This document shows positions 1-64,000 of a stretch of DNA of 64,000 nucleotides, piece by piece. This stretch comes from Bradyrhizobium sp. CCBAU 51765 (GTDB lineage: Bacteria; Pseudomonadota; Alphaproteobacteria; Rhizobiales; Xanthobacteraceae): contig NZ_CP030038.1 in the NCBI RefSeq assembly GCF_015291725.1, positions 3,089,001-3,153,000 on the forward strand, read 5' to 3'. Each line of letters begins with the position of its first letter. Position 1 is the stretch's first letter. The notes beneath the pieces are model-generated. The model was not told where the DNA came from. It made no database searches and worked only from the letters and a program-made list of their open reading frames with translations. Both the position numbers and the translations under genes were made by a program.

Positions 1-674
1 CGGCCGTGATCTGGGAATACATCTCGCCGGCGGCACGCTTCTGGGTCCCGAAGCTCGGGTTTTCCTCGGTCGAGGCGTGGGCCGTCGAAGGCGGCCACAT
101 GGCCGAGCGCTGCGCGCTGTTCGTCATCATAGCACTCGGCGAAGCCATCGTCGTCAACGGCGCCACCTTCGCCGAGCTCGAGTGGACCGCGAACAACATC
201 CTGGCCTTCGTCTCGGCGCTGGTCGGCGCCATCGCGATGTGGTGGATCTATTTTCACAAGGGCGCGGAGGCCGGAGCCGAGCGCATCTCGAAATCCGCCG
301 AATCCGGCCGCCTGGCCCGGCTCGCCTACACCTATCTGCACACGCCGATCGTGGCCGGCATCATCCTGACCGCGGTCTCGGACGAACTGGTGTTGAAGCA
401 TCCGACCGGCCATTCCGACACCCGCACCATCGTGAGCACGATCGGCGGGCCCCTGGTGTTCCTGGTCGGCACCATCCTTTTCAAGTACGCGATCCGCGGC
501 TTCCTCCAGCTCTCTCACGGGATCGGCATCATCCTGCTGCTGGCGGTGAGCTGGTTTGCGGCGGACCTCTCGCCGCTGTGGCTGTCGGTCGCCACCACGA
601 TGATCATGATCGTCGTGGCGGTTTGGGAGTCGGTGTCGCTGGGATCAGAGCCGGAAGAAGCGGCGGAGCATTGA
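1..674 (+). CDS. Low temperature requirement protein A (LtrA) family membrane protein, 3' part
   Basis: The window opens inside this gene. The frame is open from base 3 and gives about 223 C-terminal residues; the true start lies upstream. The stretch HMAERCALFVIIALGEAIVV matches the conserved LtrA-family helix with its glycine-glutamate pair. At least four further hydrophobic segments follow, for example around IVAGIILTAVS and GIGIILLLAVSWF, so this is a multi-pass inner-membrane protein. LtrA was named for cold-sensitive growth in Listeria, but its biochemical role is not established. The gene converges on egtD, with only 9 bases between the two stop codons and no visible hairpin terminator. 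Confidence 0.8.
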   Translation, partial: AVIWEYISPAARFWVPKLGFSSVEAWAVEGGHMAERCALFVIIALGEAIVVNGATFAELEWTANNILAFVSALVGAIAMWWIYFHKGAEAGAERISKSAESGRLARLAYTYLHTPIVAGIILTAVSDELVLKHPTGHSDTRTIVSTIGGPLVFLVGTILFKYAIRGFLQLSHGIGIILLLAVSWFAADLSPLWLSVATTMIMIVVAVWESVSLGSEPEEAAEH

Positions 675-683
675 GCCCCGGCG

Positions 684-1655
684 CTACTCCGCCACCTCGA
701 GCGCGTGCACCGAGAACATGTTCGCCGCGTCCGTCCAGCTCTCGCGGACGCGCCAGCCCGCGCCCTGCGCCAGCGCGGCGAAACGCTCGATGCTGTATTT
801 GTAGCTGTTCTCGGTGTGGATGCTCTCGCCGGGGCGGAACGAGAAGCTGGTGCCGAGCAGACGCACGGTCTGGCTCTTCTTGCTGATCAGATGCATCTCG
901 ATCCGGTGCCGCTCGCGATTGTAGATCGCGCGATGGGTGAAGGCGGAGAGATCGAAATTGCCGCCGAGCTCGCGATTGATGCGCACCAGCACATTCAGGT
1001 TGAAGCGCGCGGTGACGCCGGCGGCGTCGTTGTAGGCGTCAAAGAGGATCCGCTCGTCCTTCTCGAGATCGGCGCCGATGATCATCTGCGCGCCCTTGCC
1101 GAGAATCTTGCGGGCGCTCCTCAGGAAGGCCTGGGCCTCTTGCGGTTCGAAATTGCCGATGGTCGAACCCGGGAAGAAGCCGACCTTCGGCATGGATGCG
1201 ACCTGCTTGGGCAGCTCGAACGGCGTGGTGAAGTCGGCGGCGACCGGATAGATGCCGAGCGTCGGGAAGTCGCGCTTCAGCCCGTTCGCCTGCGCCTTCA
1301 GGAAGTCGCCGGAAATATCGACGGGGACATAGGCCGCGAACCTGCAATGATCGAGCAGCAGGCGGACCTTCGTGGTCGCGCCGGCGCCGAACTCGACGAG
1401 CGCCGCGTGCTCCGGAATGATGCTTGCGATCTCGCCCCCGCGCTCTCTCAGGATCGCAAGCTCTGTGCGCGTCGGATAATATTCCGGCAGGCGCGTGATG
1501 GCCTCGAACAGCTCCGATCCCGTCGCGTCATAGAAATATTTCGGCGACAGTTTTTTCGGCTGCTGCGAGAGGTCCTCGATGGCCTCGCGGGCAAAGGCGG
1601 TGGTCTGCTCGTCGGGAAGATGGGCTTCGGCCAAAGCGCTGGCGTGCACATTCAT
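684..1655 (-). CDS. egtD: L-histidine N(alpha)-methyltransferase EgtD
   Basis: EgtD trimethylates histidine to hercynine with SAM, the first step of ergothioneine synthesis in the cytoplasm. The 323-residue length is normal for the family. Family hallmarks are the N-terminal ELFEAITRLPEYYPTRTE segment and the SAM-binding glycine stretch VEFGAGATTKVRLLL at about residues 80-95. The start is the ATG preceded by AGGAG (revcomp of 1661-1667) rather than an upstream in-frame start that would add 11 residues. It lies 48 bases downstream of egtB on the same strand, so egtB-egtD form an operon. No egtA, egtC or egtE is adjacent; EgtC and EgtE activities are often supplied elsewhere or bypassed in proteobacteria. 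Confidence 0.93.
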   Translation of the reverse strand: MNVHASALAEAHLPDEQTTAFAREAIEDLSQQPKKLSPKYFYDATGSELFEAITRLPEYYPTRTELAILRERGGEIASIIPEHAALVEFGAGATTKVRLLLDHCRFAAYVPVDISGDFLKAQANGLKRDFPTLGIYPVAADFTTPFELPKQVASMPKVGFFPGSTIGNFEPQEAQAFLRSARKILGKGAQMIIGADLEKDERILFDAYNDAAGVTARFNLNVLVRINRELGGNFDLSAFTHRAIYNRERHRIEMHLISKKSQTVRLLGTSFSFRPGESIHTENSYKYSIERFAALAQGAGWRVRESWTDAANMFSVHALEVAE

Positions 1656-1703
1656 GATACTCTCCTGAACGCGCTGTCCGGCGCGCATTGATCGTCGGAA
1701 AAT

Positions 1704-2951
1704 TTAGTCGTAATCGGCGAGCCGCAGTCCGGTGAACTGCCAGCGATGGTGCGGATAGAAGAAGTTGCGATAGGTGATACGGCTGTGGCCTTGCGGAGTT
1801 GCGAGCGAGGAGCCGCGCAGCACCAGCTGGTTGACCATGAACTTGCCGTTGTACTCGCCGAGCGCGCCTTCGACGGCGCGGTAACCGGGATAGGGTGAAT
1901 AGGAGCTGCGGGTCCATTGCCAGGCGATGCCGAAGGCGTCGTTGAGCTGGCCGGCGCGGGCCGCGACCTCCCATTCCATCTCGGTCGGCAGGTGTTTTCC
2001 GGACCAGCGCGCGAAGGCGTCGGCCTCATAGTAGCTGATGTGGCAGACGGGCGCGTCCGGATCGACCGGCTTGAGGCCGGCCAGCGTCATCACGTGCCAT
2101 TGGCCGTCGATCTCGCGCCAGTAGCCCGGGGCCTGCCAGTCTTCCTTGCTGGCCGCGGCAAAGCCGTCCATCAGCCACAGAGTTGCCGTCCGATAGCCGC
2201 CAGCCTGCATGAAGGCGAGCCACTCGGCATTGGTGACCAGATTGCGGGCGAGCTTGACCGGACCGACGAGGGCGCGGTGGGCGGGCTTCTCATTGTCGAA
2301 ATGGAAGCTGTCGTCGACATGGCCGACGGTGTGGATGCCTTCGTTGAGCGCCGGCCAATCCTCGCCGTTGCGCGTTGCGGCCGGGAAGCGCCAGTCCGGA
2401 TCGTAGGCCGGATAGATCGGGTTCTGCGCAAAGGCATGCAGGATGTCGGTGAACATCAGCTCCTGATGCTGCTGCTCATGATTGAGGCCCACCTCGACCA
2501 GCGACGCGATTGCGCGGAGCTTGTCCTCGCGAGCCTCGCGGAAGAATTTGACGACGGCGGCATCGACGTATTTGCGATAGGCGCCGACCTGGTCGGCGCT
2601 CGGCCGGGTGATGTCGCCGCGATGATTGCGGGCGTGTCGCGGGCCGGCGCTGACGTAATAGGAATTGAACAGGAACGCGAAATCGGGGTGGAAGGGCCGG
2701 TAGCCCGCAGCGTGCTCGCCGAGCAGGAATTGCTCCCAGAACCATGTGGTATGGGCCCGGTGCCATTTGGTCGGGCTGGCATCGGGCATAGACTGGATCT
2801 GCTGGTCCTCCGGTGACAGCGGCGCCGCCCGCCGTTCGGTCTCATTGCGGACGGTGAGAAACGCCGATTCCAGCCGCTGGGCGAGGTCGTCCGGATGGGA
2901 GGACGGTGACGAAAGCTGGGGGGCGGCCGTAGCTGAGGCTTGTTTCGTCAC
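1704..2951 (-). CDS. egtB: Ergothioneine biosynthesis sulfoxide synthase EgtB
   Basis: EgtB is a mononuclear non-haem iron enzyme that couples hercynine to cysteine or gamma-glutamylcysteine using oxygen. The N-terminal DinB-like domain carries the iron ligands: an early histidine in PTKWHRAHTTWFWEQF and the HxxxHxE motif HEQQHQE at about residues 145-151. The C-terminal half is a formylglycine-generating-enzyme-type domain ending FTGLRLADYD. I chose the GTG at 2951 because GGAG sits 7 bases upstream, giving 415 residues; a longer in-frame version would have no comparable ribosome site. An EcfG-type promoter lies directly upstream. It is first gene of egtB-egtD. Confidence 0.93.
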   Translation of the reverse strand: MTKQASATAAPQLSSPSSHPDDLAQRLESAFLTVRNETERRAAPLSPEDQQIQSMPDASPTKWHRAHTTWFWEQFLLGEHAAGYRPFHPDFAFLFNSYYVSAGPRHARNHRGDITRPSADQVGAYRKYVDAAVVKFFREAREDKLRAIASLVEVGLNHEQQHQELMFTDILHAFAQNPIYPAYDPDWRFPAATRNGEDWPALNEGIHTVGHVDDSFHFDNEKPAHRALVGPVKLARNLVTNAEWLAFMQAGGYRTATLWLMDGFAAASKEDWQAPGYWREIDGQWHVMTLAGLKPVDPDAPVCHISYYEADAFARWSGKHLPTEMEWEVAARAGQLNDAFGIAWQWTRSSYSPYPGYRAVEGALGEYNGKFMVNQLVLRGSSLATPQGHSRITYRNFFYPHHRWQFTGLRLADYD

Positions 2952-2975
2952 GTTTTTCTCCAGACAGGACAAGAG

Positions 2976-3000
2976 AACGTTGTTCGCGCGACCCGGTTCC
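2976..3000 (-). promoter_or_regulatory. EcfG-type general stress promoter for egtB-egtD
   Basis: On the minus strand GGAAC (complement of 2996-3000) is followed after exactly 16 bases by CGTT (complement of 2976-2979). This is the consensus of the alphaproteobacterial general-stress sigma factor EcfG (GGAAC-N16/17-CGTT). The -10 element ends 25 bases before the egtB GTG, which suits a very short leader. Confidence 0.7.
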
Positions 3001-3240
3001 ACAAACAGGGTTCGTCCTAGATAGGGGCTCTGTTACGGTATGAAAGTCCTCTCCGGCGATGATATTGATGTCATCAGCCTATGGACCTGTTGGGCTCCGC
3101 ACTGTCGCCAGGGGGCCCGTCGCCGCCATTTTACTTTGGATGCACAACGGTTTGGGCTACATATATGGGTAGGTATCGGGTTAAATCGGTCGAGCCGGCC
3201 CGAAAAGATTGGTGAGGGCTCGGCCTAGAAGGACATGGAT

Positions 3241-3567
3241 ATGAGCATCGAGGAATTCATCGCCAACGAAGTGAAGTCGAACGACGTGGTTCTGTTCATG
3301 AAGGGCACGCCGCAATTTCCGCAGTGCGGTTTCTCCGGCCAGGTCGTCCAGATCCTCGATCATCTCGGCGTCGGCTATAAGGGCCTCAACGTCCTCGAAT
3401 CCGCCGAGCTGCGCAACGGCATCAAGACCTTCTCCAACTGGCCGACCATTCCGCAGCTCTATGTGAAGGGCGAGTTCGTCGGCGGTTGCGACATCGTCCG
3501 CGAGATGTTCCAGGCCGGCGAATTGCAGCAGCTCTTCTCCGAGAAGGGCGTCGTCGTCGCGGCCTGA
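3241..3567 (+). CDS. grxD: Monothiol CGFS-type glutaredoxin (Grx4/GrxD)
   Basis: A small cytoplasmic protein that binds and transfers [2Fe-2S] clusters with glutathione. The active site CGFS lies in [17 protein letters not shown] at about residues 28-31; the glutathione-binding WPTIPQLY and GGCDI segments follow. The 108-residue length is typical. The ATG at 3241 is preferred to the ATG at 3235 because AAGGA (3229-3233) is 7 bases upstream of the former and only 1 from the latter. bolA, a common neighbour, is not next to it here. The macrodomain gene begins 3 bases after its stop. Confidence 0.93.
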
Positions 3568-3570
3568 TAC

Positions 3571-4140
3571 GTGACCGTCCTGATGTGCCGGATCGGCGGC
3601 GCCAGGCTTGAGGTCATCGTTGCCGACATCACGACACTCGGCGTCGACGCCATCGTCAACGCCGCCAACACGTCGCTCCTTGGAGGGGGCGGCGTGGACG
3701 GTGCGATCCATCGGGCGGCCGGGCCCGAGCTCGTCGCCGAATGCCGCATGCTCCACGGCTGCAAGACGGGTGACGCGAAGATCACCAGGGGTTATCGGCT
3801 CAAGGCCGCACATGTGATCCATACCGTCGGTCCGGTATGGAATGGCGGCACGCTCGGCGAGGACGATCTGCTCGCCTCCTGTTATCGCCGATCGATGGAG
3901 CTGTGCGGTCGGCACGAACTGACATCGGTGGCATTTCCCGCGATTTCGACCGGCATTTTCCGCTTTCCTGCCGACCGGGCGGCCGATATCGCCGTGCGCA
4001 CCACGATCCAAGCGCTCGCTGCTGCGCCGTCCGTTGCGTACGTGGTGTTCTGCTGCTTCGCCCAGCCTGGCGCCGAACTCCATGCCGAAGCGCTTGCGCG
4101 ACACGGCGGCCCCGGCAAAATCGCCGGTGCTGTTTCGTGA
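3571..4140 (+). CDS. Macrodomain protein, O-acetyl-ADP-ribose deacetylase type
   Basis: A 189-residue macrodomain of the MacroD type, expected to hydrolyse O-acetyl-ADP-ribose or remove mono-ADP-ribose. The signature is unambiguous: [20 protein letters not shown] then [10 protein letters not shown], with the ribose-binding Asn and catalytic-loop Gly/Asp residues present. [11 protein letters not shown] corresponds to the second ADP-ribose loop, usually STGIYGYP, so the aromatic position is Phe. GTG at 3571 gives the longest form; ATG at 3583 is an equally possible start. It directly follows grxD and may be co-transcribed. Confidence 0.88.
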
Positions 4141-4252
4141 TCGATCCGAGGCAGGAAAAGTTTCCTCGTCCTCCTGAAGCAGATCCCGGCCGAGCGCCAG
4201 CGCATGCAGCGAACATTGAAGCAGTCGGTTTATGAAGCCATGGAGAAATGAC

Positions 4253-5512
4253 ATGCGTGGACGCCGCGCGTTCATCGCGGGGCTCGTTCTTCTCGTTGCC
4301 GTCGTCGGTGCGAAGGCCGGCGCCGAGGGACGCGCTGCCCGCACGCTCTCCACGGAAGGGCTGGCGAAGGTTTCCGACTACATCCGGAACGAGGTTGCCG
4401 CCGGCAAGATCCCCGGCGCTATCCTGCTGCTCCAGCAATACGGCAAGCCGGTCTACTACGAGAATTTCGGCGTTCGCGATGTCGGCACCCAGATATCGAT
4501 GAGCGCGGATACGATCTTCCGCCTCTATTCGATGTCGAAGCCGATCACATCCGTCGTGGCGATGATGCTGGTCGAGGAAGGCAGGCTTTCGCTCGACGAT
4601 CCCGTGTCCAAATACATTCCGGCCTTTGCCGGCATGAAGGTGGGCATCGAAAGGAAAGCAGCGGACGGCAAGGTTTCGCTGATGCTGGAGCCGCAGCAGC
4701 GTCCGATCACGATCAAGGACCTCTTGCGCCACACCGCGGGGCTGCCTTACGGCTTTCGTGGCGGTGGACTGGTGCGCGAGGTCCATGCTGCGGCCGACCT
4801 CTTCAACAGCGATCTTTCCAATGCCGGGTTTGTCGCGAAGCTCGCCACGTTGCCGCTCGCCGAGCAGCCTGGCACGGTGTGGACCTACGGTTTCGCCACC
4901 GACGTGCTCGGCCGCGTCGTTGAGGTGGTCTCGGGCAAGACGCTGCTCCAGTTCGAGAAGGAGCGGCTGCTCGACCCGCTCGGCATGACCGAGACTGCGT
5001 TCTACGTTGCCGATCCCGCCAGGTTTGCACGTATCGCCGAGCCGATGCCGGAGGACCGCAGCATCAGCCCGACGACTGCAGTCCGCGACATCAGGCGGCC
5101 CGTGAGATGGGAATCCGGCGCCGGCATGGTCGGCACGATCGGCGACTACGCCCGCTTCGCGCAGATGCTGCTGAATGGCGGCACTTATGAGGGCCGTCGC
5201 TATCTGAAGCCCGAGACCATTGCGCTGATGGTTTCGGACCACATCGGACCCGAGACGAAGATCGTACGCGACCGGATGTACTACCCGGGAGAAAGCTCGG
5301 GCTTCGGCCTCGGCTTTGCGATGCGCACCTCGGTGCCGCCGGGCACCTCTTGGCCACTCGGCGAATATCGCTGGGACGGAGTTGCCGGCACGTTCTTCTT
5401 CATCGATCCCGAAGACGATCTGTTCGGGATATTCATGGCGCAGACGCCGTCGCAGCGCGGCCGGATTCAACTCGAGCTGAAGACGCTGATCTATCAGGCG
5501 ATGGGGCGCTGA
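4253..5512 (+). CDS. Secreted serine hydrolase, beta-lactamase class C family
   Basis: A 419-residue periplasmic or secreted serine hydrolase of the esterase/class C beta-lactamase fold. Residues 1-25 form a Sec signal peptide (basic start, then AFIAGLVLLVAVV). The nucleophile motif SxxK is SMSK, and the second motif YxN is replaced by Y-G-F in GTVWTYGFATDVLGR, as in many esterases of the group rather than true beta-lactamases. HTAGLPYG is the usual family landmark. ATG 4253 is chosen because GGAG lies 7 bases upstream; an ATG at 4232 would precede the signal peptide by 7 residues. Substrate cannot be told from sequence. Confidence 0.87.
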   Translation: MRGRRAFIAGLVLLVAVVGAKAGAEGRAARTLSTEGLAKVSDYIRNEVAAGKIPGAILLLQQYGKPVYYENFGVRDVGTQISMSADTIFRLYSMSKPITSVVAMMLVEEGRLSLDDPVSKYIPAFAGMKVGIERKAADGKVSLMLEPQQRPITIKDLLRHTAGLPYGFRGGGLVREVHAAADLFNSDLSNAGFVAKLATLPLAEQPGTVWTYGFATDVLGRVVEVVSGKTLLQFEKERLLDPLGMTETAFYVADPARFARIAEPMPEDRSISPTTAVRDIRRPVRWESGAGMVGTIGDYARFAQMLLNGGTYEGRRYLKPETIALMVSDHIGPETKIVRDRMYYPGESSGFGLGFAMRTSVPPGTSWPLGEYRWDGVAGTFFFIDPEDDLFGIFMAQTPSQRGRIQLELKTLIYQAMGR

Positions 5513-5513
5513 T

Positions 5514-6581
5514 TCAGGCGCCGCGCACGATCTCGCGCACGTATCCGATCGTTTCCTCGATCTGGCTCGCATTGACGTCGAGATGGGTGCAGGCGCGGAT
5601 GCGGCCGTCCATCATCGCAAGCGTCACGCCGCGCTGACGGAGCGCGGTGACCATCTTGTCGCCGGGAATGCCGGCGCCATCGGGCTTGAAGAACACGAGG
5701 TTGGTCTCGGGCTCCTGCACCTCGATTCCTGCGATCTGCGACAGTCCGCGGGCGAGCGCCCGCGCATTGGCGTGGTCGTCGGCCAGGCGGTCGACGTGAT
5801 GGTCGAGCGCGTAGATGCAGGCCGCCGCGCAGATTCCAGCCTGCCGCATCGAGCCGCCGAGGCGCTGCTTCCACTGCCACACCGCATCGATGAACGCGCG
5901 CGAACCCGCGAGCACGCCGCCGATCGGCGCGCCGAGGCCCTTGGAGAAGTCGATCCAGGCCGAATCCCAGCCCGCGGTCATGTCGCGCGGCGAGATGCCG
6001 CTGGCCACGGTGGCGTTGAGCAGGCGTGCGCCGTCCATATGGGTGACGAGGCCGTGTTGCCTGGCGATCGCGACGATCTCGTCGAGCGCGGTCTTCTTCC
6101 AGATCGTGCCGCCGCCGATATTGGCGGTCTGCTCGACGCTGACGACGGTCTGCGGCGGCTGGTAGCGCGTGCGCGGATGCAGGGCTTTCCGGAACGTCTC
6201 CGGCGTGAACTGGCCGTCGGGGCCCTTGAGCTGCGTGACCTGGAAGCCGCCGATCGCCGCGTGCGCGCCGCCCTCGCGCGCGATGATGTGTGCGGTCTCA
6301 TGGGCGAGGATCTCGTCGCCGGGACGGCAATGCACCAGCGTCGCGGTGACGTTGCACATCGTGCCGGAGGGCATGTAGACCGCGGCTTCCTTGCCGAGCA
6401 GCTCGGCAACACGCTCGCACAGCGCATTGACGGTCGGATCGTCGCCGACCTGCTCGTCCCCGACCTCCGCCCGCGCCATCGCCTCGCGCATCGCGGCCGT
6501 CGGCCTGGTCTGCGTATCCGACAGCAGATTGATGCGGACAGGTGGCGCCTTGGGATCGATGGGGGGAGGGGTGTAGAGCAT
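5514..6581 (-). CDS. ltaE: Low-specificity L-threonine aldolase
   Basis: A PLP enzyme of 355 residues that cleaves L-threonine or L-allo-threonine to glycine and acetaldehyde. The beta-eliminating-lyase fold is clear: NLLSDTQTRPT at the N-terminus, GDDPTVNALCERVAELLGKE, the PLP aspartate in HMDGARLLNA, and the Schiff-base lysine in DFSKGLGAPIGG. The ATG at 6581 has GAGGAG 7 bases upstream; a TTG three bases earlier is less likely. Its stop faces the stop of the serine hydrolase with one base between them. Confidence 0.9.
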   Translation of the reverse strand: MLYTPPPIDPKAPPVRINLLSDTQTRPTAAMREAMARAEVGDEQVGDDPTVNALCERVAELLGKEAAVYMPSGTMCNVTATLVHCRPGDEILAHETAHIIAREGGAHAAIGGFQVTQLKGPDGQFTPETFRKALHPRTRYQPPQTVVSVEQTANIGGGTIWKKTALDEIVAIARQHGLVTHMDGARLLNATVASGISPRDMTAGWDSAWIDFSKGLGAPIGGVLAGSRAFIDAVWQWKQRLGGSMRQAGICAAACIYALDHHVDRLADDHANARALARGLSQIAGIEVQEPETNLVFFKPDGAGIPGDKMVTALRQRGVTLAMMDGRIRACTHLDVNASQIEETIGYVREIVRGA

Positions 6582-6613
6582 CAACTTGCTCCTCGAATGG
6601 TACTCACTCGCGA

Positions 6614-6898
6614 TCAGCGAGTTCTGGGTGGACGCCGGGCGGCGTGGCGAAACCGCATAATAGCGATTTCTACCTCGGTCACACGATAATCGATCAGATA
6701 AGGATAAGGGTTCACGGGCAAGCGACGGACGTATGCACGAGTGGTTTACCGCCCTGCATAAGGATGATCCTGAATGAGAGCGATCGGCGCGATAGTGCGG
6801 TCGCGTACGTGGCCCGCTCCCTGGGGCGAGCGTGTCTCGATGTAAGTCAGAATTTGGTCGATCTGGGCGAGAGCCCGCTTCGTGTAACGGACTTTCAC
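6614..6898 (-). pseudogene. ParE/RelE-family toxin interrupted by an in-frame stop
   Basis: Read from GTG 6898 this frame gives 50 residues beginning VKVRYTKRALAQIDQI and ending QDHPYAGR, then TAA at 6746-6748. Without changing frame it resumes as TTRAYVRRLPV, PYPYLIDYRV and IAIMRFRHAARRP and stops at 6614. The two halves together have the length (94 codons) and motif order of an intact ParE/RelE toxin. One nonsense codon is the only defect seen. The GTG overlaps the antitoxin TGA (GTGA), the usual coupling of a toxin-antitoxin pair. Expression probably yields a truncated inactive peptide; a sequencing error is the alternative. Confidence 0.75.
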
Positions 6899-7128
6899 AG
6901 CCCGTGCTTGGCCCACATCGCGCGGACTTCGTCGGGGCCAGCCAGTTCGCCGCGAGCGATTTCAGCTTCAGCCTCGGCGAGATCGACCTCTTCTGCTGCC
7001 GTTAGCTGGAGCGGAGGCTGCTCGACGCCCGCGAGTTCAAGCAGGGCTCGCGCCAGCTCATCCTGCTCCGAATCGGGCAGGCCGGAGACTTTGCTGAAGG
7101 CCTCTTCCAGAAGACGAGTCATGCTCAA
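6895..7128 (-). CDS. Antitoxin of a ParE/RelE-type toxin-antitoxin pair
   Basis: A 77-residue acidic protein, MSMTRLLEEAFSKVSGLP onward, with the layout of short addiction-module antitoxins that sit before ParE/RelE-like toxins: an N-terminal helix with LPDSEQDELARALLEL and a C-terminal toxin-wrapping tail ending AMWAKHGL. It overlaps the toxin start by four bases. The antitoxin frame is intact although the toxin is broken, so it may be a remnant or may neutralise a related toxin elsewhere. Confidence 0.75.
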   Translation of the reverse strand: MSMTRLLEEAFSKVSGLPDSEQDELARALLELAGVEQPPLQLTAAEEVDLAEAEAEIARGELAGPDEVRAMWAKHGL

Positions 7129-7183
7129 CTCCGCGATGCGAAATCATAGCACAGATGGCCTGAGACATGGGAATGGCCGGCTC

Positions 7184-7213
7184 AAACAAAAAGGCCCCGG
7201 AAACCGGGGCCTT
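7184..7213 (-). terminator. Rho-independent terminator of rpsD
   Basis: Perfect 10-base arms AAGGCCCCGG (7191-7200) and CCGGGGCCTT (7204-7213) around an AAA loop. Read on the minus strand the hairpin is followed by TTTTTGTTTG. It lies 24 bases past the rpsD stop. Confidence 0.9.
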
Positions 7214-7236
7214 TGAACGTTCGATCTGCCGAATGA

Positions 7237-7854
7237 TCAGCGCGAATAGAATTCGACCACCAGATGCGGCTCCATCTGCACCGGGAACGGCACGTCGGAG
7301 AGGTTGGGGATGCGGATGTACTTCGCCGTCATCTTGCCGTGATCGACTTCGAGATAGTCGGGCGTGTCGCGCTCGGGCAATTGGCTGGCTTCGAGCACGT
7401 GCGCGAGCTGCTTGGAGGCTTCCTTGACCTCGACCACGTCGCCGACCTTGAGCTGATAGCTCGATATGTTGACCTTGCGGCCGTTCACCTTGACGTGGCC
7501 GTGGTTGATGAACTGGCGGGCAGCGAAGATCGTGGAGACGAACTTGGCGCGGTACACGACCGCGTCGAGACGACGCTCCAGGAGGCCGATCAGGTTCTCG
7601 CCGGTGTCACCCTTGAGGCGGCTCGCCTCGACATAGATGCCGTGGAACTGACGCTCGGAGATGTTGGCGTAATAGCCCTTCAGCTTCTGCTTGGCGCGCA
7701 GCTGCACGCCGAAGTCGGAGAGCTTGCCCTTGCGGCGCTGGCCGTGCTGGCCGGGGCCATATTCGCGGCGGTTCACGGGGCTCTTCGGGCGGCCCCAGAT
7801 GTTCTGGCCCATACGGCGATCGATCTTGTACTTCGCCTCACTGCGCTTAGTCAT
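7237..7854 (-). CDS. rpsD: 30S ribosomal protein S4
   Basis: A primary 16S rRNA-binding protein of the small subunit body, 205 residues. It starts [20 protein letters not shown] and has the S4 RNA-binding domain with [12 protein letters not shown] and [15 protein letters not shown] at about residues 95-130. The ATG at 7854 is the standard family start; the in-frame extension upstream has no S4 similarity. As in other Rhizobiales the gene stands alone, outside the alpha operon. It ends in a strong hairpin terminator. Confidence 0.98.
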
Positions 7855-8046
7855 CGCGTCCTCTTTGGTTGCATGGTTTGAGGAAACGCGCCCTCCTGTG
7901 TGACGGGATGATCCCGGCACCGACAGGTCCGATCCCCAAAGCTTAAGGGATTTGACCACGGGTCGCGAAACGCTTCGCGGGCCGAAATCGGCCCGCGAGC
8001 AGGCGGCTTTTAGGGGAGTTTGGGGCTGGCTGTCAATTCTTTAGCG

Positions 8047-8122
8047 GTCATTCCCGGGCGCCCGCAGGCGAAACCGGAATCTCGAGATCCGGGTTCGGTG
8101 CGGCGTACCGCCCCGGGATGAC
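8047..8122. repeat. Dispersed palindromic repeat, family A, copy 1
   Basis: Begins GTCATTCCCGGGCG and ends with the near inverted complement CGCCCCGGGATGAC; the core is CCGGAATCTCGAGATCCGG. The same boundaries recur at 43673, 49012, 54488 and 62399. It sits between rpsD and the acyltransferase gene. Confidence 0.8.
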
Positions 8123-8132
8123 CGCCGCGCGT

Positions 8133-8900
8133 TCAGGTCCCGACCGCCCGGATCGGCTTGGAGCCGGCTGCCCGCAATTCGGCAGCGATTTCAATGTTGA
8201 GGACCTGCTCCAGCCGGGTCAGGGCCCGGGCAATCGGGGCGGCGTCGGTGACCCGGTGGTCCCAGCGGATCACGACATGGATGGTCTGGTCGGGCTCGAC
8301 GCGCCCATAGCTGACGATATAGGGGCCGGGCGTGATGGGGTGGAGCTCGCCGCCGCCATAGGCGGCCACCGAGCTCACCCCGAAGCTGCCGAACCAATTG
8401 CCCCGCTCGCGGCCGAAATTCAGACCGATGGCCCACGACAGCCGCCGGAGCGGCAACGGCAGCTGGGTCGTCCGCATGATCTTGCGGAACATGGGGACGT
8501 CAGCGATCGGTGCTGTCTTGCCGCGTCGGATCTCGGCATCGATCGCCGCCAGCGACAGGGCCTCTGGGGCTGTGATTCGCTGCGGCATCACGCATTCCTC
8601 GCCGGCCTCGACCCGGGCGATCGCCACAAGCGCCACGCTCTTCGGCAGCTCATAGAGGGTCGGCCAAGGCCATTTGGCGTAGACGGTGCGCAGGACCGGC
8701 TCGTCTCGGGCAACCAGGGCAAAGGCTTTGACGAATATCGCGGCCCAGCCGGCGGGTGCCGTTGCGCCTGCGCGGGCCTCCAGCAGGGGGCGGATATTGA
8801 GCGAACGGGAGAGCGAAACGAAGGGCACGCCCATCGAGGCGTGCATGAGGTCGCAAATCAGGCGGCGCCGCAGCGAAATGGTCTTGGGCGTCCCGCGCAT
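8133..8900 (-). CDS. 2-oxoacid dehydrogenase E2-like acyltransferase domain protein
   Basis: A 255-residue protein resembling only the catalytic domain of dihydrolipoyl acyltransferases. The E2 active-site HxxxD pattern is present as WDHRVTDAAP near residues 215-222. Other matching features are the N-terminal SLRRRLICDLMHASMGVPFVSLSR and the FGSFGVSSVAAYGGG segment. There is no lipoyl domain and no E3-binding domain, and no E1 or E3 gene is nearby, so it is probably not part of a classical complex. Substrate is unknown. The ribosome site is weak, so the start is uncertain. Confidence 0.7.
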   Translation of the reverse strand: MRGTPKTISLRRRLICDLMHASMGVPFVSLSRSLNIRPLLEARAGATAPAGWAAIFVKAFALVARDEPVLRTVYAKWPWPTLYELPKSVALVAIARVEAGEECVMPQRITAPEALSLAAIDAEIRRGKTAPIADVPMFRKIMRTTQLPLPLRRLSWAIGLNFGRERGNWFGSFGVSSVAAYGGGELHPITPGPYIVSYGRVEPDQTIHVVIRWDHRVTDAAPIARALTRLEQVLNIEIAAELRAAGSKPIRAVGT

Positions 8901-9218
8901 CGCTCTACAATTCCTGGGATAAGATTAAAATATGTGCAACGAGCGGGTCGTCGCTCGTCCCGTGCTCTAGCATGAACCAACCGGCTTGGGACCTTTGGGT
9001 TCGCCGCTTTCAGGGCGCCGGTGAAGCCAGAGGCTCGGCCCTGTCGATCAAGAAAATTACCAATGTTTTCAATTCATTATTGCCAAAGGCAGTGCCTGTT
9101 GAGGCAAGGCTGGCCAAGGATTGCGCGAGAAAGGTCTTCTTCAGCATGTTTCGCTCTGGACCGCGGACCCAGCAGCGCCGCGGTTCCCGGCAAGGTCGGC
9201 CACACGCGGTGCGGCGAT
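8901..9218. other. Intergenic stretch without a convincing gene
   Basis: About 318 bases between the acyltransferase start and the aldolase stop. Part of it (around 9045-9085) is AT-rich. A 45-codon minus-strand frame at 9010-9147 beginning MLKKTFLAQSL has protein-like composition but no clear ribosome site. No terminator or palindrome was found. Confidence 0.5.
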
Positions 9219-9992
9219 TCAGCGCTTGATGCCCTCGAGCGCCGCCATGATGCCACGCTGGAACAGCGACCAGTCGAAGCCGAGCGCGATCGCGCGGTAG
9301 CCGCGGTCGATCAGAGCGTTGGCCTGGTCGGCGGTGCGGGCCACGCCCCCGATCGGCACGCCGCTTCTGAGGATGCCGGCCTCGGCGCGCGCGATCAGTT
9401 CGAGCAACTCCGGATCGTCCATCTGGCCGCGCTTGTTGATGGAGGTGGCGAGGTCGCCGGGGCCAATGACGGCGACGTCGATGCCCGGCGTCGCCATGAT
9501 CTCGTCGATGCGGTTGACCGCGTCGACATGCTCGATGGTGATCATGCAGATCATCTCGTCGTCGGCGCTCGCCATGTAGTCCGGCATCGACTGGCCCCAA
9601 CGGAACGGGGCGTGGAACGGACCCCAGAGCCGGTCTCCGCGTGGCGGGTAGCGCACGCTGCGAACCGCTTTCTCAGCCTCTGCGCGATTGGCGATCATGG
9701 GGAAGTTGATGCCGAAGGCGCCGATGTCCATCGGTGCCTTGGCAAGCCAGGGCTCGTTCGCCGCGATCCGCACCAAGGGGGTGCAGGGCGTGCCGGTCGT
9801 TGCGGCGATCATCGCATGCGCTTCGGTCAATCCGATCGGGCCGTGTTCGAGATCGACGATGATCCAGTCGAGCGAGCGCGCCATGATCTGCACGGTCTGC
9901 ACGCTTGGGATCGTCGCGATGGCGCCGAAGGCGGGGCGGCCCTCGCGCCACAATTGGCGGAGGCGGCTGAGCGGCGTGGACGGGACCGACAT
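9219..9992 (-). CDS. HpcH/HpaI family aldolase
   Basis: A 257-residue class II, metal-dependent pyruvate aldolase. It aligns in outline with 2,4-dihydroxyhept-2-enedioate aldolase: the metal and substrate motif WIIVDLEHGPIG at about residues 40-51, IGAFGINFPMI, the glutamate in MICMITIEHVDAVN, and GPGDLATSINKRGQ. Such enzymes cleave or condense 4-hydroxy-2-oxoacids with an aldehyde; the exact substrate cannot be assigned because no catabolic neighbours are present. It lies 63 bases beyond murI on the same strand. Confidence 0.85.
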   Translation of the reverse strand: MSVPSTPLSRLRQLWREGRPAFGAIATIPSVQTVQIMARSLDWIIVDLEHGPIGLTEAHAMIAATTGTPCTPLVRIAANEPWLAKAPMDIGAFGINFPMIANRAEAEKAVRSVRYPPRGDRLWGPFHAPFRWGQSMPDYMASADDEMICMITIEHVDAVNRIDEIMATPGIDVAVIGPGDLATSINKRGQMDDPELLELIARAEAGILRSGVPIGGVARTADQANALIDRGYRAIALGFDWSLFQRGIMAALEGIKR

Positions 9993-10055
9993 GGAAATGG
10001 CCTGCGGGAAAGATGACGACGGCGGAGCCTAGCAGCGGCTCGTTGCCGCGCAAAG

Positions 10056-10853
10056 TCAGGCCAGCGCGCGCCCGCCGAAGAACGGCGTCAGCGTGGCCGA
10101 CAGGCCGTGTGCGCGGTTCGATGTGAAGATCATCTCAGCGCCCGACTGCGCGAGTGCGCCGATCCGCGGGCCAAGCAGATCGGAGACGCGGCGGGCGATC
10201 GCCGGGGCCGGATCGATCCAGTCGACCGGCCAGGGTGCGAGCCGCCTCAGCCGATCGAGCAGCAGCGGATAATGCGTGCAGGCGAGCACCACCGTGTCGG
10301 TGCGCGATGTCGCGTCGGCGGGATCGCCGACGAAGCAGGGCGCGAGTTCGGCGGCGAGGGCCTCGTCGCTGACCGGTGCGCCGCGGAGCTCGGCTTCGGC
10401 CAGCGACGCAAGCTCGGGCGAGCCGACCAGCGTCACCTCGCAGCCTTGCGCGAAATCGCGGATCAGCGCCTTGGTGTATTCCCGCTTCACCGTTCCCTTG
10501 GTGCCGAGCACCGAGACGCGGCGGGTTCTCGACTGCGCGCAGGCCGGCTTGATCGCCGGCACCGTGCCGACGAAGGGCACGGAATACGCGGCGCGCAAGT
10601 GAGAAAGGACCAGGGTAGAGGCCGTGTTGCAGGCGATGACGACGAGGTCGGGATCATGCGTGCCGATCAACTCGCCCATCAGCGGCACCACGCGGGCGAT
10701 GATCTCAGCCTCGTCATGGTGCCCATAGGGGAAGAAGGCGTCGTCGGCGACATAGACGTAATGCGCACCCGGGCGCGCGGCCACGACCTCACGGAGCACC
10801 GTGAGCCCGCCAAGGCCGGAATCGAACACCAGGATGGTTTCAGAATTGGTCAC
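10056..10853 (-). CDS. murI: Glutamate racemase
   Basis: Makes D-glutamate for peptidoglycan in the cytoplasm. The 265-residue protein begins with the substrate loop FDSGLGGLTVLREV. The two catalytic cysteines lie in VIACNTAST (about residue 75) and LACTHYPLL (about residue 190). Length and motif order are those of the family. It may be transcribed with the downstream aldolase gene, but the 63-base gap leaves that open. Confidence 0.95.
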   Translation of the reverse strand: MTNSETILVFDSGLGGLTVLREVVAARPGAHYVYVADDAFFPYGHHDEAEIIARVVPLMGELIGTHDPDLVVIACNTASTLVLSHLRAAYSVPFVGTVPAIKPACAQSRTRRVSVLGTKGTVKREYTKALIRDFAQGCEVTLVGSPELASLAEAELRGAPVSDEALAAELAPCFVGDPADATSRTDTVVLACTHYPLLLDRLRRLAPWPVDWIDPAPAIARRVSDLLGPRIGALAQSGAEMIFTSNRAHGLSATLTPFFGGRALA

Positions 10854-10962
10854 GCCGATACCCTAGCCCGTCATGGTTACCATTCGGTTTTTAGGGCGAT
10901 TTTGCGGCGGGGGCCCCGCAAAGTCCCGGACGGAGGGCGACGCCACGTTGCCCGCGGGGCGG

Positions 10963-11769
10963 TCACGCGATCCTGTTCGTCGTCGCCGCGCGCTCCGTTG
11001 CCAGCTGCTTCTGCAAGCGGTCGATGTTTTGCAAGAGGCGCTGGCTGGTCAGCACCAGGAAGTAATAGCCGAACTGCGGATCCTGGAAGTAGATCTCGAG
11101 CAGCCGGTCATAGGTGATCGTCAGCACCTGTCCGTCCTCGATGCATTCGATCGTTCCGGTGCGGCGGTTGTCCGGCGTCAGGAAGCCGAGCTCGCCCATC
11201 AGCGCGCCCGGCCCGATCTCGACGTTGATCTCCTTGACCAGGAACTTGCCGGTGACCGTGAGCAGCATCTCCTTGGCCGGGTCGCCCAGCTTGAACAGCG
11301 TGTCGCCGCGGCGATATTTGCGCTCGGTCATGAACGGCTTCAGCCATTCGATCGACATGTCGCCTTCGGCGGCATGGCGCGCTTTCTTGACCAGCTTGAG
11401 CATCTGCCGCAGGCGCAAGGCGTTGATCGGAAGCAGGAGAAGATAGAGGAGGAATGTCGCAACGTTGGCGGAGAGCGCGCCGAACACGGCGAAGAACCCG
11501 CAGCCGATCATGTTGGCGACGCGCAGGGGCACCATGGTCCGCATCAGGAGCGTGGCAACGAAGAACCCGGCGCCCACCGCGGCGAACAGATTGGCCAGCG
11601 TGATGTTATGGACGAAGATCTCCAGCAGGCGGTTGAAGATCGCGTCGTAGGTGACGTTGTCGGGGTCGAGGCCCATCTGGACCAGGATCTTGGCGATCCT
11701 GAGGTTGTCGGTTGCCGCATCGAGAATGCGGTCGAGGATCGACGAAATGTCTGCGCTGCCGGACGGCAT
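10963..11769 (-). CDS. Membrane protein with C-terminal cyclic-nucleotide-binding domain
   Basis: 268 residues. Two hydrophobic segments lie at about residues 45-95 (ITLANLFAAVGAGFFVATLL and FFAVFGALSANVATFLLYLLLL). A CAP_ED-type beta-roll follows, with RRGDTLFKLGDPAKEMLLTV, the GELGFLT phosphate-binding-cassette position and GTIECIEDGQVLTITYDRL. There is no DNA-binding domain, so it is not a CRP-type regulator. It may sense a cyclic nucleotide or only use the fold structurally. ATG 11769 has GAGGA 8 bases upstream; the open frame upstream of it lacks similarity. Confidence 0.8.
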   Translation of the reverse strand: MPSGSADISSILDRILDAATDNLRIAKILVQMGLDPDNVTYDAIFNRLLEIFVHNITLANLFAAVGAGFFVATLLMRTMVPLRVANMIGCGFFAVFGALSANVATFLLYLLLLPINALRLRQMLKLVKKARHAAEGDMSIEWLKPFMTERKYRRGDTLFKLGDPAKEMLLTVTGKFLVKEINVEIGPGALMGELGFLTPDNRRTGTIECIEDGQVLTITYDRLLEIYFQDPQFGYYFLVLTSQRLLQNIDRLQKQLATERAATTNRIA

Positions 11770-12018
11770 GATCTGGTCCTCGCGTAAGGCCTTCAATCCT
11801 GGTCGGCACCCGTATAGCCGAAATCGAATGACGACCGCTTGAATGACGCTTCCGGCCGTCATGCTGCAAGAGGCAAATTTTAGCGTGGTCGGGCGTTTCG
11901 GCAATTGCCCCTTGGTTGCCCGGGCGGCCACGGCGCGGCCGTGATTCGGGGCGGCCGTGCGGGCTGCGGCGTCGCGGACCGGCCGGGATGCCGGTGCGGC
12001 CGGGGCGTGGCGCGACGC

Positions 12019-13101
12019 TTAAGGCTTGGTGGCGGGCTGCACGACCTGCTGCTCGACAAGGCCGAGGCGCCCCGGCAGCGAGCCGGCGCGCAGCAGCATC
12101 GCGACGCTGTTGGCCTCTTCCAGGGTGAAGTTGCCGGCGATCTGCCCCGAGCCGCCGGTGATGGGCTCGCGGATCACGGGAGCGGAGATCACCTTGTCGT
12201 CGAGCACGATGGCAAAGGGCTTCCCGACGTTCTCTGCGGTGATGTGGGCGAAGCGCCGTGTGCCGCGGCCGTTGAAGCGGAACGAGGCGATCGGCTCCTT
12301 CGTGTCGCTCGTAAATCCCGGGCCGGCATAGCTGATGTCGTCGCCCTCGAGCGCGCTGTCCCTGGCGACGAGATAGGGAAGCCTGTCCTTGAAGCCGAGC
12401 AGGACTTCGGTGCCTGCCGGAGGCGCGCCGGATTGCGCCTGCTCCGCGGACATCGAGAGATCGATCAGGCGGAATCCGACCTTGACCTTCCTGGCGAAGA
12501 TCGCGGTGACATGCTCGGCCTCCATCACGCCGGGCAGGAAGATGCGGATGCGGTCCGGCCCATCGACTTGAACGCTGGCAAGCTTGACGCCGGCGTCCTT
12601 GAGGCGCTGCTCGATCATGGCGACGGAATCTTCGACGAGGTCGCGCAGCCGCTCGGCGGATGCGGCATCGGTCGGTGCAAGCCTGATCAGACCGTCTCCG
12701 CCATCAGTCACGGTGAACGCATGCGCCGGCAGTCCCTCGGCCGCCGACCCGAGTTTGCGCGTGAGCTGTTCGCGACCCTTCGCGTCCGCGATCTTCACGT
12801 CGACGCCGCCGTCGCGGATCGCAAGGCCGGAGAAGGCGATCCGGCCCTCGCGCAGGGTCTTGTAGACGTCGTCGCGCAGATCCGTGACGGCCGCCGCCCG
12901 CAAGCCGTCAGTGTCTACCTTGTAGACGATGCGGGACCCGCCCAGCTTCTCCATCTTGTCGGCGACGAAGGCTGCGATTTTGGCCCGCATCTTGTCGAAC
13001 TGGGTGTCCGCGCCGAGAGTGGCAGAGGGCAGAGCGATTGCGAATACCGTCGCGAACGCGGCGATCAGCCGCGTGATGCGATTCCGCAGGGGCGTCGTCA
13101 T
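12019..13101 (-). CDS. Secreted SecD-like periplasmic-domain protein
   Basis: 360 residues. A Sec signal peptide (residues 1-30, ending SATLGA) is followed by the P1-type periplasmic region of SecD. The last third is very SecD-like: RRFAHITAENVGKPFAIVL, KVISAPVIREPITGGSGQI and LLRAGSLP. In true SecD the transmembrane bundle begins shortly after this point; here the protein ends about 15 residues later. No secF or yajC is adjacent. It is therefore a free periplasmic SecD domain, not the translocase subunit. ATG 13101 has GAGGTG upstream. Confidence 0.75.
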   Translation of the reverse strand: MTTPLRNRITRLIAAFATVFAIALPSATLGADTQFDKMRAKIAAFVADKMEKLGGSRIVYKVDTDGLRAAAVTDLRDDVYKTLREGRIAFSGLAIRDGGVDVKIADAKGREQLTRKLGSAAEGLPAHAFTVTDGGDGLIRLAPTDAASAERLRDLVEDSVAMIEQRLKDAGVKLASVQVDGPDRIRIFLPGVMEAEHVTAIFARKVKVGFRLIDLSMSAEQAQSGAPPAGTEVLLGFKDRLPYLVARDSALEGDDISYAGPGFTSDTKEPIASFRFNGRGTRRFAHITAENVGKPFAIVLDDKVISAPVIREPITGGSGQIAGNFTLEEANSVAMLLRAGSLPGRLGLVEQQVVQPATKP

Positions 13102-13329
13102 GATCACCTCAAGTCTTGCGGCAGGACGCTGGCGAGCGAATTCAGTGCCAGTTCTTGGTCCCCGCATCAGCCGCAGAGGTTCAAGCGCCACATCCGCTAG
13201 GCAATGGACGAACGCTCAATCATCCATCATTCTGTCCGCGCTCGGCCGGCGATCGGCCGGGGCCTCGCCCAACCAAGATGTCAGAAGATACGGGGGCGGG
13301 GACATGCATCTGAGGGAGGACGGAATTTC

Positions 13330-15237
13330 ATGGCGGGCATCCACGCGCTCGATCGGTTCATCGGCAACGACTATCCGGATCTTTTGACGGACGAGGACGT
13401 CCGCTCGTTCGAGCAGATCCCTTACGCTGACCGCGTCGCGGCCGAGAGCACCTATGATGCGATCAGGCTAGGTGCGGCGCGCAATCCCGACGGGGCGGCG
13501 ATCCAGTTCCTGCAAAACGCCGATCCCGCCGACACGCCGCTGGTCGTCACCTATCGCGACTTCATCGCGCGTGTCACGCAGGCCGCCAACATGTTTCACG
13601 CGCTCGGCGCCGAGAAGGGCGACGTCATCAGCTTCATGTTGCCGCTGGTGCCCGATGCCTTCGTCACGCTGTTCGGCGCGGAGGCCGCCGGCATCGCCAA
13701 TCCCGTCAACCCGCTGCTCGAGCCACACCAGATCGCCGAGATCCTGGAGGCCGCGAACACCAGGATCCTGGTGGCGCTCGGACCGATGCCGGGCACCGAC
13801 ATCTGGCAGAAGGTCGAGCAGATCCGCCCGCAGCTCAAGAATCTGAAGGCCGTGGTGCAGGTGTTCGGCGGCGGCGATCCGGCGAAAGGCATCTTTGCCT
13901 TCAGCGACCTGATCAAGCAGCAGCCGTCGGACCGGCTCGTCAGCGGACGCCAGATTTCGGGCGCGGACATCGCCGCTTATTTCCACACCGGCGGCACCAC
14001 GGGCACGCCGAAGCTGGTGCGGCACACCCATGCCAACCAGGTCTATCAGGCCTGGGCACTCAATCTGCTGCTGAAGGGGAAGCCCGGCGCCAATCTGCTG
14101 TTCGGCATGCCGCTGTTTCATGTCGGGGGATCGCTGACACAGGTGCTGACGACGCTGTCGAGCGGCGGTTCGCTGGTCGTGCTGTCGCCGAGCGGCTGGC
14201 GCAACCCGAATGCGGTGAAGAACATCTGGCAGCTCGCCGAGCGTTTCAAGCCCGAAGCGCTGTCGAGCGTGCCGACGGTGCTTGCCGCCACGCTCGCGGT
14301 GCCGCCGGGCAACGCGGATATCTCGAGCCTGAAATATGCGGCGGGTGGCGGCTCGGCGATTCCGGTCGCGGTGGGATCGGCGATTCAGGAGAAACTGAAG
14401 CTGCCGGTGGTCGAGGTCTACGGCATGACCGAGACCTCGAGCGTGCACACGCTGGCCTATCCGTCGCGGCCGATCCGGCTCGGCTCGGTCGGCCTTCCCA
14501 TGCCTTATGCGCGCGTGCGCATCGTGCAGCTCGATGCTGAGGGACGCCTGATCCGCGACTGCAAGCCGGACGAGATCGGCGTCGTCATCATGGCAGGTCC
14601 CGGCGTGTTCGGGGGCTATCTCAACGACGAGCACAACAGGGGCGCCTTCGTCGACGAGGTGTGGGTCAATTCCGGCGATCTCGGCCGGCTCGATGCCGAC
14701 GGCTATCTCTGGATCACCGGCCGCGCCAAGGACCTCGTGATCCGCGGCGGCCACAACATCGATCCGGCACCGATCGAGGAGATCATGTTCCGCCACCCCG
14801 CGGTCGGCTTCGCCGCGGTGGTTGGCCAGCCCGATGCCTATGCCGGCGAGCTGCCGGTGGGGTATGTGCAGCTGAAGCCGGGCGCAAAGGTCGAGCCGGG
14901 CGAGCTGGAATCCTGGGTGCGCGAACGTACGCCGGAGCGCGCCGCCGTCCCGGTCCAGGTCATCCCGATCGATCCGATGCCGGTGACCGGCGTCGGAAAG
15001 GTGTTCAAGCCGCAGCTGCGCTGGGACGCGGCGCAGCGCGTGTTCACCAAGGTGCTGGCGCCGCTGGTCGAGCGCGGCATAGATTGCAAGGTGAGGGTCG
15101 GCGCCCATGGCAGCCACGGCTCGATCGCGACCGTGACGCTCGCCGGTGTTTCGGAGGATCAGCGCGAGGCCGTCGCGAACGAGGTGCACAAGCTGCTCGC
15201 ACCGTTCGTGATGCGGCACGAGGTAGTGCAGGCGTAG
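13330..15237 (+). CDS. Acyl-CoA synthetase, AMP-forming
   Basis: A 635-residue ANL-superfamily ligase that adenylates a carboxylate and transfers it to CoA. Motifs in order are the P-loop-like YFHTGGTTGTPKLVRHTH (about residue 220), VYGMTETS (about residue 365), and the hinge and aspartate region GYLWITGRAKDLVIRGGHNI (about residue 460). The catalytic lysine is expected in the C-terminal VTGVGKVFKPQLR. Family members usually have 500-560 residues; the extra length is mostly C-terminal. ATG 13330 has GGGAGGA 9 bases upstream; 42 further in-frame upstream codons are not used. Substrate is not determinable. Confidence 0.88.
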   Translation: MAGIHALDRFIGNDYPDLLTDEDVRSFEQIPYADRVAAESTYDAIRLGAARNPDGAAIQFLQNADPADTPLVVTYRDFIARVTQAANMFHALGAEKGDVISFMLPLVPDAFVTLFGAEAAGIANPVNPLLEPHQIAEILEAANTRILVALGPMPGTDIWQKVEQIRPQLKNLKAVVQVFGGGDPAKGIFAFSDLIKQQPSDRLVSGRQISGADIAAYFHTGGTTGTPKLVRHTHANQVYQAWALNLLLKGKPGANLLFGMPLFHVGGSLTQVLTTLSSGGSLVVLSPSGWRNPNAVKNIWQLAERFKPEALSSVPTVLAATLAVPPGNADISSLKYAAGGGSAIPVAVGSAIQEKLKLPVVEVYGMTETSSVHTLAYPSRPIRLGSVGLPMPYARVRIVQLDAEGRLIRDCKPDEIGVVIMAGPGVFGGYLNDEHNRGAFVDEVWVNSGDLGRLDADGYLWITGRAKDLVIRGGHNIDPAPIEEIMFRHPAVGFAAVVGQPDAYAGELPVGYVQLKPGAKVEPGELESWVRERTPERAAVPVQVIPIDPMPVTGVGKVFKPQLRWDAAQRVFTKVLAPLVERGIDCKVRVGAHGSHGSIATVTLAGVSEDQREAVANEVHKLLAPFVMRHEVVQA

Positions 15238-15315
15238 CGCCCCTCAAAGATCTGCCCACCGAGTTGGACAGGAGGCGACGCTTCGCCACGTTATCCATAA
15301 CGCCTTCGAGAGCTC

Positions 15316-15335
15316 TATGTGACTGGCGTCACATA
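15316..15335. promoter_or_regulatory. CRP/FNR-type palindrome upstream of the caspase-like gene
   Basis: Arms TATGTGAC and GTCACATA, perfectly complementary, around TGGC. This contains the exact E. coli CRP half-sites TGTGA-N6-TCACA. It ends 64 bases before the GTG start of the caspase-like gene, a suitable place for activation. Confidence 0.6.
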
Positions 15336-15399
15336 AGTAGAGTTAGCAATCGGCGATGCTTCCGAATAGTCTCATGGAATTGCATCCGGGGGGGCGCAA

Positions 15400-17244
15400 G
15401 TGATTCCGTTTCGGCTATTTGTTTTGTTAATATTGGCGGTGGGCTTTGCCTGCGGACCGGCGCATGCCGACCGGCGAGTCGCGCTCGTGATCGGCAATTC
15501 CGCCTACAAGAGCGCACCCAAACTTGGCAATCCCGTCAACGATGCCACCTTGGTCGGCGGCATGTTCAAGAAGGCCGGTTTTGATTCCGTCGACGTCAGG
15601 CTGGATCTCAGTGCCAGCGAGATGCGGCGCATGCTGCGCGAGTTCGCCGGCAGGACGCGCGATGCGGAAATGGCGGTGATCTATTACGCTGGCCACGGCA
15701 TCGAGCTCGACGGCAACAACTATCTCATTCCGACCGACGCTACGCTGGAGACTGACGGCGACGTTCTCGACGAGACCATCCCGGTCGAGCGGGCATTGTT
15801 CGCGGTCGAGCCGGCCAAGCAGCTGCGCCTGATCATCCTGGATGCATGCCGCGACAATCCATTCGCGAAGACGATGAAGCGCACACTGGCCTCGCGCGCG
15901 ATCGGACGCGGCCTCGCCAAGGTCGAGCCGACCAGCCCGAACACGATGATTGCGTTTGCGGCAAAAGCCGGCTCGACGGCGTCCGATGGCGATTCCAGAA
16001 ACAGCCCGTTCGCCACCGCGCTGGTCGAGCACCTGCCAAAACCCGGCCTCGATCTGCGCAAGGCCTTCGGCTTCGTTCGCGACGATGTGCTCAAGGCGAC
16101 CGGCTACAAGCAGGAGCCCTATGTCTACGGCTCGCTAGGCGGCGACGATGTGCCCTTGGTTGCGGTCAAGCCGGCTGCGACCGGTCCGCAGGCGAACCCG
16201 CAGGAGGCCGTGCGCAGGGACTATGAGCTCGCGCTCCAACTTGCGACGCGCGACGCCTGGGAAGCGTTTCTGGCAGCATATCCCGACGGCTTCTACGCCA
16301 ATCTCGCCAAGGGGCAGCTGAACAAGATCGGCGCCGAGGAGACGCGCGCGGCGGCTGAGCAAAAGGCAAGGGTGGCCGAGCAGGAAAAGGCGAGGCTGAT
16401 TGCCGAGCGCGCCCAGAAGGCCGAGCAGGAGAAGGCGGCCGCGGCGGCCAAGGCGGCCGAAGAGGCGCGGATCGCGGCCGAAAAGAAGAAGGAGATCGAG
16501 CAGGCGAGGGCCGAAGCGGCCGAACGCGAGCGCAAGGCGGCAGAGGCGGCGGCTGCGAGAGCGCTGGCCGAGAAGCAGGCGGCGGAAAAGGCCAAGGCCG
16601 AGCTTGCCGCAAGGCAGGCTGCCGAGAAAGCGGAGCAGGCTGCAAAGCCGGCGGCCGATCGGCAGTTGCCCGAAGTCGAGAACCAGAAAGTGGCCGCGCT
16701 TTCGCCCGCGCCGACATCGTCGTTATCCGCAGCTGACCTCGCCAAATCCGTACAGAGCGAATTGCGCCGCGTCGGCTGCCTCACGTCGACTGCGGAGGGC
16801 GAGTGGACGGCGGCCGCGCAGCGCTCGCTGACGCTGTTCAACAAATATGCCGGCACCCAGTTCGATGTGAAGCTTGCGAGCGTTGACGCACTCGATGCGC
16901 TCAAGGCGAAGCCGGGACGGGTCTGTCCGCTGGTGTGCAATTTCAGCTTCAAGGCCGACGGCGATCAATGCGTGAAGATCACCTGCCGCGCCGGCTATCG
17001 CGTCGGTGACGACAACGAGTGCGAGAAGATCCCGGAGAAGAAGCCGGTCGCAACGCGGGAAGATTCGAGAAGGCGTGATCAGGATCGAAAACAAACGGAG
17101 GGCGCGCCATCAGCGCCGCAGGCTTCGGGGCAGGTGATCTGCAACAGCGCCGGTTGCAGGCCGATCGCCAAGGGGTGCCGGCTCGGAACAGCCAATCATC
17201 CGTCCAATCCCGCGGTTAAAATACCGGCCGAAATCTGCAACTGA
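15400..17244 (+). CDS. Secreted caspase-like (peptidase C14) protein with coiled-coil tail
   Basis: 614 residues. A signal peptide (1-23, cleavage after AHA) precedes a p20-type caspase domain. The catalytic dyad is His99 in VIYYAGHGIELDG and Cys150 in IILDACRDNPF. A long Ala/Glu/Lys-rich coiled coil follows at about residues 310-420. The C-terminal region has several cysteines (CPLVC, CVKITCRAGY) and ends AVKIPAEICN. Bacterial orthocaspases cleave after Arg or Lys; natural targets are unknown. The start is GTG; no in-frame ATG precedes the signal peptide. Alternatives such as a sensor or scaffold use of the fold cannot be excluded. Confidence 0.85.
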   Translation: MIPFRLFVLLILAVGFACGPAHADRRVALVIGNSAYKSAPKLGNPVNDATLVGGMFKKAGFDSVDVRLDLSASEMRRMLREFAGRTRDAEMAVIYYAGHGIELDGNNYLIPTDATLETDGDVLDETIPVERALFAVEPAKQLRLIILDACRDNPFAKTMKRTLASRAIGRGLAKVEPTSPNTMIAFAAKAGSTASDGDSRNSPFATALVEHLPKPGLDLRKAFGFVRDDVLKATGYKQEPYVYGSLGGDDVPLVAVKPAATGPQANPQEAVRRDYELALQLATRDAWEAFLAAYPDGFYANLAKGQLNKIGAEETRAAAEQKARVAEQEKARLIAERAQKAEQEKAAAAAKAAEEARIAAEKKKEIEQARAEAAERERKAAEAAAARALAEKQAAEKAKAELAARQAAEKAEQAAKPAADRQLPEVENQKVAALSPAPTSSLSAADLAKSVQSELRRVGCLTSTAEGEWTAAAQRSLTLFNKYAGTQFDVKLASVDALDALKAKPGRVCPLVCNFSFKADGDQCVKITCRAGYRVGDDNECEKIPEKKPVATREDSRRRDQDRKQTEGAPSAPQASGQVICNSAGCRPIAKGCRLGTANHPSNPAVKIPAEICN

Positions 17245-17253
17245 AGACGAGAG

Positions 17254-18426
17254 TCAACCCGCCGGCATCCGCGTTTCGACCAGACGCGCCCAGAACGAGG
17301 CGCCGTGGCCGAGGATGTTGTCGTTGAAGACGTAGGCCGGGTGGTGGCACTCGTTGCCGTCGCCCATGCCGACAAGCACCATTGCGCCGGGGCGTGCTTC
17401 CAGCATGAACGAGAAGTCCTCGGCACCCATCATCGGGATGAACTTGTCGTTGACGCGCTCAGTGCCGACGATGTCGCGAGCGACGTCGGCGGCAAGGCCG
17501 GCCTCGCGGGCATGGTTCATCGTCACCGGATACATCCGCGTGTACTTCGTCTCGGCCGAGCCGCCATAGGCGCGGGCGATGCTGTCGGCGACTTCGCCGA
17601 TGCGGCGCTCGACGAGATCGCGCACCTCGGGGTCGAGCGTGCGCACGGTGCCGCCGAGTTCGGCGACCTCCGGGATGATGTTGAAGGCGGTGCCGGAATG
17701 GAATTGCGTGATCGAGATGACCGCCGACTTCAGCGGATCGACGTTGCGCGCGACGATCGATTGCAGCGCATTCACGATCTGCGAGCCGATCAGCACGCTG
17801 TCGACCGATTTGTGCGGGCCTGCGCCGGCGTGTCCGCCCTTGCCATGCACGGTGATCTGGATGTTGTCGGAGGACGCGAGCATCGGGCCGGGCGTGGTTG
17901 CGAAATGACCCTCGGGCAGGCCCGGCATGTTGTGCATGCCGTAGACCTCCTGGATGTTCCAGCGCGTCATCAGCCCGTCCTCGACCATCGCCTTGCCGCC
18001 GCCGCCACCTTCTTCGGCGGGCTGGAAGATCACCACGGCCGAGCCGTCGAAATTGCGCGTCTCCGTGAGATATTTGGCGGCGCCCAGCAGCATGGCGGTG
18101 TGGCCGTCATGGCCGCAGGCGTGCATCTTGCCGGGGACCTTGGAGGCATAAGGCACGCCCGACGTCTCCATGATCGGCAGCGCGTCCATGTCGGCGCGCA
18201 GGCCGATGGCCTTGCCGGAGGCCGACTTGCGGCCGCGGATCACGCCGACCACGCCGGTACGGCCGATGCCCGTCACCACCTCGTCGCAGCCGAACTCGCG
18301 AAGCTTGTCCGCGACGATGCCGGCGGTGCGGTGGACTTCGTAGAGCAGCTCGGGGTTCTCGTGGAAGTCATGGCGCCAGGCGGCCATTTCGTCGGAGAGG
18401 GCGGCAACGCGGTTGACGATGGGCAT
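17254..18426 (-). CDS. M20 family amidohydrolase (hippurate hydrolase-like)
   Basis: A 390-residue zinc or manganese amidohydrolase that removes acyl groups from amino acids or indole-3-acetyl conjugates. Metal-site motifs are GLRADMDALPI (about residue 75), KMHACGHDGHTAMLLGAA (about residue 105), the catalytic glutamates in FQPAEEGGGGG, and VYGMHNMPG. The dimerisation domain contains GKGGHAGAGPHKSVD. ATG 18426 is the family start; an upstream open frame is unrelated. The gene converges on the caspase-like gene with 9 bases between stops. Confidence 0.9.
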   Translation of the reverse strand: MPIVNRVAALSDEMAAWRHDFHENPELLYEVHRTAGIVADKLREFGCDEVVTGIGRTGVVGVIRGRKSASGKAIGLRADMDALPIMETSGVPYASKVPGKMHACGHDGHTAMLLGAAKYLTETRNFDGSAVVIFQPAEEGGGGGKAMVEDGLMTRWNIQEVYGMHNMPGLPEGHFATTPGPMLASSDNIQITVHGKGGHAGAGPHKSVDSVLIGSQIVNALQSIVARNVDPLKSAVISITQFHSGTAFNIIPEVAELGGTVRTLDPEVRDLVERRIGEVADSIARAYGGSAETKYTRMYPVTMNHAREAGLAADVARDIVGTERVNDKFIPMMGAEDFSFMLEARPGAMVLVGMGDGNECHHPAYVFNDNILGHGASFWARLVETRMPAG

Positions 18427-18512
18427 TCGAGGGGTCCGTTCGTGTTCGTAGGGTGAGTCAGCGTAGCGTAACAGACCTAATGCACGCAAATCAGACAAGA
18501 GCTGTGCCCGGC

Positions 18513-19349
18513 TTAGTCTGCGAAGATGAGCTTCTTTGGCTCTGGAAAATGCCCTAGCTCGATGCATTTCGCTAAGCAGGACCGCAACACGTCTCGCGTG
18601 AAATGGGCAGTCTCTTGTAAATCAGTCAATTGCCCCCCGGACCCGTGCGTAACTTTGGAGCGCGTATTGTAGCTACGTCTTAGGCGTTCAAATAGCTCTG
18701 ATCGGTCGGAGCCACTCTTTAGAAAATTGGCTATGTAAAGACAGAGACGAAAAGACAATTCGGTGTCTGTCTTGAATAGCGCCTCGAGGCCGCTCCAAGC
18801 GAGAAGGAGGGCCGCGTTTGCATAAGGCACACAATGGTACGATGTGAGTGCTTGCATGGCATTTTGGAAGATTGCTTCTTTCGTGAAGCGCAGTCCCGTG
18901 GCCATGTTAGCTTTGATCCATGCCGCATCCTCAGCCGTTAGCGTTATATTTTGGTAGTGACTGGGGACGGTATCGACGAACGGCGTACAGTATATGTGCG
19001 GTCCCTCGGAATCTGGTTCATCCAGCATTGAGACGTTCAGGACTGCAGGCGCGTATATCCAGCCGGCAGTTCTGATCATAAGGAGGAAAGAGAAGACGTG
19101 AACGGGGTTGAAATCAAAGATTCCATCTCCGCTTGCGCTACGCAATGCTATTTCGAAATCTAAGTCGTCAATCTTCCTAAAAGTTTGCAAGTCCTCGACT
19201 ACGTGCTTTCGCTTGATCTTGATGGATCTCTTAGGATCTCTTCTCTGAATGTGGAGAAGTATTGGCTCCGCCTCTGGATATATCGCGAGGTCTTCAAAAC
19301 CTAACGTGACCCCCCTGCAAGGTATGTAGCGCCAATACCAGTAGATCAT
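18513..19349 (-). CDS. HEPN-like (ApeA-type) protein of lower GC content
   Basis: 278 residues with no signal peptide. The C-terminal half resembles the Apea-like HEPN group: LLLAWSGLEALFK, then ELSFRLCLYIANFL and RRSYNTRSKVTHGSGG. The last segment holds R-S-K-V-T-H, which fits the RxxxxH motif of HEPN ribonucleases, followed by a downstream charged helix. The N-terminal half is not recognised. The region is visibly AT-richer than its neighbours (hand counts of 50% and 38% GC at 18661-18720 and 18721-18780, against 65% at 17281-17340). No nucleotidyltransferase partner is adjacent. It looks like a horizontally acquired orphan. Confidence 0.65.
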   Translation of the reverse strand: MIYWYWRYIPCRGVTLGFEDLAIYPEAEPILLHIQRRDPKRSIKIKRKHVVEDLQTFRKIDDLDFEIALRSASGDGIFDFNPVHVFSFLLMIRTAGWIYAPAVLNVSMLDEPDSEGPHIYCTPFVDTVPSHYQNITLTAEDAAWIKANMATGLRFTKEAIFQNAMQALTSYHCVPYANAALLLAWSGLEALFKTDTELSFRLCLYIANFLKSGSDRSELFERLRRSYNTRSKVTHGSGGQLTDLQETAHFTRDVLRSCLAKCIELGHFPEPKKLIFAD

Positions 19350-19364
19350 TGATGCCCTCAGTCC

Positions 19365-19443
19365 GTACCCCGGATGAGCGAAGCGACATCGGGGATCTTT
19401 CGCGGGAGATCTCCCGGGGTATCGCTGCGCTCACCCGGGCTAC
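19365..19443. repeat. Dispersed palindromic repeat, family B
   Basis: Starts GTACCCCGGATGAGCGAAGC and ends with a near inverted complement, GCTGCGCTCACCCGGGCTAC. The centre is GGGAGATCTCCC. It lies between the AT-rich HEPN-like gene and purB. Confidence 0.75.
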
Positions 19444-19454
19444 GAAAGCGATGT

Positions 19455-20762
<1,308 letters not shown>

Positions 20763-20990
20763 CTGACGGCTCCAGCAAGGTAGGCGGGCGGCCCAAGGGG
20801 GCTGTGCCGGCCAAAATGTCTTTTACGCCGTGATTTAGCAGAGCGGGGAGGCCTGAACAAACGGCGGGCGCAAGCTAGCAGGGGATGATTGGACCGAGCA
20901 GGCAGCCAGCGCCAAGGTTCGGCCGGCAGCGGTATCCGGCGAGGGGACTGCCCCGGCCGCAGAAATCAGCGGTCAATCACGGATCATTGA

Positions 20991-21014
20991 CTGACAGATA
21001 TTGAAATCTGTCAG
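20991..21014. promoter_or_regulatory. Perfect inverted repeat, possible regulator site
   Basis: Nine-base arms CTGACAGAT and ATCTGTCAG separated by ATTGAA. A TTGACT hexamer overlaps its left end. It is AT-rich relative to the surroundings and has no T-run on either side, so an operator is more likely than a terminator. The nearest regulator gene, of TetR type, starts 330 bases away. Confidence 0.45.
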
Positions 21015-21152
21015 CGGGACGTGTATATCCGTCTCCGGACGCTCCGATTGGGCGTCCCGCGACAATCCTCCGGGGAGCCCGACATCCGAACAAGCTCGGA
21101 TCGGAGGGCGGATCGAACAACGGGGACCGCGGACGAATGGAGACTTACGACG

Positions 21153-21254
21153 ATGACGACCGAAATCCTCAATTTCACCGGCGCGATTGGGCATTGGCTC
21201 AATTTGCTGGTGGCGCGCCAGATCGCGGCGCAGGCTGCAAAACTGCCTCATTAA
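21153..21254 (+). CDS. Possible 33-residue hydrophobic peptide
   Basis: ATG with GGAG 10 bases upstream opens a 33-codon frame, MTTEILNFTGAIGHWLNLL onward, with one amphipathic or membrane-prone helix. No family is recognised. Support is limited to the ribosome site and non-shadow composition, since no gene lies opposite. Confidence 0.3.
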   Translation: MTTEILNFTGAIGHWLNLLVARQIAAQAAKLPH

Positions 21255-21344
21255 GGCATAGGCTTTCCGAACGACCGGCAAGGGCGCTTCGGAAGCAGCC
21301 CTACCGCCGGGTAACTGAGCCCCAAACGGGAACATGGTGCTGGC

Positions 21345-21932
21345 ATGAATGAAGCCGTTGTCTTGACGCCGGAGCGGATCCTCGAAGTCACCGAGGACGT
21401 GCTCAGGCGCTACGGACTTGCCAAGGCCACCGTGGTCGACGTTGCCCGTGCGCTCGATGTGAGCCACGGCAGCGTCTATCGCCATTTCCCCAGCAAGGCC
21501 TCGCTGCGCGAGGCCGTTGCAAAACGCTGGCTGGACCGCATCGACGCGCCGTTGCTGGCGATCGCCAACGAGCAGGGGCCGGCGCCCGACAGGCTCGACC
21601 GCTGGCTGCGCACGCTGTTCGCAGCCAAGCGTTCGCGTGTGCTCGACGACCCCGAAATGTTCGAGACCTACCTGACGCTGGCACGCGAGGCCTGCGCGGC
21701 CGTCAAATGTCACAAGGACACCATGATCGACCAGATCGCGGCGATCCTGACCGATGGCGTGAAGCGGGGCGAATTCGCCGTGGGCGACGTCAAGGCAACC
21801 GCGCGCGCGATCTTCGATGCGACCGTCCGCTTCCATCATCCCGCCCATGCCGACGAGTGGAAGGACGCTGATCTCTCCGCGCGCGTCGATGCGACGCTCG
21901 CTCTGCTGCTGCGCGGGCTGAGGACGGCCTAA
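21345..21932 (+). CDS. TetR/AcrR family transcriptional regulator
   Basis: 195 residues. The N-terminal helix-turn-helix is ATVVDVARALDVSHGSVYRHF at about residues 28-48, the diagnostic TetR core. The C-terminal ligand domain is not assignable; it has a TetR_C-like EMFETYLTLAREAC segment. Most TetR proteins repress a neighbouring gene, but nothing divergent or downstream looks like an efflux or catabolic target, so it may act only on itself or at a distance. The stop codon lies at the edge of a repeat element. Confidence 0.88.
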   Translation: MNEAVVLTPERILEVTEDVLRRYGLAKATVVDVARALDVSHGSVYRHFPSKASLREAVAKRWLDRIDAPLLAIANEQGPAPDRLDRWLRTLFAAKRSRVLDDPEMFETYLTLAREACAAVKCHKDTMIDQIAAILTDGVKRGEFAVGDVKATARAIFDATVRFHHPAHADEWKDADLSARVDATLALLLRGLRTA

Positions 21933-22032
21933 AGCGCGATGCGATTGGGACGAATCGTCATCGCGCTTTAGGTTGCTGTTTGAGCATGATCTTTTCGGAA
22001 AACCGCTGCGCACTTTTCCGGATCATGCTTTA
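21931..22032. repeat. Dispersed double-hairpin repeat, family C
   Basis: Two adjacent imperfect palindromes. The first has arms AAAGCGCGATG and CATCGCGCTTT (21931-21969). The second has outer arms AGCATGATC and GATCATGCT with inner GGAAAA and TTTTCC (about 21983-22030). It starts inside the TetR stop codon and may serve as its 3' end. Confidence 0.7.
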
Positions 22033-22068
22033 AGGCCGCAAATTCCATTCAATCCCGGCTGCGGCCAG

Positions 22069-22374
22069 TCAACCTTTCGCCTTTTGGAGAGCGGCGCCGT
22101 CGCGAAGCGAGGGCGAGGAAGCCGAATGTTTTCGTGTGTGGAAGGCAGGATCGGAGGATGGCACGACCGGCGGGCTGTGCGGGTATGCATTGACTGCGAT
22201 CTCGACGGCGTCCTTTGACCGCTTTCGAAGGCGGTAGAACGTCAGCTCCTGATCGAACATGGGGCAGCGAAAGTGGACGACGGCCGTGTCCGGCAGGCGG
22301 CAAAGTTCGTCGATGAGCTCGCCTACTGTGATGATCGGGGGATGGTCGACTGCCTTGTGGTGACCCTTACTCAT
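22069..22374 (-). CDS. Small protein of unknown function
   Basis: 101 residues with no recognised domain. It starts MSKGHHKAVDHPPIITVGEL, contains CRLPDTAVVHFRCPMFDQEL, and has a low-complexity C-terminus rich in Ser, Pro and His. The start is well supported by AAGGAG 9 bases upstream of the ATG. No signal peptide or membrane segment is seen. It is likely cytoplasmic; neighbours give no hint of role. Confidence 0.6.
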   Translation of the reverse strand: MSKGHHKAVDHPPIITVGELIDELCRLPDTAVVHFRCPMFDQELTFYRLRKRSKDAVEIAVNAYPHSPPVVPSSDPAFHTRKHSASSPSLRDGAALQKAKG

Positions 22375-22484
22375 GACGCTTTACTCCTTTTCTGGCGTAC
22401 TAACCGGAGCCGGATCGGCTCCGTTCCAATCTCGTTCAGCAGATTGAGAAGCTTCGGGAGATAAGGAGTGCGGCAGCCTGGCTG

Positions 22485-23138
22485 CTAGATCCTGGTCAGC
22501 CCACAGGTCGCGGCCAGCCGCACGAGTTGCGCATCCGTGCGCGCGCCGGTCTTGGTCTTGATCAGGTAGTGATAGTTCTGCACCGTTTTGACGCTGAGAT
22601 TGAGATGCGTCGCGATCTGCTCGGTGGTGGCGCCGCCGGCGAACTGGCGCAGGATCTCGATCTCGCGCTCACCCAGCTGGTCCAGCGCCGAACCCTTCGG
22701 CGACAGGCTGTCCTCGGCCAGAACATGCGCGATGTCGTCGCTCATGGCGCGCTCACCGCGCGCCACGCTGCGGATGGCGCGCACAACCGCGGACGGCTCG
22801 CTGCTCTTGGTGACGAAGCCCGAGGCTCCGGCGCCAAAGGCGGCCTTCACCAGCACGGCTTCGTTGTGCATGGTGAAGACGAGGATCCGCGCCCGCGGGC
22901 TGCGCGCGCGGATGTTGCGGATCGCCTCCAGCCCGCTCGCGCCGGGCATCGAGATATCGAGCACGACGACGTCGGGATCATGCGCCTTGAACGCGCTGTA
23001 GGCGTCCGCGGCGTTGTCGGCCTCCGCCACGACGTGCAGATCTCCCTGGCTTTCCAGCACGCGCCGGTAGCCTTGCCGGACGATCGGGTGGTCGTCGACC
23101 AGCAGCACGGAGATGCCTGTTGCTGCAACCTCGCTCAT
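22485..23138 (-). CDS. NarL/UhpA-family response regulator
   Basis: 217 residues. The receiver domain has acidic pocket D15/D16 (LLVDDHP), phosphoacceptor D61 (VVLDISMPG) and the signalling lysine in GFVTKSSEP. A LuxR-type helix-turn-helix lies at about residues 150-210 (LGEREIEILRQFAGG, then HLNLSVKTVQNYHYLI). ATG 23138 has GAGG upstream and begins 8 bases past the stop of the kinase gene, so kinase and regulator form an operon. Target genes are unknown; the divergent ExbB-like operon is the obvious candidate. Confidence 0.9.
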   Translation of the reverse strand: MSEVAATGISVLLVDDHPIVRQGYRRVLESQGDLHVVAEADNAADAYSAFKAHDPDVVVLDISMPGASGLEAIRNIRARSPRARILVFTMHNEAVLVKAAFGAGASGFVTKSSEPSAVVRAIRSVARGERAMSDDIAHVLAEDSLSPKGSALDQLGEREIEILRQFAGGATTEQIATHLNLSVKTVQNYHYLIKTKTGARTDAQLVRLAATCGLTRI

Positions 23139-23145
23139 GCCGGCC

Positions 23146-24513
23146 TCACGCAGCGAGCGGGATGGTGGCGGCAACGCTGAGGCCGCCGCGGGCCGGCAGG
23201 ATCGACAGCGATCCGCCGGCTGCCGTGACGCGCTCGCGGATGCCCGTCAGACCGAAGCCGGCCGACTGCGCGACACGGGCTGCGTCGCCGCCGCCGTCGT
23301 CCTCGACGTGGATCAGCAGCGCATCGTCCTCGCCGGCACGGCGTTCGACGCGCAGGCTGATCTCGCGCGCCACGCCGTGACGGAGCGCGTTGGTCAGGCA
23401 TTCCTGTGCCACGCGATAGGCCGTGTTGGCGGCCGGACCGCTGATGTCGGTGAGGTCACCCCTGAGATCGAGCTGGATCGTCGGCCGCGCCGCGCTCTGC
23501 GAACGCCAGCTGTCGACGAGATTGACGAGGCTCGCCTCGAGCCCGAGCTCCTCGGGCAGCGGATTGCGCAGACGCTTCAGTGCATCGCGGAGCGAGGACA
23601 TCAAATGATGGGTGGCCTGCGAGATCATGCGCGCATCCTGAGCGATTCCGGTGCTGCGGTCCTTCGTGCTCGCTGTCTCGATCGTGTTGGCGAAGGCGAG
23701 GATGGCGGAGAGATTCTGCCCGAACTCGTCGTGCAGCTCGCGGGCGAGGGCGCGACGCTCGTCGTCGCGGATTTCGATCAGGCGCCGCGTCAGGGCGGCG
23801 CGCTGCTCGGTGGCTTCCTCCAGCCGGTTGCCGAGCGCGCCGACGGCGCTGCCGATCATCGCCAGCTCCATCGAGCGGAAGCGCGGCAGCTTCGTGCGAT
23901 ATTGACCGCGCGCCATGCGCTGCAAGGCGGTGACGATCGTGCGCGCCGGTGCCAGCGCATGTGCGATCGCGAGCGAGGCCAGCAGCGCAATTGCCGCCGC
24001 CATGAGCAGCGCGACATCGATCACATTGAGGATGTACTCCCAGGCCAGCGAGATGGCCGCCGCGCCGTCCGGCGTCGCAACCACCGTGCCGGCAGCCGCC
24101 GCGCGGGGGCTGACGGGCCGGATGACCTCGGCGTGGCTGCCGAGGAAGGTGGGCACAATGGCGGCGAACCAGCGCGGCGGCGCCTTGCCCAGCCCCTCGC
24201 TCTGGCCGCAGAGCGGCTTCTCGAATGCCACAGCCGGCTGGAACTCGACGCAGACGCCGGGCGAGATCAGCTTCATCGTCTCCAGCGTGCGCCAGTCCGG
24301 AACCGGCAGGAGATGCTCGCGCGCTCTGCTGCTGCGCAACAAGAGCTCGCGCCAATACAGCGCCTGGAGCGCCTGCGCGACCCGCTGCGCCGAGGCCGCG
24401 GTCGCCCGATCGATGCTGCGATAGGCGTCGAAGGTGGCCCACACGGTCGCGGCTCCGAGACAGAGCACGACGATGAGCAGCAGACGGGCGACAAGCTGAA
24501 GCACGAGGCGCAT
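23146..24513 (-). CDS. UhpB-type sensor histidine kinase
   Basis: 455 residues. Two transmembrane helices (about 8-28 and 165-187) flank a periplasmic sensor region of roughly 135 residues that is not recognised. A HAMP-like linker, then a HisKA_3 dimerisation domain with phosphoacceptor His261 (ALARELHDEFGQNLSA) and an HATPase_c domain with the N box AQECLTNALRHG and G box GFGLTGIRERV follow. ATG 24513 is preceded by GGGGGTG. It should phosphorylate the adjacent NarL-type regulator. The stimulus is unknown. Confidence 0.9.
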   Translation of the reverse strand: MRLVLQLVARLLLIVVLCLGAATVWATFDAYRSIDRATAASAQRVAQALQALYWRELLLRSSRAREHLLPVPDWRTLETMKLISPGVCVEFQPAVAFEKPLCGQSEGLGKAPPRWFAAIVPTFLGSHAEVIRPVSPRAAAAGTVVATPDGAAAISLAWEYILNVIDVALLMAAAIALLASLAIAHALAPARTIVTALQRMARGQYRTKLPRFRSMELAMIGSAVGALGNRLEEATEQRAALTRRLIEIRDDERRALARELHDEFGQNLSAILAFANTIETASTKDRSTGIAQDARMISQATHHLMSSLRDALKRLRNPLPEELGLEASLVNLVDSWRSQSAARPTIQLDLRGDLTDISGPAANTAYRVAQECLTNALRHGVAREISLRVERRAGEDDALLIHVEDDGGGDAARVAQSAGFGLTGIRERVTAAGGSLSILPARGGLSVAATIPLAA

Positions 24514-24594
24514 GCGATCACCCCCGACGTTTGGTAAGGTCAGCCTAACAACGCCGCCGCGTCTTGCCAATTGTGGTGGTTGGGGCGGATTGCA

Positions 24595-24615
24595 GCTTGG
24601 GCAAATTTCCCAAGC
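24595..24615. promoter_or_regulatory. Inverted repeat in the divergent kinase/ExbB-like promoter region
   Basis: Seven-base arms GCTTGGG and CCCAAGC separated by CAAATTT, close to the middle of the 200-base gap between the divergent histidine kinase and ExbB-like genes. Position and symmetry suit a dimeric response regulator. Confidence 0.5.
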
Positions 24616-24713
24616 CGGATTGGGCATGGGTCTTTGGACCTGAAACGGCGGCTTTGATCTAATCGGTGGGGATGCGTTGCAAGCCAGTGCTTGCGAGCCA
24701 GGAGCGGTGCAGC

Positions 24714-25484
24714 ATGAGTTCGATCACGATTGGACCGATCGCGGGGACTGCGACCGACCCGTCCGAGCGCAGTGCGCTCCTGTTCTGGATGATCTTCACC
24801 GGGCTCTCGATCTTCGCCGTCGTGCTGCTGTGGCGCTTCGGCCTGATCCACCTGATGCTGACCTCGGACCGGACCTACATTTCCAGCGTGATCGCGCTGC
24901 TTTACGTCCTCACCTGCGGCCATTGCTTCCTGCGCACGCGGGCGATTGCGCGTGAAGGCGCGGCGGCGCGGCGCTGCCGGGCGGTGCTGGCGGCGCCGGA
25001 CGGCAGCAAGGTGCTGGATGCGAGCGCGGCGGTGCTGCCGCGCGGACTGGTGCGCGACCACATCCAGAGCCTGGTGACGAAAGCCGCGGCGCAGGACTAC
25101 CGGCCGGTCGACCAGACGCTGCTGTTGCGAAACCTCGCTGATCGCTTGCGGGGCTCCAACGGCTTCGGTGCTTTCGTCTCCGATACGCTGATGAAGCTCG
25201 GCCTGCTCGGCACCATCATCGGCTTCATCATCATGCTGGCGCCGATCGCGGGACTGGATGCCGCCGACAAGGTCGCGATGCGCTCCTCGATGGGCCTGAT
25301 GAGCGACGGCATGGCGGTCGCGATGTACACGACGCTCGCCGGCCTCGTCGGCTCGATCCTGGTCCGCATCCAGTACTACATGCTCGACGCCGCGACCCAG
25401 CGGGTGTTCTCGGATGCAGTGCTGCTGACGGAGACCTATGTGACGCCGGTGCTGGAGCGCAAAGGTTCCGGTGCGCCGTCATGA
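24714..25484 (+). CDS. MotA/TolQ/ExbB-like proton channel family protein
   Basis: 256 residues, inner membrane. N-terminal helices at about residues 24-45 and 57-75 are followed by a cytoplasmic loop and then two adjacent helices of the MotA_ExbB domain: SDTLMKLGLLGTIIGFIIML and MAVAMYTTLAGLVGSILVRI. The GLLGT...G and T-x-x-G-L-x-G elements are those of ExbB, TolQ and MotA. The following gene overlaps its stop codon by four bases, as expected of a channel partner. ATG 24714 has GGAG 9 bases upstream. No tonB, tolA or flagellar genes are near, so neither the Ton, Tol nor motor systems is implied. Confidence 0.8.
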   Translation: MSSITIGPIAGTATDPSERSALLFWMIFTGLSIFAVVLLWRFGLIHLMLTSDRTYISSVIALLYVLTCGHCFLRTRAIAREGAAARRCRAVLAAPDGSKVLDASAAVLPRGLVRDHIQSLVTKAAAQDYRPVDQTLLLRNLADRLRGSNGFGAFVSDTLMKLGLLGTIIGFIIMLAPIAGLDAADKVAMRSSMGLMSDGMAVAMYTTLAGLVGSILVRIQYYMLDAATQRVFSDAVLLTETYVTPVLERKGSGAPS

Positions 25485-26167
25485 TGGATGATTTCGGTCT
25501 CTATCCGCGCGAGGAGCCGTTCGATCCGCTCGGCGTGATGCTGTTCAAGGCGCTCCAGGTGATCGCGTTCCTGTTCTTCCTGGCACTGCTCGCTGTCTCG
25601 CCGGACGCCAAGGACGGCAAGATCGACTCGAAGGCGGAGTTCATCATTACGATGGACTGGCCGGACAATCATCCAGACGATCTCGACCTCTTCGTGCAGG
25701 ATCCGGCCGGCAACATCGCCTGGTATCGCCACCGGGAGGCCGGCTTCCTGACGCTCGACCGCGACGATCGCGGCGGGGCCAATGACTTCATCATCGTCAA
25801 CGGCAAGAAGATCGCCTCGCCCATCCGCGAGGAGATCGTCACCGTGCGCGGCATCGTCGCCGGCGAGTACACCGTCAACGTCTCGCATTTCGTCGCCACC
25901 ACCGGCGAGCCTGTGACCGCCAGTGTGAAAGTGCAGAAGCTCAATCCGACCGCGCAGGTGATCTTCGACAACAAGTTCACGCTCGACCACACCGGCGACG
26001 AGAAGACCGCGGTCCGATTCCGGATCGATGCGGAAGGCAAGGTCGTCGATGTCGATCAGCGGCCGAAATCGCTGCTGGAGACGTTCCGCAGCAGCTGGCG
26101 CAACGGCGGCGATCTCGATCCCAGGACCGGCGTGAGCAGGAACGCTACGAGGGTCCGCCGTGACTAG
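25481..26167 (+). CDS. Single-pass membrane protein with YfaP/DUF2135-like periplasmic domain
   Basis: 228 residues. One N-terminal helix at about residues 18-42 (VMLFKALQVIAFLFFLALLA) leaves the rest outside the cytoplasm. The periplasmic part begins FIITMDWPDNHPDDLDLFVQ, the look of YfaP/DUF2135 domains, and ends in a charged tail. An aspartate in PFDPLGVML just before the helix recalls the ExbD pattern. ATGA overlap with the ExbB-like gene shows translational coupling. By topology it could be the ExbD-equivalent partner, with a different periplasmic domain. The next gene overlaps its 3' end by 8 bases. Confidence 0.7.
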   Translation: MMDDFGLYPREEPFDPLGVMLFKALQVIAFLFFLALLAVSPDAKDGKIDSKAEFIITMDWPDNHPDDLDLFVQDPAGNIAWYRHREAGFLTLDRDDRGGANDFIIVNGKKIASPIREEIVTVRGIVAGEYTVNVSHFVATTGEPVTASVKVQKLNPTAQVIFDNKFTLDHTGDEKTAVRFRIDAEGKVVDVDQRPKSLLETFRSSWRNGGDLDPRTGVSRNATRVRRD

Positions 26168-26765
26168 CCTGCAAACGGTTATCCTGACGTTGTCGGTCGC
26201 CTATGCCGTGATCGGCGCGCTGCTGCTGGTGGTGCTGGTCTATGCGCGGCTGCACTGGTCGTTGAAGGCTGTCGCCGTGGTCGTCACCAGCGCCTTCTAT
26301 GTCGTCAGCTTCACCGAAATGCGCGGACTGCTCGGCTGGGCCAGCTCCGACAGGATGCCTGCCGCCTTCAAGCTGCTCCAGGCCCGCATCGTCGAGCCGC
26401 ATTCGCTGGAAGGCGATCCCGGCTCGATCTATCTGTGGGTCGAGGCGCTTGACGAGGACAATCGCCCGAGCGGCATCCCCCGCGCCTTCCGGGTGCCGTA
26501 CGACGACAGGCTGGCCGACAAGACCCATGCAGCGCAGAACGAGATCGCGGCCGGTCATCCCCAGGGCGGGCGTGCCGCGGATTTCGGCGGCGGCGACGGC
26601 AGCCTGATCGACATGGTCAGGGAATATGTAACGCCGAAGACGATCCTCGAGACCAGCGGCGGCGATTCATCGACAGGCGAATTCAATGCGCCGCCGGCCG
26701 GCGCGCAGGGCGCCGTGTTCACCCCGCTGCCGCCGCCCCGGATGCCGCCCAAGGACGAGCAATAG
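26160..26765 (+). CDS. Membrane protein of unknown function coupled to the ExbB-like operon
   Basis: 201 residues, GTG start overlapping the preceding gene. Two hydrophobic helices lie at about residues 5-28 and 33-55 (LSVAYAVIGALLLVVLVYAR and KAVAVVVTSAFYVVSF). A soluble domain follows with AFKLLQARIVEPHSLEGDPG and IYLWVEALDEDNRPSGIPRAF, then a Gly/Pro-rich tail ending PPPRMPPKDEQ. No family is recognised. The overlap makes it part of the same translational unit, hence probably a subunit or assembly factor of that complex. Confidence 0.65.
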   Translation: MTSLQTVILTLSVAYAVIGALLLVVLVYARLHWSLKAVAVVVTSAFYVVSFTEMRGLLGWASSDRMPAAFKLLQARIVEPHSLEGDPGSIYLWVEALDEDNRPSGIPRAFRVPYDDRLADKTHAAQNEIAAGHPQGGRAADFGGGDGSLIDMVREYVTPKTILETSGGDSSTGEFNAPPAGAQGAVFTPLPPPRMPPKDEQ

Positions 26766-26881
26766 GCACTTCACCAGCCGCGCGGGGCACGCTGGTAAAC
26801 GGCGCGGCGCTGGCGCATGGTCTTGACCTCCCTCAATTTGGCCTTATCGGCCTTCAATAAGATTTGGAGGGTGGAGGGTGC

Positions 26882-27622
26882 GTGCTCCTAGCTGTCTTCT
26901 CGGATATCCACGGCAACCGGCAGGCGTTTGAAGCTTGCTTGAAGATCGCCCGTGCGAAGGGCGCGGAGCGCTTCGTCCTGCTCGGCGATTTCGTGGGCTA
27001 TGGCGCCGATCCGGAATGGGTGGTGGATACCGCGATGGAGCTCGTTGCGCAGGGCGCCGTCGCCGTGCGCGGCAATCATGATCAGGCGGTCAATTCCTCG
27101 GCCGAGACCATGAACGCCGAGGCGCAGATCGCGATCGAATGGACCCGCGGCCGGCTCGACACCGCGCAGCGGCGGTTCCTGGCCGAATTGCCGATGCTGG
27201 TGGAGGACAGTGACCGCCTGTTCGTGCATTCGGAGGCCTCCAGCCCCCAGCGCTGGCACTATGTCCGCTCGACGGTGGACGCCGCCAAGAGCCTGATCGC
27301 GACGCCTGCCCATGTCACGTTCTGCGGCCACATCCATCGCCCCGCGCTCTATTCGATGTCGGTGACGGCCAAGATGACGAGCTTCGTGCCAAAGACCGAC
27401 GTCCCCGTGCAGCTCCTGCGCGGACGGCAATGGCTCGCCGTGCTCGGCTCGGTCGGCCAGCCCCGCGACGGCGATCCCTCGGCGTCCTTCGTGCTGTTCG
27501 ACACGGACTCATGCCAGCTCACCTATTGCCGCGCACCCTATGACATTGCGACCGCGGCAAGCAGGATTCGCGACAATGGGCTGCCGCCCTGGCTGGCCGA
27601 CAGGCTGTCGCAGGGGCGCTGA
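26882..27622 (+). CDS. Calcineurin-like metallophosphoesterase
   Basis: 246 residues, cytoplasmic. The dinuclear metal-site motifs occur in order: VFSDIHGN (D-x-H), LLGDFVGYG (GD), VRGNHD (GNH[D]), VHSEASS and FCGHIHRPA (GHxH). This is the YfcE/MJ0936-like single-domain class that acts on phosphodiesters or on phosphoproteins. The GTG at 26882 starts VLLAVFSDIH; a purine-rich GGAGGG lies just upstream, though its spacing is short and TTG 26864 is the alternative. The kinase gene begins 5 bases after its stop, so phosphatase and kinase are co-expressed. Confidence 0.85.
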   Translation: MLLAVFSDIHGNRQAFEACLKIARAKGAERFVLLGDFVGYGADPEWVVDTAMELVAQGAVAVRGNHDQAVNSSAETMNAEAQIAIEWTRGRLDTAQRRFLAELPMLVEDSDRLFVHSEASSPQRWHYVRSTVDAAKSLIATPAHVTFCGHIHRPALYSMSVTAKMTSFVPKTDVPVQLLRGRQWLAVLGSVGQPRDGDPSASFVLFDTDSCQLTYCRAPYDIATAASRIRDNGLPPWLADRLSQGR

Positions 27623-27627
27623 CCGCG

Positions 27628-29067
27628 ATGCCGAAACCCCTGGTCAAGTCAGGCGCGGAGATCGACGGTTACACCATCGGTGAATGCGTGCATGCCGGCG
27701 GCATGGCGACGCTGTGGGCCGTCACCCATCCGGGCATCGACGTGCCCTTGCTGATGAAGATCCCGCGGGTGTCGGAGGGCGAGGATCCCGCCGCGATCGT
27801 CTCCTTCGAGATGGAGATGATGATCCTGCCGCGGCTCGCGGGTCCGCACGTGCCGGCCTGCTTCGGCACCGGTGATTTCGCCCACCAGGCCTATGTCGTG
27901 ATCGAGCGCATCCCGGGCGCCACGCTCTACAAGCGGCTGCCCGACCTGCCGCTGCCTTACGACGAGGCGCGGCAGCTCGTCGCCAGGATCGCAACTGCGC
28001 TTGCTGATTTGCACCGGCAGAACGTGATCCATCACGATATCAAGCCGAGCAGCATCATGTTCCGCGATTCCGGCGAGGCGGTGCTGATCGACTACGGGCT
28101 GTCGCATCACAACCACCTGCCGGATCTCCTGCAGGAGGAATTCCGCCTGCCTTACGGCACCGCGCCCTACATGGCACCCGAGCGGCTGTCAGGGGTGCGC
28201 GACGATCCGCGCAGCGACCTGTTCTCGCTCGGCGTGCTGCTCTATTTCTTCACGACCGGCGAGCGGCCGTTCGGTGAGGGCGAGACGCTGCGCGCGATGC
28301 GGCGCCGGCTCTGGCGCGACCCGCATCCGCCGCGGAAACTCCGCGCCGACTATCCGCCCTGGCTTCAGGAGGTGGTGTTGCGGTGTCTCGAGATCGAACC
28401 GGTGTGGCGCTACCCGACGGCGTCCCAGCTCGCCTTCGATCTCGCCCATCCGGACCAGGTCAAGCTCACCGCGCGCTCGGAGCGGGTGAAACGTGATCCG
28501 CTCAGCGTCGCCTGGCGGCGTCGTTTCAACCTTGGCGTCATGGCGCCGCGCGCGAAATCGGACGTCGCGGCCCAGATCGCATCGAGCCCGATCCTCGCTG
28601 TCGCGCTCGACACCGTGGAGGGCGCACCGGAGCTGAACGAGGCGCTGCGCGTGACCACCGAGCGCATCCTCGCCACCTTGCCGTCGGCGCGGCTCGCCTG
28701 CGTCAACGTGCTCAAGCTGAACCGGATCGCGATCGACCGGACGCTGGACGAGCAGGGCTCCAACAAGCATATCGACCGCCTGGTTGCGCTCAGGCATTGG
28801 GCGACGCCGCTCAAGCTGGATGAGAGCCGGCTGACGGCCCATGTGCTGGAGTCGGTCGATCCCGCCGCCGCGATCCTGGAATTCGCCGAGGCCAACCAGG
28901 TCGACCACGTCATCATCGGCGCACGGCAGAACTCGTTCAGGCGCACGCTGCTCGGCAGTGTCTCGGCCAAGGTGGCCGCGGAAGCGAGCTGCACCGTCAC
29001 CGTGGTGCGGCCGCAGCGGCTGGCTGGCAATGTCGGCGACTCAGATGGCGGCGACAGGGCGGGATAG
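27628..29067 (+). CDS. Ser/Thr protein kinase fused to a universal stress protein domain
   Basis: 479 residues. An N-terminal Hanks-type kinase (about 12-275) has the glycine loop as CVHAGGMATLW, ATP lysine K44 (LLMKIPR), catalytic loop HHDIKPSS with D137, a DYG in place of DFG at 155-157, and APYMAPERLSG. A C-terminal UspA-type domain (about 310-475) ends with the nucleotide-loop pattern VIIGARQNSFRRTLLGSVSA and the strand CTVTVVRP. There is no transmembrane segment. The pairing of kinase and phosphoesterase suggests reversible phosphorylation of a shared target. All key kinase residues are present, so activity is expected. Confidence 0.88.
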   Translation: MPKPLVKSGAEIDGYTIGECVHAGGMATLWAVTHPGIDVPLLMKIPRVSEGEDPAAIVSFEMEMMILPRLAGPHVPACFGTGDFAHQAYVVIERIPGATLYKRLPDLPLPYDEARQLVARIATALADLHRQNVIHHDIKPSSIMFRDSGEAVLIDYGLSHHNHLPDLLQEEFRLPYGTAPYMAPERLSGVRDDPRSDLFSLGVLLYFFTTGERPFGEGETLRAMRRRLWRDPHPPRKLRADYPPWLQEVVLRCLEIEPVWRYPTASQLAFDLAHPDQVKLTARSERVKRDPLSVAWRRRFNLGVMAPRAKSDVAAQIASSPILAVALDTVEGAPELNEALRVTTERILATLPSARLACVNVLKLNRIAIDRTLDEQGSNKHIDRLVALRHWATPLKLDESRLTAHVLESVDPAAAILEFAEANQVDHVIIGARQNSFRRTLLGSVSAKVAAEASCTVTVVRPQRLAGNVGDSDGGDRAG

Positions 29068-29092
29068 CGCGCCTGGCTCTTGCGGGTTTGGA

Positions 29093-29275
29093 TCAGGCCG
29101 CGTGGGCGGAGCGCTTGCGGCGGATGGGCCAGGAGAATTCCGGGCCGGGTTCGCCGTGATCCGCGCCGCCGCCGAAATACTGGATGATCTCGCGGCAAGG
29201 CTCGCAACTGAACAGGTTACGCGACGCGGACGCCTTGGTCATTTCCTTCAGGCAGTTCGGGCAATGCGGCTTCAT
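29093..29275 (-). CDS. Small zinc-ribbon-like protein
   Basis: 60 residues starting MKPHCPNCLKEM. Two CxxC knuckles (CPNC and CEPC), 23 residues apart, suggest one zinc site. The C-terminus is basic (PIRRKRSAHAA). A TTG start five codons upstream is possible. No family is named. It is opposite in direction to the kinase gene and converges on it with 25 bases between. Confidence 0.55.
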   Translation of the reverse strand: MKPHCPNCLKEMTKASASRNLFSCEPCREIIQYFGGGADHGEPGPEFSWPIRRKRSAHAA

Positions 29276-29300
29276 CAGTATCGAGTCCAATCCAGAATCT

Positions 29301-29480
29301 TCAATGCCGGTTCGGTGACCGGAGCGGGTAATCCAGGTCCGCCGTTTCCTCGCCCGGATCGTCCCGCATCTCGCCTTCGGCGAGTTCGAGCCGACCGAAG
29401 AAGTAGTCGAGGCCCGGATGCGGACGACGCGGGATACGGCACCTGCGCTTCGGCTGGCGCTTCACGAGCGCGAATTGCAC
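29301..29480 (-). CDS. Possible small charged protein
   Basis: A GTG start gives 59 residues, VQFALVKRQPKRRCRIPRRP then HPGLDYFFGRLELAEGEMRD, ending PLRSPNRH. It begins 4 bases beyond the stop of the small membrane protein on the same strand, which suggests an operon, but the ribosome site is weak. No family is recognised. Confidence 0.35.
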   Translation of the reverse strand: MQFALVKRQPKRRCRIPRRPHPGLDYFFGRLELAEGEMRDDPGEETADLDYPLRSPNRH

Positions 29481-29484
29481 GGCG

Positions 29485-29619
29485 TCAGATCCGATTGCGA
29501 CGGACGCTGCGCGCCGAACGTACCGGGACCTGCACCGGTCCGGTCGAAGGGCCGAACAGAACAAACGCACTGAAACCAATCCACAACGCCACGCCAGTCC
29601 AGACCAGGGTCGTCGTCAT
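29485..29619 (-). CDS. Single-helix membrane microprotein
   Basis: 44 residues, MTTTLVWTGVALWIGFSAFV onward: one transmembrane helix then a basic tail (PVRSARSVRRNRI). GGGAG lies 8 bases before the ATG, a good ribosome site. The positively charged end should stay cytoplasmic. Function is unknown. Confidence 0.55.
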   Translation of the reverse strand: MTTTLVWTGVALWIGFSAFVLFGPSTGPVQVPVRSARSVRRNRI

Positions 29620-29750
29620 GATGTGCTCCCGTGAAAAACAGGCAAGAACCACTAGCAGTGATTTGCGCGAATCAGGGAAGTCCGGAGGAGTACGGAACGA
29701 GGTTGCAATTTTCAGCAATTGCCCACTGCAGCGCCTGGAGGCGCTCCAGT

Positions 29751-30317
29751 TTATTGCGCGGGCGACCGCCGCACCTTTCCGGCGCGTGCGCCCTCGAGGA
29801 TATCCCGGACGCGCGGAGCGTTTCGAACACAGCGAAACCCGTAGCGGCCGGTGTAGTCGGTATCGGGCGAACGCGTCGATCGCCCTGATGCGAAGTTGAG
29901 ATGGCCGGTGCCGCCGCCGATGTCGAGAATTTCGAACGCAGTGTCCATCGCCCGGAACGGCGTCTGGCTGACGGTCCGTCTGCCCCAGGCCGTTCGCAGG
30001 ATCAGCGCGCGGCGATCGGTGATCACATAGAGCGTCTGCAGGTCGTGCAGCAGCATCACCAGCGGAGCGGCAGCCATCGCAACTCCGAGCATCATGAGAG
30101 GTTGGGCTGCTTGGTCGATCCAATCGTTCCTGACGGCGACGGCGGTCAGCAACAGCCAGGGGACGCCGATCCACCACAGACATCGCCACATGATCATCCG
30201 GGCAACGCCGTCGGGCTGGCCCTGCCAGACCACCCGCTCGCCGTCCTGCAAGGTCTCGGCGAGCAGGCGCCGCAAGCCTGCCAGGAAGGGAGTGGCACGG
30301 ATCTCATCCATTCCCAT
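29751..30317 (-). CDS. PH-like (bPH) domain membrane protein
   Basis: 188 residues. An N-terminal helix region is followed by two transmembrane segments at about residues 44-90 (MWRCLWWIGVPWLLLTAVAV and MMLGVAMAAAPLVMLL). The C-terminal domain has YVITDRRALILRTAWGRRTV and DIGGGTGHLNFAS, typical of bacterial PH domains of the YdbT/YvbH type. It starts MGMDEIRATPFL; either ATG (30317 or 30311) could be used. Role unknown; such proteins are often envelope-stress related. Confidence 0.65.
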   Translation of the reverse strand: MGMDEIRATPFLAGLRRLLAETLQDGERVVWQGQPDGVARMIMWRCLWWIGVPWLLLTAVAVRNDWIDQAAQPLMMLGVAMAAAPLVMLLHDLQTLYVITDRRALILRTAWGRRTVSQTPFRAMDTAFEILDIGGGTGHLNFASGRSTRSPDTDYTGRYGFRCVRNAPRVRDILEGARAGKVRRSPAQ

Positions 30318-30360
30318 TGGTCGCTGCGGCCATAAGGCCGGTTCGGCGCGCGAATGGAGG

Positions 30361-31062
30361 TCAGATGGCCTCGCCGCGGGCTCCCAGCGCGGCGTTGCGG
30401 ATCGCGGCGATGTTGGCCTTGTAGGCGTCCTGCGTGCCGCCCCTGAACACGGAGGTGCCGGCGACGAAGGCGTTGGCGCCGGCCGCCGCGAGCGCGCCGG
30501 CAACGTCAGGGCCGACGCCGCCGTCGACCTCGATGTCGATCGGACGGCCCGCCGTCATCGCGCGGATGTCGCGGATCTTGCCGATCGCGGAGGGGATGAA
30601 AGCCTGGCCGCCGAAGCCGGGGTTGACCGACATCACCAGCACGAGGTCGACGAGGTCGAGGACGTATTCGAGCGCGCTGATCGGCGTCGCCGGATTGAGC
30701 GAGACGCCGGCCTTCTTGCCGAGCGCGCGGATCGCCTGCAGCGAGCGGTGCAGGTGGGGACCTGCCTCCGCATGCACGGTGATGTGGTCGCAGCCGGCTT
30801 TCGCGAAGGCCTCGAGATAGGGATCGCAGGGCGAGATCATCAGATGCGCGTCGAAGATCTTCCTGGTGTGCGGACGCATCGCCTTGATGATATCGGGACC
30901 GTAGGAGATGTTCGGAACGAAGTGCCCGTCCATCACGTCGAGATGGATCCAGTCGGCGCCGGCGGCATCCACCGCGCGCACCTCCTCGCCGAGCTTGGAG
31001 AAGTCCGAGGCCAGGATCGAGGGCGCGATGGCCAGGGGGCGGGGGGCGAAGGCTTGGGTCAT
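30361..31062 (-). CDS. rpe: Ribulose-phosphate 3-epimerase
   Basis: Interconverts ribulose-5-phosphate and xylulose-5-phosphate in the pentose phosphate and Calvin pathways. The 233-residue TIM barrel shows [17 protein letters not shown], the metal ligands in [16 protein letters not shown] and [22 protein letters not shown], and the phosphate loop [12 protein letters not shown]. No cbb or other pentose-phosphate gene is next to it, so it is the housekeeping copy. Confidence 0.96.
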
Positions 31063-31312
31063 GGCGCGTTTTCCCGTGGCGGCCGTGAAAGATGGCCTCG
31101 CCTAACATGGGCCTCCGTGGCGGGCAATGCAGGGAAGCCGTGCTTCCTGTGGGCGGAAATTTCTGCCGCGGCCGGCACGAATTGCCGGTGTTCCCCGGCG
31201 GTGCCGAGCGCGGCGGAGGCGGATTTCATTGAGCTTTTCACGATGGCACGACGCTTGCTGACGTCAGTCCGGAACATTGGCTGCGGCGTGCCGCATCGGT
31301 TGGAGTTGTGCA

Positions 31313-32098
31313 ATGTTGTTCGCCCTTGGTGCGGTATCGAGTGCGCTCGGCGCGATCCAGTCGCTGACGAACTCGAAATCATCCTCATCGACGCAGAAGA
31401 CGGGATCGACGCAAGGCGCGACCAACCCGTTCGCGATCGACAGCGGCAGCAGCACGACCACTGGCGCCACCTCGTCGGTCAATTCGGGCAGATATCCGCA
31501 GATCTCGGCGGAGACGATGAACGCGCTGTTCGCGGCGCAGGGCCAGTCGACGGACACGAGCGGCGCGACCAGTTCATCCTCGACTGGGTCGGCGTCTTCG
31601 GCATCGAAGAGTCCCGAGGATGCGCTGAAGGACCTGTTCTCGCAGATCGATGGCGACGGTGACGGCAAGATCACCAAGTCCGAGTTCGAGGACGCCCTCG
31701 GCGCGGGCGGCACCAATCTGGCCAAGGCCGACGAGGTGTTCTCGAAGATGGACGCGAATGCGGATGGCGACATCAATCTCGGAGAGATGACGAAGGCGCT
31801 GCGGGGCGGCCACGGCGATCAGGCGCAGGGCGCCGGCGGCTCGGGCGGTGGTTCGGACTCCTCGTCGCAATCCGGCGGCGGCTCGACGTCGGCCACGACG
31901 ACCAATGCCGATGGCTCGACCACCACCACCGTCACCTATGCCGACGGATTCAAGATGTCGACCACCGTGCCTGGCGCCTCCAGCAGTTCGAATGCCAACG
32001 GCGGCGGCAATTCGCCCTATGACTGGTTCGGGCAGATGATGCAGCGTCAGGCGCAGGCTTCGGCGGGGTCGGCTTCATCAATGTCGATGAGCGTGTAA
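31313..32098 (+). CDS. EF-hand calcium-binding, low-complexity protein
   Basis: 261 residues. Two canonical EF-hands lie in the middle: loop DGDGDGKITKSE in FSQIDGDGDGKITKSEFEDA and loop DANADGDINLGE in FSKMDANADGDINLGEMTKA, at about residues 115-170. The flanks are Ser/Thr/Gly-rich (for example SKSSSSTQKTGSTQ and GGSGGGSDSSSQSGGGST). Residues 1-15 (MLFALGAVSSALGAI) are weakly hydrophobic; a classical signal peptide is doubtful. ATG 31313 has GGAG 9 bases upstream. Such rhizobial EF-hand proteins may buffer or sense calcium outside the membrane. rpe is divergent. Confidence 0.8.
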   Translation: MLFALGAVSSALGAIQSLTNSKSSSSTQKTGSTQGATNPFAIDSGSSTTTGATSSVNSGRYPQISAETMNALFAAQGQSTDTSGATSSSSTGSASSASKSPEDALKDLFSQIDGDGDGKITKSEFEDALGAGGTNLAKADEVFSKMDANADGDINLGEMTKALRGGHGDQAQGAGGSGGGSDSSSQSGGGSTSATTTNADGSTTTTVTYADGFKMSTTVPGASSSSNANGGGNSPYDWFGQMMQRQAQASAGSASSMSMSV

Positions 32099-32111
32099 GC
32101 GCGCTCCAAGG

Positions 32112-32324
32112 CTAACCCGCATATTCGCGCGTGATGTCACGATAGACATAACGGTCGCGGATCTCGCGATTGAAGAACGTCCCTTTTGAGCGCGCTTGAC
32201 CGAATGCAGCGGCGGTCTCGGGCGGAACGTCCTCGTAGAGGTAGATCCTTCCGCTGACGAAAGTCACCTTCAGCTCGCGCGTGCCTGGCGCATATCGAAA
32301 GAATCGGATCACGGACGACGGCAT
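32112..32324 (-). CDS. KTSC domain protein
   Basis: 70 residues, essentially a single KTSC domain: an N-terminal FFRYAPGTRELKVTFVSGRI, then YLYEDVPPE and the SKGTFFNREIRDRYVYRD end. The domain is often linked to lysyl-tRNA synthetase or to phage proteins, with unknown function. It ends 14 bases from the stop of the EF-hand gene, which faces it. Confidence 0.75.
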   Translation of the reverse strand: MPSSVIRFFRYAPGTRELKVTFVSGRIYLYEDVPPETAAAFGQARSKGTFFNREIRDRYVYRDITREYAG

Positions 32325-32379
32325 GGCGAAACACCTCGGTCCGCCGGGACAACGCCGTGTCCGCGGTTTCGTTTCCCGC

Positions 32380-33375
32380 CTAGCCGAACTTGTCCTTCCA
32401 TGCCGGCAGTGCACCGGGGAACGGCAGCGCGGTCGCGCTGTACACGCCGCTTGCGATCGCGCGTGCGACCACGTTGGCGGCGACCATGCCGAGCTCGGTG
32501 AGCTCCACCAGCGGCTCGATCGGCTTTTCGCAGGTGGCCGCGGCAAACAGCACGTCGCCGTCGAGCGGAGCGTGCACCGGATAGATCGCGCGGGCAAATC
32601 CGGTCTGCGCGATCATCGCGAGCCGCTTGGCCTGCGCCTTGCTCAGGATCGCGTCGGTGACGACGAGGCCGATCGTGGTGTTCTCGCGCTCACTCGCGGC
32701 CGGCCCGCCCTTGATGCGCATCGCCAGCATGTCGGGCGTGAACGCAGGCGGCAGGCCCCGTCCGCCGAACTCGCCGTTCTCCTCGAACGGCGCGGCCCAG
32801 AACCAGGGACCGTTGCCGACGGTGACGCTGCCGACCGCGTTCACCACCATGATCGCGGCGACCTTGACGCCGTTCGTCGTGACGGCCGACGCCGAGCCGA
32901 TCCCGCCCTTGAAGGTGGCGGTGGTCGCACCCAGGCCCGCACCGACGCTGCCGAGCGCGAAATCGGTGCCGGCGGCGGCGGCGGCGGCATAGCCGAGATC
33001 GCGATAGGGCGAGAAGCGGCCCCAGGCCTTGTTGCCGCCGTTGAGCAGGTCGAACACGATCGCGCCCGGAACGAGGGGGACCACGGCCTCCCGGACCCTG
33101 AAGCCGCGCCCCTGTTCGGCGAGCCAGGCCTGCACGCCGCCGCCGGCATCGAGGCCGAAGGCGGAGCCGCCGGAAAGCGCGATCGCATCGACCCGCTCGA
33201 CGGTATTGGCGACGTCGAGCGTCGAGGCCTCGCGCGTACCTGGGCCGCCGCCGCGGACGTCGATCGCCGCGACGGCCGGCTGGTCGAAAATGATGGCGGT
33301 CGTGCCGGAGGCCACTTCCGTATTCTCGGCATGGCCGACCCGGACGCCGGCGATATCGGTGAGAAGGTTTTTCAA
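32380..33375 (-). CDS. P1 family peptidase (DmpA/endotype aminopeptidase-like)
   Basis: 331 residues. It begins LKNLLTDIAGVRVGHAEN after the start codon, and has GGGPGTREASTLDVAN, ALSGGSAFGLDAGGGVQAWL and the NTTIGLVVTDA segment. Members self-cleave before a Ser or Thr that becomes the N-terminal nucleophile; the Thr in NTTIG is the likely candidate. I inferred TTG 33375 as start because homologous N-termini begin at this point and GAGG lies 7 bases upstream, while the longer frame would run into the kinase gene. Substrate is probably short or beta-peptides. Confidence 0.8.
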   Translation of the reverse strand: MKNLLTDIAGVRVGHAENTEVASGTTAIIFDQPAVAAIDVRGGGPGTREASTLDVANTVERVDAIALSGGSAFGLDAGGGVQAWLAEQGRGFRVREAVVPLVPGAIVFDLLNGGNKAWGRFSPYRDLGYAAAAAAGTDFALGSVGAGLGATTATFKGGIGSASAVTTNGVKVAAIMVVNAVGSVTVGNGPWFWAAPFEENGEFGGRGLPPAFTPDMLAMRIKGGPAASERENTTIGLVVTDAILSKAQAKRLAMIAQTGFARAIYPVHAPLDGDVLFAAATCEKPIEPLVELTELGMVAANVVARAIASGVYSATALPFPGALPAWKDKFG

Positions 33376-33433
33376 GACGGCCTCGTCGTTGAGAGCATTT
33401 CGCGATCTGCGATAGCGCAGCGATGCTGCAGGC

Positions 33434-36274
33434 TCAACCGGCGAGCGCGGTCCTGAGCATCTTGGCGAGCTCGGACTTGCGGTAGGGCTTGGCCAGCAGC
33501 AGCACGCCGGAATCGAGCCGGCCATGATGGACGATGGCATTCTCGGTGTAGCCCGATGTGAACAACGTCTTCAGGTCGGGGCGGCGCCGGGCCGCTTCGT
33601 CGGCGAGCTGGCGTCCGTTCATGTTGCCGGGCATGATGATGTCGGTGAAGAGCAGGTCGATGGTCTCGTCGCTGTCGATGATATTGAGGGCCTCGGTGCC
33701 GTTGGCAGCCTCGAGCGCGGTATAGCCGAGGCTCCTGACCTGCGTCACGACATACTGCCGCACCAGCGCATCGTCCTCGACGATAAGGATCTTCTCGTCG
33801 CCGCCGGCGATGGGCGCGTTCTGGAACGCCTCGTACTCGGTATCCTGCACCCCGCTCGAGCGCGGCAGATAGATCTTCACGCTCGTGCCGTGGCCTTCCT
33901 CGCTGTAGATCTTGATGTGGCCGCCCGACTGCTTGACGAAGCCGAACACCATGCTCAAGCCGAGGCCGGTGCCCTTGCCGACCTCCTTGGTGGTGAAGAA
34001 GGGATCGAACACCCGGTCGATCAGCTCCGCCGGGATGCCGCTGCCGGTGTCGCTGACCGCGATCATCACATAATTGCCGGCAGCGACGTCGGGGTTCATG
34101 CTGGCATAGCCGTCGTCGAGGAAGATGTTGCGGGTCTCCAGCACCAGGGTGCCGCCATCGGGCATGGCGTCGCGCGCATTCAGCGCGAGATTGAGGATCG
34201 CGGTGGACAGCTGGCCCGGATCGACCAGCGTCGGCCAGGCATCCTCGGTGAGCTGCGGCATGATGGTGATCTGCTCGCCGAGCGTCGGATGCAGCAGCTT
34301 GGCGGCTTCGAGCGCCAGCGCATTGACGTCGATCTCGCGTGGCTGGAGCGGCTGCTTGCGGGCGAAGGCGAGCAGATGCCTGGTCAGCTGCGCGCCGCGC
34401 TCGGCGGCATCGTCGATCAGCTTGGTGATGGCGGCAAGCTCGGGCCGGTCCGCGACCGCGTCGCCGAGAATGCCGATCGTGCCCGTGATGACGGTCAGCA
34501 CGTTGTTGAAGTCGTGGGCGACGCCGCCGGTCAATTGCCCGATCGAGTCCATCTTCTGGATCTGCCGGAGCTGGGCTTCGGCGGCCTGCTTGTCGGTGAG
34601 GTCGCGGCCGATGAAGTAATGGCGCTTCACCGGCTCGGACCAGGTGCCCATCCAGTTCAGCGTGACCTCGTGACCGTCGTAATGGTAGTAGCGCGCCTCG
34701 AAGCTGCGCTTGACCGCACCACGACGGGCCGCGCGCATCTCATTCCGCGTCTTCTCGAGATCGTCGGGATGGATGAACTCGGTCGCGCTGTGACCGACCA
34801 TGTCCTCGGGGTCGTAGCCGAGAATGTTCTTCACGCTCGGGCTGACCTGGACGAAATTGCCATAGCCGTCGGTGACCAGGATCAGATCCTGCGACGTCTC
34901 GAAGATGCGCTGGCGTTCTTCGGTCTCCCGGCGCAGCTTCTCTCTCGCCTGCTTCTCTTCGGTGATGTCGTGGGCAATCTTGGAGGCGCCGATGATCTCT
35001 CCCTCATCGGTCCGCAGCGGGGTAACGTTGAGGACGACGTCGAGCGGGCTTCCGTCTTTCCGGATCCGGATCGTCTCGTGCTGGGCGATCGACTCATTGC
35101 TGGCGATCCGGTTGAGGATGCTCCTGACCTCGCCCTTGAGATCCGGCGGCACGATGATGTCGATCGGCTTGCCGATGGCCTCGGCAGCCGAATAGCCGAA
35201 AAGATGTTCGGCGGCCTTGTTCCAGCCGGTGATGATGCCATCGAGCGATTTCGTGATGATGGCATCGTTGGACGACTCGACGACTGCGCCGTACAGCGCG
35301 AGCCGCTTGCCGTAATAGTCGCGTTCCGAGGCCGATTGCTGCCGCAGCCTGCCGACGAGGCCCACCGTATGTGCCTGGAGGCGGACATTCTCGATGAGAA
35401 GCACTGCGAGCACGAAGGTCGCCGCAGCGAGGCCGTAGAGCCGTCCGGCATAGAAGCCGAGATCGAAGCGTGCGACGTTGACGATCGCCGACAGCGCGAT
35501 GTCGAACAGCCAGGCGCACATGACCACCATGAGCCAGACGTCGATCACCGTATGCGGCTTGCGGAACCAGAGCGACACCAGTGCGGCGAAGCTCAGCGAC
35601 CACACGAAGGACACGACTCCGATCATGGTTGGGGTGTACCGGCCGTCGCGCAACAGGACCGGCAGCAGATCATGCTGCGCGGTCACGATCCAGGTGAAGA
35701 CCGTCATCGCGGCGACGACGCCGAGCAGGCTGGCGTAAATCGCCCGGCTTGCCGCGCCGCGAATCCGGGGGCCACCGTCCTTTTCTTTCAGCCAAGCATA
35801 GCCCATCACGCACAGTGGAAAGACGGCGTGCCAGATCATGTAGAGCCAGACCGTGGTCTGCCGGCCCGCGCCAAAGAGCCCGGTGGGTGCGAACAGTCCG
35901 GGGAAGGTGAGGGCATGAACCAGCGCCGCCGCGGCGGTGAAGAGATAGCCGGTCGCGAGCCACAGCAGCGCGCGGGTCCGCAAGATCGCAAACTGCGACA
36001 GCAGCAGCACGGCCGTGACGATGTCGCTTACGGCGAGCGCCGATTGATAACTCGCGACGAAGGCCGGCACCGGCAGGAGCGGGGTGCCCGCGAAGGGCAC
36101 GGCCGCTGCGAACAGGAGCGAGGACACGCCGACGATCGTCGACGCTGCGGTGCGGTCGGCCGACGTGGCCGGCAGGGTCGAGAGAAAAGTGCTCCGGTCG
36201 ACCGTCGCAGGTACATCCACCCCTCGCGGGTCGGTCTTGAGCTGGTCGGGTCTGAGCATCTCCGCAGGTCTCAT
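33434..36274 (-). CDS. Hybrid sensor histidine kinase: MASE4-like, two PAS, HisKA, receiver
   Basis: 946 residues. An N-terminal block of about eight transmembrane helices (about 40-310) resembles the MASE4 sensor module. Two PAS domains follow (from AVVESSNDAIITKSLDGIIT, and FETSQDLILVTDGYG). The HisKA domain has phosphoacceptor histidine in GGVAHDFNNVLTVI, and the HATPase has NLALNARDAMP and GTGLGLSMVFGF. A C-terminal receiver has EDDALVRQYV and the phosphoacceptor in DLLFTDIIMPG. With its own receiver it may pass phosphate back or feed an HPt. It is divergent from a lone receiver gene. M1 and M6 are both possible starts. Confidence 0.9.
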   Translation of the reverse strand: MRPAEMLRPDQLKTDPRGVDVPATVDRSTFLSTLPATSADRTAASTIVGVSSLLFAAAVPFAGTPLLPVPAFVASYQSALAVSDIVTAVLLLSQFAILRTRALLWLATGYLFTAAAALVHALTFPGLFAPTGLFGAGRQTTVWLYMIWHAVFPLCVMGYAWLKEKDGGPRIRGAASRAIYASLLGVVAAMTVFTWIVTAQHDLLPVLLRDGRYTPTMIGVVSFVWSLSFAALVSLWFRKPHTVIDVWLMVVMCAWLFDIALSAIVNVARFDLGFYAGRLYGLAAATFVLAVLLIENVRLQAHTVGLVGRLRQQSASERDYYGKRLALYGAVVESSNDAIITKSLDGIITGWNKAAEHLFGYSAAEAIGKPIDIIVPPDLKGEVRSILNRIASNESIAQHETIRIRKDGSPLDVVLNVTPLRTDEGEIIGASKIAHDITEEKQAREKLRRETEERQRIFETSQDLILVTDGYGNFVQVSPSVKNILGYDPEDMVGHSATEFIHPDDLEKTRNEMRAARRGAVKRSFEARYYHYDGHEVTLNWMGTWSEPVKRHYFIGRDLTDKQAAEAQLRQIQKMDSIGQLTGGVAHDFNNVLTVITGTIGILGDAVADRPELAAITKLIDDAAERGAQLTRHLLAFARKQPLQPREIDVNALALEAAKLLHPTLGEQITIMPQLTEDAWPTLVDPGQLSTAILNLALNARDAMPDGGTLVLETRNIFLDDGYASMNPDVAAGNYVMIAVSDTGSGIPAELIDRVFDPFFTTKEVGKGTGLGLSMVFGFVKQSGGHIKIYSEEGHGTSVKIYLPRSSGVQDTEYEAFQNAPIAGGDEKILIVEDDALVRQYVVTQVRSLGYTALEAANGTEALNIIDSDETIDLLFTDIIMPGNMNGRQLADEAARRRPDLKTLFTSGYTENAIVHHGRLDSGVLLLAKPYRKSELAKMLRTALAG

Positions 36275-36447
36275 TCGGCCGGCAGTCCGTTCATGGTAGC
36301 GGTTCTGGGCGCGGATCGTGAACAGGACCGGCCACGACTCAACCGAAGGTTACAGGTTTCTTAATCTCCGTGGGAACACGGAATAGGGCTTGGGTAAGGA
36401 GCCCTTTACCGGGGCGATGCCACAATGCCGCTCCGCCGCGGCGGGTT

Positions 36448-36463
36448 CCAGGTTCGAACCTGG
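36448..36463. promoter_or_regulatory. Perfect 16-base palindrome upstream of the lone receiver gene
   Basis: CCAGGTTCGAACCTGG reads identically on both strands and lies 34 bases before the ATG of the receiver gene. It resembles a regulator site. The internal GGTTCGAACC superficially resembles a tRNA T-arm, but no tRNA is present. Confidence 0.4.
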
Positions 36464-36497
36464 CGATTCTGATCTCGATATCGGGAGTTGTTCCCCC

Positions 36498-36884
36498 ATG
36501 CCCCGCGTTCTCATCATCGACGACCAGAAGGACGTCCGTGCGATGGTCGCGATCGTGCTTCGGGTCAATCATTTCGAGGTCGCGGAGGCCGAAAGCGGCG
36601 CGGCCGGGCTGAAGGCCTTCGCGGAAAGCCCCTTTGACGCGGCGATCGTCGACATTTTTCTCGGCGACACCAGCGGCGCCGACGTCATCGCGACCCTGCG
36701 CGAGCGTGCACCGATGCTCCCCATCATTGCGGTCTCCGGGATGACGGCGCTCGACTTCCTGGACCAATCGCCCCACCTCGCCAACGTGGTCTGCCTGCAA
36801 AAGCCGTTTCGGCCGAACGACCTGCTGCAGGCCTTGCGGAAGGCCCAGGCCGCGGCCGGCGGCAAGCTGGCCGCAGCCGTCTGA
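36498..36884 (+). CDS. Single-domain response regulator (receiver only)
   Basis: 128 residues comprising only a receiver. Acidic pocket residues D8 and D9 (LIIDDQ), phosphoacceptor D52 (AAIVDIFLGD), the serine in IIAVSGMT and the lysine in CLQKPFRP are all present. There is no output domain, so it should act by protein contact, phosphotransfer or as a phosphate sink. The hybrid kinase gene is divergent across 223 bases and is a natural partner by position only. Confidence 0.88.
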   Translation: MPRVLIIDDQKDVRAMVAIVLRVNHFEVAEAESGAAGLKAFAESPFDAAIVDIFLGDTSGADVIATLRERAPMLPIIAVSGMTALDFLDQSPHLANVVCLQKPFRPNDLLQALRKAQAAAGGKLAAAV

Positions 36885-36894
36885 TCCTGCCGCA

Positions 36895-36924
36895 AGAAGA
36901 AACGCCCCGGGCCAGGCCGGGGCG
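36895..36924 (-). terminator. Rho-independent terminator after livK
   Basis: Arms CGCCCCGG (36903-36910) and CCGGGGCG (36917-36924) with a six-base loop. Read on the minus strand the hairpin is followed by TTTCTTCTTGC. It lies about 40 bases past the livK stop. Confidence 0.8.
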
Positions 36925-36965
36925 CGATGATGGTTGATGGCGGCCCAAAGGCCCGGCAGGCGCGC

Positions 36966-38084
36966 TCAGGTGCCGTTGCCGCTGATCTCGGCGTAGCCGC
37001 CCTTGGCGTCCCACTTGTAGACGACGTAGTCGATCTGCTTGATGTCGCCCTTGGCGTCATATTCGACCGGGCCGATCACGGTGTCCCACTTGCCGGCCTT
37101 CATCGCCGCCATGACCTTCTTGGCGTCGGTGGTGCCGGCTTTCTTGGCCGCCTGCGACCACACCTGCATCGCCGCGTAGGTGTAGAGGGTGTAGCCCTCG
37201 GGGTCGATGTTCTTGGCCTTGAATGCCTCGACGATCTTCTTGGCGGTGGGCTTGTTGCGCGGGTCGGGGCCGAAGGTGAACAGCGTGCCTTCGCCGGCGG
37301 GGCCGGTGATGGAGGCGTACTCCTTGTCGGCGAGCGCGTCGCCAGCCATCAGCACGGTCTTGAGGCCCTGGTCCCGCATCTGGCGCAGGATCAGGCCGCT
37401 TTCCTGGTGATAGCCGCCGACATAGACGAGGTCGATGTTGTCGCGCTTCAGGCGGGAGACGATCGCGTTGAAGTCCTTGTCGCCCTTGTTGTAGGACTCG
37501 TACATCTTCTCGGTGACGCCGGCCTTGTTCAGCGCCTTCTTGGTCTCGTCGGCAAGACCCTTGCCGTAGGTGGTCTTGTCGTTGAGAATCGCGATGTTCT
37601 TGCCCTTGTAGTTCTTGGCGATGTACTGCGCGGCGATCAGGCCCTGCTGATCGTCACGGCCGCAGACGCGAGCCACGTTCCAGAGCTTGCGCTCGGTGAA
37701 CAGCGGGTTGGTCGAAGCCGGCGTGATCTGGAGCACGTTGCCGTCGGCATAGGCTTCCGAAGCCGGGATCGACGACGACGAGCAATAGTGCCCGGCCACG
37801 AACGGGATTTTCGCGCCGGCGATCTTCTCGGCGATCGAGCGCGCCTGTTTCGGGTCGCAGGCGTCGTCTTCGACGGAGAGCGCGAGCTTCTTGCCGTTGA
37901 CGCCGCCGGCGGCATTGATATCGGCCACGGCCATCTCGGCGCCGTTCTTCATCTGGCGGCCGAAGGCGGACTCGCCGCCGGTCATCGGGCCTGCGACTGC
38001 GACGGTGACATCCTGCGCGAATGCCGCGCCCGACAGCGCGAGCGATGCGCCGAATGCCAGACCGATGAGCTTCAGTGATTTCAT
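36966..38084 (-). CDS. livK: Branched-chain amino acid ABC transporter substrate-binding protein
   Basis: 372 residues, periplasmic. The signal peptide (1-24, ending SGAAFA) is followed by DVTVAVAGPMTGGESAFG, the start of a type I periplasmic binding fold. ASTNPLFTER and EGYTLYTYAAMQVW are usual Leu/Ile/Val-binding-protein landmarks. It is the last gene of the liv block, 158 bases after livF, with its own ribosome site GAGG and a terminator. Specificity could be wider than branched-chain amino acids, as is common in rhizobia. Confidence 0.9.
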   Translation of the reverse strand: MKSLKLIGLAFGASLALSGAAFAQDVTVAVAGPMTGGESAFGRQMKNGAEMAVADINAAGGVNGKKLALSVEDDACDPKQARSIAEKIAGAKIPFVAGHYCSSSSIPASEAYADGNVLQITPASTNPLFTERKLWNVARVCGRDDQQGLIAAQYIAKNYKGKNIAILNDKTTYGKGLADETKKALNKAGVTEKMYESYNKGDKDFNAIVSRLKRDNIDLVYVGGYHQESGLILRQMRDQGLKTVLMAGDALADKEYASITGPAGEGTLFTFGPDPRNKPTAKKIVEAFKAKNIDPEGYTLYTYAAMQVWSQAAKKAGTTDAKKVMAAMKAGKWDTVIGPVEYDAKGDIKQIDYVVYKWDAKGGYAEISGNGT

Positions 38085-38242
38085 GAGATACCTCGCGGGT
38101 GGTCGCCTGTGGACGTTGCCGGGAATGCCCGGTTCAAACCGGCGCCATTCTTGAATGAATTCGAGGAGAAGTCACCGGCAAAATACGGGCATTTGCGGAG
38201 ATATCTCGCCACATTCGGCCGCACTTGTCGGTCCTGGCTCGG

Positions 38243-38982
<740 letters not shown>

Positions 38983-38986
<4 letters not shown>

Positions 38987-39816
38987 GTCCCGTTCTCCAT
39001 CACGGCCACGGCCTCGTCCTCGTCGGCGCCGAGATAGGCGGCGATCACCTTCGGATCGTCGCGGACCTCGCGCGGCGCGCCCTCCGCGATCTTCACGCCA
39101 TGGTCCATCACCACGATGTGGTCGGAGATCTCCATCACCACCGACATGTCGTGCTCGATCAGCAGGATCGAGGTGCCGAGTTCGTCCCGGATCGAGAGCA
39201 GGAGCTCGCTCAGGGCCGCGCTCTCGCGCGCATTGAGGCCGGCCGCGGGTTCGTCCAGGCACAACAGGGCGGGCCCGGTGCACATTGCGCGGGCGATTTC
39301 CAGCCGGCGCTGGTCGCCATAGGCGAAATTGCCGGCGGCGTCGTCGGCGCGGTCGAGCAAATTGACCCGCTTCAGCCAGTCGGTGGCCAGATCGATCGCA
39401 CGCTTTTCGGCGTCACGGTAGGTGGGAACGCCGAGGAGACCGAGAAGGGTGTAGCCGGAGGCGCGCATCAGCGCGTTGTGCTGCGCCACCATAAGGTTCT
39501 CCAGCGCGGTCATGCCGGGAAACAGGCGGATGTTCTGGAAGGTGCGCGCGACCTTGGCTTGCTTGGCGATGCGGAAGTCGTTCAGCCGCTCCAGCGCCAT
39601 CACCCTGCCGTCGTCGTGGGTGAGGCGAATGGTGCCGCCGCTCGGCTTGTAGAACCCGGTGATGCAGTTGAAGACCGTGGTCTTGCCGGCGCCGTTCGGC
39701 CCGATCAGCGCGGTGATCTTCTTCCGCTCCGCCGAAAATGACAGGTCCTGCACGGCAACGATGCCGCCGAAGCGCATGACGAGCCGGTCGACGCTCAGAA
39801 TCTGGTCGGCGCTCAT
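38983..39816 (-). CDS. livG: Branched-chain amino acid ABC transporter ATP-binding protein LivG
   Basis: 277 residues. Walker A is LIGPNGAGKTTVFN, the signature is YGDQRRLEIARAM, Walker B is LLCLDEPAAGLN, and the H-loop histidine is in LLIEHDMSVV. VARTFQNIRLFPGMTALENL is a LivG landmark. Its ATG overlaps the livM TGA (ATGA), and its own stop overlaps the livF start, so livM-livG-livF are translationally coupled. Confidence 0.93.
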
Positions 39817-41132
39817 CCGTGCCCTTCCTTGACGAGGTCGGACGAGATGGCCTCCGCCTTGGTCAGATACACGGTCGGTGCGCGATGGCCGATCAGGCCG
39901 CGCGGCCGCCAGATCATGATCAGCACCATCGACATGCCGAACACCAGCATGCGGTAGGTCTCGAGGCCGCGGAACAGCTCGAAGCCGCCGATCATGGCGA
40001 GCGCGGCAAGCGCCACGCCGAGCTGCGAGCCCATGCCACCGAGAACGACGATCGCGAGCACCAGCGCCGATTCCTGGAAGGTGAAGGATTCCGGGCTGAT
40101 GAAGCCCTGGCGGGTGGCGAAGAACGCGCCGGCGAAGCCGCCGAACATGGCGCCGGTCGCGAAGGCCGTGAGCTTGGTGGTCGTGGTGTTGATGCCGAGC
40201 GCACGGCAGGCGACCTCGTCCTCGCGCAAGGCCTCCCAGGCCCGCCCGATCGGCAGGCGCCGCAGCCGGATCGTCACCCAGTTGGTGAGGAGCGCCAGCG
40301 CCAGGATCAGGTAGAACAGGAAGACGATGCGGTGGGTCGGCGAATACTCGATGCCGAGCCTGGCGGCGAGCCCTTCGTCGCTGTTGTCGAGCGGGATGCC
40401 GAAGAAGGAGGGGCGCGGAATGCCGGAGACGCCGTTCGGCCCGCCGGTCAGCTCCTGCCAGTTGATGATGACGAGGCGGATGATCTCGCCGAAGGCGAGC
40501 GTCACGATGGCGAGATAGTCGCCGCGCAGGCGGAGCACGGGGAAGCCGAGCAGCACGCCCCAGAACGCGGCGAGAATGCCGGCGAGCGGCAGGCAGATCC
40601 AGAACGACCAGCCGAAATTGGTGGCGAGCAGTCCGTAGGAATAGGCACCGACCGCATAAAACGCGACATAGCCGAGATCGAGCAGGCCGGCGAGCCCGAC
40701 CACGACGTTCAACCCCCAGCCCAGCATCACATAGGTGAGCACGAGGATCGCGAGGTCGAGGATGTAACGCTGGTCATAGAAGATGACGGGCACCAGCACC
40801 GTGAAGATCAGAAGTGCCGGCGTGAGGTAGCGGCCGATGAAGGACATGCCGCTCTGCACCGCCGGCGGCACCAGCTTCTCGGCGCCGGTCGGGCCGATCC
40901 ATTGCCGCAGCAGCTCGATCACGATCGAGCCGCCGAACACCGCCCCGACGAGGGAGGCGAGTTCGCCGAAGCGCGTCCAGTAGGTGAGCTGGCCGTCGGA
41001 GCCCGCCTCGGTGCGGATACCGACCATCAACGAGAACAGCACCAGCGCGATCAGCGCGTTGATGAAAGCCGTCTTCAGGAGGGAGGTGATGCCTGTTGCG
41101 GGTTTTGCCGTCATGGTCGAGGGAGCTGCCAC
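39813..41132 (-). CDS. livM: Branched-chain amino acid ABC transporter permease LivM
   Basis: About 439 residues with around ten membrane helices. The BPD_transp_2 signature GLNVVVGLAGLLDLGYVAFYA and the cytoplasmic coupling loop IGRAWEALREDEVACRALGI, which contacts the ATPase, are clear. An N-terminal extension of about 120 residues, including one helix, is longer than minimal LivM. GTG 41132 and ATG 41114 are both possible; neither has a strong ribosome site. It starts 10 bases after livH. Confidence 0.92.
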   Translation of the reverse strand: MAAPSTMTAKPATGITSLLKTAFINALIALVLFSLMVGIRTEAGSDGQLTYWTRFGELASLVGAVFGGSIVIELLRQWIGPTGAEKLVPPAVQSGMSFIGRYLTPALLIFTVLVPVIFYDQRYILDLAILVLTYVMLGWGLNVVVGLAGLLDLGYVAFYAVGAYSYGLLATNFGWSFWICLPLAGILAAFWGVLLGFPVLRLRGDYLAIVTLAFGEIIRLVIINWQELTGGPNGVSGIPRPSFFGIPLDNSDEGLAARLGIEYSPTHRIVFLFYLILALALLTNWVTIRLRRLPIGRAWEALREDEVACRALGINTTTTKLTAFATGAMFGGFAGAFFATRQGFISPESFTFQESALVLAIVVLGGMGSQLGVALAALAMIGGFELFRGLETYRMLVFGMSMVLIMIWRPRGLIGHRAPTVYLTKAEAISSDLVKEGHG

Positions 41133-41141
41133 GCGTGACCG

Positions 41142-42059
41142 TCAGACTTTTTCGACTTCGGGACGACCAAGCAGGCCGGTCGGCATGAAGATCAGCACGA
41201 CGATCAGGATCGAGAACGCCGCGACGTCCTTGTACTCGACCGAGAAATAGGCCGACCAGAAGGTCTCTATCAGACCGATCGCAAGCCCTCCGAGCATGGC
41301 GCCGGGCAACGAGCCGATGCCGCCGAGCACGGCAGCGGTGAACGCCTTGATGCCGGCGACGAAGCCCATGAAGAAATCGACGAGGCCGTAATAGAGCAGG
41401 TACATCAGGCCGGCCACCGCAGCGAGCGCGGCGCCGATCACGAAGGTCATGGAGATGGTGCGGTCGACGTCGACGCCCAGCAGGGCCGCCATGGTCTGGT
41501 CCTGCTCGCAGGCGCGCATGTCGCGCCCGAGCCGGGTGCGGGAGACCAGCCAGGTGAAGATCGCCAGCAGCACGATGGTCGTGACGACCACCATGATCTG
41601 GATGTTGGAGAGCTGGATCACGAAGCCGTCCGCGCTCTCGTGCAGCGTGTAGCCGCCGGTGATGAAGGGCGGGATTGGCTTGACGCGTGCGCCTTGCGCC
41701 ACCTGCGAATAGTTGGTGAGCACGAAGGACATGCCGATCGCCGACAGCATCGGGGCGAGACGGAAGGAATGGCGCAGCGGCCGGTAGGCGATGCGCTCGA
41801 TGGTCCAGCCATAGAGCGCGGTGATCGCCATCGAGACCAGCAGCACGACGAGCAGGATCACGGGGATGGCGGTCAGCCCGAGCGAGATCAGGATCACGAA
41901 GGTGATGAGCGCGATGAAGCCGCCGATCATGAAGACGTCGCCATGGGCGAAGTTGATCATGCCGACGATGCCGTAGACCATCGTGTAGCCGATCGCGATC
42001 AGGCCGTAGATCGAGCCCAGGACGAGACCGTTGATGAGCTGCTGGGCGAAATAATCCAT
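41142..42059 (-). CDS. livH: Branched-chain amino acid ABC transporter permease LivH
   Basis: 305 residues and about eight membrane helices. It starts MDYFAQQLINGLVLGSIYGL and contains YGIVGMINFAHGDVFMIG, the LivH signature, and the coupling loop TRLGRDMRACEQDQTMAALL. First gene of the liv block livH-livM-livG-livF-livK. ATG 42059 matches the family start; upstream in-frame codons (11) are not expected to be used. Confidence 0.93.
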   Translation of the reverse strand: MDYFAQQLINGLVLGSIYGLIAIGYTMVYGIVGMINFAHGDVFMIGGFIALITFVILISLGLTAIPVILLVVLLVSMAITALYGWTIERIAYRPLRHSFRLAPMLSAIGMSFVLTNYSQVAQGARVKPIPPFITGGYTLHESADGFVIQLSNIQIMVVVTTIVLLAIFTWLVSRTRLGRDMRACEQDQTMAALLGVDVDRTISMTFVIGAALAAVAGLMYLLYYGLVDFFMGFVAGIKAFTAAVLGGIGSLPGAMLGGLAIGLIETFWSAYFSVEYKDVAAFSILIVVLIFMPTGLLGRPEVEKV

Positions 42060-42350
42060 GGGCTGCCGTTTACCAAACCTGACGCCGCTCAAAGGGAGCT
42101 ATTCGAGAGAGAGTCTTGAGTTTCTTCTCGGGCCCCGGCAGCCCTTGAGCATTCTTCAGGTTTTGTAACAGGAGGGAACTGGCGGCTGCAACTAGCGAAG
42201 CCGCGGCAGACGGGCTTGTACAATGGTCATTTCGTTACGACCGTCGTCTTTTCCGGTTCCGCTGCTGCGAGGAACCGGGTTCCCTCAGGCAACCAAAGCG
42301 GATGGCGGCCGTTGTCTCAGCTCTGACGTCCAACAAGGGAGTTTCCCGAA

Positions 42351-42536
42351 ATGACGAAGCAGCAGAACCAGAATCCGGGCCAGCAGAGTCAAAACCCCGG
42401 CCAGCAGCGCCCCGGCCAACAGCCCGGGCAGCAGCAGGGCGGCGGCCAGAAACCCGGACAACAGCAGCAGAACGACCCGATGCGCCAGGGCGAGCGTCCA
42501 GGCCAGCAACAGGGCGGCCAGCGCGGTCAGGAATAG
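42351..42536 (+). CDS. Gln/Gly/Pro-rich 61-residue low-complexity protein
   Basis: A hydrophilic protein of 61 residues made mostly of repeated GQQ and NPGQQ units (for example NPGQQSQNPGQQRPGQQ). It has no cysteine and no hydrophobic segment, so it should be disordered. The start has GGGAG upstream, and a strong hairpin terminator follows 27 bases after the stop, so it is a self-contained transcription unit. No known family is assigned. The repetitive codons give the same pattern in shadow frames, but only this frame has start, ribosome site and terminator. Confidence 0.6.
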   Translation: MTKQQNQNPGQQSQNPGQQRPGQQPGQQQGGGQKPGQQQQNDPMRQGERPGQQQGGQRGQE

Positions 42537-42563
42537 CGAGTTTGGGAGCCCAGGAGTGAGGAG

Positions 42564-42592
42564 GCCCCGCCGAGAGGCGGGGCTTTCCTTTT
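42564..42592 (+). terminator. Rho-independent terminator after the Gln-rich protein
   Basis: Arms GCCCCGCC (42564-42571) and GGCGGGGC (42576-42583) around a GAGA tetraloop, followed by TTTCCTTTT. Confidence 0.88.
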
Positions 42593-42736
42593 GGCGCCAG
42601 GTCCCTGGGACAGTTCCCCATCCCCAGGGCAGTTAAGGTAAACAAAGAGTTTAAATTGCCGCCGCGGTCTGATGCGAGTTAGCTCGGCGAAGCCGCGGCC
42701 TTTTCGTCGAAGGCCGGCAAACAGGCGGGAAGCGGC

Positions 42737-43291
42737 ATGTTCGGGAATTGGCGGATCGGTTCGGTCAACGGCGCGCTGCTGGCGGCCTATTTCATTCCGG
42801 CCTGGGCGATGGTTGCCTTCAACATCATTGTCGCCCCGGTGCACGGCCTCTACGAGCGCCCGAGCGTTGCGGTCGCGCTGTTCCTGAGCGACCATCTCCA
42901 GATGGCGGGGATGGACACGGTGCGCGCCGCCTGGCTGCTTGCGCTGGGCCGGCTGACGGTCGTAGCGTTCTTTGCGTTCTTCCTCGTGCTGCTGTGCATT
43001 CCCCGAATCCGCAAGAGCGGCGGCAGCGACGAGGCGCTCGGCATCGCGCTGGCGATCGGCAGCCTGATCTCGTTTGCCAGCATGGTGATGGCCTCGAAGG
43101 TCGGCGAGATCGCCGCGCTCCGGCTGCATGCCACCGAGCTCCTGCTCTTGCTCGGCGCCGCGATCGTTGTGGTGATCGAGAAGCCGGCGCCAGCGCCGAA
43201 GACGTCGGAGATCGCCGCGCCGCCAAGCCTTAAGCCGCCAAGCCTTGAGCCGCTAGGCCTTGAGCAGGCCGAGCTCCTGCACAATCGCTGA
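42737..43291 (+). CDS. Membrane protein of unknown function
   Basis: 184 residues with about four helices, including ALLAAYFIPAWAMVAFNIIV, LTVVAFFAFFLVLLCIP, ALGIALAIGSLISFASMVMA and LLLLLGAAIVVVI. The C-terminal tail is rich in Pro/Ser/Leu and is encoded by a 15-base tandem repeat. It overlaps the convergent pcaC gene by 39 bases tail to tail. No family is recognised. Confidence 0.6.
   Translation: MFGNWRIGSVNGALLAAYFIPAWAMVAFNIIVAPVHGLYERPSVAVALFLSDHLQMAGMDTVRAAWLLALGRLTVVAFFAFFLVLLCIPRIRKSGGSDEALGIALAIGSLISFASMVMASKVGEIAALRLHATELLLLLGAAIVVVIEKPAPAPKTSEIAAPPSLKPPSLEPLGLEQAELLHNR
43219..43263. repeat. Three tandem 15-base repeats at the overlap of two convergent genes
   Basis: Units GCCGCCAAGCCTTAA, GCCGCCAAGCCTTGA and GCCGCTAGGCCTTGA follow each other directly. 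They encode PSLKP-, PSLEP- and LGLE-type units in the membrane protein tail. The third contains the pcaC stop codon on the other strand. Confidence 0.85.
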
Positions 43292-43645
43292 GGCTTCCTT
43301 GACGGCGTGGTTCGCCGCCGGCACGCCGCAATAGATCGCCTGCTGAAGCAGGATTTCCTTGATGTCGTCAGGCGTGAAGCCACCCTCGGCGAGCGCGGCA
43401 CGCACGTGCAGGCGAAACTCGTCCCATTGCCCGAGCGCGACCATGGTGCCGATCACCAGCACGCGTCGCGTGCGCTCGTCGAAATGCGGTCGCGTCCAGA
43501 TCTCGCCCCAGGCGTAGCGCGTGATCATGTCCTGGAAGTCGGTGTTGAAGGCGTTGCGGTTCGCGATCGACTTGTCGACCCAGGCATTGCCGAGCACTTT
43601 CCGGCGCACGTTCATGCCGGCATCGCGGCGCTTCTGGTCGTCCAT
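43253..43645 (-). CDS. pcaC: 4-carboxymuconolactone decarboxylase
   Basis: Converts gamma-carboxymuconolactone to 3-oxoadipate enol-lactone in the protocatechuate branch. The 130-residue protein is normal in size. It has the CMD-domain pattern, RHNPHFDERTRR-like HFDERTRRVLVIGTMVALGQ, and the catalytic histidine and glutamate region EILLQQAIYCGVPAANHAVK. It lies downstream of pcaD on the same strand, but a repeat element separates them. Confidence 0.92.
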   Translation of the reverse strand: MDDQKRRDAGMNVRRKVLGNAWVDKSIANRNAFNTDFQDMITRYAWGEIWTRPHFDERTRRVLVIGTMVALGQWDEFRLHVRAALAEGGFTPDDIKEILLQQAIYCGVPAANHAVKEASAIVQELGLLKA

Positions 43646-43672
43646 GTGTTTCCTCCGAATGAGTCATTCCGG

Positions 43673-43761
43673 GGCGCCTCGAAGAGGCGAACCCGGAATC
43701 TCGGGGTTGCGAATGCCGATCGAGATTCCTGGTTCGATGCTGCGCATCGCCCCGGAATGAC
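43673..43761. repeat. Dispersed palindromic repeat, family A, copy 2
   Basis: Starts GTCATTCCGGGGCGCC and ends GCCCCGGAATGAC. It fills almost the whole gap between pcaD and pcaC. Confidence 0.85.
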
Positions 43762-43772
43762 GAAGGTCGTTG

Positions 43773-44555
43773 CTAACGCTGCGTCAAAAATCCCACCACA
43801 GCATCCGTGAATGCGTGCGGCTGCTCGACGTTGGAAATGTGGGCGGCGTCGATGATGGTCATGCTCGCGCCCGGAATGTTCGAGCGGATCAACTCGGCCG
43901 CCGAGATCGGCGTCGCCATGTCGTGGCGGCCGGCGATCACCAGCGTCGGGCTCTTGATCCTGGGCAGCAACTCGCGCTGGTCGAGTGTCGACAGCGCCTC
44001 GCAGCAGGCGAGATAGCCCTCGACAGGGGAGGCGAGCAGCATCGACTTCATCCTCGCCGTGATCTCAGGCTCGCGCTCGCGGAAATCTTGCGTCAGCCAG
44101 CCCGCGATCACGGCGTCGGCAACCGCCGCGATGCCGCCCTCCTTCACCGCCTTGATGCGGTTGCGCCAGTTTGTTGGATCGGGATAGTAGCAGGACGTGT
44201 TGGCAAGGATGAGCTTGGCCATGCGCTCCGGCGCGTTGGCGCCGAGCCATTGCCCGACCATGCCGCCCATCGACAGGCCGCACCAGTGCACCTTCTCGAT
44301 GTTGAGATCGTCGAGGATCGCCAGCACGTCGCGGCCGAAACGCTCCATCGAGTAAGGACCCGGGGGGACGTTGGACTTGCCATGGCCGCGGCGGTCGTAG
44401 CGGATGACGCGGAACACCTGCGTCAGCGCCTTCATCTGCGGCTCCCACATCTGAAGCGTGCAGCCCAGCGAGTTCGACAGCATCAAGGTGGGCCCGCCGT
44501 CGCGGCCCTCGACGGAGACGTTGAGCAGGCAACCGTCGGCATCGATCATGGGCAT
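43773..44555 (-). CDS. pcaD: 3-oxoadipate enol-lactonase
   Basis: Hydrolyses 3-oxoadipate enol-lactone to 3-oxoadipate. The 260-residue alpha/beta hydrolase has the nucleophile elbow WCGLSMGGMVGQ, the acid in LVIAGRHDMATPI and the catalytic histidine in DAAHISNVEQPHAF. NSLGCTLQMWEPQM is a PcaD landmark. ATG 44555 has GGAG 9 bases upstream. It starts 35 bases after pcaB, so pcaB-pcaD is an operon. Confidence 0.92.
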   Translation of the reverse strand: MPMIDADGCLLNVSVEGRDGGPTLMLSNSLGCTLQMWEPQMKALTQVFRVIRYDRRGHGKSNVPPGPYSMERFGRDVLAILDDLNIEKVHWCGLSMGGMVGQWLGANAPERMAKLILANTSCYYPDPTNWRNRIKAVKEGGIAAVADAVIAGWLTQDFREREPEITARMKSMLLASPVEGYLACCEALSTLDQRELLPRIKSPTLVIAGRHDMATPISAAELIRSNIPGASMTIIDAAHISNVEQPHAFTDAVVGFLTQR

Positions 44556-44590
44556 GCGGCGTCTCCGTCGTATTTGCGTATTTGCGGTTC

Positions 44591-45946
44591 TTATTCGAGG
44601 TCGAGGCTGTCGAGCAGCCGGTCGATCAGGGCTTGGGAGGCTCCTTGATAGGCCATCGGCTCGAACAATGCCGCAATTTTTTCCGGAGAAAGGTGCGCGT
44701 TGACCTGCGAATCGGCCGACAGCACCTCGCGCAGATGCTTCCTCTCGGCGACCGCGCGCTTGCTCGCGGCCTCGATCAGATGATGCGCATCGCTCTTGCC
44801 GATCTTTTCGGCCAGCGCGAAGGTGACCGCTTCGGCCATGATCAGCCCCTGCGTCGCATCGAGATTGCTGCGCATGCGCGCCGCATCGACCTCGAGGCCT
44901 TCGGCGATGTCGACGATAGCCGCAAGCGCGCCGGAGGTGACCAACATCAATTGCGGCAGCGTCGGCCACTCCGCGTGCCAGGGACCGGCGCTGCGCTCGT
45001 GGTCCTGCACCTGCGCGGCCAAGATCGTGGCGGCGAGCTGCGGGGCCATGGTGGCGGCGCCCAGCGCGCTCGCCGCGGCGACCGGGTTGCGCTTGTGCGG
45101 CATGGTCGAGGAGCCGCCGCGCCCCTCGCCGGCGGGCTCGAACGCCTCGGCGACGTCGGTCTGCATCATCAGCGAGACGTCGCGCGCGATCTTGCCGCAG
45201 CTGCCGGCCAGAATTGCGAGGCAGGATGCAGCCTCGGCGATGCGGTCGCGATGGGTGTGCCAGGGCGCCTCAGGCAGCGGCAGACCGAGCTCCTGCGCCA
45301 GCCGTTCTGAAACCGCGAGCCCCTTGTCGCCGAGCGCGGCGAGCGTGCCGGCGGCACCGCCGAATTGCAGCGCCAGGCCCTCGCGGCGGAGTCGCCGCAG
45401 GCGGCAGCGGGCGCGGGCAAGGCTTGCGGCATATTCGGCCGCCTTCAGCCCGAACGGCATCGGCAGCGCATGCTGCAGCCAGGTCCGCGCCACCATCGCG
45501 GTGTTGCGATGGCTGCGCGCCAGCGCGGCAAAGCCCTTGATGGCGCGGCTGAGGTCGACGTCCAATGCATCGATGCCGGCACGAAGCGTCAGAATCGTCG
45601 CGGTGTCGATGACGTCCTGGCTGGTCGCGCCCCAATGCACGTAGCGCGCGGCCTCCGCGTCGGTCTTGCCGACATGGGCGGTCAGCATCTTGACCAGGGG
45701 AATTGCGAGATTGCCCGATCGCGTCGCGGCCTCGGCCAGTGCGGCCATGTCGAAGGAATCGGCCTTGCACGCGGCCTCGATCGGGCCGATGGCGGATGCC
45801 GGAATCACAGCCGTGGCGGCCTCGGCGCGTGCCAAGGCTGCCTCGAAATCGAGCATGTTCTGCAGGGTAGACCGGTCGTCGCAGACCGCGCGCATGGCGG
45901 CGCTCGACAGCATCGGCGCGAGCAGGGGGGAGAGGGATGTGCTCAT
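44591..45946 (-). CDS. pcaB: 3-carboxy-cis,cis-muconate cycloisomerase
   Basis: 451 residues of the fumarase/aspartase superfamily, cytoplasmic. It carries the signature loop GSSTMPHKRNPVAAASAL at about residues 280-297 and the substrate motif VHWGATSQDVIDT. It cyclises 3-carboxymuconate to 4-carboxymuconolactone. First gene of the pcaB-pcaD-pcaC block. The protocatechuate dioxygenase genes pcaGH and the regulator pcaQ are not in the window. Confidence 0.93.
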   Translation of the reverse strand: MSTSLSPLLAPMLSSAAMRAVCDDRSTLQNMLDFEAALARAEAATAVIPASAIGPIEAACKADSFDMAALAEAATRSGNLAIPLVKMLTAHVGKTDAEAARYVHWGATSQDVIDTATILTLRAGIDALDVDLSRAIKGFAALARSHRNTAMVARTWLQHALPMPFGLKAAEYAASLARARCRLRRLRREGLALQFGGAAGTLAALGDKGLAVSERLAQELGLPLPEAPWHTHRDRIAEAASCLAILAGSCGKIARDVSLMMQTDVAEAFEPAGEGRGGSSTMPHKRNPVAAASALGAATMAPQLAATILAAQVQDHERSAGPWHAEWPTLPQLMLVTSGALAAIVDIAEGLEVDAARMRSNLDATQGLIMAEAVTFALAEKIGKSDAHHLIEAASKRAVAERKHLREVLSADSQVNAHLSPEKIAALFEPMAYQGASQALIDRLLDSLDLE

Positions 45947-46117
45947 CTTGCGCGCGACCTAATCATCATGGCCCGGCTGTGCCAATCCCCAACCGGCCCC
46001 ACACGTTTTTTTGCAGTTGCGAATATGCATTGCACGTGACCCGGCCCCGCCCTTTCCTTTGCCGCGCCGCTGCGTTACTTGATCAGCACTATAGTTGTCC
46101 GATCCGGGAGGCACCTC

Positions 46118-46564
46118 ATGGCCATGACGATGAACGGCGAAGTCCAGCTTGCGGCGCCGCGCGAGGCCGTGTGGGCCAAGCTCAACGACCCCGAGGTGCT
46201 GAAGGCCTGCATCCCCGGCTGCGAGGAGCTGGAGAAGACCGACGATGGCGGCTTCCGCGCAACGGCTAAAATGAAAGTCGGCCCGGTGTCGGCGCGCTTC
46301 AAGGGCAAGGTCACGCTGTCCGATCTCGACCCGCCGAATGGTTACAAGATCTCGGGTGAGGGCGAGGGCGGGGTGGCCGGATTCGCCAAGGGCGGCGCGG
46401 TGGTCAAGCTCGCGGAGAAGGACGGCGGCACGCTGCTCTCCTACGACGTCGAGGCGCAGATCGGCGGCAAGTTGGCGCAGCTCGGCCAGCGCCTCATCAA
46501 CGGCACCGCCAAGAAACTGGCCGACGAATTTTTCGCGAACTTCGCCAAGGCGGTACAAGGCTGA
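46118..46564 (+). CDS. coxG: CoxG family SRPBCC protein
   Basis: 148 residues of the START/SRPBCC fold of the CO dehydrogenase subunit G family: QLAAPREAVWAKLNDPEVLK, ACIPGCEELE, then the lipid-cavity region and LGQRLINGTAKKLADEFFAN. In Oligotropha CoxG is thought to help anchor CO dehydrogenase at the membrane. ATG 46118 has GGGAGG 7 bases upstream. It opens the cox-type cluster, divergent from pcaB. Confidence 0.88.
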   Translation: MAMTMNGEVQLAAPREAVWAKLNDPEVLKACIPGCEELEKTDDGGFRATAKMKVGPVSARFKGKVTLSDLDPPNGYKISGEGEGGVAGFAKGGAVVKLAEKDGGTLLSYDVEAQIGGKLAQLGQRLINGTAKKLADEFFANFAKAVQG

Positions 46565-46662
46565 CACCTATCGCTTTCGGCATGGCGCCTTGCGTTCCGG
46601 GCGATGTTGCCCCCGGGCATATTGGCCCATATGATGGGTTGGAATAATTATAAGAACCGCTT

Positions 46663-46677
46663 CGACGGGACCCGTCG
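46663..46677. promoter_or_regulatory. 15-base palindrome in the coxS leader
   Basis: CGACGGGACCCGTCG with 7-base arms around a single A, 21 bases before the coxS ATG. It could be an operator or a leader hairpin. coxG and coxS are separated by 134 bases, so coxS may have its own promoter. Confidence 0.35.
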
Positions 46678-46698
46678 GGGCGCTGATAGAGAGTGCTT

Positions 46699-47184
<486 letters not shown>

Positions 47185-47211
47185 CGCGCATCCCGCGATC
47201 AGGACATCCAG

Positions 47212-48018
47212 ATGTACGAATTCAAATATCATCGCCCTGGGACGGTTCGCCAGGCGGCCAACCTCCTGGTGAAGAACGAAGAAGCCAAGGTCATCGCCGG
47301 CGGCCACACGCTGATTCCCGTCATGAAGCAGCGCCTCGCAAGCCCTCCGCATCTGGTCGACCTCTCCCATATCGAGGGGCTCAATGCGATCGAGATGAAG
47401 GGCCGCTCGCTGGTGATCGGCGCCACCGCCAGGCATGCCGAGGTCGCGACCTCCGCCATCGTCGGTGAGGCGATCCCGGCGCTTGCGGATCTCGCCAGCC
47501 AGATCGGCGATCCGGCCGTGCGCCACAAGGGCACGATCGGCGGCTCGCTCGCCAACAACGATCCGACCGCCGACTACCCGGCCGCGGTGCTGGCGCTGGG
47601 TGCCACCATCGTCACCAATAAGCGCCGCCTGAAGGCCGAAGAGTTCTTCCAGGGCCTGTTCACCACGGCGCTCGAAGCCGATGAGATCATCACCAAGGTG
47701 ATGTTTCCGCTGCCGAAAAAGGCAGCCTACATCAAGTTCCGCAACCAGGCCTCTCGTTATGCGCTGGTCGGCGTGTTCGTGGCGCGGCGTCCTTCGGACG
47801 TGCGCGTTGCCGTCACCGGCGCCGGCTCCGAAGGCGTGTTCCGCGTCACCGCATTCGAGGAGGCCCTGAAGAAGCGCTTCGCCTCGAAGGCGCTGGAAGG
47901 CATCGCGGTGCCGGCGGAAGGTCTCAACAGCGATATCCACGGCAGCGCCGAATACCGCGCGCACCTCATCGGGGTGCTGACGCGGCGTGCCGTCGATGCC
48001 GCCAACGCCAAGGCGTGA
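47212..48018 (+). CDS. coxM: Xanthine/CO dehydrogenase family FAD-binding subunit
   Basis: 268 residues. The FAD-binding motifs [16 protein letters not shown] (residues about 27-42) and [17 protein letters not shown] (about 105-121) are those of CoxM. It carries electrons from the iron-sulfur subunit to the acceptor. It begins 27 bases after coxS, exactly where a large subunit gene would stand in coxS-coxL-coxM orders. Confidence 0.92.
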
Positions 48019-48080
48019 GGTGACCTCACGCATCGGCCCCGAACATGTCCCGATGAGGGCGTAGTAAGACTGGCTTTCTC

Positions 48081-49004
<924 letters not shown>

Positions 49005-49011
49005 TCTTCCC

Positions 49012-49115
49012 GTCATTCCGGGGCGCGCGTAGCGCGAGCCCGGAATCCATCGGGCCGCAGAGTTGGTGGATGAATGGATTCCGGGCTCGCGCCAAGAGGC
49101 GCGCCCCGGAATGAC
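49012..49115. repeat. Dispersed palindromic repeat, family A, copy 3
   Basis: Starts GTCATTCCGGGGCGCG and ends GCCCCGGAATGAC. It lies between coxD and coxE, 8 bases after the coxD stop. Confidence 0.85.
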
Positions 49116-49133
49116 GACCGAGAGTGTGGACCC

Positions 49134-50336
49134 ATGGCCATCAACCACCTTGCCCCGGAGCAAACCGAGCAGTTCGCCGACAACATCGTCGGCTTTGCCC
49201 GCGCGCTGCGCGCCGCCGGCATTCCCGTGGGGCCGGGTGCGGTGATCGATGCCATGAATGCGCTCGAAGTGATTGACATCGGCAACCGCGCCGACGTCTT
49301 CACGACGCTGGAGGCGATCTTCGTCAAGCGCCACGAGCATGCGCTGATCTTCAAGCAGGCCTTCAACCTGTTCTTCCGCGCCTCGGAGGAATGGAAGCAC
49401 ATGCTGGATTCGGTGCCGCTGCCGGAGCAGGCCAAGAAGAAGCCGCAGGCGGGTGCGCGCCGCGTGCAGGAGGCGATGTCGCAGCCGCGGATGACCGAGA
49501 CGCCGCAGCACCAGGAGCAGGATCTGCGCCTGTCCGTCTCCGACAAGGAGATCCTTCAGAAGAAGGATTTCGCGCAGATGAGCGCGGCCGAGATCACCGA
49601 GGCGCTCCGCGCCATCGAGCGGATGCACCTGCCGCAGGCGGAGCTTCTGACGCGCCGGCGCCAGCCCGACGCCCGGGGCCTGCGGCTCGACCTGCGCCGC
49701 ACGCTCCGCGCATCGCTCCGCACCGGCGGCGACATCATCGACATCCATCGCCTCGGGCGGATCCAGAAGCCGGCGCCGATCGTCGCGCTGCTCGATATCT
49801 CGGGCTCGATGAGCGAGTATACCCGCCTGTTCCTGCACTTCCTCCACGCCATCACCGACGCGCGCAAGCGCGTCTCGGTGTTCCTGTTCGGCACCCGTCT
49901 GACCAACGTCAGCCGCGCGCTGCGCCAGCGCGACCCCGACGAGGCGCTGGCGAGCTGCTCGGCCTCGGTCGAGGACTGGGCCGGCGGCACCCGGATCTCG
50001 GCCTCGCTGCACAACTTCAACAAATTGTGGGCGCGGCGCGTGCTGAGCCAGGGCGCCATCGTGCTGCTGATCTCCGACGGGCTGGAACGGGAGGCCGATT
50101 CCAAGCTGGCCTTCGAGATGGACCGGCTGCACCGGTCCTGCCGGCGGCTGATCTGGCTCAACCCGCTGTTGCGGTTTGGCGGTTTCGAGGCCAAGGCGCA
50201 GGGCATCAAAATGATGCTTCCCCACGTTGACGAATTCCGCCCGGTACATAATTTGAGTTCGATCCAGGAGCTGATCACGACGCTCTCCCAGCCGCTGCCG
50301 CCGCATCACCGCAGCCTGATCCGCTCCGCAGCTTGA
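49134..50336 (+). CDS. coxE: CoxE family VWA domain protein
   Basis: 400 residues. The C-terminal von Willebrand A domain has the metal-ion adhesion site DISGSMS at about residue 220 and LLISDGLEREADS. The N-terminal helical region is the VWA_CoxE type. It partners CoxD in assembling the molybdenum enzyme's active site. ATG 49134 follows a GTGGA-type site; the upstream frame runs into the repeat element. Confidence 0.9.
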   Translation: MAINHLAPEQTEQFADNIVGFARALRAAGIPVGPGAVIDAMNALEVIDIGNRADVFTTLEAIFVKRHEHALIFKQAFNLFFRASEEWKHMLDSVPLPEQAKKKPQAGARRVQEAMSQPRMTETPQHQEQDLRLSVSDKEILQKKDFAQMSAAEITEALRAIERMHLPQAELLTRRRQPDARGLRLDLRRTLRASLRTGGDIIDIHRLGRIQKPAPIVALLDISGSMSEYTRLFLHFLHAITDARKRVSVFLFGTRLTNVSRALRQRDPDEALASCSASVEDWAGGTRISASLHNFNKLWARRVLSQGAIVLLISDGLEREADSKLAFEMDRLHRSCRRLIWLNPLLRFGGFEAKAQGIKMMLPHVDEFRPVHNLSSIQELITTLSQPLPPHHRSLIRSAA

Positions 50337-50345
50337 GAGGCACCC

Positions 50346-50669
50346 ATGCTCGATCGCGACGAGGATATCCTGAAGGCGGCGGAGGACTGGCAGAAGGCCG
50401 GCCGTGGCGTCGCGCTCGCCACCGTTGTGGAGACCTGGGGTTCGGCGCCGCGCCCGGCGGGCTCGAGCCTCGTCATCAACGACGAGGGGACCTTCCTGGG
50501 CTCGGTCTCAGGCGGCTGCGTCGAGGGCGCCGTGGTGACCGAGGCCATGGACGTGATCCAGAGCGGCAAACCGAGGATGCTGGAGTTCGGCGTGGCCGAC
50601 GAGACCGCCTGGAATGTCGGGCTGTCCTGCGGCGGCACCATCCGCGTCTTCGTCGAGAAGGTCGGTTAG
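50346..50669 (+). CDS. XdhC/CoxI family protein, N-terminal domain only
   Basis: 107 residues equal to the XdhC_CoxI domain: WGSAPRPAGSSLVIN, then LGSVSGGCVEGAVV with its cysteine, and LEFGVADETAWNVGLSCGG. XdhC-type proteins insert the sulfurated molybdenum cofactor. Usual members carry this domain and a Rossmann domain in one chain; here the Rossmann part is the next gene, 2 bases on. Confidence 0.9.
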   Translation: MLDRDEDILKAAEDWQKAGRGVALATVVETWGSAPRPAGSSLVINDEGTFLGSVSGGCVEGAVVTEAMDVIQSGKPRMLEFGVADETAWNVGLSCGGTIRVFVEKVG

Positions 50670-50671
50670 TC

Positions 50672-51373
50672 GTGAAGCTCGCAATCCTGCACGAACTCAA
50701 TGCCGAGCGCGCCGCGCGCCGGCCGGTGATCCTGGTGACCGACACCGAGAGCGGCGAGCAGCGGCTGGTGAAGGCGAAGGATTTTGCGAGGGATCCGCTG
50801 CGCACCGAGCTGGAGAAGCAGCTCCGCATGGGCAAGAGCGCCAGTGTCGAGGCCGGCGGCAAGAAGCTGTTCCTCAACGTCTACGCGCCGACGGCAAAGC
50901 TCGTCATCGTCGGCGCGGTCCATATCAGCCAGGCGCTGGCGCCGCTGGCGCGCTCGCTCGGCTACGACGTGACTGTGGTCGATCCCCGCACGGCCTTTGC
51001 AAGCCCGGAGCGCTTCCCGGACATTCCGCTCATCGCCGAATGGCCGGACACCGCGCTGCCGCCGCTCAACGTCGATGCCTATACGGCGTTTGTCGCTGTG
51101 ACGCACGATCCGAAGATCGACGACCCCGCGCTGCTGCACGCCTTCGAGCGCAACTGCTTCTACATCGGCGCGCTCGGCTCGCGAAAGACCCATGCCAAGC
51201 GTGCCGACCGGTTGCGGGCGCAGGGCGCCAGGGAAAGCGACATCGCGCGCATCCACGCGCCGATTGGCCTTCCGATCGGCGCGGTCTCTCCATCCGAGAT
51301 CGCGGTGGCGATCATGGCCGAGATCACGGCCGCGCTTCGGCTGCCTCCAAAGGAAAAAGAAGAAGCGGCATGA
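50672..51373 (+). CDS. XdhC family protein, C-terminal Rossmann domain
   Basis: 233 residues from a GTG start. The Rossmann part begins KLVIVGAVHISQALAPLARS and continues to YIGALGSRKTHAKRADRL and the IGLPIGAVSPSEIAVAIMAE segment, characteristic of XdhC_C. An N-terminal 75-residue piece is variable. Together with the preceding 107-residue protein it makes one split XdhC. Its stop overlaps the next start (ATGA). Confidence 0.9.
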   Translation: MKLAILHELNAERAARRPVILVTDTESGEQRLVKAKDFARDPLRTELEKQLRMGKSASVEAGGKKLFLNVYAPTAKLVIVGAVHISQALAPLARSLGYDVTVVDPRTAFASPERFPDIPLIAEWPDTALPPLNVDAYTAFVAVTHDPKIDDPALLHAFERNCFYIGALGSRKTHAKRADRLRAQGARESDIARIHAPIGLPIGAVSPSEIAVAIMAEITAALRLPPKEKEEAA

Positions 51374-52974
51374 AATTCGGACCAGCGAGCCCGAGGGATG
51401 CGATTGGCGGGGTGACCGTCCACACCCTGCGCCAGGGGCCGCTGGTGCTGAAGAAAGGCACGACGATCGGCGCCGCCGAGGTCGAGGCGCTGGAGCGTGC
51501 CGGCATCAAGGACATCGTCGTGGTGCGGATGGAGGCCGGTGACGTCTCCGAGGACGTCGCGGCTGCCAGCATCGCGCTCGCCGTCGGCGGCGAGGGTATT
51601 CATGTCGAACGCGCCTTCACCGGGCGCGCCAATCTGTTCGCCGCGCGCCCGGGCGTGCTGGTGATCGACCGCGCTGCGGTCGACCGCATCAACAATGTCG
51701 ACGAGGCCATCACCTTCGCCACGCTCACCGCCTACAAGCCGGTGGTCGAGGGCGAGATGGTCGGTACCGTCAAGATCATCCCGTTCGGCGTCGATGGCGC
51801 GTTGCGCGATGCGGCGGTGAAGGCGGCCGGCAAGGACGTGCTGAAGGTCGCGCCTTACGTCATCAAGCGCGTCGGCGTCGTCTCGACGCTGCTGCCGGGC
51901 CTGTCCTCCAAGGTGATCGACAAGACCCTGCGCGTCACCGCCGAGCGGCTCGCGCCGGCCGGCGCCAGCATCATTGCCGAACGGCGTGTCCCGCATGAGG
52001 AGCAAGCGCTATCGGCCGCGATCAAGGAAGTGCTGGGCCTCGGTGCCGAGCTCGTGATCGTGTTCGGCGCCTCTGCGATCGCCGATCGCCGCGACGTGAT
52101 CCCCGCGGCGGTTACCGGCATCGGCGGCGAGATCGAGCATTTCGGCATGCCGGTCGATCCCGGCAATCTGTTGCTGATCGCCCGCGCCGGCGGCGTCCCG
52201 GTGCTGGGCGCGCCGGGTTGTGCGCGCTCGCCGGTCGAGAACGGTTTCGACTGGGTCTTGATGCGGCTCCTCGCCGGCATCAAGGTGACGCGGTCCGAGC
52301 TGATGGGCATGGGCGTCGGCGGTCTCCTGATGGAGATCGTGACGCGGCCGCAGCCGCGCACACAGCCGGAGACGGAGGGCAACAGCCAGGTCGCGGCCAT
52401 CGTGCTCGCGGCGGGCCGTTCGACCCGCATGGGCGGCCCGAACAAGCTGCTCGCCGAGCTCGACGGCAAGAAGCTGGTGCGCCTTGCGACCGAGCAGGCA
52501 CTGGCCTCGAAGGCGTCAGAGGTGATCGTCGTCACGGGGCATCAGGCCGAGCTGATCGAGCAGGCCCTGCAAGGCCTGAACGTGAAATTCGTCCGCAATC
52601 CGGATTTCGCCGGCGGCATCGCCAGTTCGGTCAAGGCGGGCATCGCGGCCGTGTCGGAGACCTGCAGCGGCGCCGTGGTGTGCCTCGGCGACATGCCGCT
52701 GATCGATGCCGGCCTGATCGACCGTCTCATCGACAGCTTTGCACCCGACCGCGGCAATCTCATCGTCGTTCCCGTCAGCGAAGGCCGCCGCGGCAATCCC
52801 GTGCTGTGGTCGCGTCGCTTCTTCAAGGAGCTGATGACGCTCGACGGCGACGTCGGCGCGCGGCATCTGATCGCCAAGCACACCGAGGCGGTGGCCGAAG
52901 TGCCCGTCGACGGCGAGAGCGCCTTCCTGGACATCGACACGCCGCAGGCATTGGAAGCGGCAAGGCGGAGCTAG
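51370..52974 (+). CDS. MoeA-like domain fused to a MobA/MocA-like nucleotidyltransferase
   Basis: 534 residues. The N-terminal 340 residues are a molybdopterin-binding/MoeA-like (MoCF_biosynth) domain: GVVSTLLPGLSSKVIDKTLR, ELVIVFGASAIADRRDVIP, and a conserved GAPGCARSPVENGFDW. Residues about 345-534 are an NTP_transf_3 domain: AAIVLAAGRSTRMGGPNKLL and VVCLGDMPLIDAG, like MocA/MobA (CTP or GTP transfer to molybdopterin). The fusion fits cofactor handling for the Mo enzyme. The shared ATGA shows coupling to XdhC. It ends the cluster. Confidence 0.9.
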   Translation: MKFGPASPRDAIGGVTVHTLRQGPLVLKKGTTIGAAEVEALERAGIKDIVVVRMEAGDVSEDVAAASIALAVGGEGIHVERAFTGRANLFAARPGVLVIDRAAVDRINNVDEAITFATLTAYKPVVEGEMVGTVKIIPFGVDGALRDAAVKAAGKDVLKVAPYVIKRVGVVSTLLPGLSSKVIDKTLRVTAERLAPAGASIIAERRVPHEEQALSAAIKEVLGLGAELVIVFGASAIADRRDVIPAAVTGIGGEIEHFGMPVDPGNLLLIARAGGVPVLGAPGCARSPVENGFDWVLMRLLAGIKVTRSELMGMGVGGLLMEIVTRPQPRTQPETEGNSQVAAIVLAAGRSTRMGGPNKLLAELDGKKLVRLATEQALASKASEVIVVTGHQAELIEQALQGLNVKFVRNPDFAGGIASSVKAGIAAVSETCSGAVVCLGDMPLIDAGLIDRLIDSFAPDRGNLIVVPVSEGRRGNPVLWSRRFFKELMTLDGDVGARHLIAKHTEAVAEVPVDGESAFLDIDTPQALEAARRS

Positions 52975-52991
52975 TCCACCCTGCAAGGTTA

Positions 52992-53783
52992 CTAAAGGCC
53001 GCCGACCGTCTTGAGGACCAGCTTTGGAGCTGATCCCGAAAGGTCGTGGACCAGCGTTGCCGACATGGCATCGCTTTCGCAGATGAAAGCGTTGCTGAGC
53101 GCATAGGTTCGGCCGGATAGCGTGAAGGCCAGCTTGATGCCGCCGCAGATGCGGTCTGTGTCATTTTGCTGCGAGGGGCGGACTTCCCGGAATAGGTCGT
53201 AGAGGTTTGTTCCGACCACCAGCGGTACTTTCTCGCAGACGTCGCAGCCGCTTGGAAGTTGCTTGGTCAGCTCAGCCACATCGTTGGGGGCGCTCAGAAA
53301 CGTCTCCGAGAGCAGGATCGTCGGTGAAAGCCTGAACAGGCGTGTCTGCAGCAGGCGGATGTCCGGTGCGAGCTTGAGCTCCTTGGTCCTTTTGATGTGC
53401 TCGCCGATTCGTTGGACCAGAGCCCGGTCCTGAATTTCCTCGAGCCTGACTTCGTTGACGGCGTCCGCCGGAGCCAGGACGGCGATCATGGAAGCGCCCT
53501 TCGGCGGTTGGGTTGCGACCTGCAGCCTTGTGCTTGTCGCAATGCCGTTCTGGAATTCCTCGTTCTTGTTCGAGAACCTTTCTTTCGGCTGGGCCGTGCT
53601 CTTCCAGCCCTTGGCGATCACCGTCACCTGCGCGTCCTTCGGGATCGTCCCGTACACGCAGACGGAAGAACGTCCCCGACTCGGACAGGCATAGGCGTCG
53701 CGAAAGAAGCCGCTTTGTTGGTCGGCGAAACAGGCATCTGCCGCCGACAGCATGGCGAGTATGACGAGTGACAAGGACCTCAT
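52992..53783 (-). CDS. Secreted protein of unknown function
   Basis: 263 residues. A Sec signal peptide (1-20, MRSLSLVILAMLSAADACFA) precedes a soluble domain with several cysteines (CPSRGRSSVCVYG, CDVCEKVP, CGGIK and FICESDAM). No domain is recognised. A GGAGGAG site lies about 11 bases before the ATG. It is convergent with the molybdenum cluster, 17 bases from its end. Confidence 0.6.
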   Translation of the reverse strand: MRSLSLVILAMLSAADACFADQQSGFFRDAYACPSRGRSSVCVYGTIPKDAQVTVIAKGWKSTAQPKERFSNKNEEFQNGIATSTRLQVATQPPKGASMIAVLAPADAVNEVRLEEIQDRALVQRIGEHIKRTKELKLAPDIRLLQTRLFRLSPTILLSETFLSAPNDVAELTKQLPSGCDVCEKVPLVVGTNLYDLFREVRPSQQNDTDRICGGIKLAFTLSGRTYALSNAFICESDAMSATLVHDLSGSAPKLVLKTVGGL

Positions 53784-54086
53784 GCGATCAGGCTTCTCCT
53801 CCCGGGCCACAGCGGCGAGCCTACCTGGGCGGCCGCAATGATGCCAGAGGGGCCGGGCATGCGATGTCTTCGGCAGGTCGCATCCCCCTATCGAGAGGGG
53901 CGCCGCAGCGAGCGGCGTAGGTCCGCCGCCATGGTCCGTCGCAGCTCTACGTGTCGGCGGACAAGTCGCAACTCTCCCGAAGCGACGGCTTGTTCGACCA
54001 CGTAGCTTTTCAACCACCCGTTCACCATCTGGAAACGACCGCGGCTTAGAGTCAGCCGCACCTGCCTTGGGGGGAGGGGTTTTTCC
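53784..54086. other. Intergenic region between two divergent secreted-protein genes
   Basis: 303 bases that should hold the two divergent promoters. A minus-strand frame at 53888-54151 overlaps the DUF4189 gene start and is treated as a shadow. No operator-like palindrome or terminator was found. Confidence 0.5.
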
Positions 54087-54476
54087 ATGGCTTCGAACGT
54101 CGTCGCGCGCCGTTGCGCGATGTTTTTCTTTGCGCTGTCCGTCTGTGTCACCGGTGCCCGCTACATCACCGAAGCCCATGCCGCCGGCGCCTTTGCAGTC
54201 GGCAAATGCGGCGCTTATGGCCAGGCCTATGACTATGGCCACGAGCACGAGGCCCGCGCCGCGGCGCAGAAGCAGTGCAACGGCGATTGCACCACGGTGA
54301 CGATGAAGCGCGCCTGTGCCGCGATGTCGGTCGATATGACAAATCCCTGCGGCGCCTATGGCTATGCCGTCAAGCCGAAGATCTCGGCCTCGCTCAATGC
54401 CGCCACGCGCGAATGCTACAAGTACGGTGGCAAGGAATGCGTGATCCGCGCCTGGGCCTGCGACGCCAAGGGTTGA
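54087..54476 (+). CDS. DUF4189 domain secreted protein
   Basis: 129 residues. A signal peptide (about 1-32, ending EAHAA) precedes a DUF4189 domain with the pattern GKCGAYGQAYDYGHEHEAR, QKQCNGDCTTV and ECYKYGGKECVIRAWACD. Cysteine pairs suggest disulfides. The function is not known; the protein is probably periplasmic. Confidence 0.8.
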   Translation: MASNVVARRCAMFFFALSVCVTGARYITEAHAAGAFAVGKCGAYGQAYDYGHEHEARAAAQKQCNGDCTTVTMKRACAAMSVDMTNPCGAYGYAVKPKISASLNAATRECYKYGGKECVIRAWACDAKG

Positions 54477-54487
54477 TTTCTTGTATA

Positions 54488-54563
54488 GTCATTCCGGGGC
54501 GCGCGGAAGCGCGAACCCGGGGTCTCGAGATTCCGGGTTCGGTCCTTAGACCGCCGGAATGAC
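54488..54563. repeat. Dispersed palindromic repeat, family A, copy 4
   Basis: Starts GTCATTCCGGGGCGCG and ends CCGCCGGAATGAC, with central CTCGAGATTCCGGG. It begins 12 bases past the DUF4189 gene stop. Confidence 0.85.
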
Positions 54564-54577
54564 AATCGAGGGAATAC

Positions 54578-54988
54578 ATGCAGTTCGACACCAAGATCGC
54601 AGTCGTGATCCGCACCGATCTTCAGACCTGGCAGAAGCTCAACGTCGCCTCCTTCCTCACCAGCGGCATCGCCGCCGCTTTTCCCGAATGCATCGGCGAA
54701 GCCTACGAAGACGCCTCAAGCACGAAATATCATGCGCTGATCGGTCAGCCGATCCTGATCTATGGTGCCGACGGTCCGGCGTTGTCGCGTGCGCTGGACC
54801 GCGCGCTCACTCGGAACGTCACGCCGGCTGTCTATACCGAGGACATGTTCAAGACCACGCACGATGCCGCCAACCGCGAGGCGGTGAGGGCGGTCGCGCG
54901 CACCGAGCTCAATCTCGTCGGCATCGCCATGCGCGCCGAGCGCAAGGTGATCGACAAGATCGTCGACGGCCTGAAGTTCCATAGCTGA
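54578..54988 (+). CDS. DUF2000 domain protein
   Basis: 136 residues, matching DUF2000: an N-terminal KIAVVIRTDLQTWQKLNVAS, then GIAAAFPECIGEAYEDASST and KYHALIGQPILIYGADG. The family is related in fold to peptidyl-tRNA hydrolase 2, but no activity is established. It is cytoplasmic, with no signal peptide. Confidence 0.8.
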   Translation: MQFDTKIAVVIRTDLQTWQKLNVASFLTSGIAAAFPECIGEAYEDASSTKYHALIGQPILIYGADGPALSRALDRALTRNVTPAVYTEDMFKTTHDAANREAVRAVARTELNLVGIAMRAERKVIDKIVDGLKFHS

Positions 54989-55124
54989 TGTCCGCCTGCG
55001 AAGTCCTGTCACCGCGCTGTCATGACGGCGGCACGTTGCGCAACGATTGGGCGGTTTGACCCGGATCAAGTGCCGGCCGCGCGCGGCCGCTACTCTGCCA
55101 TTCGCAATGCGAAGGAGCAGAGAT

Positions 55125-56150
55125 ATGCCGACCATGAAAGCCGCAATCGTCAAGCAATTCGGCAAGCCGCTGGTGATCGAGGACGTGCCGGTGCCGCAGC
55201 CTGGTCCCGGCGAGGTCCTGGTCAAGGTCAAGGCCTGTGGCGTCTGCCATACCGATTTGCACGCTGCCTCCGGCGACTGGCCGGTAAAGCCGGTGCCGCC
55301 CTTCATCCCCGGCCATGAGGCCGCTGGCATCGTCGCCGCGCTCGGGCCCGGCGTGAAGAATCTCAAGGTAGGCGACGCCGTCGGCGTCGCCTGGCTGCAT
55401 GATGCCTGCATGGCTTGCGAATATTGCGAGACCGGCTGGGAGACCCTGTGCGAGCACCAGCACAATACCGGCTACAGCGTGAACGGCGGCTTCGCCGAAT
55501 ATGTCATCGCCTCGGCCGCCTTCGCCGCGAAGCTGCCGGCGACGGTGGATTTTGCTGCCATCGCGCCGATCCTGTGCGCCGGCGTCACCACCTACAAGGG
55601 ATTGAAGGAGACCGAGGCCAGGCCCGGCGAGTGGGTGGTGATCTCAGGCGTCGGCGGGCTCGGCCATGTCGCGATCCAGTACGCCAAGGCGATGGGGCTC
55701 AAGGTCGCCGCGGTCGACATTGCCGAGGACAAGCTCGTGCTTGCACGCGAGGCCGGCGCCGATCTCGCGGTCGATGCGCTCGCAGCCGGCGCTGTCGACA
55801 AGGTGCTGGCCGCGACCGGGGGCGGAGCCCATGGCGTGCTGGTGACGGCCGTCTCGACTGCCGCGTTCGCGCAGGCGCTGAAGATGGTGCGCCGCAAGGG
55901 CACCGTCAGCCTCGTCGGCCTGCCGCCGGGTGAATTCCCGACGCCGATCTTCGACGTCGTGCTCAAGCGCATCACGGTGCGCGGCTCCATCGTCGGTACG
56001 AGGCGCGACCTCGACGAAGCCATCGCGTTTGCCGCTGACGGCAAGGTGAAGGCCGAGGTGGCCAAGGTGCCGCTCGCGGAGATCAATCACGTCTTCGATC
56101 GGATGAAGGCCGGCAAGATCGAAGGCCGCATGGTGCTCGACTTCGCCTAA
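55125..56150 (+). CDS. Zinc-dependent alcohol dehydrogenase (AdhP type)
   Basis: 341 residues of the MDR family, NAD-dependent. The catalytic zinc ligands are in [11 protein letters not shown] and PGHEAAGIV; the structural zinc cysteines are in [18 protein letters not shown]. The Rossmann motif is [17 protein letters not shown] lies 7 bases before ATG 55125. It resembles propanol-preferring AdhP. The GH4 gene begins 19 bases after its stop and may share its transcript. Confidence 0.92.
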
Positions 56151-56169
56151 CCTCTGCCGGGAGCAGGGC

Positions 56170-57450
56170 ATGGCCCGGACAACGAAGATCGTCTTCCTCG
56201 GCGCCAGCAGCGCATCCTTTGGGATGAGCATGTTCCGGGACCTGTTCTCGACCCGCGATCTGGCCGGTTCAACACTGGTCCTGGTCGGGCGAAGCGTCGA
56301 CCGGCTCGGCCGATCGACGCGGCTCGCGAAACTGCTCAACGAGAGATCCGGCGCCGGCTATGCCATCGAGGCCACGACGGATTGGCGCGCGGCGCTCGAC
56401 GGCGCCGAGTTCGTCGTGCATTCCACCGCGATCGATCGCAATCGGCTGTGGCGGCTCGATTTCGAGATTCCGCGCAAATTTGGCATCCATCATACGCTGG
56501 GTGAGAACGGTGGGCCCGGCGGTTTGTTCTTTACGTTGCGCACCTTGCCGGTGGTCTTCGACTTCGTGCGCGAGATCGAGATCCGCTGCCCGCGTGCGAC
56601 CTTCCTCAACTTCTCCAATCCGGAAAGCCGCATCATCCTGGCGCTCGGGCGGTACAGCAGGATTCGCAGTGTCGGCCTCTGCCACGGAATATTCCTTGCC
56701 CGTGGCGATGTCGCCCGAATTTTGGGGATGCCGGAAAGCCGGGTGGATGTGTGGGGTGCAGGCCTCAATCATTTCCAATGCCTGACCGAAATTCGGGATC
56801 GCGAGACGGGCGAGGACCTCTATCCGCTGTTGCGGGAGAAGGAGCGGGATTTCGATCCAACCTTCTCGCCCCTGACGCGGAAGTTGCTGCATGCGTTCGG
56901 CTACTGGCTCGGCTGCGGCGACAGTCATGTTGGTGAGTATCTCTCGTTCGGCTGGGAGGCCGGCGAGGGTGGCTACAATTACGACTGGGACGAGAGCGAA
57001 CGCGCGAAACTGGCGCGGCTGATCGATGATGTGCTCGCTGGTCGTGCCGATGTGCCGGACTGGTGGTCGGCGCCGTCGGGGGAGCGCGCGATCAGCATCA
57101 TCGCCGCCATCGTTCATAACCGGAAGCAACTTATCGAATCCGCCGTCGTCCACAATCGACAGGTGATCCCGAACCTGCCGGCCGATGCCGCGGTCGAGGT
57201 GCCGGTGGTGGCAGATGCCGCGGGCATCCACCCTGTCTCGCTCGGGCCGCTGCCCGACGGCGTGGCCAAGCTGATGACGACCCAGGTTCAGGTTCAGCAG
57301 ATGGCGGTGGAGGCGGCGATGCATGCCTCGAAGGAAATGGCGCTGCAAGCGCTGCTGCTCGATCCCGTCATCCATTCCGAGCAGGCCGCGCGCGGCCTGC
57401 TCGAGGAGTTGTGGGAGATCAACCGACCCTACATCCGGCCATGCATCTGA
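56170..57450 (+). CDS. Glycoside hydrolase family 4 protein
   Basis: 426 residues. GH4 enzymes use NAD and a divalent metal in an oxidation-elimination mechanism. The NAD-binding start [13 protein letters not shown], the region with NFSNPESRI, the metal-site CHGIF and the GLNHFQCL segment are characteristic. Substrates in the family include alpha-glucosides, alpha-galactosides and galacturonides; I cannot choose among them because no sugar transporter is adjacent. Alphaproteobacterial members are often alpha-galacturonidase-like. Confidence 0.85.
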
Positions 57451-57479
57451 GCGGCCGACCACCCCCAGCGCGCCGTAGC

Positions 57480-57893
57480 CTACGCCGGTGGCATGCCTGC
57501 AAATTTCGCCAGGTCGGGGTCAAGACGATCCCAGCCGTGACCGCGCGCGGCGAAAGTGACTGCCTGCGGCCTGTAGCGGGCGGGCTCGTCGAGGCTCGCC
57601 GCCCGGATCGTGAAGACGTCGGGCTGTGCTGCGAACGTCATGTAAACAGGAACGCCGCATTGCGCGCAGAAGCCGCGCGTCTTCACGTTGCCGCTGTCGG
57701 CGACCATGTCCCAATGCTTCGCTTCGCCGCTCAGCGTGACGCCGGCGCGCGCGAACGTCGCGTAAGAGCCGTGGCCGCTGCCGCTTTCCCGCTGGCAGTC
57801 CCGGCACTGACAGTGATTGCTGAACAGCGGCTCGCCGGAAATCGAATAGCGGATCGCGCCGCAGGCGCAGCCGCCGGTATAGGGCTTGTCCAT
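57480..57893 (-). CDS. GFA family protein (glutathione-dependent formaldehyde-activating-like)
   Basis: 137 residues with zinc-binding cysteines: GGCACGAIRY, CQCRDCQRESGSG and GFCAQCGVPVY. The fold is that of Gfa, but only some members act on formaldehyde. ATG 57893 has GGAG 9 bases upstream. It is last of an ArsR-SRPBCC-GFA operon, 15 bases after the SRPBCC gene. Confidence 0.87.
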   Translation of the reverse strand: MDKPYTGGCACGAIRYSISGEPLFSNHCQCRDCQRESGSGHGSYATFARAGVTLSGEAKHWDMVADSGNVKTRGFCAQCGVPVYMTFAAQPDVFTIRAASLDEPARYRPQAVTFAARGHGWDRLDPDLAKFAGMPPA

Positions 57894-57908
57894 CGCGATA
57901 TCTCCCAC

Positions 57909-58370
57909 TCACTCTTCGCCGCTGATCTCGTCGAGCTTGCGCACAACCTTCTTCCAGCCGCCGCTCATCACCGTGTAGGCCGACTCGTTCCTCGGCAGGA
58001 CGAAGCCCGCATGGACCAGGCGGATCCGCGTGCCGGCTTCGACCGGCGTGAGCGACCACGTCACGACGGTGTCGAGCGGTGCGCCATAGCCGGTGTTGCG
58101 CTCATCGCCGCCCTTCCAGGCGTAGACGAGGCGGCGGTTTGGTACGACCTCCAGAACCCGGCAATGGATCACGCCGTCCCAGTTGCCGCCCGGCGTGGTC
58201 TGGAACGTGAAGCTGTTGCCTTCGACGGCCTCGAAGCCGGTCGGCTGCATCAGCCAGCGCGCGATCAACTGCGCGCTGGTCAGCGCCTTCCAGATCGTCT
58301 CGGGCGTGTGAGGGAAGACCTCGTCGATGACGATGTCCCTCGTTTCGGCTTTCAACGCGGCAGCACTCAC
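57909..58370 (-). CDS. SRPBCC (AHSA1-like) protein
   Basis: 153 residues of the START-like SRPBCC fold: VFPHTPETIWKALTSAQLIA, then LVYAWKGGDE and TRIRLVHAGFV near the C-terminus. Such proteins pair with ArsR regulators in many alphaproteobacteria; ligand unknown. Its ATG overlaps the ArsR stop (ATGA). Confidence 0.87.
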   Translation of the reverse strand: MSAAALKAETRDIVIDEVFPHTPETIWKALTSAQLIARWLMQPTGFEAVEGNSFTFQTTPGGNWDGVIHCRVLEVVPNRRLVYAWKGGDERNTGYGAPLDTVVTWSLTPVEAGTRIRLVHAGFVLPRNESAYTVMSGGWKKVVRKLDEISGEE

Positions 58371-58702
58371 GGATCGATCTCCTTCAAGAGGTCACGCAGG
58401 TTCTGGAAACGCTCGCGCCAGAAGACGCCGTAATGATCCATCCAGGTCACCAGGGGTTCGAGGCCTTGCGGCGCGGCGCGGTAATAGACGTTGCGGCCCT
58501 CCGCGCGCTCGGCGACGAGACCGGCCTGCTTGAGAGACTTCAGGTGTTGCGAGATCGCGCCCTGAGTGACGCCGCTGCCACGCGTCAACACGGCGACGCT
58601 GATCTCCGTGCTCTCGAACACGCGCTCGAACACGGCGCGCCGCGTCGGGTCGGCGAGGGCGCGCATCACGGTGGTGACGGGGTTTGGGGCAGCTTCGAGC
58701 AT
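58367..58702 (-). CDS. ArsR family transcriptional repressor
   Basis: 111 residues with a winged helix: ALADPTRRAVFERVF, then SGVTQGAISQHLKSLKQAGL and ERAEGRNVYYRA. No metal-binding CxC motif is seen, so it is probably not a metal sensor. It should repress its own operon through the TTAG/CTAA palindromes just upstream. Confidence 0.9.
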   Translation of the reverse strand: MLEAAPNPVTTVMRALADPTRRAVFERVFESTEISVAVLTRGSGVTQGAISQHLKSLKQAGLVAERAEGRNVYYRAAPQGLEPLVTWMDHYGVFWRERFQNLRDLLKEIDP

Positions 58703-58710
58703 GCCGATCG

Positions 58711-58744
58711 ATTAGCATTCGCTAATTCATTAGTCAACACTAAT
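58711..58744. promoter_or_regulatory. Two tandem palindromes, probable ArsR operator
   Basis: ATTAGC (58711-58716) and GCTAAT (58721-58726) flank ATTC. ATTAG (58729-58733) and CTAAT (58740-58744) flank TCAACA. Their centres are 18 bases apart. The first begins 9 bases from the ArsR start codon. Confidence 0.65.
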
Positions 58745-58781
58745 CTAACCTCAAAGGCGCTTGCCTACGATGGACTTGACT

Positions 58782-58801
58782 ATGACTGACCAGTCAGTCA
58801 T
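58782..58801. promoter_or_regulatory. TetR operator, perfect inverted repeat
   Basis: Nine-base arms ATGACTGAC and GTCAGTCAT around CA. It ends 9 bases before the TetR start codon and faces the ArsR operators on the other side of the gap. Confidence 0.75.
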
Positions 58802-58810
58802 AAAGTTCGA

Positions 58811-59506
58811 ATGACCAGGAAGCCGATCAATGCCGCCTTGCCGCCAGCAACTCGCGCCAGCGCCAAGGGCCCTGAGCCCGCTCGCAGCGACGAGGCGCCT
58901 GCCACAAACCGCGCTACGCGCGCGGCGGAGCGGCGTGCGGCGATCGTGGAAGCGGCGATGGAGGAATTCATCGCGCGCGGGTTTGCGGCGACGCGGCTCG
59001 ACGACATCGCCAAGCGGGCGGGCGTCGCCAAGGGCACGATCTACCTGCACTTCAAGGACAAGGAATCGATGTTCGAGGAGCTGGTGCGCATCGTCATCGT
59101 TCCCGTGGTCGCACGGCTGACCACGCTGCCGCCGCCGGCGGGCTCGGTGCGCGACCTGATCGAGGCTTTCGCGAGCAACTTCCTGAACGAGGTGATCGGC
59201 ACGAGGCGCGGCGATCTGGTGCGCCTGATCGTGGCGGAGGGCCCGCGCTTTCCGTCGGTCGCCGATTTCTATTACCGCGAGGTGGTCTCGCGCGGGATCA
59301 CCGCCATGCGCGCGCTGATCGAGCTCGGCATCGCCCGCGGCGAGATCCGGCAGAAGGACCTCGCGCGCTATCCGCAGATCCTGGTCGCGCCCGCGATGAT
59401 CGCGGTGATCTGGCAGAGCCTGTTTGCGCGGCACGCGCCGCTGGACGCACAGGAGATGCTGCGCGTCCATCTCGATTTGATTTTTGGCGAACGGAGCACG
59501 ACATGA
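58811..59506 (+). CDS. TetR/AcrR family regulator of an ABC export operon
   Basis: 231 residues. The helix-turn-helix has RLDDIAKRAGVAKGTIYLHF at about residues 60-80. The C-terminal domain with RRGDLVRLIVAEGPRFPSVA resembles the CecR/YbiH type, which controls ybhGFSR-like exporters. The ATG lies just after a perfect palindrome. It starts an operon with the adaptor, ATPase and permease genes; the stop overlaps the adaptor start (ATGA). Confidence 0.9.
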   Translation: MTRKPINAALPPATRASAKGPEPARSDEAPATNRATRAAERRAAIVEAAMEEFIARGFAATRLDDIAKRAGVAKGTIYLHFKDKESMFEELVRIVIVPVVARLTTLPPPAGSVRDLIEAFASNFLNEVIGTRRGDLVRLIVAEGPRFPSVADFYYREVVSRGITAMRALIELGIARGEIRQKDLARYPQILVAPAMIAVIWQSLFARHAPLDAQEMLRVHLDLIFGERSTT

Positions 59507-60291
59507 CGTCGTCGCAAGCAATTTCCGTATTGGCATTGGTAGCTGTGCTTGCAACCGGGCTTGCCGGGTGCAACGAGAGGCGTGATCCCGGCTTCCAGGG
59601 CTGGGTCGAGGCCGACATGATCTTCGTCAGCCCGGACGAAGCGGGGCGGGTCACCAAGCTCAACGTCCGCGAAGGCGACGAGGTCAAGGTCGGTGACGCC
59701 CTTTATTCCGTCGACGACGATCTCCAGCGCGCCGATCTCAATCAGAACAAGGCGACACTGGCGAACGCGCAGCAGACCTATGACCGGGCGGCCTCGCTGA
59801 GCAAGACCGGCTCGGGCACGCAGGCCAATCTCGATGCCGCCGTGTCGGCCTTGCGCGTCGCGGAAGCGCGGGTGGCGACGTCGGAGACGCGGATGGCGCG
59901 GCGCAAGGGCTTTGCGCCCGTCGCCGGCACCATCCAGCAGATCTATTTCCGCGAGGGCGAGATGGTGGCGGCGCAGCGTCCGGTGCTGTCGATCATGCCG
60001 CCCGGAAACATGAAGCTGCGCTTCTTCGTGCCGGAAGCCGAATTGCCCAAGCTCGCGATCGGCGACACGGTGCGCGTCTCCTGCGACAATTGCGCGGCCG
60101 ACCTCACCGCAAAGATCTACTTCATCGCAACCTCGGCCGAATACACTCCGCCTGTCATCTACAGCCTCGATGAGCGCAACAAGCTCGTCTATCTGATCCA
60201 GGCGCGGCCCTCTCGTCCCGATGCCTTGCGAGTGGGGCAGCCGATCGACGTCTATCTCAATCCGAAGACACCCGTGGCGGACAAGCGATGA
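59503..60291 (+). CDS. HlyD/YbhG-like membrane fusion protein, lipoprotein
   Basis: 262 residues. A lipobox LAGC ends the signal peptide at about residue 22. The biotinyl-lipoyl part is VTKLNVREGDEVKVGDALYS, followed by a coiled-coil hairpin and RKGFAPVAGTIQQIYFREGE. It links the inner-membrane exporter to the periplasm. Its stop overlaps the ATPase start (ATGA). Confidence 0.9.
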   Translation: MTSSQAISVLALVAVLATGLAGCNERRDPGFQGWVEADMIFVSPDEAGRVTKLNVREGDEVKVGDALYSVDDDLQRADLNQNKATLANAQQTYDRAASLSKTGSGTQANLDAAVSALRVAEARVATSETRMARRKGFAPVAGTIQQIYFREGEMVAAQRPVLSIMPPGNMKLRFFVPEAELPKLAIGDTVRVSCDNCAADLTAKIYFIATSAEYTPPVIYSLDERNKLVYLIQARPSRPDALRVGQPIDVYLNPKTPVADKR

Positions 60292-61220
60292 GCGGCGGCA
60301 ACGGCATCGCGATCGACGTCAAGGGTCTGACCAAGTCGTTCGGCGGCCGCGAGGTCGTGCACGATCTGTCGATGCAGGTGAAGCGCGGCTCGATCTACGG
60401 TTTCCTCGGACCCAACGGCTCGGGCAAGACCACGACCATCCGCATCCTCTGCGGGCTGCTCACGCCCGATAGCGGCGAGGGCACCTGCCTCGGTTACGAC
60501 ATCCGTCGCGATGCCGAGAAGATCAAGCGCCAGGTCGGCTACATGACCCAGCGCTTCAGCCTGTACCAGGACCTGTCGGTGCGCGAGAACCTCGAATTCG
60601 TCGCGCGGCTCTATGGCGTCACTGACGCGCGCGGTGCCGCGCGTGACATGATCAGGCGGCTCGGGCTCTCGGGGCGCGAGGAGCAGCTTGCGGGCGAGCT
60701 CTCCGGCGGCTGGAAACAGCGGCTGGCGCTGGGGGCCTGCACGCTGCCCAATCCGCAATTACTGCTGCTCGACGAGCCCACCGCCGGCGTCGACCCCAAG
60801 GCGCGGCGCGATTTCTGGAACGAGATCCACGCACTCGCAGCCGAAGGCCTCACGGTGCTGGTCTCGACCCATTACATGGACGAGGCCGAGCGCTGCCACG
60901 AGATCGCCTACATCGCCTACGGCTATCTGCTGGCGCACGGCACGGTGGAGGAGGTGATCGCGAAATCCGCGCTGACGACCTACACCGTCACGGGCGAAGG
61001 CCTGAACGAGCTCGGCACCGCGCTCTCGGGCAAGCCCGGGATCGATATGGTGGCGCCGTTCGGCACCTCGCTGCATGTTTCCGGCCGCGACGTCCCGGCG
61101 CTCGAAGCCAGCATCGCGCCCTGGCGCGAGAAGGGCGGACTGCACTGGCAGAAGTCGCAACCATCGCTCGAAGACGTGTTCATCGAGCTGATGGGGCGCT
61201 CCAAGGACAATTTCCAATGA
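60288..61220 (+). CDS. ABC transporter ATP-binding protein
   Basis: 310 residues. Walker A is FLGPNGSGKTTTIRIL, the signature is LSGGWKQRLALGA, Walker B is LLLLDEPTAGVDP, and the H-loop is VLVSTHYMDEAERCHEIAYI. One ATPase domain is present, whereas E. coli YbhF has two. It powers the permease that overlaps its stop (ATGA). Confidence 0.92.
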   Translation: MSGGNGIAIDVKGLTKSFGGREVVHDLSMQVKRGSIYGFLGPNGSGKTTTIRILCGLLTPDSGEGTCLGYDIRRDAEKIKRQVGYMTQRFSLYQDLSVRENLEFVARLYGVTDARGAARDMIRRLGLSGREEQLAGELSGGWKQRLALGACTLPNPQLLLLDEPTAGVDPKARRDFWNEIHALAAEGLTVLVSTHYMDEAERCHEIAYIAYGYLLAHGTVEEVIAKSALTTYTVTGEGLNELGTALSGKPGIDMVAPFGTSLHVSGRDVPALEASIAPWREKGGLHWQKSQPSLEDVFIELMGRSKDNFQ

Positions 61221-62380
61221 GCGCCGTCGACCATGCCTCGCCACGACGCGAAATCCGCGAGCGCTTCGGCTTTCTGCGGCGCTCCTATGCGATGCTGGTC
61301 AAGGAGTTCATCCAGCTCAAGCGCGATCGCGTCTCGTTCGCGATGATCGTGATGTTGCCCGTGATGCAGTTGATGCTGTTCGGCTATGCCATCAACACCA
61401 CGCCGCGCCATCTGCCGAGCGCCGTGCTGCTCCAGGAGGACTCCGATCTCGCCCGCTCGATCCTGAAGGCCCTGGAGAATACCGCCTATTTCCGCTTCCT
61501 CTATGAAGTGCACGACGTCGACGACTTCGACAACCTGCTGAAATCCGGCAAGGTGCTGTTCGGTGTCGAGATCCCGCGCGGCTTCGAGCGTGCGGTGCGG
61601 CGCGGCGACAGGCCGGCGCTGCTGGTCGCCGCCGACGCCACCGATCCGGTCGCGGCGAGCGCGGCGCTCGGCTCGCTCGGCATGGTCGTGCAGACCGCGC
61701 TCAAGCACGATCTCTACATCGGCGATCCCCCCGAGATGCCGTTCGAGATCCGCGCGCACGCGCGCTACAATCCGGCCGCAGTCTCCAGCCTCAACATCGT
61801 GCCGGGGCTGGTCGGCACCATCCTGACCATGACCATGCTGATCTTCACCGCGCTGTCGGTCACGCGCGAGGTCGAGCGCGGCACCATGGAGAGCCTGTTG
61901 TCGATGCCGATCAAGCCGGTCGAGGTGATGCTCGGCAAGATCATCCCTTACGTGCTGGTCGGCTTCGTCCAAGCCTTCCTCATCATCAGCATCGGCGTCG
62001 GCCTGTTCGGCGTGCCCGTGCTCGGCAACCTCGTCCTGCTGGCGCTGCTCTCGACGCTGTTCATCACCACCAACCTGTCGATCGGCTACACGATATCGAC
62101 ATTGGTGCAGAACCAGCTCCAGGCGATGCAAATGTCCATGATGTTCTTCCTGCCCAGCATCCTGCTCTCCGGTTTCATGTTCCCGTTCGCGGGCATGCCG
62201 GCGTGGGCGCAATATCTCGGCGAGGGTCTGCCGCTGACCCATTATCTGCGCATCGTCCGCGCCATCATGCTGAAGGGCGCGACCATGCAGAACCTGCACT
62301 TCGACACGCTGGCGCTGGCGGCCCTGATGCTGCTCGCCATGACCATCGCCGTGACGCGCTTCCGTCGCACGCTGGATTGA
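61217..62380 (+). CDS. ABC-2 type transporter permease
   Basis: 387 residues. One N-terminal helix is followed by a large periplasmic domain and five C-terminal helices, as in YbhS/YbhR. LIFTALSVTREVERGTMESL and PSILLSGFMFPFAGMPAWAQ are permease landmarks. A single permease gene means a homodimer is likely. It is the last gene of the TetR operon; a palindromic repeat follows. Confidence 0.92.
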   Translation: MSAVDHASPRREIRERFGFLRRSYAMLVKEFIQLKRDRVSFAMIVMLPVMQLMLFGYAINTTPRHLPSAVLLQEDSDLARSILKALENTAYFRFLYEVHDVDDFDNLLKSGKVLFGVEIPRGFERAVRRGDRPALLVAADATDPVAASAALGSLGMVVQTALKHDLYIGDPPEMPFEIRAHARYNPAAVSSLNIVPGLVGTILTMTMLIFTALSVTREVERGTMESLLSMPIKPVEVMLGKIIPYVLVGFVQAFLIISIGVGLFGVPVLGNLVLLALLSTLFITTNLSIGYTISTLVQNQLQAMQMSMMFFLPSILLSGFMFPFAGMPAWAQYLGEGLPLTHYLRIVRAIMLKGATMQNLHFDTLALAALMLLAMTIAVTRFRRTLD

Positions 62381-62398
62381 GGCAAACTGCCCTGTGAC

Positions 62399-62475
62399 GT
62401 CATTCCGGGATGCGCCAGCATCGAACCCGGAATCTCGAGATTCCGGGTTCGCGGTTGCGCCGCGCCCGGAATGAC
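62399..62475. repeat. Dispersed palindromic repeat, family A, copy 5
   Basis: Starts GTCATTCCGGGATGCG and ends CGCGCCCGGAATGAC, centred on CGGAATCTCGAGATTCCGGG. It follows the exporter operon and may end its transcript. Confidence 0.85.
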
Positions 62476-62486
62476 AAGGGGGTGGA

Positions 62487-63794
62487 ATGGTCAGGTTTGC
62501 CAGCAGGAAGACACGGCAGCATGCCGTCCTCTCAAACGATTTCGAGCGCGAGCTGACGCGGGAAGTGCTGCGCACCGAGCTGTTGCGGGTGCGGGCGCTG
62601 ATCCTGACGGGGTGCGTCATGATGCTGTTCCTCACCGCGATCTATTTGCTCGATCCCGCTGTCGTCGACCGGGTCTGGCGCGGGACGGAAGGGATCATTC
62701 AAGTCTACGGCCTTCTCTTCGGCTTCATCCTGTTCGAGGTCTGGGTCCACACCCAGATCAGGAAGAATCTCCGTCTCGATCGCGACCTGCCGGTGATCAG
62801 GCGCTATATCGGCGCGCTGATCGAGACCTCGGTGCCGACCGTCATCCTCATCCTGCAAATCCGGTCCATGGGCGCGAGCCAGGCTCTCGGTTTCGCAGTA
62901 CCGCTCATGTATTTCATCTTCATCATCCTCTCGACTCTGCGGCTCGATTTCTGGCTTTCCACATTCACGGGTCTGGTGGCTGCCGCCGGGCTTCTGACGG
63001 CCGCGCTGCACTACAACCTGACGAGCGAGACCGGCGAGCCCCTGATCTACTTCCACGCCGTGCGCAGCGTGGTCATCCTGATCTGCGGCGTGCTGGCGGG
63101 TGCCGTCGGAGCGCAACTGCGACGGCAATTCGCCGCGAGTATTACGGCAGCGACCGCGCGCGACCGCGTGACGAACCTGTTCGGGCAGCACGTCTCCCCC
63201 CAGGTGGTGGAGCGGCTGATGGCCGCCGGAGCCAGCGCGGGCGGCGATCTCCGCCGTGTCGCGGTGATGTTCGTCGATTTCCGCGGCTTCACCGCCGGCG
63301 CGCAGTCGCGCACCCCGCAGGAGGTGGTCGATCGGCTCGACGGCGCCTTTGCCGTGCTGGTCGACATCCTCGACCGCCACGGTGGCATCGTGAACAAGTT
63401 TCTGGGCGATGGCTTTCTGGCGTTGTTCGGCGCGCCGCTGGAGGCTTCCGACGCCGCGCACCGCGCGGTCGCCGCCGGCCGCGAGATGCTGACCGCGATG
63501 GACCGCATCAACGCGCAGACGAGCTGGCCGCTTCGCATCGGCATCGGCATCCATTTCGGCGAAGTCGTCGCCGGCAATATCGGCTCACCCCGCCGCAAGG
63601 AGTACACGGTGATCGGCGACACCGTGAACTTTGCTTCGCGCCTGGAGGCGTTGAACAAGGAATTCGGCTCGCAGTTCCTGATCTCGGCATCTGTCCGTGA
63701 AGCGCTGGGTGACGACGGCGACGACGCCGTCGCGCTCGGCGAGGTCGAGGTGCGCGGCTATGAGCGGAAAGTGCCGGTGTTTCAGCTCGGATAA
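62487..63794 (+). CDS. Membrane class III adenylate/guanylate cyclase
   Basis: 435 residues. About five to six transmembrane helices occupy residues 38-215. The C-terminal class III cyclase domain (about 230-435) begins FGQHVSPQVVERLMAAGASA. Metal aspartates are in VAVMFVDFRGFTAG and FLGDGFLALFGAP; the substrate and transition-state residues are in EYTVIGDTVNFASRLEALNK. Activity is expected. Nearby cyclic-nucleotide features are the binding protein at 10963-11769 and the CRP-type site at 15316. AAGGGGGTGG precedes ATG 62487. Confidence 0.88.
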   Translation: MVRFASRKTRQHAVLSNDFERELTREVLRTELLRVRALILTGCVMMLFLTAIYLLDPAVVDRVWRGTEGIIQVYGLLFGFILFEVWVHTQIRKNLRLDRDLPVIRRYIGALIETSVPTVILILQIRSMGASQALGFAVPLMYFIFIILSTLRLDFWLSTFTGLVAAAGLLTAALHYNLTSETGEPLIYFHAVRSVVILICGVLAGAVGAQLRRQFAASITAATARDRVTNLFGQHVSPQVVERLMAAGASAGGDLRRVAVMFVDFRGFTAGAQSRTPQEVVDRLDGAFAVLVDILDRHGGIVNKFLGDGFLALFGAPLEASDAAHRAVAAGREMLTAMDRINAQTSWPLRIGIGIHFGEVVAGNIGSPRRKEYTVIGDTVNFASRLEALNKEFGSQFLISASVREALGDDGDDAVALGEVEVRGYERKVPVFQLG

Positions 63795-63848
63795 CCTCTC
63801 CGAGGCCTGTGAGCCAAACGGGTATCATAGTAGTGCTTGACTCGCCAA

Positions 63849-63876
63849 TCATCTAGTCATCTATATGACTATATGA
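63849..63876. promoter_or_regulatory. Near-perfect palindrome covering the GntR start codon
   Basis: Inner arms TAGTCAT (63854-63860) and ATGACTA (63865-63871) with spacer CTAT. Outer arms TCAT (63849-63852) and ATGA (63873-63876) lie on the same axis, and ATGA contains the start codon. A TTGACT (63837-63842) lies upstream as a -35 candidate. Confidence 0.65.
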
Positions 63877-64000
63877 ATCCAGCGCCGCTCGACGACCGCC
63901 TGCCACGCTATCAGCGCCTGCGCGACGACCTCGCGGCGCGGATCAACCGCAATGAATGGCGGCCGGGCGAGCCGATCCCGTCGGAAGCCGAGCTGGCTGC
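63873..64000 (+). CDS. GntR family regulator, 5' part
   Basis: Only the first 42 residues are in the window. They begin MNPAPLDDRLPRYQRLRDDL and continue to a wing-helix start AELA; the pattern PLYxxLxxxLxxxI...GexlPsExeL is that of GntR regulators. The rest, including the effector domain that would place it in a subfamily, lies past the end. The start codon is inside a palindrome, consistent with autoregulation. Confidence 0.8.
   Translation, partial: MNPAPLDDRLPRYQRLRDDLAARINRNEWRPGEPIPSEAELA

Follow-up and report, generated by a model that had tools for sequence, protein, structure and literature searches.

Conserved three-gene unit

Three overlapping genes, P1, P2 and P3, form a conserved unit in the window, the 64,000-nucleotide stretch of Bradyrhizobium sp. 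CCBAU 51765 DNA analysed here. Their products are a relative of proton-driven envelope machines that has apparently not been described. The initial annotation had proposed a candidate new ExbB-like envelope complex with unusual partners, and the analysis supports such a complex of ExbB/MotA type; the three genes are complete, in order and on one strand at 77 of 80 named-genome loci, and the other three loci are cut by contig ends. We give about an even chance to the reading that the triad is a three-component inner-membrane machine which serves PQQ/quinoprotein metabolism and differs from the Ton, Tol, Mot and Zorya systems. If true, the small set of known envelope motors would gain a class, and periplasmic PQQ/quinoprotein metabolism a possible energy-coupling device. 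Neither the triad nor such a device was found described in the literature searched; a term search of PMC10460002 gave no occurrence.

P1 (24714..25484, 256 aa), P2 (25481..26167, 228 aa) and P3 (26160..26765, 201 aa) lie on the plus strand and overlap by 4 nt (25481-25484) and 8 nt (26160-26167). They are followed on the same strand by a calcineurin-like metallophosphoesterase (26882..27622) and a Ser/Thr kinase-Usp fusion (27628..29067), both of which we judge to be neighbours outside the conserved unit. The five same-strand ORFs, the overlaps among the first three and the 5 nt between the phosphoesterase and kinase-Usp genes are as initially annotated, as is the domain content of the fusion (Pkinase plus Usp). 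P3 is separated from the GTG start of the phosphoesterase by 116 nt, or from an alternative TTG start by 98 nt. The length of this gap had led to the suggestion that the two parts may be separately transcribed. No terminator-like or sigma-70-like site was seen in the 116 nt, and its RNA folding is no better than that of shuffles (48/200 fold as well); separate transcription therefore rests on comparative data.

A check on conservation of the five-gene order bore it out for the first three genes and not for the phosphoesterase and kinase-Usp, which are absent from all 11 triad loci outside the genus (order sample, 10 genomes). All three triad genes are in order at 13 of 14 order-sample loci (among the loci counted for gene order, L041 repeats L032), and 85 of 98 members of the window's genus have a P2 match. 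The triad is also found in viruses: four of the five rhizobial phage loci read and all three loci found on uncultivated viral contigs, two of them nearly identical, carry the three genes (all by HMM, E 0.01 or better). That rhizobial phages carry the same three genes suggests that an infecting phage gains from manipulating the host process concerned. A first viral scan with the window P2 as query gave no relative, and a plasmid search with the L032 P2 gave only partial matches, in seven Azospirillum records. With PHROGs, neither P1-P3 nor any of six phage triad proteins could be assigned to a family.

P1, a candidate ring subunit

P1 scores above the cut-off of PF01618 MotA_ExbB (35.7 bits vs 22.9) and so belongs to this curated model. 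Hydropathy gives four hydrophobic segments, at about 18-52, 54-75, 151-189 and 198-220; ExbB/TolQ have three such segments and MotA has four. The original description of P1 as ExbB/TolQ-like is thus right as to superfamily, but the topology is MotA-like. By profile, the best solved chain is 8vvn (E 7e-5), followed by MotA and ExbB (E 0.01-0.06). The title of 8vvn names only a MotA/TolQ/ExbB proton channel domain protein; we take it to be ZorA. From homology, P1 would form the ring of the complex.

The match to 8vvn raises the question of a Zorya-like anti-phage defence system. Weak PADLOC ZorA matches (best 25.4 bits) point the same way, and the kinase domain of the fifth gene matches PADLOC PD-T4-6 models (E 5e-52), which we take as general kinase similarity. 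Against this, P1 reaches 17.0 bits with NCBIfam ZorA, for which the cut-off is 500, the fifth gene is below all listed NCBIfam cut-offs, and Zor partners are missing among the five genes, as initially noted. A system present in so many members of one genus, and carried by phages themselves, also fits defence poorly; we consider this explanation highly improbable. Other defence systems were rejected as well: the PD-T4-6/Mad6 matches of the fifth gene are strong by E-value, but it scores 110.8 against the NCBIfam MAD6 cut-off of 460. The initial annotation is likewise correct that Ton and Tol partners are missing; TonB, TolA, TolB and Pal were not seen among the nine window proteins scanned, and the neighbour families named at other loci are different ones.

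P2 helix and ion site

P2 is an ExbD/MotB-like subunit. Hydropathy and the predicted model (pLDDT 83.7) give one N-terminal helix followed by a beta-rich domain, in agreement with the ExbD-like topology first described. An aspartate had been noted at the helix entry. This is Asp15 (25523..25525, plus strand), which is present in 92 of 99 alignment rows, the window included; the ion-carrying Asp of ExbD/MotB presumably aligns one turn later, with position 19 (25535..25537), which is Asp in 94 of the 99 rows and Val in the window (the 99 rows hold one duplicate, L041/L032). The canonical residue is therefore a feature of the family which the window and its clade lack.

The change is clade-wide. 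Position 19 is Asp and position 23 (25547..25549) is Asn in 86/86 bacterial rows outside the window's clade, a count made without the duplicate L041 and without L036, L037 and L121-L125, seven rows that are divergent or come from phages; the ion-site Asp is also kept in 7/7 rows of the divergent/phage alignment. The clade comprises 35 rows from 27 genomes, and Val19 occurs with Lys23 in 34/34 readable rows; Gln26 is found in 34. Energisation by proton-motive force, as first proposed, is therefore plausible for the family and doubtful for the window's clade. Since the ion-site Asp is replaced there, the window copy either uses Asp15 or may have become a gated or signalling version. The loss of a conserved aspartate throughout a clade provides a natural experiment on motor drive.

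P2 periplasmic domain

The domain behind the helix was first described as YfaP/DUF2135-like, and profile comparison supports this. The P2 domain matches a DUF2135 profile with an hhalign probability of 92.8, whereas the controls, 30 profiles with shuffled columns and one reversed, reach 1.1 at most; some caution is due because the DUF2135 profile contains just eight rows (of 15 loci), selected with a motif pattern. The aligned stretch surrounds the D-x-D and P-x-G motif. The window P2 has no match to Pfam DUF2135 (PF09906), which is reached weakly by 8 of 47 P2 relatives (best E 0.0012). Among the 25 positions inspected, W60, D67, D69, R94, D95, D96, G98, E118 and R123 are invariant in 99/99 P2 rows.

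The predicted model of P2 resembles TerD. VIA superposes 139 residues of it on the TerD-like chain 3ibz with an rmsd of 4.4 and Z 11.0. The three chains with TerD or TerD-like in their titles have Z 11.0, 9.5 and 9.2, while the best of the lower group has 6.7. The top group also includes 7jtk (Z 10.1), which is not known as a TerD relative. Foldseek gave no match for the model at E <= 0.001, and TerD (PF02342) is not among the Pfam matches of P2 or the 47 relatives. TerD homology by sequence was rejected; the hhalign value of 1.1 is within controls (shuffles up to 5.1). The TerD rows used were 47 ORFs from the phylum sample, because PF02342 is absent from the order sample (0/61). The model suggests a TerD fold for the domain, which would not in itself make P2 a member of the TerD family.

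P3

The third membrane protein of the initial annotation was recovered as P3, which has two helices and a soluble domain that the positive-inside rule would place in the periplasm. P3 has no Pfam family and no Foldseek match at E <= 0.001. Its best VIA match is to an eIF5A chain (Z 7.1), which we do not take as an assignment. P3 is possibly the force or signal output of the complex.

Neighbouring regulatory genes

The initial annotation suggested that the complex is controlled by reversible Ser/Thr phosphorylation, which would make the five genes a single envelope system with the kinase and phosphatase as its switch. Single-strand organisation and close spacing in the window fit this, and the triad and the pair are adjacent in L024-L026 and at 7 of 20 further loci of the window's own family. 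At the other family loci the pair is 2-6 kb away (six) or was not found in the fetched stretch (seven, including L189, where the contig breaks off shortly after P3). The pair is however separable from the triad in both directions. Besides its absence at every order-sample triad locus outside the genus, it persists without the triad in 6 of the 13 genus members that have no P2 match, where kinase-Usp is kept next to rpe. Among the ORFs of named and phage loci there are no phosphoesterase relatives and only two kinase-domain matches, 27% identical and about 8 kb away. The kinase and phosphatase were accordingly rejected as parts of the system; the five-gene explanation is largely refuted, and we attach very little probability to it.

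A two-component pair is judged the better local partner of the triad. A histidine kinase (HisKA_3/HATPase_c, UhpB/NarX-like; 23146..24627, minus strand) is divergent from the triad, and its true start is likely to be further downstream, at about 24516. Its partner is a NarL/LuxR-type response regulator (22485..23174, minus strand). Both genes are at the triad at 15 of the 20 further family loci and at 4/4 of L024-L027. The pair (22485-24627, minus strand) was absent from the initial annotation.

These genes bear on a different explanation for the window's clade, that the complex is no longer ion-driven and acts as a gated or mechanosensing receptor, with the divergent histidine kinase reading its state. 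Both the uniform Val19 and Lys23 of the clade, with Gln26, and the frequent presence of the two-component genes agree with such a role. Two observations count against it: Asp15 is kept and could carry the ion, and L188, L190 and L191, a subclade with the triad in PQQ clusters, have Val19 while no histidine kinase-response regulator pair was found in the fetched stretch. We regard a receptor as rather unlikely.

Association with PQQ metabolism

The triad tends to be found in PQQ-producing bacteria, and some triads lie in PQQ/methanol-dehydrogenase clusters. Of 32 triad genomes, hand-picked from the 80 loci to cover groups, 28 have a pqqB over cut-off, compared with 58/384 genomes of the phylum-sample background without a core triad. 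Outside the window's own family, it is found with 8/9 core triads in the order sample, compared with 37/135 (p 4e-4), and with 2/3 in the phylum sample (p 0.06), where 10 of the 14 core triads are from one genus; these statistics ignore phylogeny. Not counted as core triads are G022 and G422, whose triads are divergent or phage-like, and G383, which has none; with all triads counted, divergent and phage-like ones included, the phylum sample has pqqB in 13/16. A pqqB over cut-off is missing from 4 of the 32 genomes, and also from G002 (order sample) and G459, G022 and G422 (phylum sample).

Physical linkage is seen at several loci, where families were named by NCBIfam over cut-off. PqqB is near the triad in L031, and in a further genome (G260) pqqB is 2.9 kb from P2. 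L029 has a PQQ-linked beta-propeller and an ABC ATPase. In L093 an alcohol ABC permease is immediately upstream of the triad; the PQQ-ABC binding protein there is under its cut-off (362.3 vs 413.6). L028 and L188 contain a SoxYZ-like quinoprotein carrier; L188 also has a SoxH-like hydrolase and a MoxJ-like protein. L190 has a methanol/ethanol-family PQQ dehydrogenase, a methanol-type cytochrome and formaldehyde genes. Val19 is present in both L188 and L190, which come from the genus of the window. An mxa-like cluster read by eye in L060 was left uncounted because NCBIfam did not confirm it. PQQ motifs and the beta-propeller cluster (13 loci) together touch 17 of 89 loci; families with scores come from NCBIfam alone. 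The window has no PQQ gene by the three motifs tried. PMC6277846 reports that in Methylomicrobium alcaliphilum two genes, MEALZ_3990 and MEALZ_3991, termed MotA/TolQ/ExbB there, are down with lanthanum alongside mxa genes.

The PQQ link may be indirect, arising from shared ecological groups; the triad would then serve the envelope more generally, for instance together with partners in the peptidoglycan or outer membrane. The neighbourhoods suggest such work: YkuD clusters occur at 33, DUF302 at 25 and VWA-FHA at 22 of the 89 loci. The clusters were built from the output of a crude ORF caller, and each family name rests on one or two representatives. Such loci are many and mostly titled Gammaproteobacteria, and these genes rather than PQQ genes adjoin the triad. 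The carriage of the triad by phages is also consistent with a general role. On the other hand, triad genomes of only 1.2-2.2 Mb (some maybe incomplete) also keep pqqB, and PQQ genes are repeatedly found physically linked to the triad, in several groups as well as in the genus of the window. An indirect link is a serious alternative, if on balance an unlikely one.

In the favoured reading, a machine serving PQQ/quinoprotein metabolism, P1 would be the ring and P2 the axle. The single helix of P2 would sit inside the ring and in most members carry both Asp15 and Asp19, and its periplasmic part would be a beta-sandwich whose acidic residues include invariant ones. P3, with its two helices and periplasmic domain, would be a further partner, possibly passing on force or signal. 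Proton-motive force would be spent on envelope work for PQQ/quinoprotein metabolism, such as metal, cofactor or enzyme handling at periplasmic alcohol dehydrogenases. The window's clade, mostly beside the two-component pair, would run on Asp15 or be a gated or signalling version. Of this reading, the conserved unit, the residue switch, the likeness of the domain and the association with PQQ are observed, while the ring and axle stoichiometry, the energisation, the task and what P3 does are inferred. A more specific proposal, which we offer only tentatively, is that this undescribed triad is proton-powered and serves PQQ-dependent periplasmic alcohol oxidation, perhaps by calcium/lanthanide or cofactor loading via the acidic TerD-fold domain; it would have been captured compactly by rhizobial phages and rewired in one bacterial clade, which gave up the ion-site aspartate.

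Comparison with known systems

The P2 domain can be compared with two families. It shares with YfaP/DUF2135 proteins the D-x-D and P-x-G region, and differs in being carried on a motor-type helix. The TerD family, known for tellurite resistance and calcium-binding according to the title of 2kxt, is similar in predicted fold (Z 9.2-11.0); unlike TerD, the P2 domain is membrane-anchored and probably periplasmic, and sequence similarity is not beyond controls.

By profile, the solved chain nearest to P1 would come from Zorya ZorA/ZorB, provided that 8vvn is ZorA. The five genes differ in having no ZorB or effector, the triad is common across a genus, and P1 does not have the long tail that is a feature of ZorA.

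ExbB-ExbD, TolQ-TolR and MotA-MotB are 5:2 ion-driven motors. The triad resembles them in the membership of P1 in PF01618, in the single N-terminal helix and periplasmic domain of P2, and in the Asp, presumably at the canonical position, in nearly all P2 rows. In contrast to these motors, the P2 domain is DUF2135-like with a predicted TerD fold, P1 has four hydrophobic segments, an extra protein, P3, accompanies the pair at almost every named locus, and one clade, that of the window, does without the aspartate.

Gene content and protein anatomy

The window's genome is a single contig of 8.4 Mb, and the five open reading frames of the initial annotation are all present as described. The triad comprises P1, an ExbB-like protein (24714-25484, + strand), P2, a single-helix partner (25481-26167, +), and P3, a third membrane protein (26160-26765, +); the overlap is 4 nt between P1 and P2 and 8 nt between P2 and P3. 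A phosphoesterase gene with a GTG start (26882-27622) follows after 116 nt, and a Ser/Thr kinase-Usp fusion (27628-29067) after a further 5 nt, spacings that agree with those first reported. On the opposite strand, and absent from that annotation, is a divergently transcribed pair of genes (22485-24627) for a histidine kinase and a response regulator of the NarL type. Elsewhere in the window, 15400-17244 encodes a protein which by eye is putatively secreted and, from a sequence motif, possibly caspase-like; the protein encoded by 31277-32098 contains an EF-hand pair (Pfam) and is a possible calcium binder.

Pfam assigns P1 to MotA_ExbB, the phosphoesterase to Metallophos_2 and the fusion to Pkinase and Usp; P2 matches only PPC, below threshold, and no Pfam family matched P3. 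P1 contains four hydrophobic segments. Among solved chains its profile is matched by 8vvn, which carries a MotA/TolQ/ExbB domain and which we take to be ZorA, at E 7e-5, and more weakly by MotA and ExbB. The P2 model consists of one helix (16-39) followed by a beta-rich domain (pLDDT 83.7), while that of P3 has two helices and a small mixed domain (pLDDT 83.3). Residue K36 of P3, within a charged loop, is invariant across 48 sequences; this suggests that the P3 domain is periplasmic.

The DUF2135 likeness proposed for the P2 domain is borne out by profile comparison (score 92.8; 30 shuffles and a reversed profile gave at most 1.1), using an eight-row DUF2135 profile whose rows were selected by a motif pattern, a choice that may bias the comparison towards a match. 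In the fold comparison, the top-scoring chains are 3ibz (TerD-like; Z 11.0), 7jtk (10.1), which is not known to be a TerD relative, and 2qng (9.8) and 9a6r (9.0), both presumably TerD relatives. Chains titled TerD reach 9.5 (2qz7) and 9.2 (2kxt), and the best of the lower group 6.7. Sequence comparison detected no TerD in P2, and Foldseek returned no significant match to the P2 model. Nine of 25 positions inspected in P2 are identical in 99/99 rows; five are acidic (D67, D69, D95, D96 and E118), and the domain is putatively metal-binding.

Distribution and gene neighbourhoods

P2 matches were found in 85 of 98 genomes of the window's genus and 14 of 150 genomes of the order. In the order sample, P1, P2 and P3 lie in order on one strand in 13 of 14 stretches analysed; the remaining stretch (L036) contains P2 and P3 together with a weak match to P1. 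When named bacterial contigs were scanned with a query alignment that excluded the window's genus, at least 362 relatives were found. Among the best 80 loci, 77 have all three genes in order, with median gaps of 2 and 18 nt; the remaining three are truncated at contig ends. The titles of these 80 are alpha-, beta- and gammaproteobacterial, with Deltaproteobacteria in one case. Of 398 genomes in the phylum sample, 17 gave a match; one of these (L142) does not have a triad.

The most frequent arrangement, seen chiefly at loci that are gammaproteobacterial by title, is YkuD, DUF302, triad, VWA-FHA; among 89 clustered loci, YkuD is found at 33, DUF302 at 25 and the VWA-FHA family, after the triad, at 22. 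The scanned member of this family (L061:11193-12728) has VWA and FHA domains. The VWA-FHA neighbour may point to phosphothreonine signalling. In other groups the triad is preceded by a Sel1-repeat gene (21) or followed by a gene judged lipoprotein-like by eye (30).

A tblastn search of 50,697 phage records found P2 relatives in 27, all bearing the name of a Rhizobium or Sinorhizobium phage; 19 remain after removal of RefSeq duplicates, and a different query gave 19 records. At four of five phage loci read, P1-like, P2 and P3-like genes are recognised by HMM (E 0.01 or better); at the fifth (L124) P3 was recognised by eye only. The phage P1-like genes have an annotated length of only 113-148 codons. 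Three uncultivated viral contigs, two of them nearly identical, each contain a full triad. The version in these rhizobial phages and viral contigs (L121-L125 and L220-L222) is compact. Three of the phages have a trypsin-like protease gene close by: in 16-3 and X2_25 it immediately precedes the triad, and in N3_19 it follows about 2.3 kb after it.

The predicted ion site of P2

The window's P2 aligns without gaps to canonical (Asp19) members from Asp15-Pro16 through Pro41. Of 99 rows, 92 have Asp15. At position 19, presumably the counterpart of the ion-carrying Asp of ExbD and MotB, 94 rows have Asp; the five exceptions are the window and L024-L027. The enlarged set, from which a duplicate and seven phage or divergent rows were excluded, holds 35 rows from 27 genomes of the window's clade (the window and its Val19 relatives), one of them gapped. 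Here, position 19 is Asp in 86/86 rows outside the clade and Val in 34/34 readable clade rows. Position 23 likewise changes from Asn (86/86) to Lys (34/34), and position 26 from Leu (76/86) to Gln. Val19 is present at all 11 loci of one set from the window's own family, window included; the phage and divergent P2 rows keep Asp (7/7).

With Asp19 in all rows read outside the clade, the family looks ion-driven. The window's copy has Val and therefore an altered ion site that lacks the expected ion carrier; the proton-driven complex proposed earlier is plausible for the family but doubtful for this member.

The phosphoesterase and kinase-Usp pair

The initial annotation suggested that these two genes control the triad's complex by reversible phosphorylation. 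With tblastn, neither gene is detected at any of the 11 loci (L027-L037, from 10 genomes) that the order sample has outside the genus. Among the ORFs of L024-L125, phosphoesterase relatives occur at L024-L026 only; two kinase-domain matches, 27% identical and about 8 kb off, were found as well (L066 and L080). At 20 further own-family loci, the pair adjoins P3 in seven, lies 2-6 kb off in six and was not found in seven, one of which (L189) stops at a contig edge just beyond P3. Thirteen genus members, some incomplete, have no P2 match; six of these retain the kinase-Usp gene (79-81% identical), in every case beside the phosphoesterase and rpe (counterparts of 26882-29067, L208-L213). Because the pair was not found at the order-sample loci outside the genus, is separable within it and is kept without the triad, it is a separate unit, usually with rpe, and often has the triad beside it. 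Control by these neighbours should be dropped. Both the histidine kinase and the response regulator are at the triad in 15 of the 20 further own-family loci and at all four of L024-L027; consequently, they are better candidate regulators of the window's triad.

Probable link to PQQ metabolism

The triad is probably tied functionally to PQQ metabolism. In the order sample, pqqB is over the cut-off in 12 of 14 triad genomes versus 38 of 136 others (p 3.6e-5, uncorrected for phylogeny). In the phylum sample it is found in 13 of 14 core-triad genomes (those without divergent or phage-like triads) versus 58 of 384, again uncorrected, with 10 of the 14 from one genus and pqqB in two of the three outside the window's family; inclusion of two divergent or phage-like triads gives 13/16. 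Among 32 named triad genomes, hand-picked from the 80 loci, 28 have pqqB over the cut-off, ten of those with assemblies of only 1.2-2.2 Mb.

Proximity of the triad to PQQ/quinoprotein genes recurs: the neighbours include PqqB (L031), a propeller linked to PQQ and an ABC ATPase (L029), a permease of the alcohol ABC type immediately before the triad (L093) and a SoxYZ-like carrier (L028). Within the window's genus, L188 has a SoxYZ-like carrier, a SoxH-like hydrolase and a MoxJ-like protein near the triad; L190 has a methanol/ethanol-family PQQ dehydrogenase, a methanol-type cytochrome and formaldehyde oxidation genes. PQQ motifs tried on the window itself gave no match. L188, L190 and L191 form a subclade of this genus in which the triad lies near PQQ or methanol-dehydrogenase genes and Val19 is shared; no histidine kinase-response regulator pair occurs within the stretches fetched for these three.

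Comparison with known systems

No description of the triad was found in the open-access literature searched and, as far as that goes, it is undescribed. It is a real, conserved three-gene relative of ion-driven envelope motors, and its partner proteins are unusual.
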